A stretch of DNA of 64,000 nt from positions 744,001-808,000 of the forward strand of contig NZ_JAGFNZ010000002.1 in assembly GCF_019448085.1 (NCBI RefSeq). The letters are read 5' to 3'. Under the pieces are notes generated by a model. It saw only the letters and a list, made by a program, of their open reading frames with translations. It was not told the origin of the DNA and did not search any database. This DNA comes from Caproiciproducens faecalis (lineage in GTDB: Bacteria; Bacillota; Clostridia; Oscillospirales; Acutalibacteraceae). Numbering within the stretch: the stretch's first letter is position 1; every line of letters begins with the position of its first letter. Below, piece after piece: positions 1 to 64,000 of the stretch. Made by a program: the position numbers and the translations under genes.

Positions 1-1105
1 CATGTTCCTCGGTGTCATGATTATGGGCCCTCTGGGCGGCTACGTTATCAAGCAGTTTGACAAACTGATTGCAGGCAAAGTCAAAGCGGGCTTCGAAATG
101 CTCGTTGACAACTTCTCAGCCGGTATCATCGGCGGTATCCTCGGCATCATCGCGTTCCTGCTGATTAACCCGCTGTGCGTGGGTCTGACAAACGGCATGG
201 CTGCCGGTGTTGATTTCTTCGTAAAAGCAGGACTGCTCCCGCTGGCACAGATCTTTATTGAGCCCGCGAAGGTACTGTTCCTCAACAACGCAATCAACCA
301 CGGCATTCTGACCCCGCTCGGAATTGAGCAGGCAGGCAAAATGGGCAAATCCATCTTCTTTATGCTGGAAGCAAACCCGGGCCCCGGCCTTGGACTGCTG
401 CTTGCCTACTGTGTCGCAGGAAAAGGCACGGCAAAGAGCTCTGCTCCCGGCGCCGTCATCATCCATTTCCTCGGCGGTATTCATGAAATCTATTTCCCGT
501 ATGTCATGATGAACCCGATCCTCATCCTTGCGGTTATCGCCGGCGGTATCACCGGTTCCTTTGTTGAGGGAATCCTCGGTGCCGGCCTTGTCGCCGCCGC
601 TTCCCCCGGAAGCATCATCGCGTTCCTGCTGATGACCCCGAAGGGCGGATTCCTTGGAACCATCCTCGGTGTATGCTGCGCCGCAGCGGTCAGTTTTGCT
701 CTTTCATTCGTACTTCTGAAGGCAACGGCGAAGGACGAAGACAACCTTGACGAAGCCAAAGACAAAGTCAAGGCTATGAAAGGCGGAAAGGCTGTTGCCG
801 CACTGCGCAAAGTCAACGTCAGCAAAATCGTGTTTGCCTGCGACGCCGGCATGGGCTCCAGCGCAATGGGCGCAACAGTCCTGAGCAAAAAGCTGAAGGA
901 AGCCGGTTTGGATATTCAGGTTCTCCATTCCTCTATTGAAGATATTCCCCGTGACGTACAGATCGTCGTCACCCACCACGAGCTGATGGAAAGAGCCAAA
1001 AAAGCCGTTCCAAACGCGCAGCTCGTAACCATTACCAACTTTATGGCGGCTCCGGAGTATGATGAGCTGGTCAATCAGCTCAGCGGTCTTGCTTCGGCAA
1101 TATAA
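1..1105 (+). CDS. mtlA: PTS mannitol-type transporter subunit IICB (5' truncated by window)
   Basis: Membrane permease and phosphoryl-transfer subunit that imports a hexitol (mannitol or a relative) while phosphorylating it. The visible 367 residues cover the end of the IIC domain, with hydrophobic helices to about residue 240, and a complete cytoplasmic IIB domain. IIC hallmarks are NHGILTPLG and GGIHEIYFPY. The IIB phosphorylation loop is CDAGMGSSAMGA, with the active Cys at about residue 280 of the fragment. A charged linker of about 30 residues separates the domains. No IIA domain is fused; it is supplied by the gene at 3329. The start lies left of the window. First gene of a hexitol operon; 87 bp separate it from the regulator. 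Confidence 0.93.
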   Translation, partial: MFLGVMIMGPLGGYVIKQFDKLIAGKVKAGFEMLVDNFSAGIIGGILGIIAFLLINPLCVGLTNGMAAGVDFFVKAGLLPLAQIFIEPAKVLFLNNAINHGILTPLGIEQAGKMGKSIFFMLEANPGPGLGLLLAYCVAGKGTAKSSAPGAVIIHFLGGIHEIYFPYVMMNPILILAVIAGGITGSFVEGILGAGLVAAASPGSIIAFLLMTPKGGFLGTILGVCCAAAVSFALSFVLLKATAKDEDNLDEAKDKVKAMKGGKAVAALRKVNVSKIVFACDAGMGSSAMGATVLSKKLKEAGLDIQVLHSSIEDIPRDVQIVVTHHELMERAKKAVPNAQLVTITNFMAAPEYDELVNQLSGLASAI

Positions 1106-1192
1106 CAAAGAAACCCGGTTTTAATCCGTACATAAACACTGTATACGGAGTAGAAAAAAAATAGTACCATGGGTACCAGGGAGGGGTTGCAA

Positions 1193-3286
1193 ATGACTTT
1201 TACACCGCGTTTAAATCATTTGTTTCGTATTTTGCTGAAAAATACGGAGCCCGTTTCTGTCAGCGAACTTGCTGCCCTGTTGAACACCAGTAAGCGGACG
1301 CTTTTCCGTGATATGGAAAACGTCGATTCCCAGCTCCATGCCTACAACCTGAAGATCAATGCGAAATCAGGGGTAGGCATCCGGCTGGAAGGAAGCGAAC
1401 AGGACAGAGATCGGCTTGCCCAGGCGCTGCTCAGTGAAGAAGAACCGGAACCTATGGATAAAGAATCCAGAAGAAAACGCCTGATTCTGGAGATTTTAAA
1501 AAATCAGAGCGTACAGAAGCTCTATTACTACTCAAATCTGTTCAAAGTCAGTGAAGGAACCATCAGCAATGACATGGATGTGATTGCTGACTGGTTCCGG
1601 AAAAATGATTTGGATCTGTCTCGGCGGCAGGGATACGGTGTTGCTCTGGAAGGCACCGAAGAAGCCTACCGCCGGGCTCTTTCCCAATTTATCTACGAAA
1701 ATATCAGTCGGGAAGAGTACTGGGAGGCATCTGTCGGCCCGGACGGAAAACCGGCTGAGGAAATAGACGTTTATCCCCTTTTGGATGCCAAAATTTTTAA
1801 TCAGGTGATTTCCGCGCTGAAGACGATCCCGAGCAAAAAGCTGGAAAGATTCACGGAATCCTCCCGGTTCAGGCTTGTCATCTATCTTTCCATCGCGGTA
1901 GAAAGAATTATCAGGCAAAAGACCATCTCCATGGAACCGGACGCCATTCGTAAACTGAAAGCTACCGAGGACTATGCGCTCGCCGACACCGTTGCGGATA
2001 TGCTGGAAGATTCGTTCCGGTTTAAAATCTGCGACGAGGAAAGGGCATATATTTGTATCCATATAAAGAGTGCAAAACAAAAATATATTGATAAAGATCC
2101 GGATGATGATTTTTACATCGATCATTACGAGCTGATCCGCATGATTTACCGGATGATCGACCGGTTTGATCCGGAACAGGCACAGGAGCTGAAAACGGAT
2201 GAGGTGCTTCTGAGCGGGCTGATCGTCCATCTGGACCCCACGCTGATCCGGCTCAAGCACAACATGGCCATTCAGAACAATATGCTGGAACAGATCCGCA
2301 CCATGTATCCGGATATCTTTGAAAAAAGCAAAAATGCCGCTCAGGTAATCTGGGAAAGCTACGGCTTTGCCGTACCGGATGCGGAAATCGGCTACCTTGC
2401 CACCCATTTCGGCGCTGCGGTCATCCGCATGAAAGAACGGAAACTCCAGCGCAAAATTGTCACCATCGGCGTTGTCTGCGCAAGCGGGATCGGCATTTCC
2501 TATTTAATGTCCTCCCGTATTAAAAATACCTTTAAGTCGGATGTTCTGATTAAAACCTATGCGCAGGAGGATTTGGCCGAAGGCTCCCCGCCGGATATGG
2601 ATATCCTTGTTTCCTCTTTCCCCCTCAAAGATGTACCGTATTCCTATCTGCTGGTCAGCCCCCTGCCCACCGACGAGGATCTGGAAAAAATCCGCGAAGA
2701 GATCAACCGCTGCGCATATGTGGAAGCAGGCCAGTTCCCGCCTGAAACAAAGAGCGGGGGCTCTTCCGGCCAAATGCATAAAACCTGGGATATGGCGGAA
2801 AGCATTCAGTCCGTACTGTCCCAGTTTGAGATTTCCTACACGGATGAAAACATCAAATTCGCGGAGCTTGTCAATCAGGCAAGTCAGCGCTTCGGGAACA
2901 GCGACGCCAACCGTCGGCTGATTTTCAACGATCTTCTGGCGAGAGAAAAAATCAGTTCACAGGTAGTGTTCGACTACCAGTTTGCTCTGCTTCACGCCAA
3001 AACCGGCGGGGTAAGCAAGCCGGTGTTTGCGGTGATCCTGCCCAGCCGCCCGCCCTTCTGCAGCGAATATTTGCAAAACGCCGTGCTGGCGGTGGTAATG
3101 CTCATTCCCAAAGGTTCCGACGGAAAAGAAAACAGTCAGATGATGGGGAAACTCAGCAGCGCGCTGATTGAAGATGAAGATTTTCTAAACGCGCTCAAAT
3201 CCGGGAACCGGGATCTTTCCTATACAAAAATACAAGAGATTCTGGAAGGGTACTTTACACAGAAAATCAAAGAACTCTATCTGTGA
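1193..3286 (+). CDS. mtlR: MtlR/BglG-family PTS-regulated transcriptional activator
   Basis: Predicted activator of the hexitol operon, controlled by phosphorylation from PTS proteins. Order: N-terminal winged/Mga-type HTH pair (about 1-170), two PRD domains (about 190-410; PRD2 carries LIVHLDP and LATHFG histidines), a IIB-gat-like domain with VCASGIG (Cys429), and a C-terminal IIA-like domain with ALLHAKTGG (His601). Length 697 residues, usual for MtlR. I chose ATG 1193 over an in-frame ATG at 1169 because AGGGAGGGG at 1178-1186 sits 6 bases upstream. It lies between the IICB and IIA genes, as in many Firmicute mtl operons. All expected phosphorylation sites appear present. Confidence 0.9.
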   Translation: MTFTPRLNHLFRILLKNTEPVSVSELAALLNTSKRTLFRDMENVDSQLHAYNLKINAKSGVGIRLEGSEQDRDRLAQALLSEEEPEPMDKESRRKRLILEILKNQSVQKLYYYSNLFKVSEGTISNDMDVIADWFRKNDLDLSRRQGYGVALEGTEEAYRRALSQFIYENISREEYWEASVGPDGKPAEEIDVYPLLDAKIFNQVISALKTIPSKKLERFTESSRFRLVIYLSIAVERIIRQKTISMEPDAIRKLKATEDYALADTVADMLEDSFRFKICDEERAYICIHIKSAKQKYIDKDPDDDFYIDHYELIRMIYRMIDRFDPEQAQELKTDEVLLSGLIVHLDPTLIRLKHNMAIQNNMLEQIRTMYPDIFEKSKNAAQVIWESYGFAVPDAEIGYLATHFGAAVIRMKERKLQRKIVTIGVVCASGIGISYLMSSRIKNTFKSDVLIKTYAQEDLAEGSPPDMDILVSSFPLKDVPYSYLLVSPLPTDEDLEKIREEINRCAYVEAGQFPPETKSGGSSGQMHKTWDMAESIQSVLSQFEISYTDENIKFAELVNQASQRFGNSDANRRLIFNDLLAREKISSQVVFDYQFALLHAKTGGVSKPVFAVILPSRPPFCSEYLQNAVLAVVMLIPKGSDGKENSQMMGKLSSALIEDEDFLNALKSGNRDLSYTKIQEILEGYFTQKIKELYL

Positions 3287-3328
3287 ATCCATGAATTTCG
3301 GTCTATGATATAAGAAGGTGGTACACAC

Positions 3329-3784
3329 ATGATGTTTTTTAAGAAAAACGCAAAAAAGCCGGAGCTTCTGATGAAGCGGAATATTGTTTTGAACTGCAGC
3401 GCCGCGAATAAGGAAGAAGCCATCCGGCGCGCGGGAGACCTGCTGGTGGAAAGCGGTTACGTCGCGGAACCCTATGTCAACGGCATGCTCGCAAGAGAGA
3501 AAAAGCTTTCTACCTGTATCGGCAACAGCATTGCCATTCCCCACGGGGAAAGCGAAGTCAAAAAAGAAATTATTTCTTCCGGACTGGTGGTCATGGTCTA
3601 TCCGGACGGAATCTTATGGGACAGCGAAACCGTCTATCTGGTGGTGGGCATTGCCGCCGTGGGCGACGAACACCTTGAAATTTTAAGGAATATTGTTGAG
3701 AAGCTGGACACCCCGGAAGCCGTGGAAGCTCTGGTAAAGAGCGGAGACGCCAATAAAATCTACAATTTGTTCAGCGGCGAATGA
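3329..3784 (+). CDS. mtlF: PTS mannitol-type IIA component
   Basis: Cytoplasmic phosphocarrier that takes phosphate from HPr and passes it to the IIB domain encoded at the window start. About 151 residues, a normal length for a free-standing IIA-mtl. The phospho-accepting His is in IPHGE (about residue 72), preceded by the family-typical CIGNSIA. Two adjacent ATGs exist (3329, 3332); GAAGGTGG just upstream serves either. The stop overlaps an ATG in the next reading frame, but the next gene probably starts further on. Its position after mtlR supports the mtlA-mtlR-mtlF reading. Confidence 0.92.
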   Translation: MMFFKKNAKKPELLMKRNIVLNCSAANKEEAIRRAGDLLVESGYVAEPYVNGMLAREKKLSTCIGNSIAIPHGESEVKKEIISSGLVVMVYPDGILWDSETVYLVVGIAAVGDEHLEILRNIVEKLDTPEAVEALVKSGDANKIYNLFSGE

Positions 3785-3834
3785 TCCCGGCTGAAAAAGC
3801 CAACCGGCCTCAGAGGCTGGAGAAAGGAATTACT

Positions 3835-5100
3835 ATGAAGACGAAAGCAGTCAGAATGTACGGGGCAGACGATTTGAGACTTGAAGAGTTTGACCTGCCG
3901 GAAATAAAGGACGATGAGATTCTGGTCAAGGTTGTCAGCGACAGTATCTGCATGTCCACCTATAAACTGATTAAACAGGGAAAAAAGCACAAACGTGCCC
4001 CTCAGAATATTGACACCAATCCCGTCATCGTCGGGCATGAATTTGCCGGCGATATTGTAAAGGTGGGAGCAAAATGGCAGCATGAATTTACGCCGGGCGA
4101 AAAATTCGCGCAGCAGCCCGCCCTGAATTATAAAGGAAGCCTGAATTCCCCCGGTTATTCCTACGAATTTTTCGGCGGGGACTGCACCTACTGCGTCATC
4201 CCGCACGAAGTCATGGAGCTGGGCTGCCTGCTGCACTACAACGGCCCCAGCTATTTTGAAGCTTCCCTCGGCGAACCGATGTCCTGCATCATCGGCGGTT
4301 TCCACTCCAACTACCACACCAACAAGCTGAATTACAACCACGCTTCCGGTGTTAAGGAAAACGGAACTCTGCTGATCGTTGGCGGCGCGGGCCCCATGGG
4401 TCTTGGCGCGGTGGAATATGCCATCTGCGGTGAGAAGAAGCCCCGTCTGGTCGTTGTAACCGACGTCAGCGAGGAGCGCATTTCGCGCGCGGAAAAGGTT
4501 GTTCCGGTTTCCAAAGCCGCCGAGTTGGGCGTTATCTTAAAATACGTCAATCCAAATAAGATGGAAGATCAGTACGAAGGACTGAAGGCACTGACCGACG
4601 GCAAAGGCTTCGACGATATTCTCGTCATGGCGCCGATTCGTCCGCTGGTGGAGCTGTCAGACAGCCTGCTCGCTTTTGACGGCTGCCTCAATTTCTTCGC
4701 CGGCCCGACCGACAACAAGTTTTCCGCTAACATTAATATGTATAATACCCATTACATCAGCACCCACATTATGGGGTCCACCGGCGGCAACACCGACGAC
4801 CTTGTGGAAGCGCTCGACCTGTCCGCCGCCGGAAAAATCAATCCGTCGGTCATGGTCACCCATATTGGCGGTCTTGACTGTGTCGCCGACACGACTGAAA
4901 ACCTGCCCTCCATTCCCGGCGGCAAAAAACTGATTTACACCCATATCAGTATGCCGCTGACAGCTATTGACGATTTCCGTGCACTGGGCGAAAAGGATGA
5001 GCTGTTCAAAAAGCTGGCGGACAGCTGTGACAGTCACAGCGGCCTGTGGAACAGTGAAGCAGAGCATATCCTCCTTGCGCATTTTGGAAAAACCATATAG
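3835..5100 (+). CDS. SorE-like zinc-dependent medium-chain dehydrogenase (hexitol-phosphate / ketose-1-phosphate)
   Basis: NAD(P)-dependent medium-chain dehydrogenase, 421 residues. The N-terminal GroES-like domain has DSICMS and GHEFAG zinc-site motifs; the Rossmann fold carries GGAGPMGLGA. Long identical stretches recalled from the L-sorbose-1-phosphate reductase (SorE) family suggest interconversion of a ketose 1-phosphate and a hexitol phosphate; this is recognition from memory, not a search. ATG 3835 is preferred (GAGAAAGGA upstream) over ATG 3781, which overlaps the mtlF stop. In this operon it takes the place usually held by mannitol-1-phosphate 5-dehydrogenase. The exact substrate cannot be read from sequence. 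Confidence 0.8.
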   Translation: MKTKAVRMYGADDLRLEEFDLPEIKDDEILVKVVSDSICMSTYKLIKQGKKHKRAPQNIDTNPVIVGHEFAGDIVKVGAKWQHEFTPGEKFAQQPALNYKGSLNSPGYSYEFFGGDCTYCVIPHEVMELGCLLHYNGPSYFEASLGEPMSCIIGGFHSNYHTNKLNYNHASGVKENGTLLIVGGAGPMGLGAVEYAICGEKKPRLVVVTDVSEERISRAEKVVPVSKAAELGVILKYVNPNKMEDQYEGLKALTDGKGFDDILVMAPIRPLVELSDSLLAFDGCLNFFAGPTDNKFSANINMYNTHYISTHIMGSTGGNTDDLVEALDLSAAGKINPSVMVTHIGGLDCVADTTENLPSIPGGKKLIYTHISMPLTAIDDFRALGEKDELFKKLADSCDSHSGLWNSEAEHILLAHFGKTI

Positions 5101-5216
5101 AAACTTATCACTGAGAATGTCGAAAAACTTGTCAGGCATCGAGGAATCGTGCAAGACAAGGCGGCAAGTAGTTGCGCGACTTTATCGACTGCCTAAAGAC
5201 TGCGGGGTGCACATTA

Positions 5217-6125
5217 TTGATTTATACCGTAACATTTAATCCCGCGCTCGATTATATCACAGACGTCCCGGATTTCCGCGAAGGTGAAATCAACCGGAGC
5301 TGCGGTGAAAAGATTTTGAGCGGCGGAAAAGGAATTAACGTTTCCATTGTTCTGAAAAACCTTGGACTGGAAAGCACGGCGCTCGGGTTTATCGCCGGAT
5401 TTACCGGGGATGAAATCGAGAGGGGCGTACGATCCTTTGGCTGCAGCACCGACTTCATCCGGCTGGACGGCGGCCTGTCCCGTATCAACCTGAAAATTCG
5501 CTCCAAACATGAAACAGCGGTAAACGGCAGCGGCCCGCTGATCCCCCGGGAAAAAGTCAGTAAGCTGTTTGCACAGCTGAGCGGCCTTTCCAACGAAGAC
5601 ATTCTTGTTCTTGCGGGCAGCATTCCTTCCTCCCTGCCGGCCAACACCTACGAGACCATCATGGAGCGGCTGCAGGAAAAGAAGATCCGCATTGTAGTGG
5701 ACGCCACCGGGCAGTTACTCCTGAATGTTCTGAAATACCGGCCGTTTCTCATCAAACCCAACCGGGAAGAACTGGAAGAGCTGAGCGGGCAGGCGCTAAA
5801 AGGCGAAAAAGAAATTATTCTTGCCTGCAAACACCTTCAGACGCTTGGCGCCAGCAATATTCTGGTCTCGCTGGGCGGCGACGGCGCAATTCTTGTCAGT
5901 GAAACAGGCTGTGTCTACCAGGACGCTGCCCCGGAAGGCAAGGTTGTCAACACCGTCGGCGCAGGGGATTCCATGGTGGCCGGTTTTCTGGCGGGGTACC
6001 TGAAAAACAGGAGCCTGCTGGAAGCCTTCCAAACAGGGATCGCCGCGGGAAGCGCCAGCGCATTTTCCGAAAACCTTGCAACCGGAAAAGAAGTTTCCGC
6101 TCTGCTTAAAACAATAAAGGGGTGA
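5217..6125 (+). CDS. 1-phosphofructokinase / tagatose-6-phosphate kinase family (PfkB)
   Basis: Cytoplasmic PfkB-fold kinase expected to phosphorylate a ketose phosphate to the bisphosphate for aldolase cleavage. It starts IYTVTFNPALDY, typical of FruK/LacC, has GGKGINVS (substrate side) and ends with VNTVGAGDSM, whose Asp251 is the catalytic base. 302 residues, a normal length. Start taken as TTG 5217, because homologues begin exactly there and GGGGTG lies about 9 bases upstream; longer in-frame starts add an atypical extension. Follows the dehydrogenase after 116 bp and runs into the HPr gene (TGA within its ribosome-binding region), so it is probably co-transcribed. Confidence 0.87.
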   Translation: MIYTVTFNPALDYITDVPDFREGEINRSCGEKILSGGKGINVSIVLKNLGLESTALGFIAGFTGDEIERGVRSFGCSTDFIRLDGGLSRINLKIRSKHETAVNGSGPLIPREKVSKLFAQLSGLSNEDILVLAGSIPSSLPANTYETIMERLQEKKIRIVVDATGQLLLNVLKYRPFLIKPNREELEELSGQALKGEKEIILACKHLQTLGASNILVSLGGDGAILVSETGCVYQDAAPEGKVVNTVGAGDSMVAGFLAGYLKNRSLLEAFQTGIAAGSASAFSENLATGKEVSALLKTIKG

Positions 6126-6130
6126 AAAAG

Positions 6131-6388
6131 ATGAAAGAGTTCCGCTATGTCATTCAGGATAAGGAAGGAATCCATGCAAGGCCGGCCGGCCTTTTGGTTC
6201 TGGAGGCCCAAAAACACGCCTCGGAAATCACCATCAGTAAAACCGGGAAAAAGGGAAATGCAAAAAAGCTGTTTTCTGTCATGAGCCTCGCAGCCAAAAA
6301 AGGAGAAGAGGTTACCGTTACGGTGGAAGGTTCCGATGAGGAACAGGCATTTAAAAGTATCCAGTCTTTTTTTAAGACAAATTTATAA
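6131..6388 (+). CDS. HPr-family phosphocarrier protein lacking Ser46
   Basis: Phosphocarrier between Enzyme I and IIA. With ATG 6131 (AAAGGGGTG 6 bases upstream) the protein is 85 residues and the phospho-His falls at canonical position 15 in GIHARPAG. The region around position 46, normally a serine phosphorylated by HPr kinase in Firmicutes, reads AKKLFSVMSL, placing Lys at 46. This copy may thus escape HPrK control. It closes the hexitol operon and is followed by a terminator. It could be the general HPr of the cell or an operon-dedicated paralogue; the window alone cannot tell. A GTG at 6122 is an alternative start. Confidence 0.92.
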   Translation: MKEFRYVIQDKEGIHARPAGLLVLEAQKHASEITISKTGKKGNAKKLFSVMSLAAKKGEEVTVTVEGSDEEQAFKSIQSFFKTNL

Positions 6389-6450
6389 GCTTATAAGATT
6401 TCATGATGATACATCTCCATCTCACTCACGCACAATTTCCTCCATCTGGG

Positions 6451-6494
6451 GAGACCGGTGTAATGCGCAAGCATTTGCACCGGTCTCTTTCTCT
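6451..6494. terminator. Rho-independent terminator after HPr, shared with the convergent gene
   Basis: GAGACCGGTG and CACCGGTCTC form a 10-bp stem with a further ATGC/GCAT pairing inside, followed by TTTCTCTATT. It lies between the HPr stop and the end of the convergent NlpC/P60 gene, so it probably ends the hexitol operon. Confidence 0.8.
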
Positions 6495-7593
6495 ATTCAT
6501 CTGTATGGGTTACTTTCCCGTCACACAGAACCACTTTATGATCCTGTATCTGATAGGTGCCGCTGCGCACATAGACTAGGGTCGGCACCTGCAGATAATG
6601 CTGCCAGCCGCGCCCCTCCAGTTTGGTTTTCACCACGCCGTACCGGTTCCCTCTTGCCTCAATCACTTCTCCCCCGCCTACATAAACCCCAACGTGGCCG
6701 CTCATGTGAACCACCAAACCCGGCGTGTCCGGCATTGCGGAAAGATTGCCCTTGATTTCAGCCGCGTCATAAAGGCCGTCCGCCGTACAGTCCGGCAGCA
6801 CTCCCTGCTGTTTGGAGGAAAATTCCCCCGTCGACTCGTTCAGCCAGGAATACGCTTTAATCAGGCCGCTGCAGTCGAACCCGGGTCTTCCCCCAAAATT
6901 CAGGTAAATATCGTTCACCTGCTCCCCCGTCAGGTTGGCCCGCTCCACCCCGCTGAACTTCTGCTGCTGTTTCTGGAGAAACGGAAGCAGAATCGTCTGG
7001 CCGACCGCCCCGTAAACATATCCGCTTTTACAGGTCAGCGCGTTGAACGCAAAATTCGTAAGGCCGATATTATTTTTCAGCCCGTCCCCGCTTTTCAGGT
7101 TCTTTTCCAGCAGGGAACCCGCGTCGACGTAACCGGGTGCCAGCTCCCCGCTCAGCCGAATCATGGACTGCCTTTGCGCACGGTCAATGGCAAGGCGGAA
7201 CTCCGCCTCCACACGGTCAAAAATTCCGTCCGTATCCGCAATGGGCACGAGCGTGTTCTTTTCATTCAAATAGAAGCATTTCACAAGGCGCTCCCTTACG
7301 CTGTTTTTATTCGGATACCGATTGTTGTCAAACAAAGTGATATACACGGAATACAGCAGTTTTGTATTCAGCTGTTTTCCCTCCGGAGCGCGCAGAAGCA
7401 CCCGGGACACCTCCGGCTTAAAATCCTGCGACACTGTTTCCAGCGCGTACACTCTTAAGCTTTCCTTCTGCCCGGCACAGCTTTTAAAAACGAAAACCGT
7501 AAGAAAAATTCCTATCAGCAGAACGCCGGCGGCGACCCGAAAATGTTTTTTTAAAAGAAATCGCGGAATACTATGTCTTATTATGATAATCAT
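6493..7593 (-). CDS. Membrane-anchored NlpC/P60 (C40) cell-wall peptidase
   Basis: Predicted peptidoglycan endopeptidase of 366 residues. An N-terminal signal anchor (about 15-37, VAAGVLLIGIFLTVFVF) is followed by a central region of unknown fold and a C-terminal C40 papain-like domain. The catalytic Cys is in FDCSGLIKA (Cys241) and the His in GHVGVYVGGG (His300). Start ATG 7593 chosen because AGGGGG lies 7 bases upstream; the longer in-frame extension to 7755 runs through the divergent rlmB promoter and looks non-coding. Single gene, convergent with the hexitol operon and divergent from rlmB. Confidence 0.85.
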   Translation of the reverse strand: MIIIIRHSIPRFLLKKHFRVAAGVLLIGIFLTVFVFKSCAGQKESLRVYALETVSQDFKPEVSRVLLRAPEGKQLNTKLLYSVYITLFDNNRYPNKNSVRERLVKCFYLNEKNTLVPIADTDGIFDRVEAEFRLAIDRAQRQSMIRLSGELAPGYVDAGSLLEKNLKSGDGLKNNIGLTNFAFNALTCKSGYVYGAVGQTILLPFLQKQQQKFSGVERANLTGEQVNDIYLNFGGRPGFDCSGLIKAYSWLNESTGEFSSKQQGVLPDCTADGLYDAAEIKGNLSAMPDTPGLVVHMSGHVGVYVGGGEVIEARGNRYGVVKTKLEGRGWQHYLQVPTLVYVRSGTYQIQDHKVVLCDGKVTHTDE

Positions 7594-7672
7594 CCCTGTA
7601 CCCCCTGAATCTTTCATATTCAAAATCCGGGAAAAGTATGTGCAACCCGGGAAAGTTTTGAAGGTACGGACA

Positions 7673-7701
7673 TTGACGGACATGTCTATATCTGTTAAAA
7701 T
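7673..7701 (+). promoter_or_regulatory. Sigma-A-type promoter for rlmB
   Basis: TTGACG, a 17-base spacer and TAAAAT. It lies about 120 bp upstream of the rlmB start, leaving a leader of about 110 bases that contains an ATTCCTC/GAGGAAT pairing. Confidence 0.75.
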
Positions 7702-7820
7702 GAGAAATATATAGCTAATTTGAAATTCAAAGTGTATTGGTGAAAATCCGTCCATTCCTCCGATGAGGGGCGAATTTTGAGGAATTATAAAGTTTTGATA
7801 AAAACAAGGGAGTAAAATAG

Positions 7821-8588
7821 ATGATTGAAGAGAAAAATCAGCACGGCGATGACATTATTGCGGGAAGAAACGCCGTCAGCGAAGCCATGCGCAGCGGACG
7901 CACCATCGACAGCCTTTATGTCGTGCGCGGAGCGCATACCGGAAGCCTCAGCGCGCTGATTGCCAAAGCAAAAGAAAAAGGAATTGCGATAAAAGAAGCG
8001 GACGTCAAAAAGCTTGACTTTATGTGCGGCAACGCCAACCATCAGGGCGTGGTCGCCGTAGCGGCCGTCAAGGAATACGGAACCATCGACGATATTTTTC
8101 AGCTTGCCGCCGAAAGGAAGGAACCGCCGTTCATCATTGTGGCGGACGAGCTGGAGGACCCCCACAATCTGGGCGCCATTTTAAGAGTGGCGGAATGCTC
8201 CGGCGCGCACGGCGTCATCATCCCCAAGCGGCGCGCGGCGGGTCTGACCTATGCGGTCGGCAAGGCGAGCGCGGGCGCGGTGGAATACGTTCCCGTGGCC
8301 CGAGTGACGAACATCACCGCCGCCATTGACGAGCTGAAAAAGCGCGGCGTCTGGATTTACGCCGCCGATATGGACGGGGAACCCTGGTGCAGTGTCGATT
8401 ACGCCGGCCCGGCCGCCGTTGTCATTGGCTCCGAGGGAGCGGGCGTCGGCAGGCTGGTAAAAGAAAAATGCGATTTTGTCATATCTTTGCCAATGAAGGG
8501 TAAAATAAATTCGCTTAATGCTTCGGTTGCCTGCGGCATTATCTGTTATGAAATTGCACGCCAGCGCAGTGGGATTAAGACAAAATAA
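7821..8588 (+). CDS. rlmB: 23S rRNA (guanosine-2'-O-)-methyltransferase RlmB, TrmH/SpoU family
   Basis: SAM-dependent 2'-O-methylation of G2251 in 23S rRNA is the known role of the family. 255 residues: an N-terminal substrate-binding domain (IIAGRNAVSEAM, about 12-85) and a C-terminal SpoU knot domain. SpoU motifs are visible: DPHNLGAILR (motif 1, about 113), IGSEGAGV (motif 2, about 205), and SLPMKGKINSLNASVA (motif 3). Start ATG has AAGGGAG upstream. It is followed after 17 bp by the P-type-ATPase-like gene, so they may be co-transcribed. Assignment to RlmB rather than another SpoU enzyme rests on overall domain layout. Confidence 0.88.
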   Translation: MIEEKNQHGDDIIAGRNAVSEAMRSGRTIDSLYVVRGAHTGSLSALIAKAKEKGIAIKEADVKKLDFMCGNANHQGVVAVAAVKEYGTIDDIFQLAAERKEPPFIIVADELEDPHNLGAILRVAECSGAHGVIIPKRRAAGLTYAVGKASAGAVEYVPVARVTNITAAIDELKKRGVWIYAADMDGEPWCSVDYAGPAAVVIGSEGAGVGRLVKEKCDFVISLPMKGKINSLNASVACGIICYEIARQRSGIKTK

Positions 8589-8605
8589 TACAGGAGCGGA
8601 TCAAT

Positions 8606-11600
8606 ATGGGCGATAATCAAAAAGCTCCGCGCGATAAATTTTCGTTAGACGAGATATTAGCGGAAGCGCGTACTTTGGAAACAGGAAAGCAGGAGCCTGC
8701 GCCCACCGAAAACAAGGCAAAGGCTGACCCGGGACGAAAAAAGACGGCTGCCACGCCGGAGGAAATTGCCAAACAGGCAAAAATCGCCCTTGACGCAAAA
8801 GTGTCTTCTATGCCGACGCCGCCAGTCATACCGGAACCGGAAAAGAAGCAGAAGCGCGGAAAAGGACTTTTCAGACGCCGCAAGCGTGATTTTTCCGAAC
8901 CCGACGAGGAACAGGATATCTACTACGGGCTCCAGCTCCGGTCGCTGGAAGATTACCGTGAAGAATACGGAAAAATAGAGACTCCGCTGGCCCATCCGGA
9001 AAAGAGGGACGGCGACCCCATCTTTTCCTATCTTTTCAGCGAAACCGCCGACGGTACGGTGGATGATGAGGTTGCCGAACGCTTTGAGCGCCTGCACAAC
9101 GAGCGCAAAAAACGCGTGGAAAAAATCATGAGTCAGGCCGGTCTGGACGAGGACGATATTTTTTCTCTCTGCGAAGATCAGCCTGCTTGTGAGAAACCGG
9201 AAGCGAAAGAACCGCCGCCGGAGCCGGAAGAGCCGGCCGAACCGCAGGCACCGACGGTCATTCCTCCCCCGGCGCATCCCGCGCCCGGCCCGGTTCCCCA
9301 GCCGAAACCGGAAATAGAACCCGGCCCCGTGCCTCAGCCGGAAATACGGGAACCGCTCACGGAACCGGTGTTCCAGCCTTCTTCCCCGCCGATGACTCCG
9401 CCGACTCCGCTTCAGCCGGACAGTGCGCCGCTCATCCGCTGCAGAATGTCGGAAGAACCGGTCAAGGAGCCCGTCGCGGCACCAAGGGTAAAAGAAGAAG
9501 TGCCGCCTCCGCCCGCGGTCAGGGAACCGGGAAAGCCGGTGCCGCAGTCGGCGGAACATGTTCACAGTTACCGGACGAATTTTAAACAGCCCGTTCATTT
9601 TATTCAGCTGAATAATTATGAGGAAGTTCTTACGGATGCGGCGGCGGGCTATCCGCCCGCCAAGCCGAAGCAGCCTCCGCCGCCGATCCCCATTTCCGTT
9701 ATTCCGGCGGGCGGAGAAGATCTTCCGGTTCGGGAAACAGAGCAGACGGCACAGGCCGCCCAGCCGATTCCCTTTCCCGAACCCGCTTTCTCCGGGGAGC
9801 TTTCCCCTGAAGAAGCCGATGATTTGGAAAATTCCTTTGAAACGGAACCACCCTCTGAAGAAAAAGCAGAAAGAAAGAAAAGCTTCAGTGTGTTCGGGAA
9901 CGAAGAGGAAGACAACGATTCCACCGACAACCTGCCCGGGGAACAGGAGGAGCTGGACGACTACCAGAGTCCGGGCGACGCGCCCTCCATCTTTCACGAC
10001 CTTCATTCCAATATCAGAACGCTGTATCTCCGACTGGCCGTAACAGGCATCAGTTTTGTCATCCTTCTTGCTTTTGGCATTCTGCGGGATTATGCGTCCC
10101 TGCTGCCGGCGGGGATTCTGAATCTGATTGGGGCGCAGCCTTACATAATATTGAACCTTGTATTTCTGCTGGTTGCCGCGGCATTCAGCATTACCCCCAT
10201 TCTGAACGGATTAAAGGGCCTCGCCGTGTTTCAGGCTAACGCGGACAGCGGCGTTGCTGTTGCGGTGGTTGCCGCGCTGATTCAGAACGCCGCCCTGCTG
10301 TTTTCCGTACAGAGTCTGCAAACCGGCGGTCTGCACCTGTACTCCGTGCTTGTGGTTATGGCGCTGTTTTTAAATACGGTCGGCAAGTTCAGCTTTGCCC
10401 GGCGCATCGACCGTAATTTTCATTTTATCGCCGCGCCCGATCAAAAACAGGCCGTCCAGATTTTTGACGACCACAACACCGCCCTGCAAATGGCGTCCGG
10501 CTGCGTAGTCGACGCGCCGGTTATCGCTTATCAGACGAAAGCCAATTTCTTGAAGCATTTTTTAAGTCTGTCCTATGAGCCGGACCCCAGCGAGCAGTCT
10601 TCCCAGCTGGTGGCTCCCATCGGATTTGTCTCTTCCCTGATCCTGTGTATTGTCACGCTCATATTAACGAAAGACGTTTACGGCGCGCTGACCGCCTTCG
10701 CGGCCGCGGCGTGTATCTGCGTCCCCTTTGTCAATATGCTCAGCGTCAACCTTCCGGTGAACCGGGTCTGCCGTATCGCCGCCCGCTGCGGCGCAATGAT
10801 CATCGGCTACCCGGCCATCGACCGTTTCAGTTCCACCAACGCCGTACTGGTGGACGCAAAGGAGCTTTTCCCCAAAGGCACCGTCGTGCTGAACGCGATT
10901 AAAACCTTCGGCGGGCAGCGCATTGACGACGCCATTGTGGACGCCACCGCCCTGATGTGCGCGGTGGGCGGGCCGCTGAGCGACCTGTTTGACCAGATCA
11001 TTAAGAGCCGCCGTGAAATGCTTCCGAAAATCGACAATACGGTTTACGAGGACGACAAAGGCGTAACCGGATGGGTTTCCGGCAGACGGATTCTGGTCGG
11101 CAGCCGGAAACTGATGGAGGCCCACCACATTGAGCCGCCGTCACGCGACTATGAAGAAAAATACACCCGTACCGGAAAGCGGCTGGTATATCTGGCCTCC
11201 GGCGGGGAACTGGTCGCCATGTTCGTGCTCTCCTACAATTCCGACCGCCGCCGCGCAATGGAACTAAGACGAATGGAAAACAACGGCATCAGTCTGATTG
11301 TACGCACCTGCGACCCGAATATTACCCCGGCTTTGCTGACGGAGTGCTTCGGACTGGATGAACATTCCGTGCGTGTGCTTCCCGAACGGCTGGGGAGCAT
11401 CTATGCCGAAATGACCGCCGCCCCGCAGGAGCGCTCCGACGCAGTGATGGTCACCAAAGGAAGGCCCACCGCCATGATGCGCCTGCTGGCGGCATGCGTA
11501 CGCCAGCGCAGCAACATTTCCATTGCTGTCGCCCTGCAGAACGTTGCGGTGATTCTCGGCTTTTTACTGGTGGCGTTTTTGGCTTGCTACTCCGGTCTTG

Positions 11601-11686
11601 GTCAGATGACCGTTACCGCGCTGATGATTTATGAGCTTTTCTGGGCGGCGGCGATCCTGATTGTACCCAGAATCCGCAAACCCTGA
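8606..11686 (+). CDS. P-type-ATPase-like membrane protein with long Pro-rich tail, catalytically degenerate
   Basis: 1026 residues. Residues 1-470 are hydrophilic and rich in Pro, Glu and Lys, probably disordered and cytosolic. From residue 473 come several membrane helices (about 473-600 and 665-710, with a last pair near 970-1020). The layout follows a P1B-type ATPase: a CxCxP helix (Cys703, Cys705, Pro707), then GAMIIGYPAIDRF and a phosphorylation-loop position at LVDAKELFPKGT (Asp750), then an N-domain-like YEDDKGVTGWV...ILVGSRKLM. The catalytic DKTGT, the TGES loop and the GDGxND motif are all absent, so I infer a pseudo-ATPase. No transport function can be assigned. RBS CAGGAGCGG precedes ATG 8606. 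Confidence 0.75.
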   Translation: MGDNQKAPRDKFSLDEILAEARTLETGKQEPAPTENKAKADPGRKKTAATPEEIAKQAKIALDAKVSSMPTPPVIPEPEKKQKRGKGLFRRRKRDFSEPDEEQDIYYGLQLRSLEDYREEYGKIETPLAHPEKRDGDPIFSYLFSETADGTVDDEVAERFERLHNERKKRVEKIMSQAGLDEDDIFSLCEDQPACEKPEAKEPPPEPEEPAEPQAPTVIPPPAHPAPGPVPQPKPEIEPGPVPQPEIREPLTEPVFQPSSPPMTPPTPLQPDSAPLIRCRMSEEPVKEPVAAPRVKEEVPPPPAVREPGKPVPQSAEHVHSYRTNFKQPVHFIQLNNYEEVLTDAAAGYPPAKPKQPPPPIPISVIPAGGEDLPVRETEQTAQAAQPIPFPEPAFSGELSPEEADDLENSFETEPPSEEKAERKKSFSVFGNEEEDNDSTDNLPGEQEELDDYQSPGDAPSIFHDLHSNIRTLYLRLAVTGISFVILLAFGILRDYASLLPAGILNLIGAQPYIILNLVFLLVAAAFSITPILNGLKGLAVFQANADSGVAVAVVAALIQNAALLFSVQSLQTGGLHLYSVLVVMALFLNTVGKFSFARRIDRNFHFIAAPDQKQAVQIFDDHNTALQMASGCVVDAPVIAYQTKANFLKHFLSLSYEPDPSEQSSQLVAPIGFVSSLILCIVTLILTKDVYGALTAFAAAACICVPFVNMLSVNLPVNRVCRIAARCGAMIIGYPAIDRFSSTNAVLVDAKELFPKGTVVLNAIKTFGGQRIDDAIVDATALMCAVGGPLSDLFDQIIKSRREMLPKIDNTVYEDDKGVTGWVSGRRILVGSRKLMEAHHIEPPSRDYEEKYTRTGKRLVYLASGGELVAMFVLSYNSDRRRAMELRRMENNGISLIVRTCDPNITPALLTECFGLDEHSVRVLPERLGSIYAEMTAAPQERSDAVMVTKGRPTAMMRLLAACVRQRSNISIAVALQNVAVILGFLLVAFLACYSGLGQMTVTALMIYELFWAAAILIVPRIRKP

Positions 11687-11715
11687 TTTTAAAACTGATT
11701 GTGAGAATCCAACAC

Positions 11716-12342
11716 ATGAACAAAAACCTTTTGAAGCGCATTGCTATGGTGTGCGTCGGTACACTGATTATGGGCTTTGCCGTTTCTCTTTCCGTCTACG
11801 CCCGCCTGGGTACCGACCCCTGCACCTGCATGAACACAGGGCTGGCGCACCTGCTTGGCCTGAGCTTTGGCGTATGGCAGTTGATGATGAACAGTATCAT
11901 CCTGATTTTTACCTTCTTCTTTGCCCGCGATAAAATCGGTTTCGGTACCATTTTCAATATGGTCGCAATTGGGTTTCTTGTGGATTTTTTCAGCTGGCTT
12001 TACTCTTTTATCCTGCCGCCGGACCCGCCTCTGGCCGTCAAAATTTTCTGTATGCTTTTTGGGGTCGGCATTCTTGCATTTACCGCGGCGCTTTATATGT
12101 ACCCTCAGTTGGGCGTCTCGCCCTACGACAGCATCGGATTCATCCTCATCCGGCTCCTCCCTCACGCACAGTATCGCTGGTGCCGCGTATGCTACGACAT
12201 TCTGGCCGTCCTCATCGGTTTTGCTTTTGGCGGCGCTGTCGGCGTGGGAACCGTCATCACCGCTTTCTGCATGGGGCCGCTGATAAAGTTTTTTACCGAC
12301 CGGCTGCCAAGATGGATTCCTCTTACCATTGAGAATCCCTGA
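11716..12342 (+). CDS. YczE/YitT-like integral membrane protein
   Basis: About 208 residues with five or six hydrophobic helices and short loops, resembling the YczE-type membrane family: an Asp-Pro in ARLGTDP after helix 1, and a second LGVSPYDSIGF repeat about 100 residues later. Such paired motifs suggest an internal duplication. Function unknown in the family as I know it. ATG 11716 chosen; GTG 11701 is also in frame and neither has a strong Shine-Dalgarno site. It follows the P-type-like gene by about 30 bp and ends at a terminator. Confidence 0.7.
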   Translation: MNKNLLKRIAMVCVGTLIMGFAVSLSVYARLGTDPCTCMNTGLAHLLGLSFGVWQLMMNSIILIFTFFFARDKIGFGTIFNMVAIGFLVDFFSWLYSFILPPDPPLAVKIFCMLFGVGILAFTAALYMYPQLGVSPYDSIGFILIRLLPHAQYRWCRVCYDILAVLIGFAFGGAVGVGTVITAFCMGPLIKFFTDRLPRWIPLTIENP

Positions 12343-12353
12343 ATTTTCCAAAC

Positions 12354-12396
12354 AAAAAACCCGAACGGACATTTTCGTCTCCGCTCGGGTCTTTTT
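12354..12396. terminator. Terminator between convergent genes
   Basis: CCCGA-CGGA and TCCG-TCGGG arms with A-rich sequence on the left and TCTTTTTCT on the right. Usable from both strands: it ends the YczE-like gene and the minus-strand lipoprotein gene. Confidence 0.72.
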
Positions 12397-12399
12397 CTG

Positions 12400-12861
12400 T
12401 CATTTCAACAATTCATCTATGATTTTCTGTGCGCCGGCGTCATCGTCGGACACACACAGAATCACATATTTCCCGCTCTGCACCAAAACGGGAGATTTCA
12501 GTTTTTTCATTTCCTGCGGCTGATAATCCGTGTAGCCTGCCCGCTGGTCCTCAATTCTTTTCTGTGCGCCCTCTTTTACCTTAGCCGCGGAAGCTTCATC
12601 CTTCGCTTCAAAAACCGCCACTTCCTCAGCCGTGGCGCCGGTGCTTTCATACACGTCCGCCTTTGCAACCGTGCTTTCCTCCAGCCCGTACAGCTGAAGC
12701 GCTGTTTTACTGTCTATCTTTGACATTTGATCCGCAAAACAGATGGAAGAAATCAATTTTTTTGCGGCCTCTTCGGTATTGACCGTTTTAGACGAACCCG
12801 AGGCACAGCCCGCCGCAAACAGCAGTGCGCCCGCCAAAATAACCAGTATTGCTCTTTTCAT
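12400..12861 (-). CDS. DUF4358-like lipoprotein
   Basis: 153 residues. Lipoprotein signal: MKRAILVILAGALLF followed by the lipobox AAGC, with the modified Cys at about residue 19. The mature part is Lys/Glu/Ala rich, with YVILCVSDD near the end, as in the DUF4358 family common in Clostridia. Extracellular, membrane-tethered; role unknown. AGGAAGAG precedes ATG. It begins 9 bp after the SGNH-hydrolase gene on the same strand, so the two likely form an operon at the cell surface. Confidence 0.75.
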   Translation of the reverse strand: MKRAILVILAGALLFAAGCASGSSKTVNTEEAAKKLISSICFADQMSKIDSKTALQLYGLEESTVAKADVYESTGATAEEVAVFEAKDEASAAKVKEGAQKRIEDQRAGYTDYQPQEMKKLKSPVLVQSGKYVILCVSDDDAGAQKIIDELLK

Positions 12862-12870
12862 TTGCTCTTC

Positions 12871-13764
12871 CTAATCCCTTTCGCCTCTGGTGTGCGCTCG
12901 AAGGTAGTCACACCATTTTTTGCAGTATTCCCTATTCAAATGCACCCCGTCGACCGAAGCGTCTTCAGGCAGATTCCCCTTTGAATCGGAAACCGCCGTG
13001 TTGACCGCAAGATAGTTGATACTGTTTTTTGCGGCCATTTCTTTGATCGCCTGATTGTAGGATTCGATTTTCTGATTGTTGTAAACTTTGTCGGAGTCGG
13101 ACTTTTTCGCCGTTACCGGAAGAATGGACTGAACATAGATCGAAACTCCCGGCTGACAGGCTTTTATCTGGTCAATCACTTTCTGGTAATCCTCAATGAA
13201 AGTGTTGAAGCTGCTCCAGCCAAGCTCATTCACGCCCAGCATGATATAGATCTTTCCGTATTTTTTTTCTTTCACCGCCTGCATGACCGTCTTTTTTTCG
13301 CCGTCAACTTCAATGGCGGGCTTTGTAAAAATCGTGTTGACCATCAACCCTTTTACAGCGTAATAGGTCGCGTTGTCCAGTCCGTCAAAATTGCGCAGCG
13401 CCTCTGTGCGGCTGTCCCCGACAAACAGGGCGTCGTCAAAAAAGCCCACGGGCGTACCGGCATTCTGCGGGGTACTGCTCAGCGGCACGGCGGGTGAGGA
13501 AATCACCTCCGGCGGAACGCTGGCCACAGGAGCGGACTGGGGCGGGCGGCTGCTGGCAGGAGGTGGTGCACTGCTGACAGGCGGCGAACTGCTGACCGCC
13601 GCCTGTGAGACGGAGCTTTGCGTTCGCGCGGCGCTGTAAACCAGACGACCGATCCCCCGGACGGCGTTATAAGCGCCCAGCCCGATCAGATACAGGACTC
13701 CAGCCAAAATCATGCAGATTACCACTTTACGGAAAATTCTTCTCGGCCTTTTTCCGGTCCTCAT
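12871..13764 (-). CDS. Membrane-anchored SGNH/GDSL-type hydrolase
   Basis: 297 residues. A single N-terminal helix (about 13-33) anchors the protein; residues 48-100 are a Ser/Pro/Ala linker typical of surface proteins. The C-terminal SGNH domain shows block I VGDSRTEA (catalytic Ser), block III GVNELGW and block V DGVHLN (Asp and His). Such enzymes deacetylate or hydrolyse esters on wall polymers; the substrate is not evident. Start ATG has GGAG 9 bases upstream. Forms a two-gene unit with the lipoprotein at 12400. Confidence 0.85.
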   Translation of the reverse strand: MRTGKRPRRIFRKVVICMILAGVLYLIGLGAYNAVRGIGRLVYSAARTQSSVSQAAVSSSPPVSSAPPPASSRPPQSAPVASVPPEVISSPAVPLSSTPQNAGTPVGFFDDALFVGDSRTEALRNFDGLDNATYYAVKGLMVNTIFTKPAIEVDGEKKTVMQAVKEKKYGKIYIMLGVNELGWSSFNTFIEDYQKVIDQIKACQPGVSIYVQSILPVTAKKSDSDKVYNNQKIESYNQAIKEMAAKNSINYLAVNTAVSDSKGNLPEDASVDGVHLNREYCKKWCDYLRAHTRGERD

Positions 13765-13879
13765 AAAAGCCCACTCCGTTTGTATCAGATTCGATTGACA
13801 ACCGTGAACATTACAGGAATTTATACAGTTCTATTATCGCATAATTTCGTTTATGAATAATGCTTTTAAAAGGTTTTGT

Positions 13880-13913
13880 AAAAAAAAGGAGTGTGACAAA
13901 GCGCCACACTCCT
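13880..13913 (-). terminator. Terminator downstream of the GGGtGRT gene
   Basis: AGGAGTGTG and CACACTCCT form a 9-bp stem with a 9-base loop; read on the minus strand it is followed by a run of seven or more U. It closes the Fe-S scaffold/GGGtGRT operon. Confidence 0.82.
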
Positions 13914-13938
13914 CGAAAAAAGCTTAAGCTCTCATTTT

Positions 13939-14946
13939 TTATTTGCAGGATTCAAAAACTGCAACAGCACAGGCAACGGTGGCGCCGACCATCGGATTGT
14001 TTCCCATTCCGATCAGGCCCATCATTTCCACGTGCGCGGGAACGGAAGAGGAACCGGCAAACTGGGCGTCGCCGTGCATACGGCCCATGGAGTCGGTCAG
14101 TCCGTAGGAAGCCGGGCCTGCGCCCATGTTGTCCGGATGCAGGGTACGGCCTGTGCCGCCGCCGCTTGCAACGGAGAAGTACTTCTTGCCGTTTTCCTGC
14201 GCCCACTTTTTGTAGGTGCCGGCAACCAGATGCTGGAAGCGGGTCGGGTTGGTGGAGTTACCGGTAATGGAAACGTCAACGCCTTCCGCCTGCATGATGG
14301 CAACACCTTCGCGGACGTCGTTTGCGCCGTAGCATTTTACCGCCGCGCGCTCGCCGTCGGAGAAGGCTCTTGTCTCAACGACCTTCAGCTCGTCGCTGAA
14401 GAAATCGAAATCGGTCTTTACATAAGTAAAGCCGTTTACTCTAGAAATAATATATGCGGCATCCTTGCCGAGGCCGTTCAGGATAATCCGGAGCGGTTCT
14501 TTACGGGCGCGGTTCGCGGTACGGGCAATTCCGATTGCGCCTTCCGCGGCGGCAAAGGATTCGTGGCCCGCCAGAAAAGCAAAGCACTTTGTCTCATCGC
14601 GAAGAAGCATTGCGCCCAGGTTGCCGTGGCCCAAACCGACTTTTCTCTGTTCGGCGACGGAGCCGGGAATGCAGAAAGCTTCAAGGCCAAGGCCGATTTT
14701 TTCAGCGGCTTCCGCGGCGGACTTTACGCCCGTTTTAACCCCGATTGCACAGCCGAGGGTATAAGCCCAGCTTGCGTTTTCAAACGCGATGGGCTGTACG
14801 CCCTTCACAATTTTATCAACATCAATTCCTTTAGAAAGGCAAAGATCGCGAGCGTCTTCGAGACTGGCAAGGCCATACTCGGCAAGACACTTCTCTATTT
14901 TGGCCATTCTTCTTTCTTTTCCTTCAAACACAACATCGTTAGCCAT
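13939..14946 (-). CDS. GGGtGRT protein
   Basis: 335-residue soluble protein carrying the family signature in ASGGGTGRTLHPDN (about residue 263). The family is named from this motif and has no established reaction. Other conserved-looking pieces are GLGHGNLGAMLLRDE and GHESFAAAEGAIG in the middle and GLIGMGNNPMVGAT at the end; Gly-rich loops suggest nucleotide or cofactor binding, which is inference. No signal or membrane segment. AAAGGAGG precedes ATG. It lies 29 bp after a NifU-like scaffold gene on the same strand, a pairing I recall as recurrent in anaerobes, which hints at a joint metallocluster-related role. Confidence 0.85.
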   Translation of the reverse strand: MANDVVFEGKERRMAKIEKCLAEYGLASLEDARDLCLSKGIDVDKIVKGVQPIAFENASWAYTLGCAIGVKTGVKSAAEAAEKIGLGLEAFCIPGSVAEQRKVGLGHGNLGAMLLRDETKCFAFLAGHESFAAAEGAIGIARTANRARKEPLRIILNGLGKDAAYIISRVNGFTYVKTDFDFFSDELKVVETRAFSDGERAAVKCYGANDVREGVAIMQAEGVDVSITGNSTNPTRFQHLVAGTYKKWAQENGKKYFSVASGGGTGRTLHPDNMGAGPASYGLTDSMGRMHGDAQFAGSSSVPAHVEMMGLIGMGNNPMVGATVACAVAVFESCK

Positions 14947-14975
14947 ATAGTTTAGTCCTCCTTTTATGGTCTTTA

Positions 14976-15668
14976 TTATTCTTCACGCGGATCAATATAC
15001 TTTGCCGCGTTGTCAAAGCGGCCGTACTGGCCGATATTCTTCTTGTAGGCTTCGTCCGGGCTTACGCCGTGGCGGATATCCTCCAGCATTTTACCGATCT
15101 TGACAAACTGATAACCGATGACCTCGTTGTTTTCATCAAGTGCGGTCTTTAAAACATAGCCCTCCGCCATTTCCATGTAACGAACACCCTTTGCACCGGT
15201 GCTGTACATGGTGCCGATCTGGGAGCGAAGACCCTTTCCAAGATCCTCCAGACCTGCGCCGATCGGAAGACCGCCCTCGGAGAAAGCTGTCTGGCTGCGG
15301 CCGTAGGCGAGCTGCTTAAAGATTTCTCTCATTGCAACGTTGATTGCGTCGCAGACAAGGTCGGTGTTCAGGCACTCGAGCAGTGTTTTGCCCGGCAGAA
15401 TTTCCGCGGCCATCGCTGCGGAGTGAGTCATGCCGGAGCAGCCGATGGTCTCCACCAGAGCCTCCTCAACAATACCTTCTTTGACATTTAATGTCAGTTT
15501 GCAAGCGCCCTGCTGAGGTGCGCACCAGCCAATGCCGTGGCTTAAACCGGAAATATCCTTGATTTCATATGACTTGACCCATTTGCCTTCTTCAGGAATC
15601 GGTGCAGGACCGTGTTTGGGGCCCTTTGTTACAGTACACATTTTTTCCACTTCTGGGGAATAATTCAT
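14976..15668 (-). CDS. NifU/IscU-like iron-sulfur cluster scaffold protein
   Basis: 230 residues from ATG 15668, chosen because AAAGGAG lies 7 bases upstream; an in-frame ATG at 15713 lacks one. The IscU-like core has Cys in WCAPQQGAC, GCSGMTHSAA and VCDAINVA, which could ligate a cluster. The protein is longer than SufU or IscU (about 130-150 residues), with an extra C-terminal region of unknown role. No cysteine desulfurase lies nearby. First gene of the pair with the GGGtGRT protein. The general scaffold assignment is from family resemblance; the client is unknown. Confidence 0.82.
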   Translation of the reverse strand: MNYSPEVEKMCTVTKGPKHGPAPIPEEGKWVKSYEIKDISGLSHGIGWCAPQQGACKLTLNVKEGIVEEALVETIGCSGMTHSAAMAAEILPGKTLLECLNTDLVCDAINVAMREIFKQLAYGRSQTAFSEGGLPIGAGLEDLGKGLRSQIGTMYSTGAKGVRYMEMAEGYVLKTALDENNEVIGYQFVKIGKMLEDIRHGVSPDEAYKKNIGQYGRFDNAAKYIDPREE

Positions 15669-16028
15669 ATCGGTACTCCTTTCGGTTTCAGTGTCTTTTG
15701 GTTTTATTATCATACAACCAATATACTTTTTTATTATAGTTTATTTTCTGCTTTTTAGCAATAGGATACCGGGTGATAATTAAATTTTTAACAGGTGTTT
15801 GTCACGGATTCACTCCCGTCTCGCCTCTGCCGCCGTCGCTCTGTGTGAATCGGCGCGCTCCCTTCCATTGTTTACGAATTATTCTTTTCTTTCAGAGTAT
15901 CCTATGATATAATATCCCTGTATATTGACTATCGTTTACGGCAATTCGGTCACGACCGGTTTCCGAAGGGATAAATTTCCTTTGGGGAATCGTGATAAGA
16001 CCGATCATTATATTTTGAGGTGACTTTG
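15669..16028 (+). other. Gene-free region upstream of secA with leader
   Basis: 360 bp between divergent genes. The left part (15714-15890) shows AT-rich sequence and no ORF. A predicted promoter is at 15905. The transcribed leader (about 15920-16016) contains TCGGTC (15946-15951), which can pair with GACCG at 15954 or GACCGA at 15999, so two folds are possible. Confidence 0.5.
15905..15913 (+). promoter_or_regulatory. Extended -10 promoter for secA
   Basis: TGATATAAT is a perfect extended -10 element (TG, one base, TATAAT). The -35 region is weak (TTTTCT). A leader of about 110 bases separates it from the secA start. Confidence 0.65.
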
Positions 16029-18773
16029 ATGAGTAATATTCTGACTGCTTTCTTCGGCAATTACAGCAAACGCGAGCTGAAGCGGATTCAGCCTATCTGC
16101 GACTCCGTCCTTGCATTGGAGGACAAGTATAAAGCAATGTCCAGCGAAGAGCTGATCGCCCAGACGCCCGCGTTAAAAGAGCGTCTCTCCAACGGCGAAA
16201 CCCTTGACGACATCCTTCCGGACGCTTTTGCGGTCTGCCGTGAAGCTTCGGACCGTGTTTTGGGAATGCGCCACTTCCCAGTGCAGATCATCGGCGGAAT
16301 CGTATTGCATCAGGGCCGCATCAGCGAGATGAAAACCGGTGAAGGAAAAACGCTGGTTGCCACCCTTCCGGCTTACTTAAACGCTCTTTCCGGGAAAGGG
16401 GTTCATGTGGTAACCGTCAACGATTACCTGGCCCGCCGCGACTCTGAGTGGATGGGCAAGATTTACCGCTTTCTGGGGCTCAGCGTCGGCCTGATCGTAC
16501 ACGACCTGGAAAACGACGAGCGTAAGAAGGCCTATAACGCCGATATTACTTACGGTACCAACAACGAGTTCGGCTTTGACTACCTGCGTGACAACATGGT
16601 CATTTACAAGGAAAACAAAGTGCAGCGCGGTCACAATTTCGCCATCGTCGACGAAGTGGACTCCATCCTCATTGATGAGGCGCGCACCCCGCTGATTATC
16701 TCCGGTCAGGGCGACAAGTCCACGGAGCTTTACAATGTGGCCGACCATTTCGCACAGACTCTGAAAATGGTGAAGGTCGCGGAGCTGAACGACAAGGAAG
16801 ACAACGACGAACTGTATAAGGACGCCGATTATATTGTGGATGAAAAGGCAAAGACCGCCACGCTGACTCAGGCCGGTGTAAAAAAGGCGGAAGCCTACTT
16901 TAAACTCGATAACCTGACGGACGCCAACAACATCACGATTCAGCATCACGTCAATCAAGCAATCAAGGCGCGCGGCGTCATGCAGAATGATATTGATTAC
17001 GTCGTCAAGGACGGAGAAGTCATCATTGTTGACGAGTTCACCGGCCGTCTGATGTACGGCCGCCGCTACAACGAGGGTCTGCACCAGGCGATAGAGGCAA
17101 AAGAAGGCGTAAAGGTCGCGCACGAAAGCAAAACGCTTGCTACCATAACATTCCAGAATTTCTTCAGATTATACGACAAGCTTTCCGGTATGACCGGTAC
17201 CGCCATGACCGAGGAAGAGGAATTCCGTGAAATCTACAAGCTGGACGTTGTAGAAGTACCGACCAACCGGCCGATGGTTCGTAAGGATTTTCCGGATGTT
17301 GTCTATAAGACGGAGAAAGCAAAGTTCAACGCCGTCATTGAGGATATTATCGAGCATCATGAATTGGGGCAGCCTGTCCTGGTCGGCACCATTTCCATTG
17401 AAAAGTCGGAGGAACTCAGCGGCCTGCTGCGCCGCCGCGGCGTCAAGCATGAAGTACTGAACGCCAAGTACCACGACAAGGAAGCGGAAATTGTTGCACA
17501 GGCCGGTCATAAGGGTTCTGTCACCATCGCAACCAACATGGCAGGACGCGGCACCGACATCGTTCTCGGCGGCAACAGTGAATATATGGCGAAATCCGAA
17601 ATGCGCCGTATGCAGTTTTCGGAGGAACTCATCAGTGAATCCACCGCTTACTCCGACACAGCGGATGAGGAAATTTTAAATGCCCGCAAAACCTTTGCGG
17701 AGCTGAACGACAAATATAAGGCACAGATCAAACAGGAAGCGGAAACGGTAAAAGAAGCCGGCGGCCTTTACATCATCGGCACGGAGCGCCACGAATCCCG
17801 CCGTATCGACAATCAGCTGCGCGGCCGTTCCGGCCGTCAGGGCGACCCCGGTATGAGCCGTTTCTACATTTCGCTGGAAGACGATCTCATGCGTCTGTTC
17901 GGCGGTGAGCGCATCAACAATCTGATGGAACGCCTGAACGTGGACGAGAATACCCCGATCGAGAACAAAATGCTTAGCAATACCATTGAAGGCGCCCAGC
18001 GTAAGATCGAGGGCCGCAACTTCGGCATCCGCAAAAACGTCCTCCAGTTCGACGACGTAATGAGCCGTCAGCGTGAAATTATCTACGGCCAGCGCGACCA
18101 GGTGCTGAACGGGGAAAATATCAAGGATCAGATCATCAAGATGATCGAGCAGGCGATCGAGACGCAGGTTCACCAGTATATGCCGGAAACCGCGCTGCAC
18201 GACGACTGGAATTTCCAGGGCCTGCGCGACCATTACATGGGCTGGCTGCTGAATTCGGACGATCTGGTTTACAATAAAGACGAAATTGAAAAGCTGGAAC
18301 CCGATTATGTGAAAGATCAGCTGATTGAAAAGGCAAAGGCGCTGTACGAAAAACGCGAGCAGCAGTTCGGCGAGGAAATTACCCGCGAGCTTGAACGCGT
18401 CATTCTTCTGAAAAACGTCGACTCCGAGTGGATGGATCATATCGACGCCATGGAAGAGCTGCAGAAAGGCATCCGCCTGCGCGCCTACGGCCAGCATGAC
18501 CCGGTTGTCGAGTACCGTCTGGAAGGCTTCGACATGTTTGACCAGATGATTGCGACCATCCGTGAAAACACCGCCCGCATGATGCTCACCGTACAGCTCC
18601 GTACAGCGGAGGAACCGAAACGCGAGCAGGTCGCAACCCCAACCTCCAGCAGCGGCGGAGACGGCAGCGACACGAACCACACCATTCGCAAGGGCAAAAA
18701 GCCCGGACGCAACGACCCCTGCCCGTGCGGCAGCGGCAAAAAATATAAAAAGTGCTGCGGCAAAGACGAATAA
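16029..18773 (+). CDS. secA: Preprotein translocase ATPase SecA
   Basis: Motor ATPase that drives unfolded preproteins through SecYEG at the membrane. 914 residues, full length. Walker A is MKTGEGKTL (about residue 104), Walker [12 protein letters not shown] (about 209), with the preprotein-crosslinking and IRA2 regions after it; second helicase domain motifs are NMAGRGTD and [10 protein letters not shown]. The C-terminal zinc module is intact: [13 protein letters not shown], used for SecB or lipid contact. ATG 16029 chosen because GAGGTGA is 5 bases upstream; GTG 16020 is in frame. Monocistronic, ended by a strong hairpin. Confidence 0.98.
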
Positions 18774-18786
18774 GATTTTCAATAAT

Positions 18787-18831
18787 AAAACAGCATGGAG
18801 TTCACTTCCTTTGTGGACTCCATGCTGTTTT
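18787..18831. terminator. Bidirectional terminator after secA
   Basis: AAAACAGCATGGAGT pairs with ACTCCATGCTGTTTT around a short loop: an A-rich left arm and U-rich right arm, working for secA and for the convergent small membrane gene. Confidence 0.88.
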
Positions 18832-19128
18832 CTATTTGGATGTTTTCATGCCTGAGTGAGCCGAAGTAAGGGTTTTAATCAAGTCGAACACATAGTTGCT
18901 GCCCCGGCTGACCAGAATCCCCGTCAGGATGCTGCCGACAAGCGGAACCGAGGTTTTAAGCCCCACCATGGCCAGCATGTCAATCCCGTAAGCAATGGAG
19001 ACAAACACGCCCAGCAGGATGGAAAAGACCATTTCCCACTTTAAGACTCCCTTGACAAAGAACTGGTTGATATAGGTAATCACGCCCTCCACAATCACCG
19101 CCAGAAAAAACAAGCCGAAATACTCCAT
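18832..19128 (-). CDS. Small integral membrane protein, unknown
   Basis: 98 residues with three hydrophobic helices (about 3-22, 33-55 and 60-80), broken by a KGVLKW loop. Size and topology resemble holin-like or small phage-related membrane proteins, but there is no phage context, so I give no function. GGGAGGG upstream of ATG supports translation. It lies alone between secA and dnaJ on the minus strand. Confidence 0.65.
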   Translation of the reverse strand: MEYFGLFFLAVIVEGVITYINQFFVKGVLKWEMVFSILLGVFVSIAYGIDMLAMVGLKTSVPLVGSILTGILVSRGSNYVFDLIKTLTSAHSGMKTSK

Positions 19129-19257
19129 ATGACCGCCCTCCCGTCATCTTTTCGCGGCTGTGCTTTGCCGCCGCCCGATTTTTTCCCCTGCTCCATTTCT
19201 ATGCGGGATATTTTCCGTTCAACACAGAGTCCGGCCCCGTGTAAAAATTTCTTTACA

Positions 19258-19290
19258 GATAAAGAAAAAGACCTGCCTTGCGGCAGGTCT
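19258..19290 (-). terminator. Terminator of the hrcA-grpE-dnaK-dnaJ operon
   Basis: AGACCTGCC and GGCAGGTCT form a 9-bp stem with a 4-base loop, followed on the minus strand by U-rich sequence, directly after the dnaJ stop. Confidence 0.85.
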
Positions 19291-19293
19291 CTT

Positions 19294-20436
19294 TCAGTCA
19301 CCGAACATATCTTTAATTTTATCGATAAAGTTTTTTCGTTTTTGGTAATTCTTCTCTTCGGCAACGTTGTCGAATTCCTGCAGGATTTCCTTCTGCTTCT
19401 GCGTCAGGTTCTTCGGCACCTCGATTGTCATGCGCACGAACTGGTCGCCGCGCCCGCGCCCGCCGATGCGTGGGATTCCCTTTCCCTTGAGCTTAAACAC
19501 GTCCCCCGGCTGGGTGCCTTCGCGCACCTGATAGCTGACGCGCCCGTCAATGGTCGGCACGACCACCTCCGCGCCGAGCGCCGCCTGCGTGTAAGTAATT
19601 GGCACTTCGCACCAGACGTCGTTTCCGCGCCGCTCAAAAATGGGGTGCGGCCGCACATTGACGTACACGCGCAGGTCGCCTGCAGGGCCGCCGTTGCTGC
19701 CGGCGTTTCCCTGCCCGCTTACGCTGAGGATCTGCTCGTTGTCAATTCCCGCCGGGACGTTGACCTCTATTGTTTTCTGCCGGCGTACGCGCCCGGTACC
19801 GCCGCAGGTTCCGCAGGGGTCGTCAATCACTTTTCCGGTACCGCCGCAGCGGTCGCAGCTTCTGCTTGTCTGCACCACGCCGAACGGTGTGCGCTGACTG
19901 ATGCGTACCTGCCCGGTCCCGCCGCAGTTCGGGCAGGTCTTTGCGCTGGTTCCCTTTTTTGCGCCGCTTCCGCCGCAGTCAACGCAGGAATCTATTTTCT
20001 GGTAGGAGATATTTTTACGGCAGCCCTTTGCCGCTTCCTCAAAGCTTATGTTTACAGTCGCTTCGGTGTCGCTGCCGCGCCGCGGTGCATTCGGGTTCAC
20101 GGAACGGCCGCCGCCAAAACCGCCCCCGAAGAAGCTGTTAAAAATGTCGCCCAGATCAATGTCTCCGGTGAAGGGGCTTCCTCCGCCCGCGCCGCCGCCA
20201 AAATTGGGGTCGACACCCGCGTGACCAAACTGGTCATAGCGCGCTTTTTTATCCTTATCGGAAAGCACTTCGTATGCTTCATTTACCTCTTTAAATTTTG
20301 CCTCGGCAGTCTTATCCCCCGGGTTTAAGTCCGGGTGATACTGCTTTGCAAGCTTACGGTAAGCCTTTTTAATCTCTTCATCCGTGGCATTTTTCGGCAC
20401 GCCCATAACTTCATAATAATCCCTTTTATCAGCCAA
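19294..20436 (-). CDS. dnaJ: Chaperone DnaJ
   Basis: Type I Hsp40 co-chaperone that stimulates DnaK ATPase and delivers unfolded clients. 380 residues. J domain 1-70 with the HPD motif in YHPDLN; Gly/Phe-rich linker about 75-115; zinc domain with four CxxCxGxG repeats ([32 protein letters not shown]); then the C-terminal client-binding and dimer domains. The start is a TTG at 20436, reading into ADKRDYYEV, with AGGAG 9 bases upstream. It follows dnaK after a 199-bp gap that holds a hairpin. Confidence 0.97.
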
Positions 20437-20551
20437 ACCTAATCACTCCTAAAATAATGAAAAATGAACAAATGAAGGAGAAAGAGTTCCGTGGCGTTCC
20501 TTCAAAATGCATTTACCTGTGAATGCTGAAATTGCCTATCAACCCATGATT

Positions 20552-20577
20552 GCCAGCTCCCCAAACGAAGAGCTGGC
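20552..20577. other. Perfect hairpin in the dnaK-dnaJ gap
   Basis: GCCAGCTC and GAGCTGGC form a perfect 8-bp stem with a 10-base loop. No U-run follows on either strand, so it is not a classical terminator; it may be a processing or stability element. The rest of this 199-bp gap shows nothing recognisable. Confidence 0.6.
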
Positions 20578-20635
20578 CACCACAGTCATTCATCTTTCAT
20601 GAATTGATATTCATTGTTAAAAAGCAAGCCGGAGA

Positions 20636-22471
20636 TTACTTTTTGTCGTCGTTTACATCCTTGTACTCTGCGTCGTAAACATTACCGCCGTTTGCGTCCT
20701 GCGGCGGTACGGGCTGACCGTCCACCGGCTGCTGCGGTGCCGCTGCCTTGTAAAGCTTTTCGCTGACCGCGTACATTGCTTTCTGCAGTTCCTCGGACTT
20801 CGCCTTCATATCGTCCATATTGTTCGCGGAAATAGCCTCTTTCAGAGAAGCGACCTTCGCGTTCAGGTCGGTCTTGTCGGACTCGTCAATCTTGTCGCCG
20901 TTGTCCTTAATCAGCTTTTCAACCGCGTAGCACATGTTTTCGGCCTCATTCTTCTGATCGACCTCTTCACGGCGCTTTTTGTCTTCCGCCGCGAATTTTT
21001 CGGATTCCTGAACAGCCTTGTTAATATCGTCCTTGCTCATGTTGGAGCTGGAGGAAATCGTGATCTTCTGCTCCTTGCCGGTACCCATATCCTTGGCGGA
21101 TACGTTGACGATGCCGTTGGCGTCTATATCAAAAGTAACTTCGATCTGGGGGATTCCGCGCGGTGCCGGGGCAATGCCGTCCAGCTTGAACAGGCCGAGC
21201 TGCTTGTTGTCGCGGGCGAATTCACGCTCACCCTGCAGGACGTTGACCTCAACCTGAGTCTGGCCGTCCGCCGCAGTGGAGAAAATCTGGCTCTTCTTGG
21301 TCGGAATGGTGGTGTTGCGCTCGATGATTTTAGTCATTACGCCGCCCATGGTCTCAACGCCGAGGGAAAGCGGGGTAACGTCCAGAAGCAGCAGGCCTTC
21401 GACCTCGCCGCCGAGCACGCCGGCCTGAATCGCCGCGCCAATGGCGACACACTCATCCGGGTTAATGCCCTTGAACGGGTCTTTTCCTGTCAGGCTCTTA
21501 ACGGCGTCCTGTACGGCAGGAATTCTGGAAGAACCGCCGACCAGCAGAACCTTGTTGATCTGCTCAATCTTCAGGCCGGAATCGGAGAGTGCCTGACGAA
21601 CGGGGCCCATGGTCTTTTCTACCAGGTCGGCCGTCAGCTCGTTGAACTTCGCTCTGGTCAGGGTCAGGTCAAGATGCTTCGGCCCGGTTGCGTCGGCTGT
21701 AATAAACGGCAGATTAATTGCGCTGGAAGTCATGCCGGAAAGCTCGATTTTCGCTTTTTCTGCGGCTTCCTTCAGTCTCTGCATCGCCATCTTGTCGCCG
21801 GAAAGGTCAATGCCGCTTTCCGCCTTGAAGGAGGAAGTCATCCAGTCCATGACGCGCTTGTCGAAGTCGTCGCCGCCAAGGCGGTTGTTGCCCGCGGTGG
21901 CCAGAACTTCCTGAACGCCGTCGCCCATCTCAATGATGGAAACATCGAATGTACCGCCGCCAAGGTCGTAAACCATGATCTTCTGATCGTCGCCCTTGTC
22001 GATGCCGTAGGAAAGCGCGGCAGCCGTCGGCTCGTTGATGATACGCTTTACGTCAAGTCCTGCGATCTTGCCGGCATCCTTGGTCGCCTGACGCTGTGCG
22101 TCGGTGAAGTACGCCGGAACGGTGATGACCGCGGAGGTGACCTTTTCGCCCAGATACGCTTCCGCGTCGCCCTTCAGCTTCTGAAGGATCATTGCGGAAA
22201 TTTCCTGAGGAGTATAGCTTTTATCGTCAATATTGACTTTATAGTTGGAACCCATTTCTCTTTTAATGGAAGAGACGGTGCGATCCGGATTGGTGATTGC
22301 CTGACGTTTTGCAACCTGACCGACCATACGCTCACCGGTTTTAGAAAATGCCACAACGGAAGGAGTGGTTCTGGCGCCTTCGGCGTTTGCAATGACGACC
22401 GGCTCGCCGCCCTCAATAACCGCAACGCAGGAATTAGTAGTACCTAAGTCTATGCCTATTGTCTTTGACAT
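20636..22471 (-). CDS. dnaK: Chaperone DnaK (Hsp70)
   Basis: ATP-dependent Hsp70. 611 residues. Nucleotide-binding domain 1-360 begins [14 protein letters not shown] and contains [12 protein letters not shown] and [11 protein letters not shown]; the substrate-binding domain follows, with an interdomain linker at about 363-367 ([10 protein letters not shown]). The C-terminal lid ends [22 protein letters not shown] precedes ATG. Third gene of the HrcA-controlled operon, 79 bp after grpE. Confidence 0.98.
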
Positions 22472-22550
22472 ACTGTTTTACCTCCAAATAAATAAGTTTT
22501 TTAATTTCAGTGTTAATCTATATGAATTTGAAATTTACCTGACAAAAAAA

Positions 22551-23156
22551 TCAGTTTGCGACTTGCACCATCGCGTGGCGTACGACCTTATCGCCGATCT
22601 TGTAGCCCTTCTGGAACACCTGTGCAATGGTGTTTTCCCCGGCGTTCTCGTCGTCCACATGAGAAACCGCGTTGTGAAGGTCGGGATTAAAGACTTCGCC
22701 GACTTCCCCCATTTCCATCACGCCAAGTTTCTGGAGCGCGCTTTTCAGCTGAGAATTGACCATTTCAACCCCCTTGCGAAGGTCCTCCGCACTGCAGTCC
22801 TTTTGCTCGAGCGCCCTTTCAAGGTTATCTGCCACCGGCAGAAATTCCACGACTGCCGCGGAGGTTGCGTCGGCGTACACCGCCGTTTTCTCGCGTTCCG
22901 TACGCTTGCGGTAATTGTCGTATTCCGCCGCTGTGCGGAGCAAAAGCTCTTTCTGCTTTTTCAGCTCTTCCTGCGCCTGCTCCAGCGCCTTCTGCGCGTC
23001 GTCCTTCGGCTTTTCCTCTTCCACAGAAGGTTTTTCCGCTGCGGAAGTCTTCTCAGCCTTAGAGGTTTCCTCCGGCTTGCCCGCGGAGGTTTTTTCGTGC
23101 GCCGCAGCCGCTTTTGTCTGCTTTTTATCCACTTGTTCTTTTTGGTCTTTATCCAA
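22551..23156 (-). CDS. grpE: Nucleotide exchange factor GrpE
   Basis: Releases ADP from DnaK. 201 residues. A charged, low-complexity N-terminus (about 1-60, Lys/Glu/Ala rich) leads into a long coiled-coil (about 60-110, AEYDNYRKRTERE) and the C-terminal beta domain ending VRHAMVQVAN; the GrpE signature region contains KGYKIGDKVVRHAMV. The start is TTG 23156, with AAAGGGG 8 bases upstream. It lies 15 bp after hrcA. Confidence 0.96.
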   Translation of the reverse strand: MDKDQKEQVDKKQTKAAAAHEKTSAGKPEETSKAEKTSAAEKPSVEEEKPKDDAQKALEQAQEELKKQKELLLRTAAEYDNYRKRTEREKTAVYADATSAAVVEFLPVADNLERALEQKDCSAEDLRKGVEMVNSQLKSALQKLGVMEMGEVGEVFNPDLHNAVSHVDDENAGENTIAQVFQKGYKIGDKVVRHAMVQVAN

Positions 23157-23171
23157 AACAGTGACCCCTTT

Positions 23172-24203
23172 CTATTCCATATCCAAAAGCTCCGTCAACA
23201 TTCTTCCAACGGAACCGGAGAGATATTCAATGTTTGAAATGATCTTCCCGTAGTTCATTCGCGTAGGGCCGATAATGGCGATAGCGCCCGCGTCCCTGCC
23301 GCCAACGAGGTATCGGGAGACAATTACGCTGGATTCGCTCAGTTCGGGCCGGTTGCTCTCCTGCCCGATCAGCACCTTCATGCTGTTGTTCTGCTGCATT
23401 AAAAGGCGGGAAAGCTCCTGCGGCCGGGATAAAAAATCCATAATACGGCGGATTCCCGTCTGCCCCAGCTCGTTGCAGAACAGAAGGTTCATTTCGCCGT
23501 CCAGGCAGATCTCCGTCTGCATGGAGTCCTGCGCCACGTCCAGCACCGCCATCAGCGCGTCGCTCATCAGCATCGTCATGTTTCCCAAAGATGCCGCCAG
23601 CGACTGAATGTACGCGGGCGTAATGGTGGAAACCGGCAGCCCGACCAGCTTTTCGTTTAAGACGCGGAAGAACACGCGCAGGATTTCGGGGGTAATATCG
23701 AAATCGCAGTGAAAAACGCGGCTCTTCATGGTTCCCGCGGAGGTCATCAGAATTGCCATCGCGGTTCTGCGGCTGGTCTGCACAAACTGAATAGCACGGA
23801 TGTCCGCCGAACTTCCGCTCGGGGTAGTGGAAACGGCGGCGAACCGGGTCATTCCCGCCAGTGCACGCGCAACGCCGTCCAGCAGCTTTTCCGGGTCGTA
23901 GGCGCTTGGCAGCAGCAGACTGTCAATATAGCGCTGTTCCTCCTTCGACACCGGATGCTTTTTCATCAGCGTGTCAATATACACGCGGTATCCTTTGTGG
24001 GAAGGGATTCTTCCCGCGGAGGTGTGCGGCTGCTCCAGCAGCCCCATTTCCGCAAGGTCGCTCATTTCATTGCGCACCGTAGCGGAGGACACAGTGAAAT
24101 CAAGGGTGTCGCAAAGCGCCTTGGAGCCCACCGGTTCGCCGGTCGCAACATACAAATCCACGACAGCCGCCAGAATTTTCTGTTTTCGTTCGCTTAACTC
24201 CAA
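23172..24203 (-). CDS. hrcA: Heat-shock repressor HrcA
   Basis: Represses class I heat-shock genes by binding CIRCE. 343 residues: N-terminal winged helix (about 1-75, with SSATVRNEMSDLAEMG as recognition region) and C-terminal GAF-like domain ending YLSGSVGRMLTELLDME. The start appears to be TTG 24203 (ELSERKQKIL follows), with a G-rich ribosome site in GAGGCGAGAGGG. First gene of the operon hrcA-grpE-dnaK-dnaJ; the CIRCE element lies 28 bases before its start, so it autoregulates. Confidence 0.96.
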   Translation of the reverse strand: MELSERKQKILAAVVDLYVATGEPVGSKALCDTLDFTVSSATVRNEMSDLAEMGLLEQPHTSAGRIPSHKGYRVYIDTLMKKHPVSKEEQRYIDSLLLPSAYDPEKLLDGVARALAGMTRFAAVSTTPSGSSADIRAIQFVQTSRRTAMAILMTSAGTMKSRVFHCDFDITPEILRVFFRVLNEKLVGLPVSTITPAYIQSLAASLGNMTMLMSDALMAVLDVAQDSMQTEICLDGEMNLLFCNELGQTGIRRIMDFLSRPQELSRLLMQQNNSMKVLIGQESNRPELSESSVIVSRYLVGGRDAGAIAIIGPTRMNYGKIISNIEYLSGSVGRMLTELLDME

Positions 24204-24231
24204 CCCTCTCGCCTCGCCCGCTTTTGTGTTT

Positions 24232-24258
24232 TTAGCACTCTACGAGTATGAGTGCTAA
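24232..24258 (-). promoter_or_regulatory. CIRCE operator (HrcA binding site)
   Basis: TTAGCACTC, 9 bases, GAGTGCTAA: an exact match to the CIRCE consensus. It sits in the predicted 5' untranslated region of hrcA just downstream of the -10 element. Confidence 0.97.
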
Positions 24259-24269
24259 ATCTATTTAAT

Positions 24270-24298
24270 AATTTACCATTACTTTACCCCATTGTCAA
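24270..24298 (-). promoter_or_regulatory. Promoter of the hrcA operon
   Basis: On the minus strand: TTGACA (24298-24293), a 17-base spacer and TAAATT (24275-24270). The start would be near 24263, immediately before CIRCE. Confidence 0.85.
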
Positions 24299-24364
24299 TA
24301 TAGTATTTGTAAACTAATTGTGAAATCGTAAAATTATGCTTTCTCCGCGAAGCAGAGCAGCTGC

Positions 24365-24393
24365 TTTCCATTTCTATGGAGTTATGCTAAAAT
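24365..24393 (+). promoter_or_regulatory. Likely promoter for the Cys-cluster/pentapeptide gene
   Basis: TTTCCA, 17 bases, then TGC-TAAAAT as an extended -10. It lies 45 bases before the ATG at 24439, divergent from hrcA. Confidence 0.55.
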
Positions 24394-24438
24394 ATTGATA
24401 CGGAATCATTATGATATTGCATTTGAAATGGAGACGCG

Positions 24439-25257
24439 ATGGAAGAGAATCGATCAGGCAACAAATACGCTTGCCTAAAAAAAGATTTAGAGCCAAATTG
24501 TGAAAAATGCAGCGGCCTGTGCTGCGTGGCGTTATATTGCGCAAAAACGGACGGCTTTCCGGCTGACAAGGGTTCCGGAACCCCCTGTAAATATTTGATG
24601 CCTGACTTCCGCTGCAAAATTCATTCCGAGCTGAAAAGCAGGAAAATGAGCGGCTGTCTTGCTTATGAATGCCTGGGCGCGGGGCAGAAAACGACTCAAA
24701 TGTATTGTCCTGACCATGACTGGAAAGCCAATCCAGCCCAGGCAGAAAACATTTTTCAAACTTTCACCATTGTCTTTCATCTACACCAAATTTTATGGTA
24801 CCTCATAGAAGCATTTTCTCTGACTTCAGACGAAAAGACGGCCGCAGCCATTGAATCTCTGATAACGGAAAATTTGCAAATGACTCAGCAGCCCAGCCTT
24901 CTGAATCTGGACATTGCCGGACACAAATTAAAGGTGAACAATATTCTGAAAACAGTCATTGGCATGATTTCGGCTGAATGCCCCGCATCAAGCCAAGGTA
25001 CGGATTTTTTAGGAAAGAACTTCAAAAAAGCAAATCTTGACAGAAGAGACTTCAGCATGTCGCTCCTGATAGCCGCTAATCTGGAAGGGTGCAGTTTAGA
25101 CAGAACCGTTTTTTTAGGGGCGGATCTCCGTGATGCAAATATAAAAAATACTGATTTAAGCAAGTGTGTCTTTTTGACACAAATGCAGATAAACTCCGCA
25201 AAGGGAAACAGCAGCACCAGGCTTCCCGCCGGCTTACACCACCCGGCAGCGTGGTAG
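24439..25257 (+). CDS. Cys-cluster domain plus pentapeptide-repeat protein
   Basis: 272 residues. The N-terminal 90 residues carry about ten cysteines with CEKCSGLCC, CAKTDG, CKYL, CKIH, CLAYEC and YCPDHD, a pattern like the YkgJ-type zinc/iron-binding domain. The middle is helical. The C-terminal third (about 193-255) has pentapeptide repeats of the A(D/N)LXX kind: FKKANLDRRDFS, LIAANLEGCSLD, FLGADLRDANIKNTDL. Such repeats form a right-handed beta helix. No known function for the combination. GGAG precedes ATG. Inserted between hrcA and hemW, opposite to both, so probably a later addition. Confidence 0.75.
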   Translation: MEENRSGNKYACLKKDLEPNCEKCSGLCCVALYCAKTDGFPADKGSGTPCKYLMPDFRCKIHSELKSRKMSGCLAYECLGAGQKTTQMYCPDHDWKANPAQAENIFQTFTIVFHLHQILWYLIEAFSLTSDEKTAAAIESLITENLQMTQQPSLLNLDIAGHKLKVNNILKTVIGMISAECPASSQGTDFLGKNFKKANLDRRDFSMSLLIAANLEGCSLDRTVFLGADLRDANIKNTDLSKCVFLTQMQINSAKGNSSTRLPAGLHHPAAW

Positions 25258-25284
25258 TACTTCTCCTGTCCCGGGCATCACAAT

Positions 25285-25328
25285 GAAAAAAGAGTCACGG
25301 AAACGCTCATTGCTCCGTGTCTCTTTTC
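25285..25328. terminator. Bidirectional terminator between the pentapeptide gene and hemW
   Basis: AAAAGAG-CACGGA pairs with TCCGTG-CTCTTTT; A-rich on the left, U-rich on the right. Serves both convergent genes. Confidence 0.82.
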
Positions 25329-25344
25329 ATATCCGGTCGAATAT

Positions 25345-26460
25345 TCACGTGCTGTACAAAATCTCCGCCGTCAGCGTATTGGAAACCAGAAATCCCTTCG
25401 GCGTAAAGTGAAACCCGCTGTCTGTACAGACGGACAAACCGCCTTTTTCATACAGCTTTGCCGCCTGTTTCATCCGCGCGGGAATTCCAAAGCCGAACCG
25501 CGCGCGGCAGCCCTCGTCCGTCAGTCCTTCCGCAAGGCGCAGGGCGAGCATGGCATATTCCTCAAACTCGCCGCCGTCGCCATCCGGCACGGGCTGCGCG
25601 CCGTCCAGAAACGCGGAAAAGTTCCTTGGATAATAAAACCGTTTCCCCTCCATAAACGAATGCGCCGCCGGACCGATCCCCAGATATTCCTCACAGCTCC
25701 AGTATTTCAGGTTGTGGCGGCTTTCAAAGCCCGGTTTCGCGAAATTGGAAATCTCGTATTGAGGAAACCCGCACTTTTCCAGTTCTTCGCAGGCAAACAG
25801 ATAAAAGTCTCCCGCTTCGTCGTCGTCCGGAACGCACAGCGTTTCCTTCTTTTTTCCGTAAACCGTATCCGGCTCGATTTTCAACAGATAGGCGGAAAGA
25901 TGTTGAATCCCCGCGTCCGCGCAAAAATCAATGGAGCGCAAAAGGCTCTCCTTTGTCTGCTTTTGTACCGCGAGCATCAGGTCGAGGGAAATGTTGCCAA
26001 AGCCCGCGTCCTGCGCATATTGTACTGTTTTTTTCGCCTGTTCGGCAGTATGCCGCCGACCCAAAAGCGCAAGCTCGTCGTCGTTTGCGGACTGCAGACC
26101 GATCGAAAGCCGATTTGCTCCCGCCGCGCGAAGCTCGTGTAAAAATTCGCTCAGATTTTCTGTTGGGTTGACCTCCACGGTAATTTCCGCATCTTCCAGT
26201 CCAAAGCATTCCTTCGCCCACACAATCAAAGCGCTCAGCCGCTCTGCGCCAAGCAGATTTGGGGTACCGCCGCCGAAGTACAGCGTGTCGGCCCGCCGCG
26301 GATATTGCGCGGCGTACGCCTCCAGTGTTTCCAGCATTCGTCGGGTATACCGGTTCATCTGCTCTTCGCTGACGGGCAGGGAATAAAAATCGCAGTACGG
26401 GCATTTGCCGTCACAGAACGGGACATGAAGATAAAGGCCGAACGGCTTTTCGTTATTCAT
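25345..26460 (-). CDS. hemW: Radical SAM protein HemW (coproporphyrinogen oxidase-like)
   Basis: HemW-type radical SAM protein; in the family it handles heme rather than oxidising coproporphyrinogen. 371 residues. The cluster-binding motif is [13 protein letters not shown] (CxxxCxxC plus a fourth Cys absent from this stretch, as in HemW). SAM-binding region GGGTPNLL follows at about 66; HemW C-terminal domain about 290-371. ATG 26460 overlaps the end of lepA by 8 bp, so translation is probably coupled. The lepA-hemW order matches Bacillus. Confidence 0.92.
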
Positions 26461-28270
26461 CCAGCTTCAGCACACTCATAAACGCCTCCTGCGGCACCTC
26501 TACCGTGCCGAGCTGGCGCATGCGCTTCTTGCCTTCCTTCTGTTTTTCCAGCAGTTTCTTTTTCCGCGTAATATCGCCGCCGTAGCACTTCGCCAGAACA
26601 TCCTTGCGCATTGCCTTGACCGTTTCGCGTGCGATGATTCTGCCGCCCACACAGGCCTGAATCGGTACTTCGAACAACTGGCGCGGAATTTTCTCCGAAA
26701 GCTTCTCCGCCATCTTGCGCGCGCGCGGATACGCCTTGTCGGCGTGAATAATAAAGGAAAGCGCGTCCACCACGTCGCCGTTGAGCATGATGTCCAGCTT
26801 GACCAGACTGCTCTTTTTATATCCGCTCAGCTCATAATCAAACGAGGCGTACCCGCGGGTGCGGGATTTCAACGCGTCGAAAAAGTCGTAGATGATCTCG
26901 TTGAGCGGCAGTTCATAATGGATGTCCACACGGTCGGTATCAATGTATTTCATATCCTTGAAGATGCCGCGCCTGTCCTGACAGAGATCCATAATATTGC
27001 CGACATACTCGCTCGGCGTATAGATGTGCGCGTTGGTAATCGGTTCCTCCGCCTGCGCAATCAGCGATGGGTCGGGGTAATTGGTCGGGTTGTCTATATG
27101 GATCACTTCCCCGTTTGTTTTCGTGATCTGATAGACCACGCTGGGGGCGGTGGTAATAATGTCGAGGTTATACTCGCGCTCCAGCCGTTCCTGTATGATC
27201 TCCATGTGCAGCAGTCCCAAAAAGCCGCAGCGGAAGCCAAAGCCCAACGCAACAGACGTTTCCGGGTCAAACGACAGCGCCGCGTCGTTCAGCTGCAGCT
27301 TGTCCAGCGCGTCGCGCAGGTCGGGGTAGCGGGCGCCGTCCGCGGGGTAAATTCCGCAGAAAACCATCGGCTGCACCGAGCGGTAGCCCGGCAGCGGCGT
27401 TTTGGCGGGGTTGTCCGCCAAGGTGACGGTGTCGCCCACACGGGCGTCCTTCACCGCTTTGATGGACGCGGCAATATACCCGACCTCTCCGGCGCTCAGT
27501 CCGGCGCTCGGCTCCAGGCAGGTTGCGCGGCCGTAGCCGCACTCCACCACCGTAAACTCCGCGCCCGTCGCCATCAGCCGGATGGTGTCGCCCGGATGCA
27601 CCTGACCATCCTGTAACCGTACATGGATGATAACGCCCTTGTACGCGTCGTAGTAGGAATCAAAGATCAGCGCCTTGAGCGGCGCGGTTTCTTCGCCCTG
27701 CGGCGGCGGAACATGCTTTACAATCTGCTCCATCACCTGGTCGATATTGGTTCCCAGCTTTGCGGAAATACACGGCGCGTCGTCCGCCGGAATTCCGATT
27801 ACATCCTCAATTTCCGCGCGCACCTTTTCCGGCTGCGCGCTGGGCAGGTCGATTTTATTGATGACGGGCACAATTTCCAGCCCGGCGTCCACCGCCAGAT
27901 AGGTGTTCGCCAGCGTCTGCGCCTCAATTCCCTGAGAAGCGTCCACCACCAGCACCGCGCCCTCACAGGCGGCGAGTGAACGGGAAACCTCGTAGTTAAA
28001 GTCCACATGGCCGGGGGTATCGATCAGGTTAAAGACATAGTCCTGCCCGTCCAGCGCGCTGTAAACAAGCGTAACGGCGTGCGCCTTGATGGTGATGCCC
28101 CTTTCGCGCTCCAGATCCATGTTGTCCAGCAGCTGGTTTTCCATATCGCGCAGCGCGACGGACTTCGTCTGCTCCAAAATGCGGTCGGCAAGCGTGCTTT
28201 TTCCGTGGTCAATGTGCGCGATAATGCTGAAATTTCTTATTCTCTCGCGTGGTATCGACAAATTTATCAC
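26453..28270 (-). CDS. lepA: Elongation factor 4 (LepA)
   Basis: Ribosomal GTPase that acts on stalled or mistranslocated ribosomes. 605 residues. G1 [10 protein letters not shown]2 region [11 protein letters not shown]3 DTPGHVDF, G4 NKIDLP, followed by domains II, III, V and the LepA-specific C-terminal domain ending in basic [15 protein letters not shown]. The start is GTG 28270 or TTG 28261; AGGTGATAAA better fits the TTG, so the first few residues are uncertain. Upstream of hemW in one operon. Confidence 0.96.
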
Positions 28271-28478
28271 CTAATCCTAAAAGATAATATGGTTCCTCAG
28301 CAATTTCCGGCGGTAACTGCAATACCGGAGTGCCCCCTTCCAAAAGCAGGGACAGTCACCGGGCCGCCCGTGGTCGGACTGGAAACGCCGGAATGATTAC
28401 GAATAATATATTATACCATATATCATGAATCATGAACAGTATACACCGTTGCGGAGAATAATTTTACCGATTCCCCGG

Positions 28479-28507
28479 TTGACAAAGGCGTATAGCTGCT
28501 ATACAAT
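28479..28507 (+). promoter_or_regulatory. Promoter of marR (predicted leaderless)
   Basis: TTGACA, 17-base spacer, TACAAT. Seven bases after the -10 lies the marR ATG at 28514, so the transcript would start at or next to the start codon. Confidence 0.75.
28490..28504. promoter_or_regulatory. Palindromic operator, probably for the adjacent MarR
   Basis: GTATAGC-T-GCTATAC is a perfect 7-bp inverted repeat lying over the promoter spacer and -10 of marR. Position and symmetry fit autorepression by a MarR dimer; no binding data. Confidence 0.7.
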
Positions 28508-28513
28508 TGCGTT

Positions 28514-28966
28514 ATGGAAAATAATAAAAATGAATTAATCCTGACGAAAAAACTGCTTGACGTGATTGCCCGCTTCAACGAAAGCGACCGGCTGGTGCGC
28601 AATTTTGGCACAGACACCGCACTGCATCTGTCTGAAATTCACCTGATTGAATTTGTAGGCGACCACGAAAACCGCTGCGTGTCGGACATTGCACGCGAAA
28701 AAAAGATCACCAAGGGCGCCGTCTCCCAGACACTGATGCGACTGGAGGAAAAAAAATATATCGCCAAGGGAACCGACCCGGAAAACCGCTCCAGAGTGGT
28801 TGTGTCCCTGACCGAAAAGGGGTGGACGGCGTACCGCGAGCATCAGAAATACCACAGGCATATTGATTCTCTGGTATCTTCCTGTCTGGACGGAAAAACA
28901 CCGGAGGAAATCAAGACGATCCTCGATTTTCTGGCGCAGTTGGAACACCTGCTTTCATGCAGGTGA
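28514..28966 (+). CDS. MarR-family transcriptional regulator
   Basis: 150-residue winged-helix regulator. Helices and wing at about 45-110: LIEFVGDHENRCVSDIAREKKITKGAVSQTLMRLEEK... The recognition helix is in KGAVSQTLM and the wing in DPENRSRVVVSLTEKG. It is followed after 71 bp by a MATE exporter gene, a common regulator-pump pair, so it probably represses that gene and itself. No Shine-Dalgarno precedes the ATG, consistent with a leaderless message. Ligand unknown. Confidence 0.88.
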   Translation: MENNKNELILTKKLLDVIARFNESDRLVRNFGTDTALHLSEIHLIEFVGDHENRCVSDIAREKKITKGAVSQTLMRLEEKKYIAKGTDPENRSRVVVSLTEKGWTAYREHQKYHRHIDSLVSSCLDGKTPEEIKTILDFLAQLEHLLSCR

Positions 28967-28978
28967 TTTTTTCGGCTT

Positions 28979-29001
28979 AAGTGTATAGTACATATACGCT
29001 T
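28979..29001. promoter_or_regulatory. Second GTATA inverted repeat before the MATE gene
   Basis: AAGTGTATA and TATACGCTT form a near-perfect inverted repeat (one mismatch, 5-base centre). It shares the GTATA half-site with the operator at 28490, suggesting a second MarR site. Confidence 0.55.
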
Positions 29002-29037
29002 GTAAAACACATTCATACTTAGAAAGGACGAATACGG

Positions 29038-30384
29038 TTGAACAAACGATTACTGTTAATGAAGGAAGGCAGCGTAAAAAAGGCGCTGGCGGTGCTGGGG
29101 CTCCCAACGATTATCGGCCTGATGGTAACGGGGCTTTATAATTTTGTAGACAGCTTTTTTGTGGCACAGCTGGGAACCCTTCCCATGAGCGCCATTTCCA
29201 TTGTCTACCCGCTGGTCACTCTCGTTCCGGGCATCGCCCTCCTGTTCGGCAACGGCGGCGCGGCGTTTATCTCTGAGCTTTTGGGGGCAGGCGAAAAGGA
29301 AAAAGCGGATATTGTGCTGTCTTCCACACTTTTTTACTGCTTCCTTGCCAGCGTGGCGTCCCTGGGACTTCTTTTTTTCCTGAATCCCCTTTTGAAATTA
29401 ATGGGGGCATCCCCTGCCGTTCTGCCGATTGCTTCGGATTACGCTTTTATCATTATCCTGTCTTTCCTGTTTCAGATCCCGTCCATCTGCCTGATGAACC
29501 TTGTTCGGGCGGAAGGCGCGGTCATGCTCAGCACCGCATCCCAGCTCGGCGGTTCCATCCTGAACATCATTTTGGACCCCATTTTCATCTGGCCGCTCGG
29601 CATGGGGGTCCGGGGCGCGGCCATCGCCACCGGAATTTCCCAGTTCGTCAGCTTTACTATCCTCATTCCCTTCTACCTGTTGAAAAAGAGCTATTTGAAT
29701 CTTTCCCTGAAAAACATTCGGTTCGAGTGGTGGATCATCAGACCCATCTGGAAAGTGGGCTTTCCCATCTTCACGATCAATCTGTTTCAAAGCCTTTCCA
29801 TCAGCGCCATGAATGTCGCGGCCGCGGCCTACGGCGACTTTGCCGTTGCGGGAATCGGGATTGTAAACCGGCTGATCGGTATTTCCACCTTTGCCATCAC
29901 CGGCTTTTCCAGAGGATACCAAACGCTGACCGCGTTCAACTACGGAGCGAAGAACTTCCACAGAATCCGTCTGGCCAATAAAACCGCATATGAATGGGCG
30001 GTACTGTTCGGGGTGCTGGTCTCCGCCCTGCAAATCTTTTTCGCCAAAAATCTGGTTGGACTGTTCTCAACTGATTCGCAGGTCGTCGCGGTCGGTATGC
30101 AGGCGCTGTTTGCCAACAGCCTGCTGTTTTTCCTGTACGGCTTTGAAGCCATCGCGACCGTATACCTTCTGTGCATCCGCCACGAAACCGCCGGGTTCGT
30201 TCTGAGCATCGGCCGGCAGGGCTTGTTTTTTCTGCCGATTCTTTTCGCAGCCAGCCGCTTTTTCGGTCTTACCGGCATCTATTATTCCCAGGCGGCGGCC
30301 GACCTTGTCACCACAGCCGCCGCGCTGATTATTCTGCACAAAATCAGACACACGGAGCAAAACACGGTGAGAGCCGCTCTTTAG
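29038..30384 (+). CDS. MATE-family multidrug efflux transporter
   Basis: 448 residues, twelve predicted membrane helices in two similar halves; the family exports drugs or metabolites using Na+ or H+. It begins with short NKRLLLMKEGSVKKALAVLGLPTI and shows family-like NFVDSFFVAQLG in helix 1 and IGRQGLFFLP in the second half. Start TTG 29038 with AAAGGA about 9 bases upstream. Downstream of marR and likely controlled by it. Substrate unknown. Confidence 0.92.
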   Translation: MNKRLLLMKEGSVKKALAVLGLPTIIGLMVTGLYNFVDSFFVAQLGTLPMSAISIVYPLVTLVPGIALLFGNGGAAFISELLGAGEKEKADIVLSSTLFYCFLASVASLGLLFFLNPLLKLMGASPAVLPIASDYAFIIILSFLFQIPSICLMNLVRAEGAVMLSTASQLGGSILNIILDPIFIWPLGMGVRGAAIATGISQFVSFTILIPFYLLKKSYLNLSLKNIRFEWWIIRPIWKVGFPIFTINLFQSLSISAMNVAAAAYGDFAVAGIGIVNRLIGISTFAITGFSRGYQTLTAFNYGAKNFHRIRLANKTAYEWAVLFGVLVSALQIFFAKNLVGLFSTDSQVVAVGMQALFANSLLFFLYGFEAIATVYLLCIRHETAGFVLSIGRQGLFFLPILFAASRFFGLTGIYYSQAAADLVTTAAALIILHKIRHTEQNTVRAAL

Positions 30385-30404
30385 AACAGCTGAGAAATTG
30401 TTAA

Positions 30405-30450
30405 AGAAAAAACGGCGCGCCGGGGAAGAAATTTCCCGGCGCGCCGTTAT
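30405..30450. terminator. Strong GC-rich bidirectional terminator
   Basis: ACGGCGCGCCGGG-AA pairs with TT-CCCGGCGCGCCGT around GAAA, flanked by an A-run on the left. It separates the MATE gene from the convergent membrane gene. Confidence 0.85.
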
Positions 30451-30459
30451 CTTATCAAC

Positions 30460-31014
30460 TTAATATTTAATATTTCTGTAATACTTGTCGTTGAGCAGGC
30501 GCTTTTTGTGCGGGCGGCTCGGACGGCGGTAACGTTTGCGTCCCCCGCCTCTCGGCGGTCTGCGGTTGCTGAAAACGACAATCAGCACAACCAGAATACC
30601 CAGCGCAATCAATACCCACGAAAGGATTCCGATCCAGTTCATTTTCTTGTTTGCGGCGGTATCCACAATCACGGAGCTGAGCGGGTTGTTTTCTTCAATG
30701 CTGTCCACGCTGGGAAGAATGATTTCACTGGATTCTTCCTCACTGCTGAAAATCTCACTGGAAACGTCGCTGGACTCTTCGGACGAATCCCCGGAGGAGA
30801 CCGTTCTTCTGCTGGTCACCGATTTTTTAGAACTGACGGTATCTTTACTGGAAACAGTACTGGAAGCTTTGGATGAAAGCCGGGACGACTGCTGGTCAAT
30901 AATCTGCTGCACCTGTTCCGGTGTTATCTCAGTTGCCATGGCGGTAACGGAATACAATGAAAACATAAAGATCAATATGAATACCGAAAACCATATTTTT
31001 TTATGTTGATTCAT
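30460..31014 (-). CDS. Secreted/membrane Ser-rich protein with basic tail, unknown
   Basis: 184 residues from ATG 31014, chosen for GGAGG 8 bases upstream. A signal peptide (about 8-28, ending VTAMA) is followed by a Ser/Glu-rich stretch (40-105), a single membrane helix (about 127-147, WIGILSWVLIALGILVVLIV) and a very basic Arg/Lys tail inside the cell. No domain recognised. Its start overlaps the end of the next small gene by 14 bp. Inserted between lepA and spoIIP relative to Bacillus order. Confidence 0.7.
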   Translation of the reverse strand: MNQHKKIWFSVFILIFMFSLYSVTAMATEITPEQVQQIIDQQSSRLSSKASSTVSSKDTVSSKKSVTSRRTVSSGDSSEESSDVSSEIFSSEEESSEIILPSVDSIEENNPLSSVIVDTAANKKMNWIGILSWVLIALGILVVLIVVFSNRRPPRGGGRKRYRRPSRPHKKRLLNDKYYRNIKY

Positions 31015-31255
31015 GATACGTTTCCTCCACAGCACTCTCTGTCAATGATAATACGAAATTATTATACCATACTTTCGCTACATTGCAAGTTTCCTGCCAT
31101 GTTTTGCCGGTGAATTGGTAAATAAGGGTTTTATCGTCGCCAAAGCCGATTCTTCGGGAATTGGCGTCGACTTCTGCTATGCCGAAAAGCAGTGCCAGAA
31201 CGCAAAGCGTACTGAAAAACGACGCAAAGAAAATTCTTCTTTTTTTTCTTTTCAT
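31001..31255 (-). CDS. Small single-pass membrane protein, unknown
   Basis: 84 residues: Lys/Arg-rich start, one hydrophobic helix (about 8-27), and an extracellular part of about 55 residues without cysteines. No family recognised. It follows spoIIP by 23 bp and overlaps the next gene, so these three form one minus-strand unit; a role in sporulation or the envelope is possible but unproved. The ribosome site (AAGGAAAAG) is rather distant from the ATG. Confidence 0.6.
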   Translation of the reverse strand: MKRKKRRIFFASFFSTLCVLALLFGIAEVDANSRRIGFGDDKTLIYQFTGKTWQETCNVAKVWYNNFVLSLTESAVEETYHEST

Positions 31256-31278
31256 TTTTTACATCTTTTCCTTTCAGC

Positions 31279-32373
31279 TTATGAAAGGCCGTTCAGAACC
31301 TTTACCAGTGCCTTTCCGAACAGCTCCCCGGAGTACACCGCTTCGTCAAGGGTGTTGACTTCTGTGCCGAATTCCACAAGCAGAGAGCCTTTCGTCAGAT
31401 TTTCATTGTACTTCCTCGCGCAGAAATTCAAGGGGCGCGCCAGCCCGGGGTACAGATCCGCCATCGACTTCTGCAGCCGCGCGGCCAGCCGGAAATTGTA
31501 TTCCCAGTTGGGAAACCCCAGCGTTCCGTCGTCGTCGCAGCCGGAGATAATCATGACCTGCGCGGCTTTTCTGCCATTGATGGTGGCGGTCGGCTTAATT
31601 CTTGTTCCGTCGGAGGTCCCCATTGCGTCGCGGTGGATGTCGAGCGTCACCTGGATGCCCGGGTATTTTTTCAGGTTATTTTGCATCGTCACCTTCGAAC
31701 GGTCGTAGGAACCGTTGTAGCTGGGGTAGTCATGCAGGGTGGTGTCGTGCACCACGTTGATTCCGGCTGCTTTCAGCTGGGCGGCAATCTGGTCGCCCAC
31801 GGCGACGACGCTCCTTGATTTGTCCTGACTACGCGTATCGCCCAAAAAAGCCTCTGTGGTGTGGGTGTGGTAAATCAGCACCTGCGGGGTGGAGTTCTTT
31901 ACAATTTTCACCGCGGGCTGTTTTTGCAGCTCCGCCGCCACATCGACCGTATGATTTTTATTGGTGTTTTTGACCCATATATTATTGTATTGGGAACCGG
32001 TATTGGCAATGCTCATTTCCTTTACGCCCGCCGGGAGAGAAACGGGCGACGAGGGCCCGCTTGACACCGTGCCTGAGGCAGCCTGAGAGCTTGCCTGTGA
32101 GGAAACGCCGGTGCTTTGCGAAGAAACCGGAGCGGAATCCGCACCCGACATGTCCGGCTGCCCGCTGTCGGAGGATGCGTTATCCTCCTCATCCTCTTCC
32201 AGATAATCCTCTTTCATGGCGTCGGTGACACCGGCGGGCATAATAAAGCCCGCGGCGGCAAATGCCGCGTCCTTCGCCTGCAGCACGGGCAGGCGCCCGA
32301 GTACGCTGGCAATTGCTGCAACCATCAGCGCAGCCGAGCAGATTCCCAATCCCTTTTGCGTCCAGTTTTTCAT
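31279..32373 (-). CDS. spoIIP: Stage II sporulation protein P (SpoIIP)
   Basis: Engulfment peptidoglycan amidase/endopeptidase that works with SpoIID and SpoIIM in the mother-cell membrane. 364 residues. N-terminal membrane anchor (about 7-26), a Ser-rich linker (70-115), then the amidase_3-like domain with YHTHTTEAF (zinc His), DIHRDA and LVEFGTEVN (catalytic Glu). ATG 32373 is preferred, with GGGGGCAGG upstream; an in-frame ATG lies at 32400. It follows gpr, as in Bacillus. Confidence 0.93.
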   Translation of the reverse strand: MKNWTQKGLGICSAALMVAAIASVLGRLPVLQAKDAAFAAAGFIMPAGVTDAMKEDYLEEDEEDNASSDSGQPDMSGADSAPVSSQSTGVSSQASSQAASGTVSSGPSSPVSLPAGVKEMSIANTGSQYNNIWVKNTNKNHTVDVAAELQKQPAVKIVKNSTPQVLIYHTHTTEAFLGDTRSQDKSRSVVAVGDQIAAQLKAAGINVVHDTTLHDYPSYNGSYDRSKVTMQNNLKKYPGIQVTLDIHRDAMGTSDGTRIKPTATINGRKAAQVMIISGCDDDGTLGFPNWEYNFRLAARLQKSMADLYPGLARPLNFCARKYNENLTKGSLLVEFGTEVNTLDEAVYSGELFGKALVKVLNGLS

Positions 32374-32432
32374 ATCCTGCCCCCATAGAATGATATTCAT
32401 TCTTATGCAGGCGGGACAAATTTCATGATGCC

Positions 32433-33251
32433 TTAGGTCAATTCTTCAAAATCCTGAACGCTGAGCGACGGATTCAGAGCCGTATTGATCCCCATACTCA
32501 GCAGCCGCGCACCCCGGGAGATAATCAGATCAATTTCCCGCGGGGTCACCATCATCTGTGCTCCGCGCGGCGCAATCTTTTCATCCGCGCCGTCCGTATC
32601 GCCGTCCAGCAAGTCGGCCGCAAGCGTGGCGGCATCCACCACGGTGGGAATTCCCATGCTGACCACCGGCACGCCCAGCGTGCTTTTGTCAATGCGCGGT
32701 CTTGCGTTCCCCACCCCTGCTCCGGGGGAAATCCCCGCGGAGCAAAGCTGCACCGTGCAGCCCAGCCGGGAGGGACTGCGCGCGGCGAGCGCATCAATCG
32801 CAATCACGGCGTCCGGGTTCAGTTCCTTGACCAGCGCCTGCAGAAGCTCTACGGCTTCAATTCCCGTACAGCCCAGCACGCCGGGGCTGACCACGGAAAC
32901 GGGCCGCAGTTTGTCCAGCCCCGTCACTCTGGCCAGTTCGCCCTTAATATGCCTTGTCGCCAGAATTTTTTCGGCGGCGAGCGGTCCCAGCGCGTCCGGC
33001 GTGATTGCGCGGTTCCCCAGCCCCGCCACCAAAACGCTTCCTTTTTCCGGCAGCAGCGCGGTTAACTCCTGCGCGGTCAGGGTCAGCAGACTGTTGTCGC
33101 TGTCAAGATGGTCGGAAATCGACTGAACCTCCAGCGTAACATAAGTGTTGCCCTCCTCGTCAATCCGCGTAACCGTACAGTCCTTTTCTTTCCGTATAAC
33201 GTGTCGGCTGGGTTCCGTATTTTCCAGCGCCAGATCGGTACGGAATACCAT
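32433..33251 (-). CDS. gpr: Germination protease GPR
   Basis: Aspartic-type protease that degrades small acid-soluble spore proteins during germination. 272 residues, shorter than the Bacillus enzyme (about 370). It begins FRTDLALE, close to the zymogen processing site, with [16 protein letters not shown] and [13 protein letters not shown] in the core. Synthesised in the forespore in known systems. Divergent from rpsT; followed by spoIIP after 59 bp. Confidence 0.93.
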
Positions 33252-33287
33252 AAATCAATCAGCCCTTTCCTATTTTTATTTTAATAC

Positions 33288-33316
33288 TTGCTTTTTTTGT
33301 CCATCAATGGTATTAT
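33288..33316 (+). promoter_or_regulatory. Promoter of rpsT
   Basis: TTGCTT, 17 bases, TATTAT, about 35 bases before the rpsT start codon. Confidence 0.7.
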
Positions 33317-33351
33317 TATTGATATGTGACAATGCCAAAGGAGGTGGAATC

Positions 33352-33615
33352 ATGCCTAACATTAAATCAGCAAAGAAACGCGTAAAGGTTATTGCTACAA
33401 AAACACTCATCAACAAGTCCTTCAATTCCGGACTGAAAACTGATATAAAGAAAGCAAACCTTGCCGTAGAATCCAACGATGCCAACAAAGCGGATGCCGT
33501 TAAGGTTGCAATCAAGAAGATTGACCAGGCTGCTGCAAAGGGAATCCTGCACAAGAATACGGCCGCCAGAAAAAAATCAGCTCTTGCACGCAAACTGAAC
33601 GTGGCAAATGCATAA
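33352..33615 (+). CDS. rpsT: 30S ribosomal protein S20
   Basis: 87 residues, basic and helical, starting [16 protein letters not shown] and ending [11 protein letters not shown], as usual for S20, which binds 16S rRNA early in 30S assembly. ATG 33352 is preceded by AAAGGAGGTG. Divergent from gpr, as in Bacillus. Longer in-frame starts run into the gpr region and were rejected. Confidence 0.97.
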
Positions 33616-33637
33616 CCCTGAATACGCGGTTAAAAGC

Positions 33638-33667
33638 AAAAGCAGAGCCTTGTGCCCTGCTTTTTTA
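33638..33667 (+). terminator. Terminator of rpsT
   Basis: AAAGCAG and CTGCTTT stem followed by six U, 20 bases after the stop. Confidence 0.8.
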
Positions 33668-33716
33668 TTATACACCGGCGCACAGGGTGTGAAATTTCAT
33701 AAACTTGCCGCTTCGA

Positions 33717-33745
33717 TTGACTTTTTGAAAAGAATTGGTTATTAT
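33717..33745 (+). promoter_or_regulatory. Promoter of the 50-residue membrane peptide gene
   Basis: TTGACT, 17 bases, TATTAT, ending 40 bases before the start codon. Confidence 0.75.
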
Positions 33746-33784
33746 ATAAGCAGGATCTAATCATGAAAAACGGAGGTGCTCGTT

Positions 33785-33937
33785 TTGAAAAAATGTAATA
33801 CTTTATCCATATTGATTACCGTTATTTCCGCGATGACTGCTGTTGCCGCGGCTGTTGTCGCTGTCGTCCTGTTCTTTGAAAAGAAGAAAAAGGATGAAGA
33901 GGAGCTTGAGCACTACCTGGATTGTTCCATTCAGTAA
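33785..33937 (+). CDS. 50-residue single-pass membrane peptide
   Basis: TTG start with GGAGGTG about 5 bases upstream. The peptide has a short MKKCNTLS start, one hydrophobic helix (about 9-31, LITVISAMTAVAAAVVAVVLFF) and a highly charged end (EKKKKDEEELEHYLDC). Its own promoter (33717) and a perfect terminator (33967) frame it, which makes a real gene likely despite its size. Function unknown; the topology resembles small regulatory membrane peptides. Confidence 0.75.
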   Translation: MKKCNTLSILITVISAMTAVAAAVVAVVLFFEKKKKDEEELEHYLDCSIQ

Positions 33938-33966
33938 GGGACTTCCTCCGGTGCCATAACATGATA

Positions 33967-33997
33967 CGGGCAGGTATGAAAACCTGCCCGTTTTTTA
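33967..33997 (+). terminator. Terminator of the small membrane peptide gene
   Basis: CGGGCAGGT and ACCTGCCCG form a perfect 9-bp stem with a 6-base loop, then six U. Confidence 0.88.
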
Positions 33998-34136
33998 TGC
34001 TCTTTGCTTCCTCATATATTTTTTAAGATACGTGCGGTAGTACAGCTTCCAGAGCTCCCACAGAATCATGCCGATGATCTGGCCGTTGATAATCCTGAAA
34101 ATTCGGTAGATGATTTTCAGAACAAAAAAGGCTTTG

Positions 34137-34493
34137 CTAGCTCTTATCTCCGGACTTTGAAAACAGAGCGGCAACATATCCAAAGAACACTGCTGCCGCA
34201 ATACCCGCGGCACTTGCCGCAACGCCGCCGGAAAACACGCCCAGCAAACCGTGCTCCCTGACCGCTTCAAGCGTCCCTTTCGCCATCAGATACCCAAAAC
34301 CGGTCAGCGGCACCGTAGCACCGGCGCCCGCAAAATTCACAATCGGCTCGTAAAGCCCCAGCCCCGTCAGCAGCACGCCCAGCGTGACAAACAGAACCAG
34401 GATTCTTGCCGGCGTCAGCTTTGTAAAATCAATCAGCACCTGACCGATTGCACAAATGGTGCCGCCAATCAAAAACGCCCATAGATAATCCAC
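34137..34493 (-). CDS. spoVAE: Stage V sporulation protein AE (SpoVAE)
   Basis: Small membrane protein of the SpoVA channel that moves dipicolinic acid across spore membranes. 118 residues from GTG 34493 (GAGGTGA 5 bases upstream), matching the usual length; a longer frame to 34547 looks spurious. Hydrophobic nearly throughout, with FLIGGTICAIGQVLID at the start and the family-typical GAGATVPLTGFG in the middle. Its usual partners spoVAC and spoVAD are not adjacent here. Confidence 0.88.
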   Translation of the reverse strand: MDYLWAFLIGGTICAIGQVLIDFTKLTPARILVLFVTLGVLLTGLGLYEPIVNFAGAGATVPLTGFGYLMAKGTLEAVREHGLLGVFSGGVAASAAGIAAAVFFGYVAALFSKSGDKS

Positions 34494-34561
34494 GTTTTTC
34501 ACCTCGCTGGTAGTTTCGCCGGATGAGCGCGGCGATATACATTCCAAAGAATTAAATCAGC

Positions 34562-34597
34562 AAAAAAACACCGCCGGAAAGCGTTTCCGGCGGTGTT
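34562..34597 (-). terminator. Terminator of asnB
   Basis: AACACCGCCGGAAA pairs with TTTCCGGCGGTGTT around a 3-base loop; the minus strand ends in a U-run. Confidence 0.88.
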
Positions 34598-34628
34598 TTG
34601 GCTGTTTTTTTTCCGTTATGAGGCGCTC

Positions 34629-36497
34629 TCAGTGAATCACGGGCAGGTCGCCCGGTTCATGGGAACCGCCGTTAAAATAAATGTCGTACCAGATAAGAAA
34701 AACAAAAATCGTCCAGATCTTGCGGTTGTTGTCCCGTTTCCCGTTGTAGTGGTCGTTCAGAAATTTCATCAGCTCATCGGTGTTGAAAAACTGTTTTGCG
34801 ATGGTACCCGTAAAAGCGTCTTTCACAACGTTGTAGTATTTTTCATCCCTGAGCCATACGCGCGTCGGCACCGGGAAGCCCAGCTTCTTTTTCTGTGCGG
34901 TTGCGTCCGGAAGATGCTTCATGGCGGCCTGACGCATCGCGTATTTGGTATTTTCCTTATTTACCCTCAGCTTTCTGGGGATGCGGGAAGCAACCTTGAA
35001 CACTTCTTTGTCGAGGAACGGCACGCGCAGCTCCAGCGAATTCGCCATGCTCATGCGGTCGGCCTTCAAAAGGATATCCCCGACCAGCCAGACATTGATG
35101 TCCAGATACTGCATCTTGGTCACATCGTCCTTGCCCTTGACACGGTCGTAGTACGGCTTCGTCAGTTCCTGCGGGCGGGTCACCGGAACATCGCTCTTGA
35201 GCATACGGCGCTTTTCGTCCATGGTGAACATGCTGCAGTTTCCGATAAAGGTTTCTTCAATCGGCAGCGCGCCGCGCATCAGGAAGTTTTTCCCCTTAAA
35301 TGAGAACGGAAGCACTTTCGCAATCGCCGCCAGCGCTTTGCGCAGGCCGAGCGGCAGCTTTTTGTAGCTTTCAAAATCATCCGGAGTATGGTAAATATTG
35401 TATCCGCCGAACAGCTCGTCCGCGCCCTCGCCGGAAAGAACCACCTTGACATATTCGCTTGCCATTTTGGATACAAAATAAAGGGCGATACACGAAGCGT
35501 CCGCCAGCGGCTGGTCCATATGGTACTGCACCTTGCGGATATTTCCCCAGTATTCGTCGGCGGAAATCACCTTATAATGATGCTCCACGCCGATCTTTTC
35601 GGAAAGGTTCTTCGCCCAGTCGATTTCGTTGTATTTTTCCCCGTAGTCAAAGCCGACCGTAAAGGTCTTTTGTCCGGCAAAATAGGTGGAAACATAACTG
35701 GAATCCACACCGCTGGACAAAAAGCAGCCGACCTCCACGTCGCTGATCTTGTGTGCGCTGACAGAGTCCTCAAAGACCTTTTCGATTTCCTCAACCGCCT
35801 GCTCCTGGGTCATCCCGGCGTCCTCGTGAAACTCCGGCTCCCAATAACGGTGGGTTTCCACCTTGCCGTCCTTGTACCACAGATAATGGGCGGGCATCAG
35901 GCAGTAAACATTTTCAAAGAAGGTCTCCGGCGGTACGGAGTACTCAAAGGAAATATAGTTGTTGAGCGCGTTTTTATTGAATTTCTTTTCAAATCCGGGA
36001 AATTCCAGGATGCTCTTGATTTCGGAGCCATAGACAAAGTGGCTGCCGACCTGCGTGTAGTGCATCGGCTTGATTCCGAAATAGTCGCGCGCAATAAACA
36101 CGCTTTTGTCAATCGTGTCATAAATTGCAAACGCAAACATGCCGCGCAGTTTGGTCAAAAGGTCTTCGTGCCATTCTTCAAAGCCGTGAACCAGCACTTC
36201 GGAGTCGGTCTGTGTATAAAAACGGTGTCCTTTTTCAATCAAAATATTTCTGAGTTCTCTGTAATTGTAGATTTCACCGTTAAATGTAAGTACAAGAGTC
36301 TTGTTTTCGTTGTAAATCGGCTGATCGCCGGTGGAAGCAACATCAATGATGCTCAGTCGCCTGAAGCCCATAGAGATATCGGGATCGGCATAAATACCGC
36401 TGGAATCCGGCCCCCTGTGAGTAATCTTGTCCGTCATGCTTTTAATCACTGCGTCACGGTCAATTACTTCACCGGTAAATCCGCACAGTCCGCACAT
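34629..36497 (-). CDS. asnB: Glutamine-hydrolysing asparagine synthetase
   Basis: Makes asparagine from aspartate, glutamine and ATP. 622 residues. The N-terminal class II glutaminase begins MCGLCGF; Cys2 is the nucleophile after Met removal. The synthetase domain has the PP-loop SSGVDSSY (about 254) and GEGADELFGGY. GGAGGACTAAT before the ATG overlaps the end of the preceding CpXC gene, so the two are co-transcribed. Full length. Confidence 0.95.
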   Translation of the reverse strand: MCGLCGFTGEVIDRDAVIKSMTDKITHRGPDSSGIYADPDISMGFRRLSIIDVASTGDQPIYNENKTLVLTFNGEIYNYRELRNILIEKGHRFYTQTDSEVLVHGFEEWHEDLLTKLRGMFAFAIYDTIDKSVFIARDYFGIKPMHYTQVGSHFVYGSEIKSILEFPGFEKKFNKNALNNYISFEYSVPPETFFENVYCLMPAHYLWYKDGKVETHRYWEPEFHEDAGMTQEQAVEEIEKVFEDSVSAHKISDVEVGCFLSSGVDSSYVSTYFAGQKTFTVGFDYGEKYNEIDWAKNLSEKIGVEHHYKVISADEYWGNIRKVQYHMDQPLADASCIALYFVSKMASEYVKVVLSGEGADELFGGYNIYHTPDDFESYKKLPLGLRKALAAIAKVLPFSFKGKNFLMRGALPIEETFIGNCSMFTMDEKRRMLKSDVPVTRPQELTKPYYDRVKGKDDVTKMQYLDINVWLVGDILLKADRMSMANSLELRVPFLDKEVFKVASRIPRKLRVNKENTKYAMRQAAMKHLPDATAQKKKLGFPVPTRVWLRDEKYYNVVKDAFTGTIAKQFFNTDELMKFLNDHYNGKRDNNRKIWTIFVFLIWYDIYFNGGSHEPGDLPVIH

Positions 36498-36502
36498 CCG
36501 TA

Positions 36503-37165
36503 TTAGTCCTCCCCGCCGCGGTACACCCGCAAAATATTTTCAGCTGCGGCGGAATCCACCGCCACAAAATCGTCGTCCTGTAAAACCGCTCCCACGCTTT
36601 CCACAATTTCAAGCGATTTTCGGTAAACATCCATCCGCGTTCCCTGCGGAACAGGCTCGTCCTCTCCCTGCAGAAAAAAGGAAAATTCAATCCGGTTTTC
36701 TTCTTCATCCGCGCAGCAAAAATATCCCGCGGACGTCTTCCGGTCATGTTTTTTACCCGCCACGTCGGTAAGCGCAAGCTTGACCAGCTCCACAGCAAAA
36801 TCGTTCAGCCCGGTTTCAAAAATCAGAACCTTTTCCTTCAGTCCCGCCAGCGAGGTCACCACCCGTTTTGCCATCCCGTTGAACTGCGGAAACGCTTCGC
36901 TCACATTGACCGGCTGCAGCTGGCAGCAGCCGCTGTTCGGCACCACATATACCATAAACTGTTTTTCTTTATCATGATAAAGGCAAGGATAAACAAGCTG
37001 CGCTTCGTAGCCGCACTCCGGACATTTCCAGTCAAACAGTGTTTCGTCCAGTACGCGCTGTCGCAAATCCGGATTTTCCCCCGGGTTGATTTCGGGGCTC
37101 ATCCTTGTTTTTACCACGGCGCCGCAGTGGGGGCAGCTTACGTCCCTGTTTCCAACCGATGGCAT
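36503..37165 (-). CDS. CpXC-domain protein
   Basis: 220 residues. The N-terminal zinc-ribbon-like domain has CPHCGAVV and CPECGYEA, the CpXC pattern, about 30 residues apart. The rest is soluble alpha/beta and unassigned, with a further CCQL and FCCAD. No function known for the family as I recall it. ATG 37165 chosen for AAGGAGG 8 bases upstream. Sits 5 bp before asnB in the same operon, which may link it to amino-acid or wall metabolism, but this is inference. Confidence 0.75.
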   Translation of the reverse strand: MPSVGNRDVSCPHCGAVVKTRMSPEINPGENPDLRQRVLDETLFDWKCPECGYEAQLVYPCLYHDKEKQFMVYVVPNSGCCQLQPVNVSEAFPQFNGMAKRVVTSLAGLKEKVLIFETGLNDFAVELVKLALTDVAGKKHDRKTSAGYFCCADEEENRIEFSFFLQGEDEPVPQGTRMDVYRKSLEIVESVGAVLQDDDFVAVDSAAAENILRVYRGGED

Positions 37166-37199
37166 TTTTATTTCCTCCTTAGCCTTTGCGTATTTGTTC

Positions 37200-37208
37200 A
37201 TTATATCA
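37200..37208 (-). promoter_or_regulatory. Extended -10 promoter for the CpXC-asnB operon
   Basis: Minus strand TGATATAAT, perfect extended -10; no clear -35. It leaves about 30 bases to the ATG. Confidence 0.6.
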
Positions 37209-37326
37209 CAACAAATTTAAAAAAGGAATAGAATTAAATAATCCTGTTATTTTTCAAACTTTTGAGTTATAATAATAGCATTCAAATTCCATCATGAAAC
37301 ACCGCAAATGCGGCAGGAGGTACGCT

Positions 37327-37866
37327 ATGAATTTTTTTGAAACGGTATCCGGCAGGGTAACAAAAGCAGTCGACTATGTTGTTGAGAAAAACCGCAAAGC
37401 CGCGCTGATAAATCGCATCAGAATCGTGATTAAAAACGAGAGGGAAAACGAAGCGCGCGCCTACGTTGCATTGGGTAAATATTATTTTCAGAATCTGCGC
37501 GACGCACAGAACGAGGAAACCGAGTCCCTGTGCAGCGCGGTAGAAGCCGCCGACAAACGCATCAAAAAGGCGTTTGACAAGCTTGACGAGCTCACCGCCG
37601 AAGAGGGGTTCGAGGACGACACCTGCTCCGACTGCACAGATGACTGCGACTACTGCCCGTGCGGCTGCTCCGAGGAGCCCGCTCCGAAAAGCACCGACGT
37701 TCCCGCCCCCGAGCCGGAGGACGAAATCGCGCCCGTCGATTTTCCGCTCCACTTTCCAATCGTTGACAAGGCAAACGACCGGGATTATGCGTCCGAAGAA
37801 GCGGCTGATGAAGCAGCCGAGGAAGCGGCGGACGACGAAGAAGACACCCAGCCCGAACTGGACTGA
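37327..37866 (+). CDS. Acidic protein with a six-Cys cluster, unknown
   Basis: 179 residues. The N-terminal 90 residues are helical and basic (MNFFETVSGRVTKAV, then VIKNERENEARAYVALGKYY). Next comes a dense CSDCTDDCDYCPCGC cluster (about 100-117) that could hold zinc or iron. The rest is extremely acidic (runs of Glu/Asp/Ala). ATG 37327 has GGAGG 7 bases upstream; a TATAAT at 37268 is a possible -10. The stop lies 8 bp before mnmA, so they are likely translated together. No family recognised. Confidence 0.7.
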   Translation: MNFFETVSGRVTKAVDYVVEKNRKAALINRIRIVIKNERENEARAYVALGKYYFQNLRDAQNEETESLCSAVEAADKRIKKAFDKLDELTAEEGFEDDTCSDCTDDCDYCPCGCSEEPAPKSTDVPAPEPEDEIAPVDFPLHFPIVDKANDRDYASEEAADEAAEEAADDEEDTQPELD

Positions 37867-37874
37867 GCGGACAT

Positions 37875-38948
37875 ATGAAGAAAAAAGTGATGCTCGGCAT
37901 GAGCGGCGGCGTGGATAGTTCCGTTGCCGCGCTTTTGCTTCTCAGGGAAGGATACGACGTTACCGGCGTCACCATGCGGCTGCGCCCGGACGAATATATG
38001 TGCCAGAGCGCGGCGGGCGGATGCTGCTCTCTGGACGATATTGACGACGCGCGCAGGGTCGCCTACAAGCTCGGAATCGAGCACCTTGTCCTCAATTTTA
38101 CAGAAGTGTTTGAACGGGACGTTATCGACTATTTCGCGGCGCAGTACGCGGCGGGGCTGACGCCCAACCCGTGTATTGCCTGCAACCGGCACGTTAAATT
38201 CAATGCCATGCTCCGCCGCGCGAAGGAGCTGGAGTTCGACTATATTGCCACCGGCCACTATGCCGTCATTCAGCAAAGCCCCGCCGGGCGCTGGCTTTTG
38301 AAAAAGGCGCCCGCCAGCAAGGATCAGAGCTATGTGCTGTACTCTTTCACGCAGGATCAGCTCAGCCGTACCCTGATGCCGCTGGGAAAATACACCAAAC
38401 CCGAAGCCCGCGCCATGGCGGAGGAAGCCGGGCTGCCCGTCGCGCACAAGCCGGACAGTCAGGAGATCTGCTTTGTGGAAAACAACGATTACGCCGGATT
38501 TATTGAACGCTACACCGGCGAAACCGCCCCGGCGGGTGAATTTGTTGACCAGAACGGCAACGTCATCGGCCGCCACCGCGGCATCACCCACTACACGGTG
38601 GGGCAGCGTAAGGGACTGGGCGCCGCTTTTGGCAAGCCGATGTATGTAACAAAAATAGATACGGTACATAACCGGATTATACTGGGCGAAGAGGGCAGCC
38701 AGTACGCGTCTTCCCTCATTGCGGCCGACCTGAACTTCATCCCGTTTGACACACTGGAAAACGAGATGGATATCACCGCGAAGGTTCGTTACCAGGCAAA
38801 ACCCGCGAAAGCAAAGCTTGTGCCCCTGGGAGCCGGAAAAGTCCGTGTGGATTTTGAAGAAGCGCAGCGCGCGGTCACACCGGGACAGGCTGTCGTCTTT
38901 TACGACGGCGACCTTGTAGTCGGCGGCGGCACGATACAGGCGGAATAA
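37875..38948 (+). CDS. mnmA: tRNA-specific 2-thiouridylase MnmA
   Basis: Adds sulfur to position 2 of wobble uridine 34 in tRNA Lys, Glu and Gln. 357 residues. PP-loop GMSGGVDSSVAA at the N-terminus; catalytic Cys in NPCIACNRHVKF (about 94-105) and the second Cys in DSQEICFV (about 198). C-terminal RNA-binding beta domain follows. Ends at a clear terminator. Preceded by the Cys-cluster protein. Confidence 0.95.
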   Translation: MKKKVMLGMSGGVDSSVAALLLLREGYDVTGVTMRLRPDEYMCQSAAGGCCSLDDIDDARRVAYKLGIEHLVLNFTEVFERDVIDYFAAQYAAGLTPNPCIACNRHVKFNAMLRRAKELEFDYIATGHYAVIQQSPAGRWLLKKAPASKDQSYVLYSFTQDQLSRTLMPLGKYTKPEARAMAEEAGLPVAHKPDSQEICFVENNDYAGFIERYTGETAPAGEFVDQNGNVIGRHRGITHYTVGQRKGLGAAFGKPMYVTKIDTVHNRIILGEEGSQYASSLIAADLNFIPFDTLENEMDITAKVRYQAKPAKAKLVPLGAGKVRVDFEEAQRAVTPGQAVVFYDGDLVVGGGTIQAE

Positions 38949-38952
38949 AATC

Positions 38953-38985
38953 GGGGGCGGAGCCAAAAACGGCTCCGCCCCTTTA
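38953..38985. terminator. Terminator after mnmA
   Basis: GGGGCGGAGCC and GGCTCCGCCCC form an 11-bp stem with a 6-base loop, followed by CTTTAAT; also near the end of the convergent small gene. Confidence 0.8.
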
Positions 38986-39237
38986 ATGTCTGCTTTCAAG
39001 AAAATACAGAATCATGAGTCCGACACAAAAAATTCCGAAGACGACAAAAATGCCCTTTAAGCGTTTCTCTGTGGGATGATTCTTGTAGCTATAGGAGCAC
39101 AGCAAGGCAAAGACAAGGATCGAACATACCCAGTTCTGCCATTCGCCGCGCGTGAATCCCGCAGAATAAAGCACTGCCGCAAAAGCGCCCCACAGAACGA
39201 TCTGAATTGACCGGACGTGGCTGCCATCTTTGTTCAT
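38983..39237 (-). CDS. Small membrane protein with three helices, unknown
   Basis: 84 residues from ATG 39237 (GGGAG 8 bases upstream). Three hydrophobic segments (about 11-27, 36-49 and 62-80) with basic loops. A longer frame to 39303 has no ribosome site. No family recognised. Isolated gene convergent with mnmA. Confidence 0.6.
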   Translation of the reverse strand: MNKDGSHVRSIQIVLWGAFAAVLYSAGFTRGEWQNWVCSILVFALLCSYSYKNHPTEKRLKGIFVVFGIFCVGLMILYFLESRH

Positions 39238-39424
39238 TTTACCGTCTCCCTTCTCAGCCCAAAATCCGGTCACTGATTGAACCCGTACCCGCAGTACGGG
39301 CATTTCGGGTAATCAATGATAATATTTCTTAATAAGCATATCACAAATATCTCCACCGTTCAATTATATTGTGATATTACAATCATAAAAGGGGCGGACA
39401 GGCACAGCCTGTCCGCCCCTTTCC

Positions 39425-39721
39425 TCAATTCAGCCGGGAAAAAGAATACCCCATCACCCGGCGCAGCCGTTCGCGCGCCTTTTTCAGGTGCTTTGACACG
39501 GTCGGCGGGGTCACGCCGATAATCTCCGCGACCTCCTGTACGCTTTTCTGCTCGAAATATCGCAGCTGCAGACAATCCCGCTGCCGCTCGGTCAGCTCCC
39601 CCTCCATCGCGCGCCTGAGTGTCCCGCGTATCCGAAGGTGCTCTCCCCCGTCGTCCTCACCCTTGTTAATATACAGCCGATCCCCAAACAAATCAAGGCT
39701 CAGATTGCTTTTCCTTCTCAC
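39425..39721 (-). CDS. Sigma-70 region 4-like DNA-binding protein
   Basis: 98 residues. The core LTERQRDCLQLRYFEQKSVQEVAEIIGVTPPTVSKHLKKARERLRRV region (quoted here only as positions about 42-90) is a complete sigma region 4 helix-turn-helix: ITGV-type turn at EIIGVTPPTVSKHLKKA. No region 2, so not a full sigma factor. Its ATG overlaps the TGA of the upstream 67-residue gene by 4 bp. It may be a small transcription regulator; target unknown. Confidence 0.78.
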   Translation of the reverse strand: MRRKSNLSLDLFGDRLYINKGEDDGGEHLRIRGTLRRAMEGELTERQRDCLQLRYFEQKSVQEVAEIIGVTPPTVSKHLKKARERLRRVMGYSFSRLN

Positions 39722-39921
39722 CGTTTCGCCCCGATTCCCACTAAATACCTGCCAGTGTGCAGGCAGTCAAGATACATGTCGTTCAGCAGGGCAATCCTGC
39801 GATACAGCCCAGCGGCCTCTTGATTGCCAGCCTGCCGTGCCTGTCTGCGCAGGGGTGTCAGCCGTTCCTTTATCCTGTTTGCCTCATTCAAATATTCCGT
39901 GCCCCATTCGTTATAGTCCAT
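39718..39921 (-). CDS. Small partner protein of the sigma-like regulator
   Basis: 67 residues from ATG 39921 (AAAGGAG 6 bases upstream). Helical and charged: WGTEYLNEANRIKERLTPLRR, then a mostly helical rest. The gene overlaps the sigma-like gene by 4 bp (ATGA), a strong sign of coupled translation. No known family. It may bind or regulate the sigma-region-4 protein; this is inference from pairing only. Confidence 0.65.
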   Translation of the reverse strand: MDYNEWGTEYLNEANRIKERLTPLRRQARQAGNQEAAGLYRRIALLNDMYLDCLHTGRYLVGIGAKR

Positions 39922-39981
39922 ATTGCTCCTTTCCTTCCCCGAAGCGGACCGCAAGCATCCGAATTCGTGTTCTATAATTCC

Positions 39982-40010
39982 ATACTATCCAAAAAGGAGC
40001 ATATTTTCAA
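39982..40010 (-). promoter_or_regulatory. Likely promoter for the sigma-like gene pair
   Basis: Minus strand: TTGAAA (40010-40005), 17 bases, TAGTAT (39987-39982), about 60 bases before ATG 39921. Confidence 0.6.
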
Positions 40011-40075
40011 GACTTTTTAGAACAAATGTTCTTATTCTCTGTTTGGCAGGGACAAACTTGGTACAGCGAAACAGC

Positions 40076-40104
40076 TTGTTTCTTTTTTCGGGGCATGATA
40101 CAAT
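40076..40104 (+). promoter_or_regulatory. Possible promoter with extended -10
   Basis: TTGTTT, 17 bases, TG-A-TACAAT. It would transcribe toward the small ORF at 40192. The gap 39922-40363 otherwise holds only that ORF. Confidence 0.5.
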
Positions 40105-40191
40105 GAATAAAAAGTTCCAATTGGAAACAATATTCTTTTTCCAGAAATACAGCTTCGGCGGACCGGGCGACAAGATAAGCGGAAAGCGGGA

Positions 40192-40341
40192 ATGCAAATG
40201 AAAGGGATCGGTCCTTTATCAATTATCATAGGCTGCTGGATTTTACTGAATACATTTGGGCGCTGGCAGCAGAAGAAACACCAATTTTCCAACAGTTTAC
40301 GGGAACACCGTGATTTCTTCCGGACTCCGCGAAAAAAATAG
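40192..40341 (+). CDS. Candidate 49-residue membrane peptide
   Basis: ATG 40192 with GGAAAG about 5 bases upstream, or ATG 40198 two codons on. Encodes a short hydrophobic helix (SIIIGCWILLNTFG) followed by a basic tail (RWQQKKHQF ... RTPRKK). A promoter at 40076 points at it. Small size and lack of homologue knowledge make this tentative. Confidence 0.4.
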   Translation: MQMKGIGPLSIIIGCWILLNTFGRWQQKKHQFSNSLREHRDFFRTPRKK

Positions 40342-40363
40342 GAGGAAGCAAAATGCTTCCTCC

Positions 40364-40819
40364 TTATCTTTTACCCCTCAGCTTTTTAAAGAAATCCGTC
40401 AGCAGCAGCGCGCATTCGTCGGAAAGGACGCCGCCCAGCAGCTCCGGACTGTGGTTGTACGGCAGTTCAAACAGGTTGATAACGGAACCGCAGGAACCGG
40501 CTTTCGCGTCCTTCGCTCCGTAAACGACCCTCGGAATCCTTGCGTTGATGATCGCCCCCGCGCACATGGGGCAGGGCTCCAGCGTGACATACAGCTCGCA
40601 CTGCCACAGCCGCCAACCGCCCAGCAGACGGCATGCCCCGTCAATTGCCTCCAGCTCCGCGTGGCAGAGCGCGTTTTTGCCGTTTTCGCGCCGGTTCCGG
40701 CCCGTGGCAATCACTTCATCGCCCTTCACAATCACCGCCCCGACCGGCACCTCGCCTTCCTGCGCCGCTTCCCGCGCAAAAGCCAGCGCCAGCCGCATAA
40801 ACCGTTCGTCTCTGTCCAT
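40364..40819 (-). CDS. tadA: tRNA-specific adenosine deaminase TadA
   Basis: Zinc enzyme that converts adenosine 34 to inosine in tRNA-Arg(ACG). 151 residues. Zinc and proton-shuttle motifs CHAELEAID (HAE) and EPCPMCAGAI (PCxxC) are intact. Begins MDRDERFMRLALAFAREA. The ATG lies one base after the stop of the CPBP protease gene, so the two are tightly coupled. The window also carries a tRNA-Arg, but with anticodon CCT, not a substrate. Confidence 0.93.
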   Translation of the reverse strand: MDRDERFMRLALAFAREAAQEGEVPVGAVIVKGDEVIATGRNRRENGKNALCHAELEAIDGACRLLGGWRLWQCELYVTLEPCPMCAGAIINARIPRVVYGAKDAKAGSCGSVINLFELPYNHSPELLGGVLSDECALLLTDFFKKLRGKR

Positions 40820-40820
40820 A

Positions 40821-41843
40821 TCAGTACTGCGTCAGATACCGGAACGAGGACAGCACCGCAAACAGCAGCACCGCCACGCCGCCCGGATTAAGAAACAGCG
40901 CGTTCAGCTTTGCGGAAAGACGGAAATACGGATTTACCGTTTCGCCGCGGAAAAACTTTTTGTCCGTGATTGCCAGGTAAACCAGCGAAACCGCGCCCAG
41001 CACCAGAAACACGACGACGATCGAATTGTTTACATAATTCTCCATCTGATCGCCGCCAAAACGTTGGGACATCTCCACCACAAAGGAAATTCCGTTGTTG
41101 AAAAAGTGAATCATAATCGACGGCCACAGGGAATTTGTGCGCACGACGACCAGCGCCATGACCAGACCGGCCAAAAAGGCAAAAACCATCTGCACAAAAT
41201 TTCCGTGATACAGACCAAACAGAATTGCGGAACCCACCACCGCGAAACCGTCACCGTATTTTCTAAGGCTGTGGAGTACCACGCCGCGGAAAAACAGTTC
41301 CTCCACCAGCGGCGGGATCACCGCAATCGTAAGAAAATACAGGGTCAAAACCGGAAAGTCCCCCGTCAGCGGCATCTCCGGCAGCTCACCGGAAAAACCG
41401 AACCACTTTTCCATTTCCGCCACCGCGTTGGCCGGAATATTCGCCAGCATACAGACGGCTGTTCCGAAAAAGGCGCACGCGCAGATTTTCAAAAACCCGG
41501 CCTTTTCAAAGGGAAGCGCATCGTTCAGGCTAATATGCCTCGCAGCAAAAAAAACCAAAGCGGGCGCGGCCAGCCCGACCAGATAGCCCGCTCCGTTGGC
41601 CAGATAATAGAGCACCGGTGTAAAGCCCGAAAAGCCGCTGTTGGAATAATCCCCCGTATAGCCCACCGCTTTCAGATAAGCCACGCAGATATACAGAAAC
41701 CCGGTCATCAGGAACATAGCAAGGAGCAGTGTCCAGCAGACCGCGTTTGAAGTTTTTCTCAGTTCCCGTTTCCTGTTCTGTGCTTCCACAAAGGGATGCA
41801 CAGGATAGTAGGGGCCGTACCGGGTATCAGGCGATTCGTTCAT
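40821..41843 (-). CDS. CPBP-family intramembrane glutamic protease
   Basis: 340 residues, about eight membrane helices. The CPBP motifs are visible: EELFFRGVVL (motif 1, about 191-200), FGLYHGNF (motif 2) and IMIHFFNNGISF (motif 4), so a Rce1/Abi-type endopeptidase is likely; these act on prenyl-like or signal substrates. AAAGGAGAG precedes ATG 41843. Operon with tadA. Target unknown. Confidence 0.86.
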   Translation of the reverse strand: MNESPDTRYGPYYPVHPFVEAQNRKRELRKTSNAVCWTLLLAMFLMTGFLYICVAYLKAVGYTGDYSNSGFSGFTPVLYYLANGAGYLVGLAAPALVFFAARHISLNDALPFEKAGFLKICACAFFGTAVCMLANIPANAVAEMEKWFGFSGELPEMPLTGDFPVLTLYFLTIAVIPPLVEELFFRGVVLHSLRKYGDGFAVVGSAILFGLYHGNFVQMVFAFLAGLVMALVVVRTNSLWPSIMIHFFNNGISFVVEMSQRFGGDQMENYVNNSIVVVFLVLGAVSLVYLAITDKKFFRGETVNPYFRLSAKLNALFLNPGGVAVLLFAVLSSFRYLTQY

Positions 41844-41858
41844 GGTTCTCTCCTTTTA

Positions 41859-41894
41859 TAAAAAAACACTCTTTCCCGTAAACAGGAAAGAGCA
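41859..41894 (-). terminator. Terminator after tRNA-Arg
   Basis: Minus strand GCTCTTTCCTG and CGGGAAAGAG-type arms with a 4-base loop, then a run of U. It ends tRNA transcription before the CPBP gene. Confidence 0.82.
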
Positions 41895-41905
41895 TCTCCT
41901 TTTTT

Positions 41906-41982
41906 TGGCGTCCCCGGCGCGATTCGAACGCGCGGCCTTTCGCTTAGGAGGCGAACGCTCTATCCTGCTGAGCTACGGAGAC
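41906..41982 (-). tRNA. tRNA-Arg (anticodon CCT)
   Basis: 77-base cloverleaf including encoded CCA. Acceptor GTCTCCG/CGGGGAC (one G-T pair), D arm GCTC...GAGC, anticodon arm TTCGC-CTCCTAA-GCGAA giving anticodon CCT (reads AGG), T arm GCGCG-TTCGAAT-CGCGC. Own promoter and terminator flank it. Confidence 0.97.
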
Positions 41983-42073
41983 AAATAAAGCTGTAAGGCA
42001 GCTCCCTGGGGCCCGCCGAGCAGCGGTTACCAACGGTCTTTCCCCTTCAGCGGAAAACACATACAACTTTTAT

Positions 42074-42102
42074 ATTATAGGATAAAGCGGCTCCTTTGTC
42101 AA
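42074..42102 (-). promoter_or_regulatory. Consensus promoter of tRNA-Arg
   Basis: Minus strand: TTGACA (42102-42097), 17 bases, TATAAT (42079-42074), perfect consensus. It leaves about 85 bases of leader before the tRNA. Confidence 0.9.
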
Positions 42103-42564
42103 TTACCCCTTTTTCGTGGGTTCTTCGCCGTCCCCGCCCTGCGCCGCCTGGAAAAATCCCAAAATCAGCAGCATCATGGAGGTCAGGGAAATTAGAATAA
42201 TGATATACGGCAGCCAGGTCATGGTAGTGTAATCCACCATTTTCCTTTTCGCGGCGCTGTAAAAGCAAGCCGACGCCGTGGCGTACAGGGAACACAGCAC
42301 GATGGCAGCGCCGAAGTTTTTTCTCTCTTTCAGAATCAGCGTACAAAGAATAATCGCGGCCGGGAACACACACGCCATCACCATATAAAACAGCGCGTCG
42401 TCGGAAAAGCCCATGCCCGCGTAACGGTTAATCATCTGGAACACGCTCAGCGAAGTGTCGCCGGCGCCGGTATCCCCCACAATGGTTCCCGCCGGCAGGA
42501 ACAGCGCCCCAATCAAAAAAAGCTGCAGCAGGGTCACCGTGGATTTGATCTGCCCCTTATTCAA
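42103..42564 (-). CDS. Four-helix membrane protein, unknown
   Basis: 153 residues with four hydrophobic segments (about 9-29, 56-78, 84-102 and 117-140) and a hydrophilic tail GGDGEEPTKKG. No domain recognised. The minus-strand stop touches the tRNA promoter. It may share transcription with nothing else here. Confidence 0.6.
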   Translation of the reverse strand: MNKGQIKSTVTLLQLFLIGALFLPAGTIVGDTGAGDTSLSVFQMINRYAGMGFSDDALFYMVMACVFPAAIILCTLILKERKNFGAAIVLCSLYATASACFYSAAKRKMVDYTTMTWLPYIIILISLTSMMLLILGFFQAAQGGDGEEPTKKG

Positions 42565-42607
42565 GCGTACCCGCCTCCTTCCGGTATTGGTAAATCTTCT
42601 TTAAAGA

Positions 42608-42643
42608 TAATTCCCCATGCCCGTAAGAGCATGGGGAATTTTG
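42608..42643 (-). terminator. Terminator of ppdK
   Basis: AATTCCCCATGC and GCATGGGGAATT form a perfect 12-bp stem with a 7-base loop, just past the ppdK stop. Read on the minus strand it is followed by ATCTTTAAAG, a weak U-run. Confidence 0.75.
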
Positions 42644-42667
42644 GTAACTATCAAGGTACGGGGAAAA

Positions 42668-45304
42668 TTATTTTGCTCTCTTTTCCTTAACGGCAGCCTG
42701 TGCGGCAGCCAGACGCGCGATCGGCACGCGGAACGGTGAGCAGGATACATAGTTGAGGCCAACCTTATGGCAGAACTCGACGGAAGTCGGGTCGCCGCCG
42801 TGCTCGCCGCAGATGCCGAGGTGAATCTCGGGTCTGGTCTTGCGGCCAAGCTCAACAGACATCTTCACCAGCTTGCCTACGCCGTTCTGGTCAAGGTGAG
42901 CAAACGGATCGGACTCGTAAATTTTATTCTCATAGTAGTAGTTCAGGAACTTACCGGCATCGTCACGGCTGAAACCAAAGGTCATCTGGGTCAGGTCGTT
43001 GGTGCCGAAGCTGAAGAACTCCGCTTCCTTGGCAATTTCGTCAGCGGTCAGCGCTGCACGCGGAATCTCGATCATGGTACCGACTTCGTATCTGAGGGAT
43101 ACGCCGGCTTCCTTGATGATTCTGTCAGCGGTTTCCGTAACGACATCTTTTACAAACTTAAGCTCTTTGACTTCGCCGACCAGCGGGATCATGATGCGCG
43201 GCTCGGTCTTGAACTCAGGATGCTTCTTATTCACTGCGATAGCAGCGTTGATGACAGCCGTTGTCTGCATTCTGGCAATTTCCGGATAGGAAACGGCAAG
43301 ACGGCAGCCACGGTGACCCATCATCGGGTTAAACTCATGCAGGCTTGCAATGACGTTCTTCAGGTCTGCTACGGTGATGTTGAGCTCGCCGGCGATTTCC
43401 TTGATGTCCTCTTCCTTGGTCGGCAGGAACTCGTGGAGAGGCGGATCGAGGAAGCGGATGATGACCGGACGGCCTTCCATTACTTCGTAGATGCCCTCAA
43501 AGTCGCCCTGCTGGAACGGGGTGAGCTTTACCAGTGCCTTTTCGCGCTCTTCGGTGGTCTTGGCAACAATCATTTCACGCATTGCCTTAATGCGCTGACC
43601 CTCAAAGAACATGTGCTCGGTACGGCAGAGGCCAATGCCCTGCGCGCCGAAGTCACGGCCCTGTTTCGCGTCCTTCGGTGTATCTGCGTTGGTGTAAACT
43701 TCCAGCTTGCGGACAGCGTCGGCCCACTTCATGAAGCGGTCGAAGTCGCCGGAAATTTTGGCGGCGGCGGTCGGAATTGCTTCCGCGTAGATATTGCCGG
43801 TGGAGCCGTCAATGGAAATATAGTCGCCCTCTTTAATGGTCTGGCCGGCGAGGGTGAATTTCTTTGCGTCATAATCGACAACGATTTCGCCGCAGCCGGA
43901 TACACAGCAGGTACCCATGCCGCGCGCAACAACCGCTGCGTGGGAGGTCATGCCGCCGCGGACGGTGAGGATGCCCTGTGCAACAGCCATACCTTCAATG
44001 TCTTCCGGAGAAGTTTCCAGACGGACAAGAACGATCTTCTCGCCCTTTTCGTGCCATTCTTTTGCGTCTTCAGCAGAGAAGACAACTCTTCCGCAGGCTG
44101 CGCCCGGGGAAGCGGCAAGGCCTTTGCCGATTGCTTTGGCCTTTTTGATGGCGGTTGCGTCGAACTGCGGGTGAAGCAGGGAATCGAGCTGCTTCGGCTC
44201 TACTCTCAGAACGGCCTCTTCTTCGGAAATCATTCCTTCGTCAACCAGGTCAACAGCTACTTTCAGAGCAGCGGCTGCGGTTCTCTTGCCGTTTCTGGTC
44301 TGCAGCATGTAGAGCTTGCCGTTTTCAATGGTGAACTCCATGTCCTGCATATCTGTATAATGTTTTTCAAGGTTGTTTGCAATCTCAGCGAACTGGTTGT
44401 AAACTTCCGGCATATCCTGCTGTAAATGGCTGATCGGGGACGGGGTGCGGATACCGGCAACCACGTCTTCGCCCTGTGCGTTAATGAGGTACTCGCCAAA
44501 GAGAGCCTTTTCGCCTGTGGCCGGGTTGCGGGTAAACGCAACGCCTGTGCCGGACTTGTCACCGGAGTTACCGAACACCATTGCCTGTACGTTGACCGCT
44601 GTGCCCCAGTCATAGGGGATTTCGTTCATGCGGCGGTATACGTTTGCGCGGGGGTTGTCCCAGGAGCGGAAAACAGCCTTGACGGCTTCCATCAGCTGAA
44701 CCTTCGGCTCGGTCGGGAAATCCTCGCCCTTCTGCGCTTTATAGAAAGCCTTGAATTTCTTGACAAGATCCTTCATATCGTCCGCGTCAAGCTCGGTATC
44801 CATCTTAACGCCTTTTTCCTGCTTCTTTGCCTCAATGATTTTCTCAAACTCTGTTTTGGAAAGCTCCATAACAACGTCGGAGAACATCTGGACAAAACGG
44901 CGGTAGGAGTCGTAAGCAAAACGCGGGCTGTTTGTAATTTTTGCAAGGCCCTCAACAACCGTGTCGTTCAGACCGAGGTTCAAAATGGTGTCCATCATGC
45001 CCGGCATGGAAGCACGCGCACCGGAACGTACGGAAACCAGCAGCGGGTTTTCCGGATCGCCGAAATTCTTCCCGGTGATTTCCTCCATCTTTTTCAAATA
45101 TTGGTAAATTTCAGCCTGAATGTCAGCGTTGATTTCGCGGCCATCCTTATAGTATTGCGTGCAGGCTTCGGTGGAAATCGTAAAGCCCTGAGGAACAGGC
45201 ATCCCGAGAACGGTCATCTCGGCTAAGTTGGCGCCTTTGCCTCCGAGGAGCTCTCTCATTTTGCCATTGCCTTCGGAGAAAAGGTAAACGTACTTGTGGC
45301 TCAT
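42668..45304 (-). CDS. ppdK: Pyruvate, phosphate dikinase
   Basis: Interconverts pyruvate, ATP and phosphate with phosphoenolpyruvate, AMP and pyrophosphate; in anaerobes it serves glycolysis or gluconeogenesis. 878 residues, full length. N-terminal ATP-grasp (GGKGANLAEM), the phospho-His domain with GGMTSHAAVVARGMG, and the C-terminal PEP barrel with GICGEHGGDP (catalytic Cys). AGGTACT precedes ATG. Single gene with its own promoter and terminator. Confidence 0.97.
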   Translation of the reverse strand: MSHKYVYLFSEGNGKMRELLGGKGANLAEMTVLGMPVPQGFTISTEACTQYYKDGREINADIQAEIYQYLKKMEEITGKNFGDPENPLLVSVRSGARASMPGMMDTILNLGLNDTVVEGLAKITNSPRFAYDSYRRFVQMFSDVVMELSKTEFEKIIEAKKQEKGVKMDTELDADDMKDLVKKFKAFYKAQKGEDFPTEPKVQLMEAVKAVFRSWDNPRANVYRRMNEIPYDWGTAVNVQAMVFGNSGDKSGTGVAFTRNPATGEKALFGEYLINAQGEDVVAGIRTPSPISHLQQDMPEVYNQFAEIANNLEKHYTDMQDMEFTIENGKLYMLQTRNGKRTAAAALKVAVDLVDEGMISEEEAVLRVEPKQLDSLLHPQFDATAIKKAKAIGKGLAASPGAACGRVVFSAEDAKEWHEKGEKIVLVRLETSPEDIEGMAVAQGILTVRGGMTSHAAVVARGMGTCCVSGCGEIVVDYDAKKFTLAGQTIKEGDYISIDGSTGNIYAEAIPTAAAKISGDFDRFMKWADAVRKLEVYTNADTPKDAKQGRDFGAQGIGLCRTEHMFFEGQRIKAMREMIVAKTTEEREKALVKLTPFQQGDFEGIYEVMEGRPVIIRFLDPPLHEFLPTKEEDIKEIAGELNITVADLKNVIASLHEFNPMMGHRGCRLAVSYPEIARMQTTAVINAAIAVNKKHPEFKTEPRIMIPLVGEVKELKFVKDVVTETADRIIKEAGVSLRYEVGTMIEIPRAALTADEIAKEAEFFSFGTNDLTQMTFGFSRDDAGKFLNYYYENKIYESDPFAHLDQNGVGKLVKMSVELGRKTRPEIHLGICGEHGGDPTSVEFCHKVGLNYVSCSPFRVPIARLAAAQAAVKEKRAK

Positions 45305-45383
45305 TAACAGTACCTCCTATAAAAATAAATTGTTTTTACGAGCTATATTAATTTGTAGTTTTGTAAATAGTCGCTCAAAGTGT

Positions 45384-45392
45384 ATTATAGCA
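45384..45392 (-). promoter_or_regulatory. Extended -10 promoter of ppdK
   Basis: Minus strand TGC-TATAAT, a perfect extended -10 about 80 bases before the ATG; the -35 is poor. Confidence 0.65.
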
Positions 45393-45505
45393 AAAACAAC
45401 TGGAAATTACTATATGTTTTTTTATAAAACCAACTGATATTTTAAATTAAATTTTGTAAAAACAGAGTATCTTTCACAAATCCACTGCAAATATTGAATT
45501 ATGTC

Positions 45506-45533
45506 TTGAAAATTCTGATTCTTATGAGATAAT
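45506..45533 (+). promoter_or_regulatory. Promoter of the glmU-prs operon
   Basis: TTGAAA, 16 bases, GATAAT, about 65 bases before ATG 45600. The 295-bp gap to ppdK holds no gene. Confidence 0.6.
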
Positions 45534-45599
45534 AGAGTTAATTCAAAATGAATTTTTATGCTTAAATGCTAAGTTATAGATCATCACGGAGGAAACAAA

Positions 45600-46646
45600 A
45601 TGCCAGAAGAATGCTGCGCAATTATTCTTGCCGCAGGCGACGGGAAACGGATGAAATCCAACCGCCCCAAAGTACTTTCACCGGTGCTTTTCAAGCCGAT
45701 GCTGCAATGGGTAATTGATTCCGCGCACAGCGCGGGGGTTTCCGGTATCTGTGTAGTCACCGGCTATATGCACGAAGAGGTCGAGCGCTACCTTTCCCAT
45801 GTCAATGAAAACAGTCCTTTTGCCGCTGTTTCCCACGTTCTTCAGCCCGAGCGCAAAGGGACCGGCCACGCTGTTATGATGGCCGAAAGTTTTCTGCGCA
45901 TGCACCGCGGGGAAAATGTTCTGATTTTAAATGGAGACGCGCCGTTTGTCGATTCATCGGTAATCGAAGAAGCGCTGAAAGACCACGTTGAGAACGGCAA
46001 CGCGGTTACTGTCATTTCTGCCGTTCTGGACGATCCGACCGGGTACGGCCGCATTGTGCGCGACCCGGAAACTCACCTTATCAGCGCGATTGTGGAGCAC
46101 AAGGATGCGGATTTTGCAACCCTTTCCATTTGTGAAATCAATTCCGGCGCATACTGGTTCCGGGTTGATGACCTTCTGGACATTCTTTCCAAATTTTCCA
46201 ACAATAATGCGCAGGGTGAATATTATCTGACCGACGCGGTCAAACTGCTGATTGAAAGCGGTAAAAATGCTGGAGCCCATACCACCAGCGACGCAAACGC
46301 CGTACTGGGCGCGAACGACTGTCTGCAGCTCAACGCGCTGAACTCCATTGCCCGCGAAGAGATTCTTTCCCGCCACATGCGAAACGGAATTGAAATTCCG
46401 TGCCGCGACGGCGTCATGATCGGCCCGGACGTGGTCATCGGCAGTGATACCTGCATTTTACCCGGCACCATTTTGCGCGGAGCAACCGTCATTGGCTGCA
46501 ACTGCACGGTGGGGCCGCATTCTTTTTTATCGGACAGTCGGGTGGGTGACGGCGTGCAGCTGAATTCCGTCCAGTGTGTAAACAGTATTATCAAGTCAAA
46601 CCAGGCCGTTGCGCCTTTTTCGGTTATAAACCAGAATATCGTTTGA
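45600..46646 (+). CDS. GlmU-type uridylyltransferase, short form without acetyltransferase end
   Basis: 348 residues against about 455 for bifunctional GlmU. The N-terminal pyrophosphorylase (1-230) is complete: LAAGDGKRMKS, the Lys in RPKVLSPV, LNGDAPFVD and GYGRIV. Only a short left-handed beta-helix remains (about 250-340: GPDVVIGSDTCILPG, GATVIGCNCTVGPHSFLSDSRVGDG). The stretch that carries the acetyltransferase residues in GlmU (beyond about 350) is missing. So it probably makes UDP-GlcNAc from GlcNAc-1-P but needs another acetyltransferase. GGAGG precedes ATG. First gene before prs, as in Bacillus. Confidence 0.85.
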   Translation: MPEECCAIILAAGDGKRMKSNRPKVLSPVLFKPMLQWVIDSAHSAGVSGICVVTGYMHEEVERYLSHVNENSPFAAVSHVLQPERKGTGHAVMMAESFLRMHRGENVLILNGDAPFVDSSVIEEALKDHVENGNAVTVISAVLDDPTGYGRIVRDPETHLISAIVEHKDADFATLSICEINSGAYWFRVDDLLDILSKFSNNNAQGEYYLTDAVKLLIESGKNAGAHTTSDANAVLGANDCLQLNALNSIAREEILSRHMRNGIEIPCRDGVMIGPDVVIGSDTCILPGTILRGATVIGCNCTVGPHSFLSDSRVGDGVQLNSVQCVNSIIKSNQAVAPFSVINQNIV

Positions 46647-46673
46647 GACAACAGAATACAGGGGGATATGCAA

Positions 46674-47630
46674 ATGAACTTTCATGGCAAGGATATCAAA
46701 ATTTTTGCTGCCAACGCCAACCAGCGTGTAGCAAAACAGATTTCGGAGTGTTTGGGCCTTCCGATGGGCAAAAGCGAAGTTTCCACCTTCAGCGACGGTG
46801 AAATTTCCCTTTCGCTGTTTGAGTCGGTTCGCGGTTCTGACTGCTTTATCGTTCAGTCGACCTGCGCCCCGGTCAACAACAACCTGATGGAACTGCTCAT
46901 TATGATCGACGCGATGAAACGCGCCTCCGCAGCGCGCATCACCGCCGTTATGCCGTATTTCGGCTACGCCCGTCAGGACCGCAAGGCCAAAGCCCGCGAC
47001 CCGATTTCGGCAAAGCTCTGCGCCGACCTGATTACCACCGCCGGAGCCGACCGTGTACTGACCATGGATCTTCACGCCCCCCAGATTCAGGGCTTCTTCA
47101 ACATCCCCGTGGATCATCTTCTCGGCGCGCCGATTCTTTCCTCTTTTCTGAAAGAGCGTGTCGGCGACGAAACCGATGATTATGTCATCGTATCCCCCGA
47201 CCTGGGCTCCGTAACCCGCGCGCGCAATTTTGCCGCCCGTATCGGCTGCCCGCTCGCCATTGTGGACAAGCGCCGCCAGAAAGCCAACGTGTGCGAAGTC
47301 ATGAACATCATCGGCGACGTAAAAGGCAAGAAGGTCATTCTCGTCGATGATATGATCGACACCGCCGGAACTCTCTGCAACGCAGCCAGCGCCATTATGG
47401 AAAAAGGTGCAAAGGAAGTCAACGCCTGCGCGACCCACGCGGTTCTTTCCGGCCCGGCCATCGACCGCATCAAAGCAAGCCCGATCAAGGAACTCGTTCT
47501 GCTTGACACCATCCCCCTCTCCCCCGAAAAGCAGCTTGAGAACTTCACCATTCTTCCCGTTGCCCCGCTTTTTGCGGAAGCAATTGAGAGAATTTACGAA
47601 GACAAACCTGTTTCCCCCATGTTTGTCTGA
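46674..47630 (+). CDS. prs: Ribose-phosphate pyrophosphokinase
   Basis: Makes PRPP from ribose 5-phosphate and ATP for nucleotide, His and Trp synthesis. 318 residues. ATP and ribose-phosphate binding motifs: RQDRKAKARDPISAKL, DLHAPQIQGFF and PRPP loop VILVDDMIDTAGT. ATG 46674 fits GGGGGA 7 bases upstream; ATG 46668 is two codons earlier. Follows glmU after 27 bp; the two are co-transcribed. Downstream lies the repeat-filled gap. Confidence 0.97.
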   Translation: MNFHGKDIKIFAANANQRVAKQISECLGLPMGKSEVSTFSDGEISLSLFESVRGSDCFIVQSTCAPVNNNLMELLIMIDAMKRASAARITAVMPYFGYARQDRKAKARDPISAKLCADLITTAGADRVLTMDLHAPQIQGFFNIPVDHLLGAPILSSFLKERVGDETDDYVIVSPDLGSVTRARNFAARIGCPLAIVDKRRQKANVCEVMNIIGDVKGKKVILVDDMIDTAGTLCNAASAIMEKGAKEVNACATHAVLSGPAIDRIKASPIKELVLLDTIPLSPEKQLENFTILPVAPLFAEAIERIYEDKPVSPMFV

Positions 47631-47654
47631 TAAATAATCAATGTAATGTCTGGT

Positions 47655-47717
47655 GGGGTGGATTTTCCATCCCGCCATATTTCTTTATTCTGAACTAAAT
47701 AAAAGCACCGCCGTAGG
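47655..47717 (+). repeat. Tandem hairpin unit, copy 1
   Basis: A hairpin GGGGTGGA/TCCATCCC (extended outside to a 10-11-bp stem from 47652) is followed by a 49-base tail beginning ATCCCGCCATAT and ending CGTAGG. The tail is about 80 percent identical to the unit at 47739. The first unit lies just after the prs stop and its hairpin could also stop prs transcription. Confidence 0.75.
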
Positions 47718-47738
47718 CGCGTCCTGACCGGCAGGTCC

Positions 47739-47802
47739 GGGGTAGAGTAGTCTATCCCGCCATATTCCTTTATCATAATCTAAATGAAAGCACTGTCGTA
47801 GG
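47739..47802 (+). repeat. Tandem hairpin unit, copy 2
   Basis: Same arrangement as the unit at 47655, 85 bases on: hairpin GGGGTAGA/TCTATCCC and a tail ending CGTAGG. A G-C pair of copy 1 is replaced by A-T here, keeping the stem. Confidence 0.75.
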
Positions 47803-47836
47803 AAGTAAGAGAGCCAAACCCTGCTTTTTCGTACCC

Positions 47837-48013
47837 CGTCAATGAAAACCACTAAAGAATCGTATCACATAAAAGTTCTTTGGGGATACCCCGGGGGTGC
47901 AGGGGGATTTTATGGAACCCTCCCGCCGGGAATTAAAAATCCCCCTGCGCGTACTTTGCCTACTTTCGGACAAGACCGAAAGTAGGGGCCCGCCCGGCCT
48001 GAGGGCAGACCAA
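47837..48013 (+). repeat. Structured dispersed repeat, copy A
   Basis: About 177 bases, similar to 53955-54130. Contains a 13-bp stem GCAGGGGGATTTT / AAAATCCCCCTGC (47899-47911 with 47936-47948), a second stem CTACTTTCGG / CCGAAAGTAG (47960-47985) and a small GCCC/GGGC hairpin. Start shares CGTCAATGAAAACC with copy B. No protein product is convincing. A structured RNA or a small non-autonomous element is possible. Confidence 0.85.
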
Positions 48014-48418
48014 AGCCCGGCGGGGAAAAGCCATTAGGGGGACTCTCGCCGCCGGTCTTTCTGCCGCAAGGCACAAAAAAACGCCGTACACGGATTTTGC
48101 ATCCATATACAACGTCATCAAGTGCCCGCGGGTATAAATCGCCTCTGTACAAAAAGAAAAAGAGGCGGTATAATAATATCCGCAGTGCGCCGATTATTCG
48201 GTTGCTTATGGAGTGTGGCTCCGTATGCAGGGGGCGGGGCGGTGGTGCGCCCCGTTCCTGCTCTGCACTTTTTATTGTGCCTTACGAACCGATTATAGCG
48301 CTTTTCTTCTTTTCATGCAATAGAATTTGTAAAATTGCAGAAGATTATGGCAATTTATGGGAAATGCCCGGCTGTCCGGCTGAGGCGTTTGCCGTTTTAT
48401 AGATTGAGGTTACGGAAC
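48014..48418 (+). other. Rest of the prs-pth gap, no gene found
   Basis: 405 bases unique to this copy of the gap. Contains CGCCTCT and AGAGGCG arms (near 48141 and 48160) and a TATAAT-like string at about 48168, but no convincing promoter and no coding frame with a ribosome site. GC-rich at left, AT-rich before pth. Confidence 0.5.
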
Positions 48419-49030
48419 ATGTTTAAAAACATTTTTGCAAGAAGCGCCGAGCCGGTCGGCCCGGTCGAATACATTGTCGCCGGTCTGGGCAACCCCGGCG
48501 GCAAATACGAAGGCACGCGCCACAACGCGGGCTTTATGGCGCTTGACTATATTGCGGAAAAGGCCGGGGCAAAGGTAGACCGCATCCGCTTTAAGGGGCT
48601 GACCGGCACCGCCGTAATCGGCGGAAAAAAGGTGCTTCTGCTCAAACCCTCCACCTATATGAATTTAAGCGGGCAGAGCGTTACGGAGGCCATGTCCTTC
48701 TATAAGCTGCCGCCTGAAAAGGTGATTGTTCTTTTCGACGACATTTCTCTGGAGCCGGGCCACATGCGCATCCGCATGAAGGGCAGCGACGGCGGACAGA
48801 ATGGAATGAAAAATATTATCTACCTAAGCGGGAGCGACCGTTTCCCGCGCATTAAGCTCGGCACGGGAGCCAAACCGAACCCCCAGTGGGATTTGGCGGA
48901 CTGGGTGCTTTCCAAGTTTACCGAAACGGACAAAAAGGCTCTTTACGAGGCAATTGACCACGCCAACTCCTCCGTGGAGCTGATGGTGCAGGACAACGCC
49001 GCCGAGGCGATGAACAAATATAATTCATAA
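48419..49030 (+). CDS. pth: Peptidyl-tRNA hydrolase
   Basis: Frees tRNA from stalled peptidyl-tRNA. 203 residues from ATG 48419 (GAGGT about 9 bases upstream); the longer frame from 48335 has no ribosome site. It has a short extra N-terminus (about 18 residues) before YIVAGLGNPG. Catalytic His in TRHNAGF, Asn in STYMNLSG, and DDISLEPGHMRIR. Downstream of prs, upstream of mfd, as in Bacillus. Confidence 0.95.
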   Translation: MFKNIFARSAEPVGPVEYIVAGLGNPGGKYEGTRHNAGFMALDYIAEKAGAKVDRIRFKGLTGTAVIGGKKVLLLKPSTYMNLSGQSVTEAMSFYKLPPEKVIVLFDDISLEPGHMRIRMKGSDGGQNGMKNIIYLSGSDRFPRIKLGTGAKPNPQWDLADWVLSKFTETDKKALYEAIDHANSSVELMVQDNAAEAMNKYNS

Positions 49031-49112
49031 AGACCGCATATAATAAAATATCAGTAAAAGTAATGGACAATAAGCACGGATTTTTTCGTTCATTCAAATT
49101 AAGGGAGATTCC

Positions 49113-52100
49113 ATGAAATTTCTCACCAATGCAATCAGCGGCCTCAAGGAGTTTCAGGAACTTGAAGCCGCTGTCAAAACCTCTGCGCTGCCGGCGGCAG
49201 TGACCGGGCTTTCCGGGATTCATAAAGCAAATATTATCTACTCGCTCTGCGTAAAAACAAAACGCAGGGCTTTTGTTGTTGCCGGTGATGAAAACGAGGC
49301 GCAGCGCCTGTGTGACGACCTTTCCTCCATGGGCATGAAGCCGCTGTTTTACCCCGTGCGCGACTTCAATTTCCGCGACACGGCGGGAAGCAGCCACGAG
49401 TATGAGCATCAGCGCCTGCAGGTGCTGGAGCAGACGCTCGGCGGCGAGTGCGACGCGGTGGTCTGCTGTATGGACGCGGCTCTGCAGTACACCATCCCCC
49501 CGCAGGAACTGAAAAAGCGCACCGTTACGCTGAAAGCGGGCGATTCCGTTTCCATGGAACAGGTGCTTTCCGCCCTGTCCGCCTGCGGGTACGAACGCGC
49601 CGTTCAGGTGGACGGCACCGGGCAGTTTTCTCAGCGCGGCGGCATTCTGGACATTTTCACGCCCGACGCTCCGAATCCGGCGCGCGTGGAATTCTGGGGC
49701 GACGAAATCGACACCATTTCTCTGTTTGATCTGGAAACTCAGCGCCGCACGGAAACCGCGGAGCAGCTTGTCATTGCCCCCGCGGTGGAAGCCCTGATCG
49801 ACAATCCGGGACTTCTGGCGGAAAAAATCATGAAACACGCGTCCACTCTGCGCGGAAAAACGGCTCCGGCCGCCAAGACCGTTTTGACGGAACAGGCGGA
49901 TAAGCTGGAAAGCGGCGTCCGCATCGGGTGCGCGGATAAATATATCACCATGCTGTACGGTACCACGGCGACCCTGTTTGATTATATGGACCCGGATACT
50001 CTGTTCTTTGTCAGCGAACCGGTCAAATCAAAGGAACGGATGCGCAGTACACTCTGGCAGTGGGGCGAAGACGTGAAAGACCTACTGCTCGAGGGCACTC
50101 TCTGCCGCGGGCTGGACACCTTCAGCGGGGACTGGCCGTACGTTCTGGATCTGTTTGAGCGCCGCGGCGCAATTTATCTGGACACCTTTGTACGCGGCAG
50201 CTACGAAACGCCGGTGCGCACCCTCATCGGGCTGACCGCCCGTCAGCTTTCCGTGTGGGGCGGCAGCACCCAGCTGCTGAGCGAAGACGTGCAGAACATG
50301 CTGGCAACCAAATGGGCCTGTGTGGTGCTTGCCGGAAACGAGCGAAGTGCGCGAACCACCGTCGCCGACCTGCAGGCGGCCGGGCTGCCCGCGGGTTACG
50401 TTGAAAACCCGGAAACCGTTCAGCGCGGTACCGTTGTAGTCACCACCGGAGCGCTTTCCGCCGGACTGGAATACCCCGGCGCGTTCTTCGGTCTGATTAC
50501 GCACGGCCGGTTGATTTCCGCGCCCGCCAAAAAGGCCAAGCGTAACAAAAACAGTCAGGAAATTTACAGTCTTGCGGAGCTGACCCCCGGCGACTATGTG
50601 GTGCATGTGTCCCACGGAATCGGCGTGTTCGAGGGCATCCACAAGCTCGACATGCACGGCATTGTCAAGGATTATATCAAGCTGCGGTACGCTAAAAACG
50701 ACACCCTCTATGTCCCTGTCACCCAATTGGACATGGTTTCCAAATACATCGGCCCGCGTGAGGATGCGACCGTCAAGCTGCACCGTCTGGGCGGCGCGGA
50801 GTGGCAGAAGGCCAAGGCGAGAGTCCGCGCGGCGGTCAAGGATATGGCGAAGGAGCTGATGAAGCTTTACGCCGAACGTATGCAGGCGCAGGGACACGCC
50901 TTTCCGCAGGACAACGAGTGGCAGCGTGATTTTGAAGCGTACTTTGAGTTCGATGAAACGGAAGCGCAGCTCCGCTGTATTGACGAGATAAAGAACGATA
51001 TGGAGCGGGAAGCCCCCATGGATCGGCTTCTGTGCGGGGACGTCGGCTTTGGAAAAACAGAGGTTGCTCTGCGCGCCGCTTTCAAGTGCATTACGGATTC
51101 CAAGCAGTGCGCCATGCTGGTACCCACCACGATTCTGGCGTGGCAGCACTTTCAAACCATCCTCAAGCGTATGGAAGGATTCCCGGTCAGAATAGAGCTG
51201 CTTTCCCGATTCCGCACACCGAAGCAGCAGGAGGAAATTCTGCGGCGCTTAAAGCGCGGCGAAGTGGACATGGTCGTCGGTACGCACCGCCTTGTTTCCA
51301 AGGATGTAAAATTCCGCGATCTGGGACTGGTCGTCATCGACGAGGAACAGCGTTTCGGCGTGGCACAGAAGGAAAAACTGAAAGCGCTGTGCAAAAACGT
51401 GGACGTCCTCACCCTTTCGGCTACGCCGATTCCGCGCACGCTGAACATGGCGCTGTCCGGTATCCGCGACATGAGCCTAATTGAGGAAGCGCCCCACGAC
51501 CGCCATCCCGTACAGACCTATGTGCTGGAACACGACAACGGCCTCATCAATGAGGCAATCCGGCGCGAGCTGCGGCGCGGCGGGCAGGTGTACTACCTGC
51601 ACAACGACGTTGCGACCATTGAGCGTACGGCTGCCCGGCTGCAGGCACAGGTTCCGGAAGCGCGCATCGGCTTCGGTCACGGCAAGATGAACGAGCAGGA
51701 GCTTTCCGAGGTCTGGCGCCGCCTGATCGAGCACGAAATCGATGTGCTTGTCTGTACGACGATTATAGAAACCGGCGTGGACGTGCCCAACGCCAACACG
51801 CTGATCATCGAAAACGCCGACCGGATGGGGCTTTCCCAGCTTCATCAGATTCGCGGCCGCGTGGGGCGCTCCAGCCGCCGCGCGTATGCCTACCTTACCT
51901 TTACGCCGAACAAGGTGCTCACAGAGATCGCACAGAAGCGGCTCTCCGCCATCCGCGAATTTACGGAGTTCGGCTCCGGATTCAAAATCGCCATGCGCGA
52001 CCTTGAAATTCGGGGCGCGGGCAACATTCTGGGCGGCGAGCAGCACGGTCATATGGAAGCCGTCGGCTACGACATGTACCTGCACCTGCTGGCCGAAGCA

Positions 52101-52568
52101 ATCAGCCGTGAAAAGGGCGAAGCTCCGCCGGAGTACGACCAGGAGTGCCTTGTGGATATGCAGATTCAGGCGCATATTCCGGAAAACTACATTGGAAACC
52201 TCAGTCAGAGGCTGGAAATTTACCGCCGCATCGCGGACATCCGTACCCGCGAGGACGCGCTGGACGTAACCGACGAGCTGATCGACCGCTTCGGCGAGCC
52301 GCCGGAAAGCGTAAACGGCCTGATCGAGGTCGCGCTGCTGCGCAATCTTGCCTCCCAGCTTGGCATTTATGAAATCAAGCAGCAGAACGACGTCCTTCTT
52401 CTGTATAAAAACGGTATCGATATGAAGCAGGTCGGTTCGCTGATTTCCGCCATGCGTTCCCGTGTCATGCTGAACGCCGGGGCGAAACCATACATCAGTG
52501 TCAAAATTCTTCCGGGCGCCACTCCGCTGGACACCCTGACCGAAATTCTCAACACGATTCAGCAATAA
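49113..52568 (+). CDS. mfd: Transcription-repair coupling factor Mfd
   Basis: Removes stalled RNA polymerase and recruits UvrA. 1151 residues. UvrB-homology N-terminus (1-330), RNA-polymerase-interacting CarD-like region (about 490-550, LTPGDYVVHVSHGIGVFEG), SF2 translocase with Walker A GDVGFGKTEVA (about 646) and DEEQRFGV, and the C-terminal TRCF domain. GGGAG precedes ATG. Follows pth by 82 bp. Confidence 0.97.
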   Translation: MKFLTNAISGLKEFQELEAAVKTSALPAAVTGLSGIHKANIIYSLCVKTKRRAFVVAGDENEAQRLCDDLSSMGMKPLFYPVRDFNFRDTAGSSHEYEHQRLQVLEQTLGGECDAVVCCMDAALQYTIPPQELKKRTVTLKAGDSVSMEQVLSALSACGYERAVQVDGTGQFSQRGGILDIFTPDAPNPARVEFWGDEIDTISLFDLETQRRTETAEQLVIAPAVEALIDNPGLLAEKIMKHASTLRGKTAPAAKTVLTEQADKLESGVRIGCADKYITMLYGTTATLFDYMDPDTLFFVSEPVKSKERMRSTLWQWGEDVKDLLLEGTLCRGLDTFSGDWPYVLDLFERRGAIYLDTFVRGSYETPVRTLIGLTARQLSVWGGSTQLLSEDVQNMLATKWACVVLAGNERSARTTVADLQAAGLPAGYVENPETVQRGTVVVTTGALSAGLEYPGAFFGLITHGRLISAPAKKAKRNKNSQEIYSLAELTPGDYVVHVSHGIGVFEGIHKLDMHGIVKDYIKLRYAKNDTLYVPVTQLDMVSKYIGPREDATVKLHRLGGAEWQKAKARVRAAVKDMAKELMKLYAERMQAQGHAFPQDNEWQRDFEAYFEFDETEAQLRCIDEIKNDMEREAPMDRLLCGDVGFGKTEVALRAAFKCITDSKQCAMLVPTTILAWQHFQTILKRMEGFPVRIELLSRFRTPKQQEEILRRLKRGEVDMVVGTHRLVSKDVKFRDLGLVVIDEEQRFGVAQKEKLKALCKNVDVLTLSATPIPRTLNMALSGIRDMSLIEEAPHDRHPVQTYVLEHDNGLINEAIRRELRRGGQVYYLHNDVATIERTAARLQAQVPEARIGFGHGKMNEQELSEVWRRLIEHEIDVLVCTTIIETGVDVPNANTLIIENADRMGLSQLHQIRGRVGRSSRRAYAYLTFTPNKVLTEIAQKRLSAIREFTEFGSGFKIAMRDLEIRGAGNILGGEQHGHMEAVGYDMYLHLLAEAISREKGEAPPEYDQECLVDMQIQAHIPENYIGNLSQRLEIYRRIADIRTREDALDVTDELIDRFGEPPESVNGLIEVALLRNLASQLGIYEIKQQNDVLLLYKNGIDMKQVGSLISAMRSRVMLNAGAKPYISVKILPGATPLDTLTEILNTIQQ

Positions 52569-52644
52569 CGTCATACCGCGCAAAAATCGAATGCTTTTCC
52601 ACCGATGTTTCACACAACCTTCACAAAATCCCCACCCGGCGTAC

Positions 52645-52673
52645 TGGACAAGCCGCGGGGATAAGAGTATAAT
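52645..52673 (+). promoter_or_regulatory. Promoter of the foldase lipoprotein gene
   Basis: TGGACA, 17 bases, TATAAT, 65 bases before ATG 52739. Confidence 0.75.
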
Positions 52674-52738
52674 TATCTGGTGAAACTGAATTTTGTATCG
52701 ATTAAAATTTGGCTGCGCATAAGCGCATGGAGGTAGTT

Positions 52739-53863
52739 ATGTTAAAAACAACAAAAAAGGTTGTTGCCGCGGTTCTGGCTGTTGCCATGATGGCGGGGAT
52801 CACCGCATGTAAAAGCGACAAAAGCTGGGCTATGAAAAACGACAGCCTGACTGCTCCTATCGGAGTATATATCTACAATCTGTATAACGCTTACCAAAGC
52901 GCACAGACCATGGTAACCGATACGTCTAAGCCGCTTCTGGAACAGAAGATCGACGGCAAGGACGCGAACACCTATATTAAGGAAAAGGCTCTTGACGCTA
53001 CAAAGTCGCTTTTTGTGATGAACGACAAGATGAAGGAGCTCGGTCTTTCCCTGACTGCGGACGAAACAAAGTCCATCAGCTCCAACACGGACACCCAGTG
53101 GGCGCAGGCAAGCTCCACCCTTGAAAAGTACGGTATTTCAAAGGCCTCTTTCAATCTGGCTTATTCGGATTACTACACCAAATACCAGAAGGTGTTCACG
53201 GCTCTTTACGGCAAGGGCGGCAAAAAGGAAGTTCCCGAAGCTGACCTGAAAGCTTACTTTGAGAAAAACTACACCGATTTTTCTTATTTCCTCAAACCGC
53301 TTTACAGCAGCGACGCCAGCGGCAGCACGGTGATGATTACGAAAGCCGAACAGGCTGCTCTGGAAAAGGAATTCAACAATTACGCGGCGGACATCAAAGC
53401 AGGAAAAATGACGATGCAGCAGGCGGCCGACGCTTTTAAAACTTCTTCCAAACAGACTACGGAACAGCTTCAGTCCGGCACCGAAATTCTGGACAGCGCT
53501 TCCGGTTTTCCGGACGACTTTATCTCCCTGTTGTCTTCCATGAAGGCGGGCGAGGTCAAGGCAGCCGAAATCTCCGGTACCTATCTGGTCGTAATGAAGA
53601 ACGACATCACGAAAAAGACCACTGAGCAGCTGGGCTCTGAAAGCACCCGCAATGCCATTCTGGCTCAGATGAAGGGCAAGGAGTACTCCGACGAGCTTGA
53701 CAAAGAAGCGGCGGCGTACACGAAGATCACCCTGAACCAGCAGGCGATTGATTCCTACAAGCCTTCCATGTTTGAAACCAAGACTTCCTCCGCGGCGGCG
53801 GTATCTTCCGCAGCGGCGGCTTCAGCGGCTTCCACCGCAGAAAGCACCGCTTCTTCCAAATAA
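52739..53863 (+). CDS. PrsA/SurA-like extracytoplasmic foldase lipoprotein
   Basis: 374 residues from ATG 52739 (GGAGG 5 bases upstream). Signal peptide with lipobox AGITAC (lipid-modified Cys near residue 24). A SurA-like chaperone helical region (about 25-190) is followed by a parvulin-like part (about 190-300), where GTEILDSASGFPDDFISLLSSMKAGEV is family-like but the peptidyl-prolyl isomerase core looks weak. Ser/Ala-rich tail at the end. Expected to help exported proteins fold. Strong terminator follows. Confidence 0.8.
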   Translation: MLKTTKKVVAAVLAVAMMAGITACKSDKSWAMKNDSLTAPIGVYIYNLYNAYQSAQTMVTDTSKPLLEQKIDGKDANTYIKEKALDATKSLFVMNDKMKELGLSLTADETKSISSNTDTQWAQASSTLEKYGISKASFNLAYSDYYTKYQKVFTALYGKGGKKEVPEADLKAYFEKNYTDFSYFLKPLYSSDASGSTVMITKAEQAALEKEFNNYAADIKAGKMTMQQAADAFKTSSKQTTEQLQSGTEILDSASGFPDDFISLLSSMKAGEVKAAEISGTYLVVMKNDITKKTTEQLGSESTRNAILAQMKGKEYSDELDKEAAAYTKITLNQQAIDSYKPSMFETKTSSAAAVSSAAAASAASTAESTASSK

Positions 53864-53878
53864 AATTAGCAATAATCA

Positions 53879-53912
53879 GGGCGCAGACAGAAATTTCTGT
53901 CTGCGCCCTTTT
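53879..53912 (+). terminator. Terminator after the foldase gene
   Basis: Perfect 15-bp palindrome GGGCGCAGACAGAAA / TTTCTGTCTGCGCCC with no formal loop, followed by TTTT. Confidence 0.88.
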
Positions 53913-53954
53913 GTTCATTTTTTTATTAAGTAATTCCCATTCTACCGTCTTTAT

Positions 53955-54130
53955 CGTCAATGAAAACCTTTTGGATCGCTTATCGGATGAACCCTTTTGG
54001 GGATACCCAGGGGGTGCAGGGGGATTTTATGGAGCCCTCCCGCCGGGAATTCAAAATCCCCCTGCGCGCACTTTGCCTCCTTTCGGGCAAGACCGAAAGG
54101 AGGGGCCTGCCCGGCCTGAGGGCAAACCAA
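53955..54130 (+). repeat. Structured dispersed repeat, copy B
   Basis: Same strand and layout as copy A at 47837. The 13-bp stem is identical (54016-54028 with 54053-54065). The second stem reads CTCCTTTCGG / CCGAAAGGAG (54077-54102), where one A-T pair of copy A is C-G. It lies after the foldase terminator and before a convergent gene, so it belongs to no operon. Confidence 0.85.
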
Positions 54131-54194
54131 TGGAATCTGTGAGTTTACCGTTACTCGATTTTCAGATTGACTCCACCTATCCTGAATAAATCAA

Positions 54195-55370
54195 TCAGTA
54201 CAGCACCACCGTGCCGCTCTGTACGGCGCAGCGGCATTCATAGCTTTTCTGAGTTCCTGTCTGTGCGTCAAAGACCGAGTTGAACTCAAAGGAATCTTTT
54301 TCATCCGCAAGGATATAGCGTGCCAGAATGAAACGGTCGTCCACGCAGGCGAAAAATTCACCCAGCTCTTTGCTGTACTTCGTGTGGATTTCAGAATTCA
54401 GCACTCCGTCCACCCGAACATTGTCCTCTTCCTCCGTAATCCGATAGACCCGCGTACCGTTGCCGTCAATGCTGAACATTGCGGGGGCCTCTCCCTCTTT
54501 CAGATTCAGTTCGGCCACAATCGACTTTTTCCCCGTTATTTTGTCGTAAGCGCAGATTCTCTGGTCGCCGGTCGGGAAATGCTTCACCCGGAAGTACAGG
54601 CTTGCGCCGTCCATTCCGGCAAAACGAACCAGCCCGGAGGTTCCCGCGCTCAGAATCAGCTCCAGCGGGGCGCGCTCCTCGCCGGTCTTAACGGCCACGA
54701 TAAAATCAAACAGCGGACAGAGCCAGACATTGTCGTTGATATTGTCGCCCAGCCAGCGGATGTTCCGGTAACAGTGCTCCTTCTCCTCCTCGTCGCCGTG
54801 CGGCTGCAGGACCAGAAGCTGTTTCTGACCGCCCGCTTCAAAAGCGATGAGTCCGGCGCTGTTCGCGGTACAGACGCGCGGATCGCGCACATAATAGTAC
54901 GTTTCGTCGTCAATATCGTAAAGATACGCCACTTTTTCAAAACCGGTCAGCTTTTTATAGTCCTCAAACAGTGTCCGGTGCTTCGTGTTTTCCTTGGTGT
55001 AGATCATCAGATGGCTTTCGTCCAGCGCGGTGCAGTCCGAAAACCCGCCGATAAAGTTCAGCGTAGCCATGTTTCTTTCCGCGCCCGTGCGCTTGTCTAT
55101 CCGTAAAATCCACGCTTCGCTCTCCCCGCTTTCCATTACGACAATGATGTCCTCCGGAAAGCTGAAAAAATGCTGTACAAAAGCCGGATTGCTCAGAAAA
55201 TAGTTGGCAATGATCCGTTCACGGCGCGTGACACGGTTATATTCCAGTATAAAGAGGTTGTTGTGTCCTTCCTCTTTTTTCTCTTCGGCATAGTAAATAA
55301 AATGATCGCTTATTTCAATTAAAACATCGTTGCAGCTTGCAAACACGTTTCTCAGATCGACAACCTTCAC
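54195..55370 (-). CDS. 391-residue soluble protein, unknown (beta-propeller-like)
   Basis: GTG start at 55370 with GGAGG 9 bases upstream. No signal peptide or membrane helix. The sequence alternates short beta strands with polar loops and repeats like LDES-LMIYTKE, RFAGMDGASLYFRV and FSIDGNGTRVYRI, which would suit a beta-propeller. No motif recognised. Single gene, read toward the repeat copy B. Confidence 0.65.
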   Translation of the reverse strand: MKVVDLRNVFASCNDVLIEISDHFIYYAEEKKEEGHNNLFILEYNRVTRRERIIANYFLSNPAFVQHFFSFPEDIIVVMESGESEAWILRIDKRTGAERNMATLNFIGGFSDCTALDESHLMIYTKENTKHRTLFEDYKKLTGFEKVAYLYDIDDETYYYVRDPRVCTANSAGLIAFEAGGQKQLLVLQPHGDEEEKEHCYRNIRWLGDNINDNVWLCPLFDFIVAVKTGEERAPLELILSAGTSGLVRFAGMDGASLYFRVKHFPTGDQRICAYDKITGKKSIVAELNLKEGEAPAMFSIDGNGTRVYRITEEEDNVRVDGVLNSEIHTKYSKELGEFFACVDDRFILARYILADEKDSFEFNSVFDAQTGTQKSYECRCAVQSGTVVLY

Positions 55371-55538
55371 TCCCGATCCCTCCTGTTCTCTTTATTATAG
55401 CATAAAGGGCCGAATCGTACATCCTGTTTTTGACTTTCCGTGCGTTCCCATTTTTTCCGTTTGATGTTATAATATAGAAAAGTCGTTTCGGTAAGGGGAT
55501 AAACAAAACTTTTTATACGAAAAGCGGTGGGTGATAAG

Positions 55539-55787
55539 ATGCGTCAGACGAAAAACGGCAGCGTTCTGGAAGTGGATATTCACGGCATGACCGCAAGCGA
55601 AGCCAAGCGCGGGCTGGAGCAGCTTTTGACCCGCGCGGACAAAACCGTTTCGGAAATCCGGGTCATCCACGGCTACAACAGCGGTCAGGTGCTGCGCGAC
55701 ATGGTGCGCAAACAGCTGAAGCACCCGCGCATTGCGGCAAAGCTGATCAGCCTGAACCCCGGGGAAACACGCATCCTTCTAAAATAA
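55539..55787 (+). CDS. Stand-alone Smr-domain protein
   Basis: 82 residues from ATG 55539 (GGTGGGTGAT upstream; GTG 55527 also in frame). The Smr fold has LEVDIHGMTASEAKRGL (DxH motif) and VIHGYNSGQVLRDMV (HGxG-like), as at the C-terminus of MutS2. Smr domains can nick DNA or RNA; a free copy is common in Clostridia. Own terminator. Confidence 0.85.
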   Translation: MRQTKNGSVLEVDIHGMTASEAKRGLEQLLTRADKTVSEIRVIHGYNSGQVLRDMVRKQLKHPRIAAKLISLNPGETRILLK

Positions 55788-55823
55788 CAGGCGGACAGGA
55801 AAATCTGTCCGCCTGTGTTTTTT
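55788..55823 (+). terminator. Terminator after the Smr gene
   Basis: CAGGCGGACAG and CTGTCCGCCTG, perfect 11-bp stem with a 6-base loop, then TGTTTTTT. Confidence 0.9.
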
Positions 55824-55907
55824 GAAATTTCCCGGGTAATATTTCCAGCCAATCCCCTGACTTCTATATTTCAGCCCAAAATTCTTGCTTTTTCGGTTAA
55901 ACCCGTC

Positions 55908-56849
55908 TTATTTTTTATATTCTTCAATCCGGAACCGCGGCCTTGCTTTGACCTCACTGTAAATCTTGCCGATATAACCGCCCACCACGCCGAGGCACAG
56001 CAGCTGAATGCCCCCGAGCAGCCAGATGGAGCAGACGATTGCCGTCCAGCCCGCGACCGCAAGGCCCATAAAATACGAAACCAGCGCATAAATTAGACCG
56101 ATAATACTTAAAAATGACAGAATAATGCCTAAATTCGATATCATTTTGAGCGGCTTTACGCTGAAGGACGTGATGCCGTCCAGCGCAAAGGAAAGCATTT
56201 TTTTCAGCGGGTATTTCGATTCGCCCGCAAAACGCTCGTTCCGGTCGTAGTACACATAGTCGCTGCGGTAGCCGATCAGCGGCACAATTCCGCGCAGGAA
56301 CAGGTTGACCTCTTGATACTCGCTCAGCGCGTCCAACGCGCGGCGGCTCATCAGGCGGTAATCGGCGTGGTTGTAGACGACATCCACCCCAAGCACCTTC
56401 ATGAATTTGTAAAATCCCTGCGCCGTGGTGCGCTTAAAGACCGTGTCCGTTTCGCGCTTGTTGCGCACTCCGTACACCACATCGCAGCCGCCGATGAATT
56501 TATCCACAAACTGGTCGATCACTTCAATGTCGTCCTGCAGGTCGGCGTCCAGACTGATGGCGCAGTCGCAGGAGTCCTTCGCGGTCATCAGCCCCGCCAA
56601 AAGCGCGTTCTGGTGGCCCCGGTTGTGCGCAAGCTTAATTCCGCTGACCAGTTCGTTTTCGTCGCTGTACCTGCTAATCAGTTCCCAGGTGCGGTCACGG
56701 CTGCCGTCGTCCACCAGCAGCATCCGGCTTTTTTTGTCGGCACGGCCGGTCTCTATCATCGAATTCATTTTCACGGTCAGCCGTTTCACCGTTTCCGGTA
56801 AAACCTCTTCTTCGTTATAACAGGGAATCACCAAATATACTGTAGGCAT
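55908..56849 (-). CDS. GtrB/DPM1-like family 2 glycosyltransferase
   Basis: 313 residues from ATG 56849 (GGAGG 5 bases upstream). GT2 catalytic domain (1-220): YLVIPCYNEEEVL, LLVDDGSRDRT (DxD-like), SLDADLQDD, and a C-terminal pair of membrane helices (about 232-290). Transfers a sugar to a lipid carrier (undecaprenyl phosphate) in related proteins. It follows a YfhO membrane protein by 21 bp, so the pair likely glycosylates a wall polymer; the polymer is not named by the sequence. Confidence 0.88.
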   Translation of the reverse strand: MPTVYLVIPCYNEEEVLPETVKRLTVKMNSMIETGRADKKSRMLLVDDGSRDRTWELISRYSDENELVSGIKLAHNRGHQNALLAGLMTAKDSCDCAISLDADLQDDIEVIDQFVDKFIGGCDVVYGVRNKRETDTVFKRTTAQGFYKFMKVLGVDVVYNHADYRLMSRRALDALSEYQEVNLFLRGIVPLIGYRSDYVYYDRNERFAGESKYPLKKMLSFALDGITSFSVKPLKMISNLGIILSFLSIIGLIYALVSYFMGLAVAGWTAIVCSIWLLGGIQLLCLGVVGGYIGKIYSEVKARPRFRIEEYKK

Positions 56850-56870
56850 AATTTCCTCCATTGCGGTTCT

Positions 56871-59327
56871 TTATTGGTCGTCTTCCGGCGCAGCGGGAAC
56901 CGGCTGTTCCGGTTTTTTGTCCGCCGGGTATTCCTCGTATTTGATCCGGTAGGTTTTTCTTTTGCGCGGATTCTTTTTATCGTACGCCCGGGTTACAAGA
57001 TAAAATACCAAAAACAGCGCCGCTCCTCCGGCAGATGCCGCCGCGCCCAGCTTCAGCCCCGGCGTCTCATAGTCAAAGCGGATGACCGACTCCCCGGCCG
57101 GCACCTTCACCGCCATAAACCCGACGTTCACCTTGGCAATTTCCGCCGGTTTTCCGTTGACCTGCGCGCTCCATCCGCCTTCCCACGGAACGCTGAAAAA
57201 CACCATGCGCTCCCTGTCCGCCGTGATTTTTGCGGTAAATCCGCTGTTGTCGCGGTCAAACGAGGAACAGGACTCCGACTTGCGTTTCAGACAGTCCTCA
57301 AAATAGGCGCTCTGGGTAAACTCACTGGACTGGTAGTCGTCGTTGTGTGGAAGGATTCCGTCGTACTTCTGAGCATCGTCGTTTTCCAGCACCAGCGTTT
57401 TCAGCAGCAGAAGGTGGCGGCTTTCCTTGTCTATCTGCTCGTACTCCGTGCGGGTAATATAGGAATCATAGCTGAACCCCATGGGAATATAATAGTCATT
57501 CTGATAGATATTAAACCCGTTCTGCGCCGCGTAGAACGTCCAGCCGGGCATCACAGGGTTGGACGCCCCCTCTTCCCCTTCAAAGTTCTTTCCGCTCAGG
57601 GCCGAATCAAACAGCCAACGGCAGCTGGTCAGCCCGCGCAGGCCGTAATATTTGGCATCCGGGCGGGAACCGACGTCCCGCTGTACGCCGATGGACGGGT
57701 AAAAGTCCATGATGGAACCCGGCACAATACTGTGGAACGCCTGAATGGTCGGAATCTGCCAGTACATGGCCTGATTGTCCATCCCGTCGTAAACATCCAC
57801 GCGGCAGTTTTTGGTGTCCGGCAGCTGAATGTTTTTTCCGCCGTTGAGCGAATACGGAATCAGCTCGCGGTGGGCGTCGTCGCTCTGGGTTTTCCCCAGC
57901 GCGATAAAGAACAGCGAGTACAGAACGGAAATCAGCGCAACCCCGCCCATACAGCGGCGGATAAACAGCTTTTTGTCCCGGCGGTACCATTTAAAGATAA
58001 TTGTCAGCAGCGTCAGGCTCAAAAGCGCAATGGCCACATAGGTCCAGAAACGGGTGGGGTAATCCTCCAACCCATAGGAAGTCACCTTTTTGCCGTCCTG
58101 CTGGGTAGAGGTTACCATCAGCCCGATGGGCAGCGCGATTCCAAGCGTAATCCCGGTCGTCCACTTGATTGAGCTCTTCCAGTCGATGCACTCCCGCTCA
58201 AGAGAAATCACCGTCGCAAGGCTCATCATCAGGGTCAGTATATAAAACCATCGCGCGTAATACGACGAGTTGAAAAGCTGGAACGCGGAATTCAGAATCG
58301 GGACAAATGCCATCAAAAACAGAATTCCCAGCACTTTTTTCAGCCAGTGCTCTTTGTGCATCCGCAAAAATCCGATGACCCCGGTCATGCTGAACAGCGG
58401 CAGCCACGCGCCGAGCGAAGCCCATTTCGCTTCCGATTTGGGGGTAAAGTTCGGCCGCGCCGGGATATCCGGCGGGAAGAAAAAGCATTCCAGTATGTGG
58501 ACATAGCGCTGATTCCAGTCGTACAGCAGCGCGTTCCAGCCCTCCGGCGGGTTGTCCACCCGCGGGTTCTGGATGACCGCCAGAACGGTCGGCACCAGCA
58601 GAACGGAGGCGCACAGAACGCCGATGACCGCCTCACAGATAATCAGCAGAAAGTCCCGAAGGGTGATTTTCCAGTTGCCCGTCAAAAGCCGTGTAAAACC
58701 GTAAATCAGTGTGAAAACAACCTGTCCCACAAAAAAATAATAATTGACAAAACAGCAGGCGAACACCGTCACCGCGAAGATCCCGCGCCGCCGGGTATAG
58801 ATGTACTCGTCCAGCGCCCAAAGCATCAGCGGAAAAAAGACGATCGCCTCATGAAAATGATTAAAGAAAATATTGTAAACGGAAAATCCCGAAAACGCGT
58901 ACAGCATCCCGCCGATCACCGCGTAATCCGGATTTTTGACGTATCGTTTCAAGTAAATAAAGCCCGTCAGGGAAGCGCAGCCGAATTTCAAAATCAGCAG
59001 CGGGCCCATCAGGTGCGGCACCATCCAGCTCGGGAACGGAATCGTCAGCCAGAAAAACGGGCTGCCCAGCAGGTAAAACGAATAGGAACCGATGAAATTG
59101 GCGCCCAGATCGGTTGTCCAGCTCCAGCCGATGTTGCCCGCCCGTATGGCGTCGTGGCACATCTGGTAAAACGGAACCTGCTGCACATTAAAATCGCCGT
59201 AAAATAAAAAATAGCCGTTGTCAAAAATAATAAAAGGGATAAAAAAGAGAAATGATATTCCCATGCCGTAGAGCAGGGCTTTTAAATAATAATTCTGTTT
59301 CCCCGTACGGGTCAGCATGTTTGTCAA
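56871..59327 (-). CDS. YfhO-family membrane protein (GT-C-like)
   Basis: 818 residues with about thirteen helices and a large outside domain near the end (about 530-770). Start is TTG 59327 (GGGGG 7 bases upstream); ATG 59318 is three codons on. Family hallmarks include FYGDFNVQQVPFY and LGANFIGSYSFYLLGSP near the N-terminus. In Bacillus YfhO adds sugars to lipoteichoic acid using lipid-linked donor; here GtrB supplies it. Ends with a Pro-rich tail. Confidence 0.88.
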   Translation of the reverse strand: MTNMLTRTGKQNYYLKALLYGMGISFLFFIPFIIFDNGYFLFYGDFNVQQVPFYQMCHDAIRAGNIGWSWTTDLGANFIGSYSFYLLGSPFFWLTIPFPSWMVPHLMGPLLILKFGCASLTGFIYLKRYVKNPDYAVIGGMLYAFSGFSVYNIFFNHFHEAIVFFPLMLWALDEYIYTRRRGIFAVTVFACCFVNYYFFVGQVVFTLIYGFTRLLTGNWKITLRDFLLIICEAVIGVLCASVLLVPTVLAVIQNPRVDNPPEGWNALLYDWNQRYVHILECFFFPPDIPARPNFTPKSEAKWASLGAWLPLFSMTGVIGFLRMHKEHWLKKVLGILFLMAFVPILNSAFQLFNSSYYARWFYILTLMMSLATVISLERECIDWKSSIKWTTGITLGIALPIGLMVTSTQQDGKKVTSYGLEDYPTRFWTYVAIALLSLTLLTIIFKWYRRDKKLFIRRCMGGVALISVLYSLFFIALGKTQSDDAHRELIPYSLNGGKNIQLPDTKNCRVDVYDGMDNQAMYWQIPTIQAFHSIVPGSIMDFYPSIGVQRDVGSRPDAKYYGLRGLTSCRWLFDSALSGKNFEGEEGASNPVMPGWTFYAAQNGFNIYQNDYYIPMGFSYDSYITRTEYEQIDKESRHLLLLKTLVLENDDAQKYDGILPHNDDYQSSEFTQSAYFEDCLKRKSESCSSFDRDNSGFTAKITADRERMVFFSVPWEGGWSAQVNGKPAEIAKVNVGFMAVKVPAGESVIRFDYETPGLKLGAAASAGGAALFLVFYLVTRAYDKKNPRKRKTYRIKYEEYPADKKPEQPVPAAPEDDQ

Positions 59328-59413
59328 ACCGTCGCCCCCATATTCCTGATTAACATATTATACCACAGGGTTTTGTCTGAACAAAGCGAAATTAAAAATT
59401 ACAGGACTGTTTC

Positions 59414-59442
59414 TTGCAATATTTACTTTTTGTTATTATATT
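59414..59442 (+). promoter_or_regulatory. Promoter for the HD-domain nucleotidase gene
   Basis: TTGCAA, 17 bases, TATATT, ending 53 bases before ATG 59496. Confidence 0.6.
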
Positions 59443-59495
59443 AGTAATAAAAAATACAATGTTCACAAACGACGGGAAGGAAAGGGGATCACAGA

Positions 59496-60077
59496 ATGTT
59501 CCATTTTTACGCGATGCTGTCGCGTATGAAATATATCTGCCGCTGGGGGCTGATGCGCAATACCCGCAAAGAAACCCTGAGCGAGCACAGCTTTGAAACC
59601 GCGGTCATCGCCCACGCGCTGGCCGTGCTGCGCAACACGCGCTTCGGCGGACACGTCAGCCCGGAGCGTGCGGCTCTGCTTGCGCTCTACCACGACGCGA
59701 CCGAGATTCTGACCGGCGATCTGCCCACGCCGGTCAAATATTTCAACCCACAAATCCGCTCCGCTTACCGGGAAGTGGAAACCGTGGCGCAAAACAAGCT
59801 TCTGAGCCTTCTGCCGGAAGATCTGAAGCCGAGCTACGAATCCGTCTTTACCGCAGGCAAAGAGGGTGACAAGGAGCTTCTGCCGCTTGTCAAAGCCGCG
59901 GACAAGCTTTCCGCCGTCATCAAGTGCATGGAAGAAAAAGGAATGGGAAATTCGGAATTTATCAAGGCGGAAGCCTCCCTGCGCCAGGCAGTCAGCGACC
60001 TGCATCTGCCGGAAGCCGACTGCTTTGTAACGGAGTTCCTGCCTTCCTACGCCCTAACCCTTGACGAGCAGGACTGA
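59496..60077 (+). CDS. YfbR-like HD-domain 5'-deoxynucleotidase
   Basis: 193 residues. HD-superfamily metal site: SEHSFETAVIAH (first His), YHDATEILTGDLPTP (HD and following Asp), and VKAADKLSAVIKC (last Asp). This matches YfbR, which removes phosphate from dNMPs. AAAGGGG precedes ATG 59496. Followed by LCP ligase after about 110 bp. Assignment to the YfbR subfamily is from motif spacing. Confidence 0.87.
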   Translation: MFHFYAMLSRMKYICRWGLMRNTRKETLSEHSFETAVIAHALAVLRNTRFGGHVSPERAALLALYHDATEILTGDLPTPVKYFNPQIRSAYREVETVAQNKLLSLLPEDLKPSYESVFTAGKEGDKELLPLVKAADKLSAVIKCMEEKGMGNSEFIKAEASLRQAVSDLHLPEADCFVTEFLPSYALTLDEQD

Positions 60078-60188
60078 AGTTCCATATTCTGTTCATAAAA
60101 TAATTCCTATTTAAAATTATTCTTCTTTTACAAGAGGTTATAATAATATGGTTATTATTTTAAAAAATGTCGATTGAGGACTGATGTT

Positions 60189-61247
60189 GTGAGTAAAACA
60201 AAAAAAAGCCCGAATACTGGCAAAGGTAAGAAGGCTCTTATCCGAAATATTTCAATATTATTTTTAAGTATCGTTCTGCTTGTTTCCGGCGTCGGCTGCG
60301 TTTACGCCGACCAGATGCTCGGAAGAATCAATTTTGTACCGTTGGAAGACACTCCCTCCAAAGTGGAGACCGCCCCCATTTTTCAGGAGGGCACCACAAG
60401 CGGAGATACCAGCGCCGAAGCGGGCGTTTTGGGCGGACTGTACCATGACGACGCCATTACCAATATTCTGGTCATGGGCGTGGACGATTACCAGCCGAAC
60501 GATCCCGGCCGCAGCGACAGCATGATGCTGGTTTCGGTCGACTCCCGTCACAAAAAGCTGAAACTGACTTCCTTTATGCGCGACATGTACGTCGCGATTC
60601 CGGGTCACGGCAGCCAGCGTCTGAACGTAGCGTACTCAACGGGCGGCCCTCAGCTGTCTGTTTCCACGATTGAAGCGAACTTCGGCACCGACATCGACCG
60701 GTTTGTACTGATTGATTACGCGTCCTTCTCCAAAATCGTGGATAAGCTCGGCGGCGTAACCATGACCATCACCTCCGGCGAGGCAAAGCTGATTAATCAG
60801 AATTCCGGCGATCCCAGACGCAACCTGACCGCCGGCACCTTCCTTTTAAGCGGCAAACAGGCGCTGTATTACTCCCGTATCCGCGCCATCGGCGACGACT
60901 TCGAGCGCACGGAGCGCCAGCGCAAGGTTTTCTCCAGCATTGTGGAGAAATTTAAAACAGCGAGCATCGGCACGATTAATCAGGCACTGTACGATATTCT
61001 TCCCCTGGTAACCACCAATATGACAAAAAATGAAGTGCTGAATATGGCGGCAAACGCGCTGACTTATCTGAATTATCCGGTCAGCCAGAACCGCATTCCG
61101 GCAAACAACGAATATACCTCTCAGCGCATTATGATGGGCGGTTCGCCCGCGGACGTGCTGGTTCCGGATCTTGATAAATGCGAGAAAAATGTTGCAGATT
61201 TTATCTTTGAAAATGATCTGCCGAGCAAAACCTATCAGGGAAATTAA
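60189..61247 (+). CDS. LytR-CpsA-Psr (LCP) family wall polymer ligase
   Basis: Attaches teichoic acids or other polymers to peptidoglycan outside the membrane. 352 residues from GTG 60189 (GAGG 9 bases upstream; TTG 60174 also in frame). One N-terminal helix (about 17-38), then the LCP domain: MGVDDYQPNDPGRSDSMMLV, FMRDMYVAIPGHG and LSGKQALYYSRIRAIGDDFERTERQRKV (Arg/Asp for the lipid pyrophosphate). A TATAAT at 60139 is a possible -10. Confidence 0.93.
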   Translation: MSKTKKSPNTGKGKKALIRNISILFLSIVLLVSGVGCVYADQMLGRINFVPLEDTPSKVETAPIFQEGTTSGDTSAEAGVLGGLYHDDAITNILVMGVDDYQPNDPGRSDSMMLVSVDSRHKKLKLTSFMRDMYVAIPGHGSQRLNVAYSTGGPQLSVSTIEANFGTDIDRFVLIDYASFSKIVDKLGGVTMTITSGEAKLINQNSGDPRRNLTAGTFLLSGKQALYYSRIRAIGDDFERTERQRKVFSSIVEKFKTASIGTINQALYDILPLVTTNMTKNEVLNMAANALTYLNYPVSQNRIPANNEYTSQRIMMGGSPADVLVPDLDKCEKNVADFIFENDLPSKTYQGN

Positions 61248-61265
61248 AAAGGCCGACCGGCCTGA

Positions 61266-61292
61266 CCGCACGGCAGACGCCGTGCGGTTTTT
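61266..61292 (+). terminator. Terminator after the LCP gene
   Basis: CCGCACGGC and GCCGTGCGG form a perfect 9-bp stem with a 4-base loop, then TTTTT. Confidence 0.9.
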
Positions 61293-61313
61293 CCGTTAAA
61301 GGAGAAACCGTTT

Positions 61314-62597
61314 ATGCCAACTCCGCTTTATACCGCCCTTGTAACTCACAGGGACTTAAACCGCGCCCCGTTCCATACGCCGGGCCATAAAAACAATCCT
61401 CTTGCCCTGCCGCAGGATTTGCTTGCGCTGGACTTTACGGAGCTGCCGGACACCGACAGCCTGTTTGAGGCGGACGGCCCGATTCTGGAAGCCGAACGTC
61501 TGGCGGCAAAGCTTTTCCACGCGGAGCGCACCTGTATTTCCGCGGGCGGGTGTACCCTGTGCATTCAAGCTATGTTCCGCCTTGCCGCGCCGAACGGAGG
61601 GAAGATTGTCTGTTCCCGGGTGCTGCACCGCAGCGCGGTGAACGCCATGGCGCTGCTGGGAATCGAGCCGGTCTGGGCGCTGCCGCAGGATATTGTTTCC
61701 GCTGTGGAAAACAATCCGGATGCCGAAGCCGTTTATGTCACCAGCCCCAATTACTACGGAGAACTGCTCGACATCCCCGCGATTGCTTCTGCCTGCAAAA
61801 AGGCGGATATCCCCCTTCTGGTGGACAACGCCCACGGCACGCACCTGATGTTTACCGACCCCGTGCTTCACCCGCTCGCTCTCGGCGCAAGCATGACCGC
61901 CTGCTCCGCGCACAAAACGCTGAATGTGCTGACCGGCGGCGCGTGGCTCAACATTGCGGACAGCCGGTTCGCGGACGGCGCAAAGGACGCCATGGCGCTG
62001 TTTGGCTCCACCAGCCCCAGCTATCCGGTGATGGCTTCCCTCGATCTGGCGCGCGCATGGCTGGAAACACATAAAAACGAATACGCCGCCTTACAGGCGC
62101 GTGTCGAAGCCATAAAAACCATTGCTCAGGAACATGGCCTATCTGTGCCGCAGGGTCAAACAGACCCCACGCGCATCACCCTGAACACCGCCTCCATCGG
62201 GCTTTCCGGCACTGCCGCCGCGGAGATTTTCCGGGGTGCGGGCGTAGAGCCGGAGTATGCGGACGGCGCCCATGTGGTGCTGATCGCGACCCCGTTCAAC
62301 ACGGAAAGCGATTTTACACGGCTGGAAGACGCCCTCGACCTTCTTCCGGTGCGCTCCCCGCTCCCCGGTTCGCCGGAGCTTCCGTCCCTGCCGCCGGTCA
62401 GAGCAAGCCTGCGGGAAGCTGTTTTTGCCGCGGCAGAGACGGTTCCGCTGGAAAGCGCGCTGGGCCGAACCGCGGCGCAGGCCGCGTGTCCCTGCCCGCC
62501 CGGCGTGCCCGTTGTCATGCCCGGAGAAGAAATTACAAAAGATATTCTCCGCTTTTTAAAGGGGTATGGCTTTTTTTCAATAAAAGTGCTAAAATAA
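61314..62597 (+). CDS. Orn/Lys/Arg decarboxylase-family PLP enzyme (YaaO-like)
   Basis: 427 residues, fold type I PLP enzyme. N-terminal APFHTPGHK and PLP-binding lysine in CSAHKTLNVLTGG; GGCTLCIQAMF earlier. It is the short Bacillus YaaO/SpeA-like type without a long N-terminal wing domain. Substrate (Arg, Lys or Orn) not determined. AAAGGAGAA precedes ATG. First gene of the conserved yaaO-holB neighbourhood. Confidence 0.87.
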   Translation: MPTPLYTALVTHRDLNRAPFHTPGHKNNPLALPQDLLALDFTELPDTDSLFEADGPILEAERLAAKLFHAERTCISAGGCTLCIQAMFRLAAPNGGKIVCSRVLHRSAVNAMALLGIEPVWALPQDIVSAVENNPDAEAVYVTSPNYYGELLDIPAIASACKKADIPLLVDNAHGTHLMFTDPVLHPLALGASMTACSAHKTLNVLTGGAWLNIADSRFADGAKDAMALFGSTSPSYPVMASLDLARAWLETHKNEYAALQARVEAIKTIAQEHGLSVPQGQTDPTRITLNTASIGLSGTAAAEIFRGAGVEPEYADGAHVVLIATPFNTESDFTRLEDALDLLPVRSPLPGSPELPSLPPVRASLREAVFAAAETVPLESALGRTAAQAACPCPPGVPVVMPGEEITKDILRFLKGYGFFSIKVLK

Positions 62598-62728
62598 TAG
62601 AACAGGAATGACCCAAATTATACGGAAACGCAAATTGGAAAGATTCTCTGAATATTTTGGATATTGCTGTAAGAATATGATTAAAAATCCGTTCTTTCCG
62701 TTCAATGATAAAAGTGGAGGGATTCATT

Positions 62729-63052
62729 ATGAAACTGGTACTTGCGATTGTAAGCAATGATGACAGCGGCATGGTTTCCGCAGCGCTGACCAAGGGCGGC
62801 TTTTCCGTTACCAAGCTTGCGACAACCGGCGGTTTTTTAATGGCGGGTAATACCACCTTCATTGTAGGTACTGAGGATGACAAGGTTGACCAGGTCATCT
62901 CCATTATTGCAAAGCAGAGCAGCCGCCGCACCCAGCTTGTTCCAAGCACAACAACCATGGACGTCGGCATGTATTCCTCGTTCCCCGTCGAAGTTACCGT
63001 CGGCGGGTCTACTATCTTTGTTTTAAACGTGGATCGATTCGAGAAAGTATGA
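62729..63052 (+). CDS. darA: Cyclic-di-AMP receptor DarA/PstA (YaaQ)
   Basis: PII-like protein that binds cyclic-di-AMP; partners not fully known. 107 residues from ATG 62729 (GTGGAGGGA upstream). Matches the family along its length: MKLVLAIVSNDDSGMV, GFSVTKLATTGGFLMAGNTTF (ligand loop) and FPVEVTVGGSTIFVL. Overlaps the next gene by 4 bp (ATGA). Confidence 0.95.
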   Translation: MKLVLAIVSNDDSGMVSAALTKGGFSVTKLATTGGFLMAGNTTFIVGTEDDKVDQVISIIAKQSSRRTQLVPSTTTMDVGMYSSFPVEVTVGGSTIFVLNVDRFEKV

Positions 63053-63921
63053 GCAGCCTTTGTATTGACGGATTCCCCGGCAACGGGGAAATTATCAAGC
63101 AGCTGGAGCTCTCGTTCGGCGAGGGCCGGCTTGCGCACGCAATCATACTGGAAGGTCCCGTGCGGGAGCGCAACGCTCTGGCGGCGGCTCTGGCACAGGC
63201 TGTCGTTTGCTTGGGTGAAACCCGCCCCTGCGGCCGCTGTTCCGGCTGCATAAAGGCGCTGGCCGGTTCCCATCCCGATATTCTCACGCTGGACGGCGAC
63301 GCGAATCCGCGCGCCTTTCCCATCGACGCTATCCGCCGGATCCGCTCGGACGCGTACATCCGGCCCCATGAAGCGCAGACCAAGGTTTACACCCTTTACG
63401 GCGTACAAAATATGAGCGAGGTTTCCCAAAACGCCCTGTTGAAGGTTTTTGAGGAGCCCCCGGAAAACGTGCTGTTCCTGCTGACAACAGTGAGCGCTTC
63501 CGCGCTTCTGCCCACCGTGCGTTCGCGCGCGCAGATTTTTTCGCTGGAAGGCACCTACGCGCAAACAGAGGTCGATCCTGCGTATCTGGAAAAACTGGCG
63601 GCGGCCATCACCGCCGCAAACGAAACGGATCTGCTGTTCCTGACGGCGGATCTGGTCAAAGATAAAGACAAGCTGCGCGCCGTTCTGCCCCAGCTCGGGC
63701 TGATTCTGCGCGACGCGGCGGTTCTGCGCTCCGGCGGAAGCGCCTGCCTTTCCGGTCAAAAGGAAGCGGCGGCGGCACTCGGTGCGGGACTGACCCGCGA
63801 AAAGCTTTTATCCCTTCTCACCGAAATACAAAGGGCGCAGCGCGCGCTGGATCTGAACGCAAACGCGGCGCTGCTGGTTACGGCTCTGTGCGCCAATCTG
63901 CGCGCAGCTGCCGGAAGATAG
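63049..63921 (+). CDS. holB: DNA polymerase III delta' subunit (HolB)
   Basis: Clamp-loader subunit. 290 residues. The zinc module PCGRCSGCIKALAGSHPD is present and the family VSQNALLKVFEEPPENVLFLL (SRC-like region) is conserved. The ATP loop reads LEGPVRERNALA where other proteins have GxxGxGKT, so this subunit probably does not bind ATP, a known trait of delta'. Starts with ATGA overlap on darA; ricT follows after 28 bp. Confidence 0.9.
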   Translation: MSSLCIDGFPGNGEIIKQLELSFGEGRLAHAIILEGPVRERNALAAALAQAVVCLGETRPCGRCSGCIKALAGSHPDILTLDGDANPRAFPIDAIRRIRSDAYIRPHEAQTKVYTLYGVQNMSEVSQNALLKVFEEPPENVLFLLTTVSASALLPTVRSRAQIFSLEGTYAQTEVDPAYLEKLAAAITAANETDLLFLTADLVKDKDKLRAVLPQLGLILRDAAVLRSGGSACLSGQKEAAAALGAGLTREKLLSLLTEIQRAQRALDLNANAALLVTALCANLRAAAGR

Positions 63922-63949
63922 TTCCTATTTTACTATATTGGAGGTTCAC

Positions 63950-64000
63950 ATGGCCGAAGTAATTGGCGTTCGTTTTAAAAATGTAGGTAAGATATATTAT
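63950..64000 (+). CDS. ricT: PSP1-domain protein RicT (YaaT), 3' truncated by window
   Basis: First 17 codons only: MAEVIGVRFKNVGKIYY, the typical start of the YaaT/RicT family, an RNase Y accessory factor. ATG 63950 preceded by GGAGGTTC. The gene continues beyond the window. Confidence 0.85.
   Translation, partial: MAEVIGVRFKNVGKIYY

Follow-up and report, generated by a model that had tools for sequence, protein, structure and literature searches.

What is the folded, gene-free sequence that stands twice, 6.1 kb apart, in this chromosome region? The window (the whole 64,000-nucleotide stretch analysed here, G000:C2:744001-808000, with G000 the window's genome) carries copies A and B of an element, placed by a covariance model at C2:791837-792008 and C2:797955-798125 and 87% identical to each other (Table 1). 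Its neighbours identified with Pfam are housekeeping genes (a GlmU-like nucleotidyl transferase, Prs, Pth and Mfd (TRCF)); the PPIase match of the 384-aa ORF beside copy B is weak at 24.1 bits, under the cut-off of 27, and the 391-aa ORF 3' of copy B has no Pfam match. A preliminary description had reported two copies on one strand in gene-free gaps, which the sequence and the ORF list bear out, together with a shared 5' end, a 13-bp stem that is perfect in both copies and a compensatory exchange of an A-T pair (47962/47983) for C-G (54079/54100), all of which agree with the sequence. The starts it gave also stand, but the ends (48013 and 54130) lie about five bases beyond those of the covariance model, and the second stem, correctly seen as kept, is 11 bp long and not 10. 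It had overlooked a third hairpin, both pseudoknots and the other copies that this genome carries.

Table 1 Features of copies A and B in the window; pseudoknot coordinates were read off the window sequence.
Feature	Position	Strand	Remarks
Copy A of element	47837..48008	+	prs-pth gap; covariance-model match 208.8 bits
Copy B of element	53955..54125	+	between 384-aa PPIase-like ORF and 391-aa ORF; 183 bits
Conserved 5' segment CGTCAATGAAAACC	copy A 47837..47850	+	same in copy B, 53955-53968
Hairpin 1, copy A	arms 47899-47911, 47936-47948	+	98.9% paired in 31 copies
Pseudoknot 1, copy A	47951-47954 with loop 47968-47971	+	3/4 pairs, one A.G mismatch; covariation
Hairpin 2, copy A	arms 47959-47969, 47976-47986	+	98.9% of cells paired
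Pseudoknot 2, copy A	47987-47990 with loop 47996-47999	+	covariation G:C/T:A/A:T
Hairpin 3, copy A	arms 47992-47995, 48003-48006	+	loop GGCCTGA; 94.7% of cells paired
Hairpin 1, copy B	arms 54016-54028, 54053-54065	+	
Pseudoknot 1, copy B	54068-54071 with loop 54085-54088	+	3/4 pairs, A.G mismatch; covariation
Hairpin 2, copy B	arms 54076-54086, 54093-54103	+	
Pseudoknot 2, copy B	54104-54107 with 54113-54116	+	covariation
Hairpin 3, copy B	arms 54109-54112, 54120-54123	+	covariation

Folding of 47880-48025 and of 53990-54130 gave z-scores of -4.44 and -4.46, with none of 200 shuffles as good in either case. From 5' to 3' the element consists of CGTCAATGAAAACC, in which positions 1-4, 6-10, 12 and 14 of the element are invariant among 31 aligned copies, a variable stretch of ~27 nt, TTTGGGGATACC, hairpin 1, the 4-7 bases of pseudoknot 1, CTTTGC, hairpin 2, NGCC, and hairpin 3 with the loop GGCN'TGA. 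As read from covariation, the element holds, beyond its hairpins, two consecutive H-type pseudoknots, the first closed by the loop of hairpin 2 and the second by that of hairpin 3. The tip of hairpin 1 is swapped for another sequence of ~85 bp in five further copies (in G000, G002 and G010); both arms still pair in three of these (L037, L042 and L043) and the 3' arm is lost in two (L038 and L045).

At pseudoknot 1, four or more Watson-Crick pairs are present in 49 of the 63 distinct combinations, a number that averaged 11.2 and never exceeded 23 over 2000 shuffles, and the pairs have been wholly exchanged among copies (for example GTCC:GGAC, GAAC:GTTC, CCCGTAC:GTACGGG, GGAAGG:CCTTCC). The 3' module was parsed in 76 distinct copies (77 minus the false match L121), and the variable pair N:N' of pseudoknot 2 is intact in 73 of them, as G:C in 57, T:A in 15 and A:T in one, and broken in L015, L016 and L232. 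A structure alignment of 52 rows, thinned from 75 distinct stretches, is 88.6% paired over the whole structure and 65.5% for pseudoknot 1 taken alone; it contains 160 cells changed on both sides versus 51.2 in shuffles, and its covariation is 0.326 versus 0.098 when shuffled and 0.032-0.100 when slid. Two of the five measures made on this alignment are less striking, namely pairs changed on both sides (14 versus 11.6, a level reached by 3 of 500 shuffles) and further pair types (37 versus 34.4, reached by 88 of 500), and hairpin 1, across 31 copies, has only two pairs changed on both sides (43/500) and six further types (319/500). The earlier suggestion that the structure is selected is strongly supported by the many copies, by compensatory changes in every helix and by the two pseudoknots.

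A covariance model built from the 31 aligned copies (R1) matches the window's genome eight times, six matches being near-full and two having a changed or missing middle, and it finds the element in 8 of 11 genomes of the genus: 38 matches in G007 (tandem partial units included), 16 in G010, 13 in G002, two each in G008 and G004, and one each in G001 and G003, with no R1 match in G005, G006 or G009. In the wider bacterial family, matches occur in at least 39 of 300 genomes and in 24 of 135 genera; nine candidates were scored per genome under stricter filters, so that copy numbers and the genome count are lower bounds. When 398 genomes of the phylum were scanned with a model of the 3' module (R2), strong matches appeared only in G000 and G151 and weak ones in four others, which lie outside the family and have TTTGG-type hairpins with 27-30-bit matches only; we claim no wider kinship. 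One exact pattern recovered 37 stretches from a genome contig collection, in a scan that may omit records close to the window's own genome, and their record titles name Caproiciproducens, Caproicibacter, 'Amazonia massiliensis' MS4, Ruminococcaceae, Oscillospiraceae and Clostridiales. The covariance-model search proposed in the preliminary description has yielded more copies and covariation beyond the one pair, which supports a family, and a plain two-copy duplication is ruled out by the eight matches in G000 and the family-wide spread. A phage or plasmid source was rejected, copy A having no blastn match in phage and plasmid collections (a limited test); one exact pattern of the element, likewise a limited test, had no match in IMG/VR.

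Evaluation of copy positions revealed clustering around dnaA in two complete genomes. Nine of ten sites in G002, and seven of nine in G301, which belongs to another genus, fall within 160 kb of dnaA; because this width was picked after viewing G002, G301 is the independent test, and it was, like G269 and similar wider-family genomes, chosen for having matches. Clustering is not significant in G004 (one of two sites near dnaA) or for the distant relatives in G269 (one of eight, with a rounded genome length of 3.4 Mb used in the test), and the loci that failed to map numbered 17 of 52 and 29 of 54. As a control, an unrelated repeat of G002, Z, does not cluster at dnaA (2 of 40 scored, out of 57 candidates). 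Two modules of the islands described below, M1 and M2, are also origin-enriched, so it may be the islands, rather than the element, that carry the bias. A link to rRNA in G301 was rejected, with no Rfam match in 39.7 kb around the copies. A literature search covering few subscription journals found no earlier description of such an element and met no account of origin clustering in a repeat of this kind, which is apparently new as far as we are aware. The clustering, the most striking property, lay beyond the view of the preliminary description, whose interpretation is borne out in part.

The copies of G002 lie inside mosaic islands of ~370-560 bp, as estimated from span differences, and at several sites, in comparisons using one genome per species, the corresponding gap in G000, in G004 or in both has no such island. 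Some gaps hold copies in two or three species, and the prs-pth and queH-aspS copies (we take the latter two gene names from recognising the proteins) are inverted between G000 and G002. The ends, 5' CGTCAATG and 3' GAGGGCA, are not inverted repeats, the termini being approximate and the islands mosaic, and no target-site duplication is readable, the empty sister sites being too diverged. Our preferred explanation, to which we give about an even chance, is a non-coding, non-autonomous interspersed element, belonging to the bacterial family that includes Caproiciproducens, that works as a folded single strand and is integrated or retained chiefly in the origin domain. The fold would be what a trans-acting enzyme recognises on a single strand, either RNA or ssDNA, and the origin domain would be where new copies preferentially arrive or persist. 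Against it stand the lack of inverted-repeat ends, of a readable target duplication and of a partner in two enzyme families; the want of a clear fork bias, which speaks against simple lagging-strand ssDNA insertion; the unclustered sites of G004 and G269; and the pseudoknot 1 mismatch in both window copies. Since individual gaps are occupied in several species, at times by inverted copies, it is also possible that old copies have been kept in place.

The alternative that survives best, though we consider it rather unlikely, is an element that organises the origin domain, with the folded sites, or their RNA, condensing or marking the origin region. matS sites mark the chromosome terminus, and a parS-type site is a 16-bp TGTTTCACGTGAAACA palindrome. 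Searching the G002 stretches examined with this pattern, at two mismatches or fewer, gave only two parS-like sites, at 3437575 and 3439775 (6 and 9 kb from dnaA), and both stand apart from copies, which speaks against the organiser; a parS identity or link was rejected. Clustering at dnaA, seen in complete genomes that represent two genera, is consistent with an organiser, as are the conserved fold, the indifference to orientation, the reuse of the same gaps across species and the precedent of naRNA4 with HU for the E. coli nucleoid (in the available part of PMC6907758). It is harder to reconcile with a range of 0 to 38 matches within one genus, with the lack of any in G006, which is 97% complete, and with several empty sister gaps.

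A non-coding RNA family that is transcribed and acts in trans, or an element of 3'UTRs, would have the stable fold and the pseudoknots in its favour, and the conserved CUUUGC beside the ACUUUC/GAAAGU stem could make base triples. The adjoining genes argue otherwise: the 5' ORF is co-directional with the copy in 40 cases and opposed in 37, with an identical split for the 3' ORF (77 copies; strands are those of mechanical ORFs of at least 110 codons), and a gene-linked RNA element is disfavoured because the orientation of neighbouring genes is random. None of the 13 terminator-like sites of our scan falls inside copy A or B, which also disposes of a terminator, and ATG-to-core spacing differs among copies while the overlapping ORFs, which are mechanical, have no Pfam match, and a protein-coding role was rejected on the same grounds. 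A known RNA family was rejected as well, with no Rfam match at gathering score on a copy; three sub-threshold Rfam matches adjoin copies and none lies on them. G.U pairs occupy a single cell of the 468 in hairpin 2, another single cell of the 208 in hairpin 3 and none of the 207 in pseudoknot 2 (2/883 together), a scarcity that is unusual for an RNA; for pseudoknot 1 the count is 14 of 354, and for hairpin 1, tip pairs included, it is 8 of 465. A.C cells number two in hairpin 2, none in hairpin 3, two in pseudoknot 2, 31 in pseudoknot 1 and none in hairpin 1. The rarity of G.U, which reflects few independent events, leans towards a folded DNA strand, whereas hairpin 1, with eight G.U and no A.C, leans the other way. 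On balance we judge a trans-acting or 3'UTR RNA quite unlikely.

A folded single strand poor in G.U would also suit a remnant of an element of the IS200/IS605 or REP/RAYT type, mobilised as ssDNA by a Y1 transposase, and the head-to-head inverted pairs found in G301 and G236 resemble REP dimers. This origin is nevertheless decidedly improbable: the Y1 gene (PF01797) is absent from G000, G004, G010, G151 and G242, all of them copy-bearing, and present in some others; copies run with the replication fork in 8 of 13 cases in G002 and 9 of 17 in G301, with no clear strand bias; and the GTAG at the base of hairpin 2 takes part in pairing and differs among copies (GTAG, GGAG, GTTG, GTAT). Moreover, the pairing partner in the IS608 scheme is the cleavage site, whereas the pseudoknot partner here is a hairpin loop. 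Reverse transcriptase (RVT_1) is absent from G007, the genome richest in copies, and 13 of 15 genomes have one; neither enzyme's presence tracks the copies, and both were rejected as partners. The search for an autonomous partner that the preliminary description had called for, carried out in these two families (Y1 and reverse transcriptase), found none, and the strand count it had suggested gave no bias relative to neighbouring genes and no clear one relative to the fork. Passive spread, in which mosaic intergenic DNA of the origin region undergoes local duplication and gene conversion with no transposition, would suit the mosaic islands, the tandem arrays and the same origin bias in M1 and M2, but it is very improbable given copies in many separate gaps over ~300 kb, neighbouring modules that differ from copy to copy, and loops that change while stems remain paired.

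Small intergenic repeats are usually viewed as spread along the chromosome; here a demanding double-pseudoknot fold is maintained in several genera, and in two complete genomes, which come from different genera, most copies stand near dnaA. We suggest tentatively, and with more doubt than belief, that the element is tied to the origin either as a SINE-like bacterial retroelement, whose double-pseudoknot RNA would be carried into origin-proximal DNA by a polar RNP, or as a repeated folded site from which an origin macrodomain is built. Either origin-tied reading, if true, would represent a chromosome-region-specific repeat of a new kind. The distribution raises the question of whether chromosome position is read by an insertion machine or by selection. 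Targeted insertion would open a way to an unknown mobile system directed to the origin, and a functional element a way to an origin-domain organiser in Clostridia.

Among the kinds of sequence first offered for this locus (mobile element, REP-like or non-coding RNA), a REP/MITE-like interspersed element fits best, by analogy; the short tagged palindrome of a REP and the inverted-repeat ends of a MITE are absent, and a gene-linked RNA is disfavoured. REPs are described, in the available part of PMC3733652, as 20-40 bp palindromes with an unpaired tag (GTAG and CGTC super-families), the CGTC REPs being said there to be without a dedicated transposase. Like REP/BIME sequences as that text presents them, our element is intergenic, multi-copy, folded, on both strands and at times in inverted pairs; unlike a REP, it is ~172 nt long with a 13-bp hairpin and two pseudoknots, has 1-38 matches per carrying genome of the genus and is origin-clustered in two complete genomes (PMC3733652). 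In place of a single palindrome with an unpaired tag, CGTC stands ~60 nt upstream of hairpin 1 and GTAG is paired, and the RAYT/Y1 gene that accompanies GTAG-type REPs is missing from five copy-bearing genomes. BIMEs are alternating inverted units joined in mosaics; G301 and G236 carry inverted pairs of our element, G002 has it in mosaic islands, and elsewhere the copies are single. BOX/RUP and RU-1/2/3, compared with MITEs in the portions of PMC3049150 and PMC2759123 at hand, are likewise short, interspersed and intergenic; unlike them, the element has no terminal inverted repeats, which are a MITE hallmark, no readable target duplication and no parent transposase that we found. A group II intron is not indicated either, with no Rfam intron match at gathering score and no reverse transcriptase gene in G007. 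REP325/naRNA4, one E. coli REP locus described in the available part of PMC6907758 as acting with HU on the nucleoid, is like our element a structured repeat, the likeness to its suggested nucleoid role being one of description alone. Of the routes we have read of, the closest to such a distribution may be Ll.LtrB group II intron retrotransposition in E. coli, as given in the accessible part of PMC2435150, and it is in distribution only that the two resemble each other.

Directly ahead of copy A of the element lies a pair of 52-nt copies, 83% identical and spaced 85 nt apart, containing GCCGTAGGCGC / GACCGGCAGGTCC stretches that resemble those in the mosaic modules found elsewhere. In G007, a genome of the same genus, the element's 5' half is the repeat unit of two tandem arrays with a period of 159 bp, in each of which the final unit continues into a complete element. 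At five loci (L037, L038, L042, L043 and L045), hairpin 1 carries a common sequence of ~85 bp in place of its tip; this sequence includes GTCGAGTCCGCCGTAGGCGCATCCCG and is apparently a nested module.

Coordinates of repeats and genes near the element or its relatives
Feature	Genome	Position	Copies
52-nt repeat pair	G000	window 47666-47802	2
Tandem array	G007	L035 532-1134	3.8
Tandem array	G007	L036 519-1079	3.5
Z repeat (example)	G002	L142:15205-15314
TPP riboswitch	G001	L016 2447-2558
IS200-type Y1 gene	G269	C1:538155
IS200-type Y1 gene	G269	C1:2729888

A 110-bp palindromic repeat family, labeled Z here, is spread across the chromosome of G002, with only few copies near dnaA. Among genomes of the genus, G010 has 67 matches to it and G002 has 62 (both counts include palindrome halves), while the window's own genome has 6 and G004 none.

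The TPP riboswitch of G001 is close to that genome's single element copy. Beyond the family, G037, from another family of the same order, carries a related-looking TCTTTGGT..CTTTC hairpin repeat (L254, L258, L261) that scores only ~27 bits. In G269, each Y1 gene sits between adjacent copies of the element's distant relatives.
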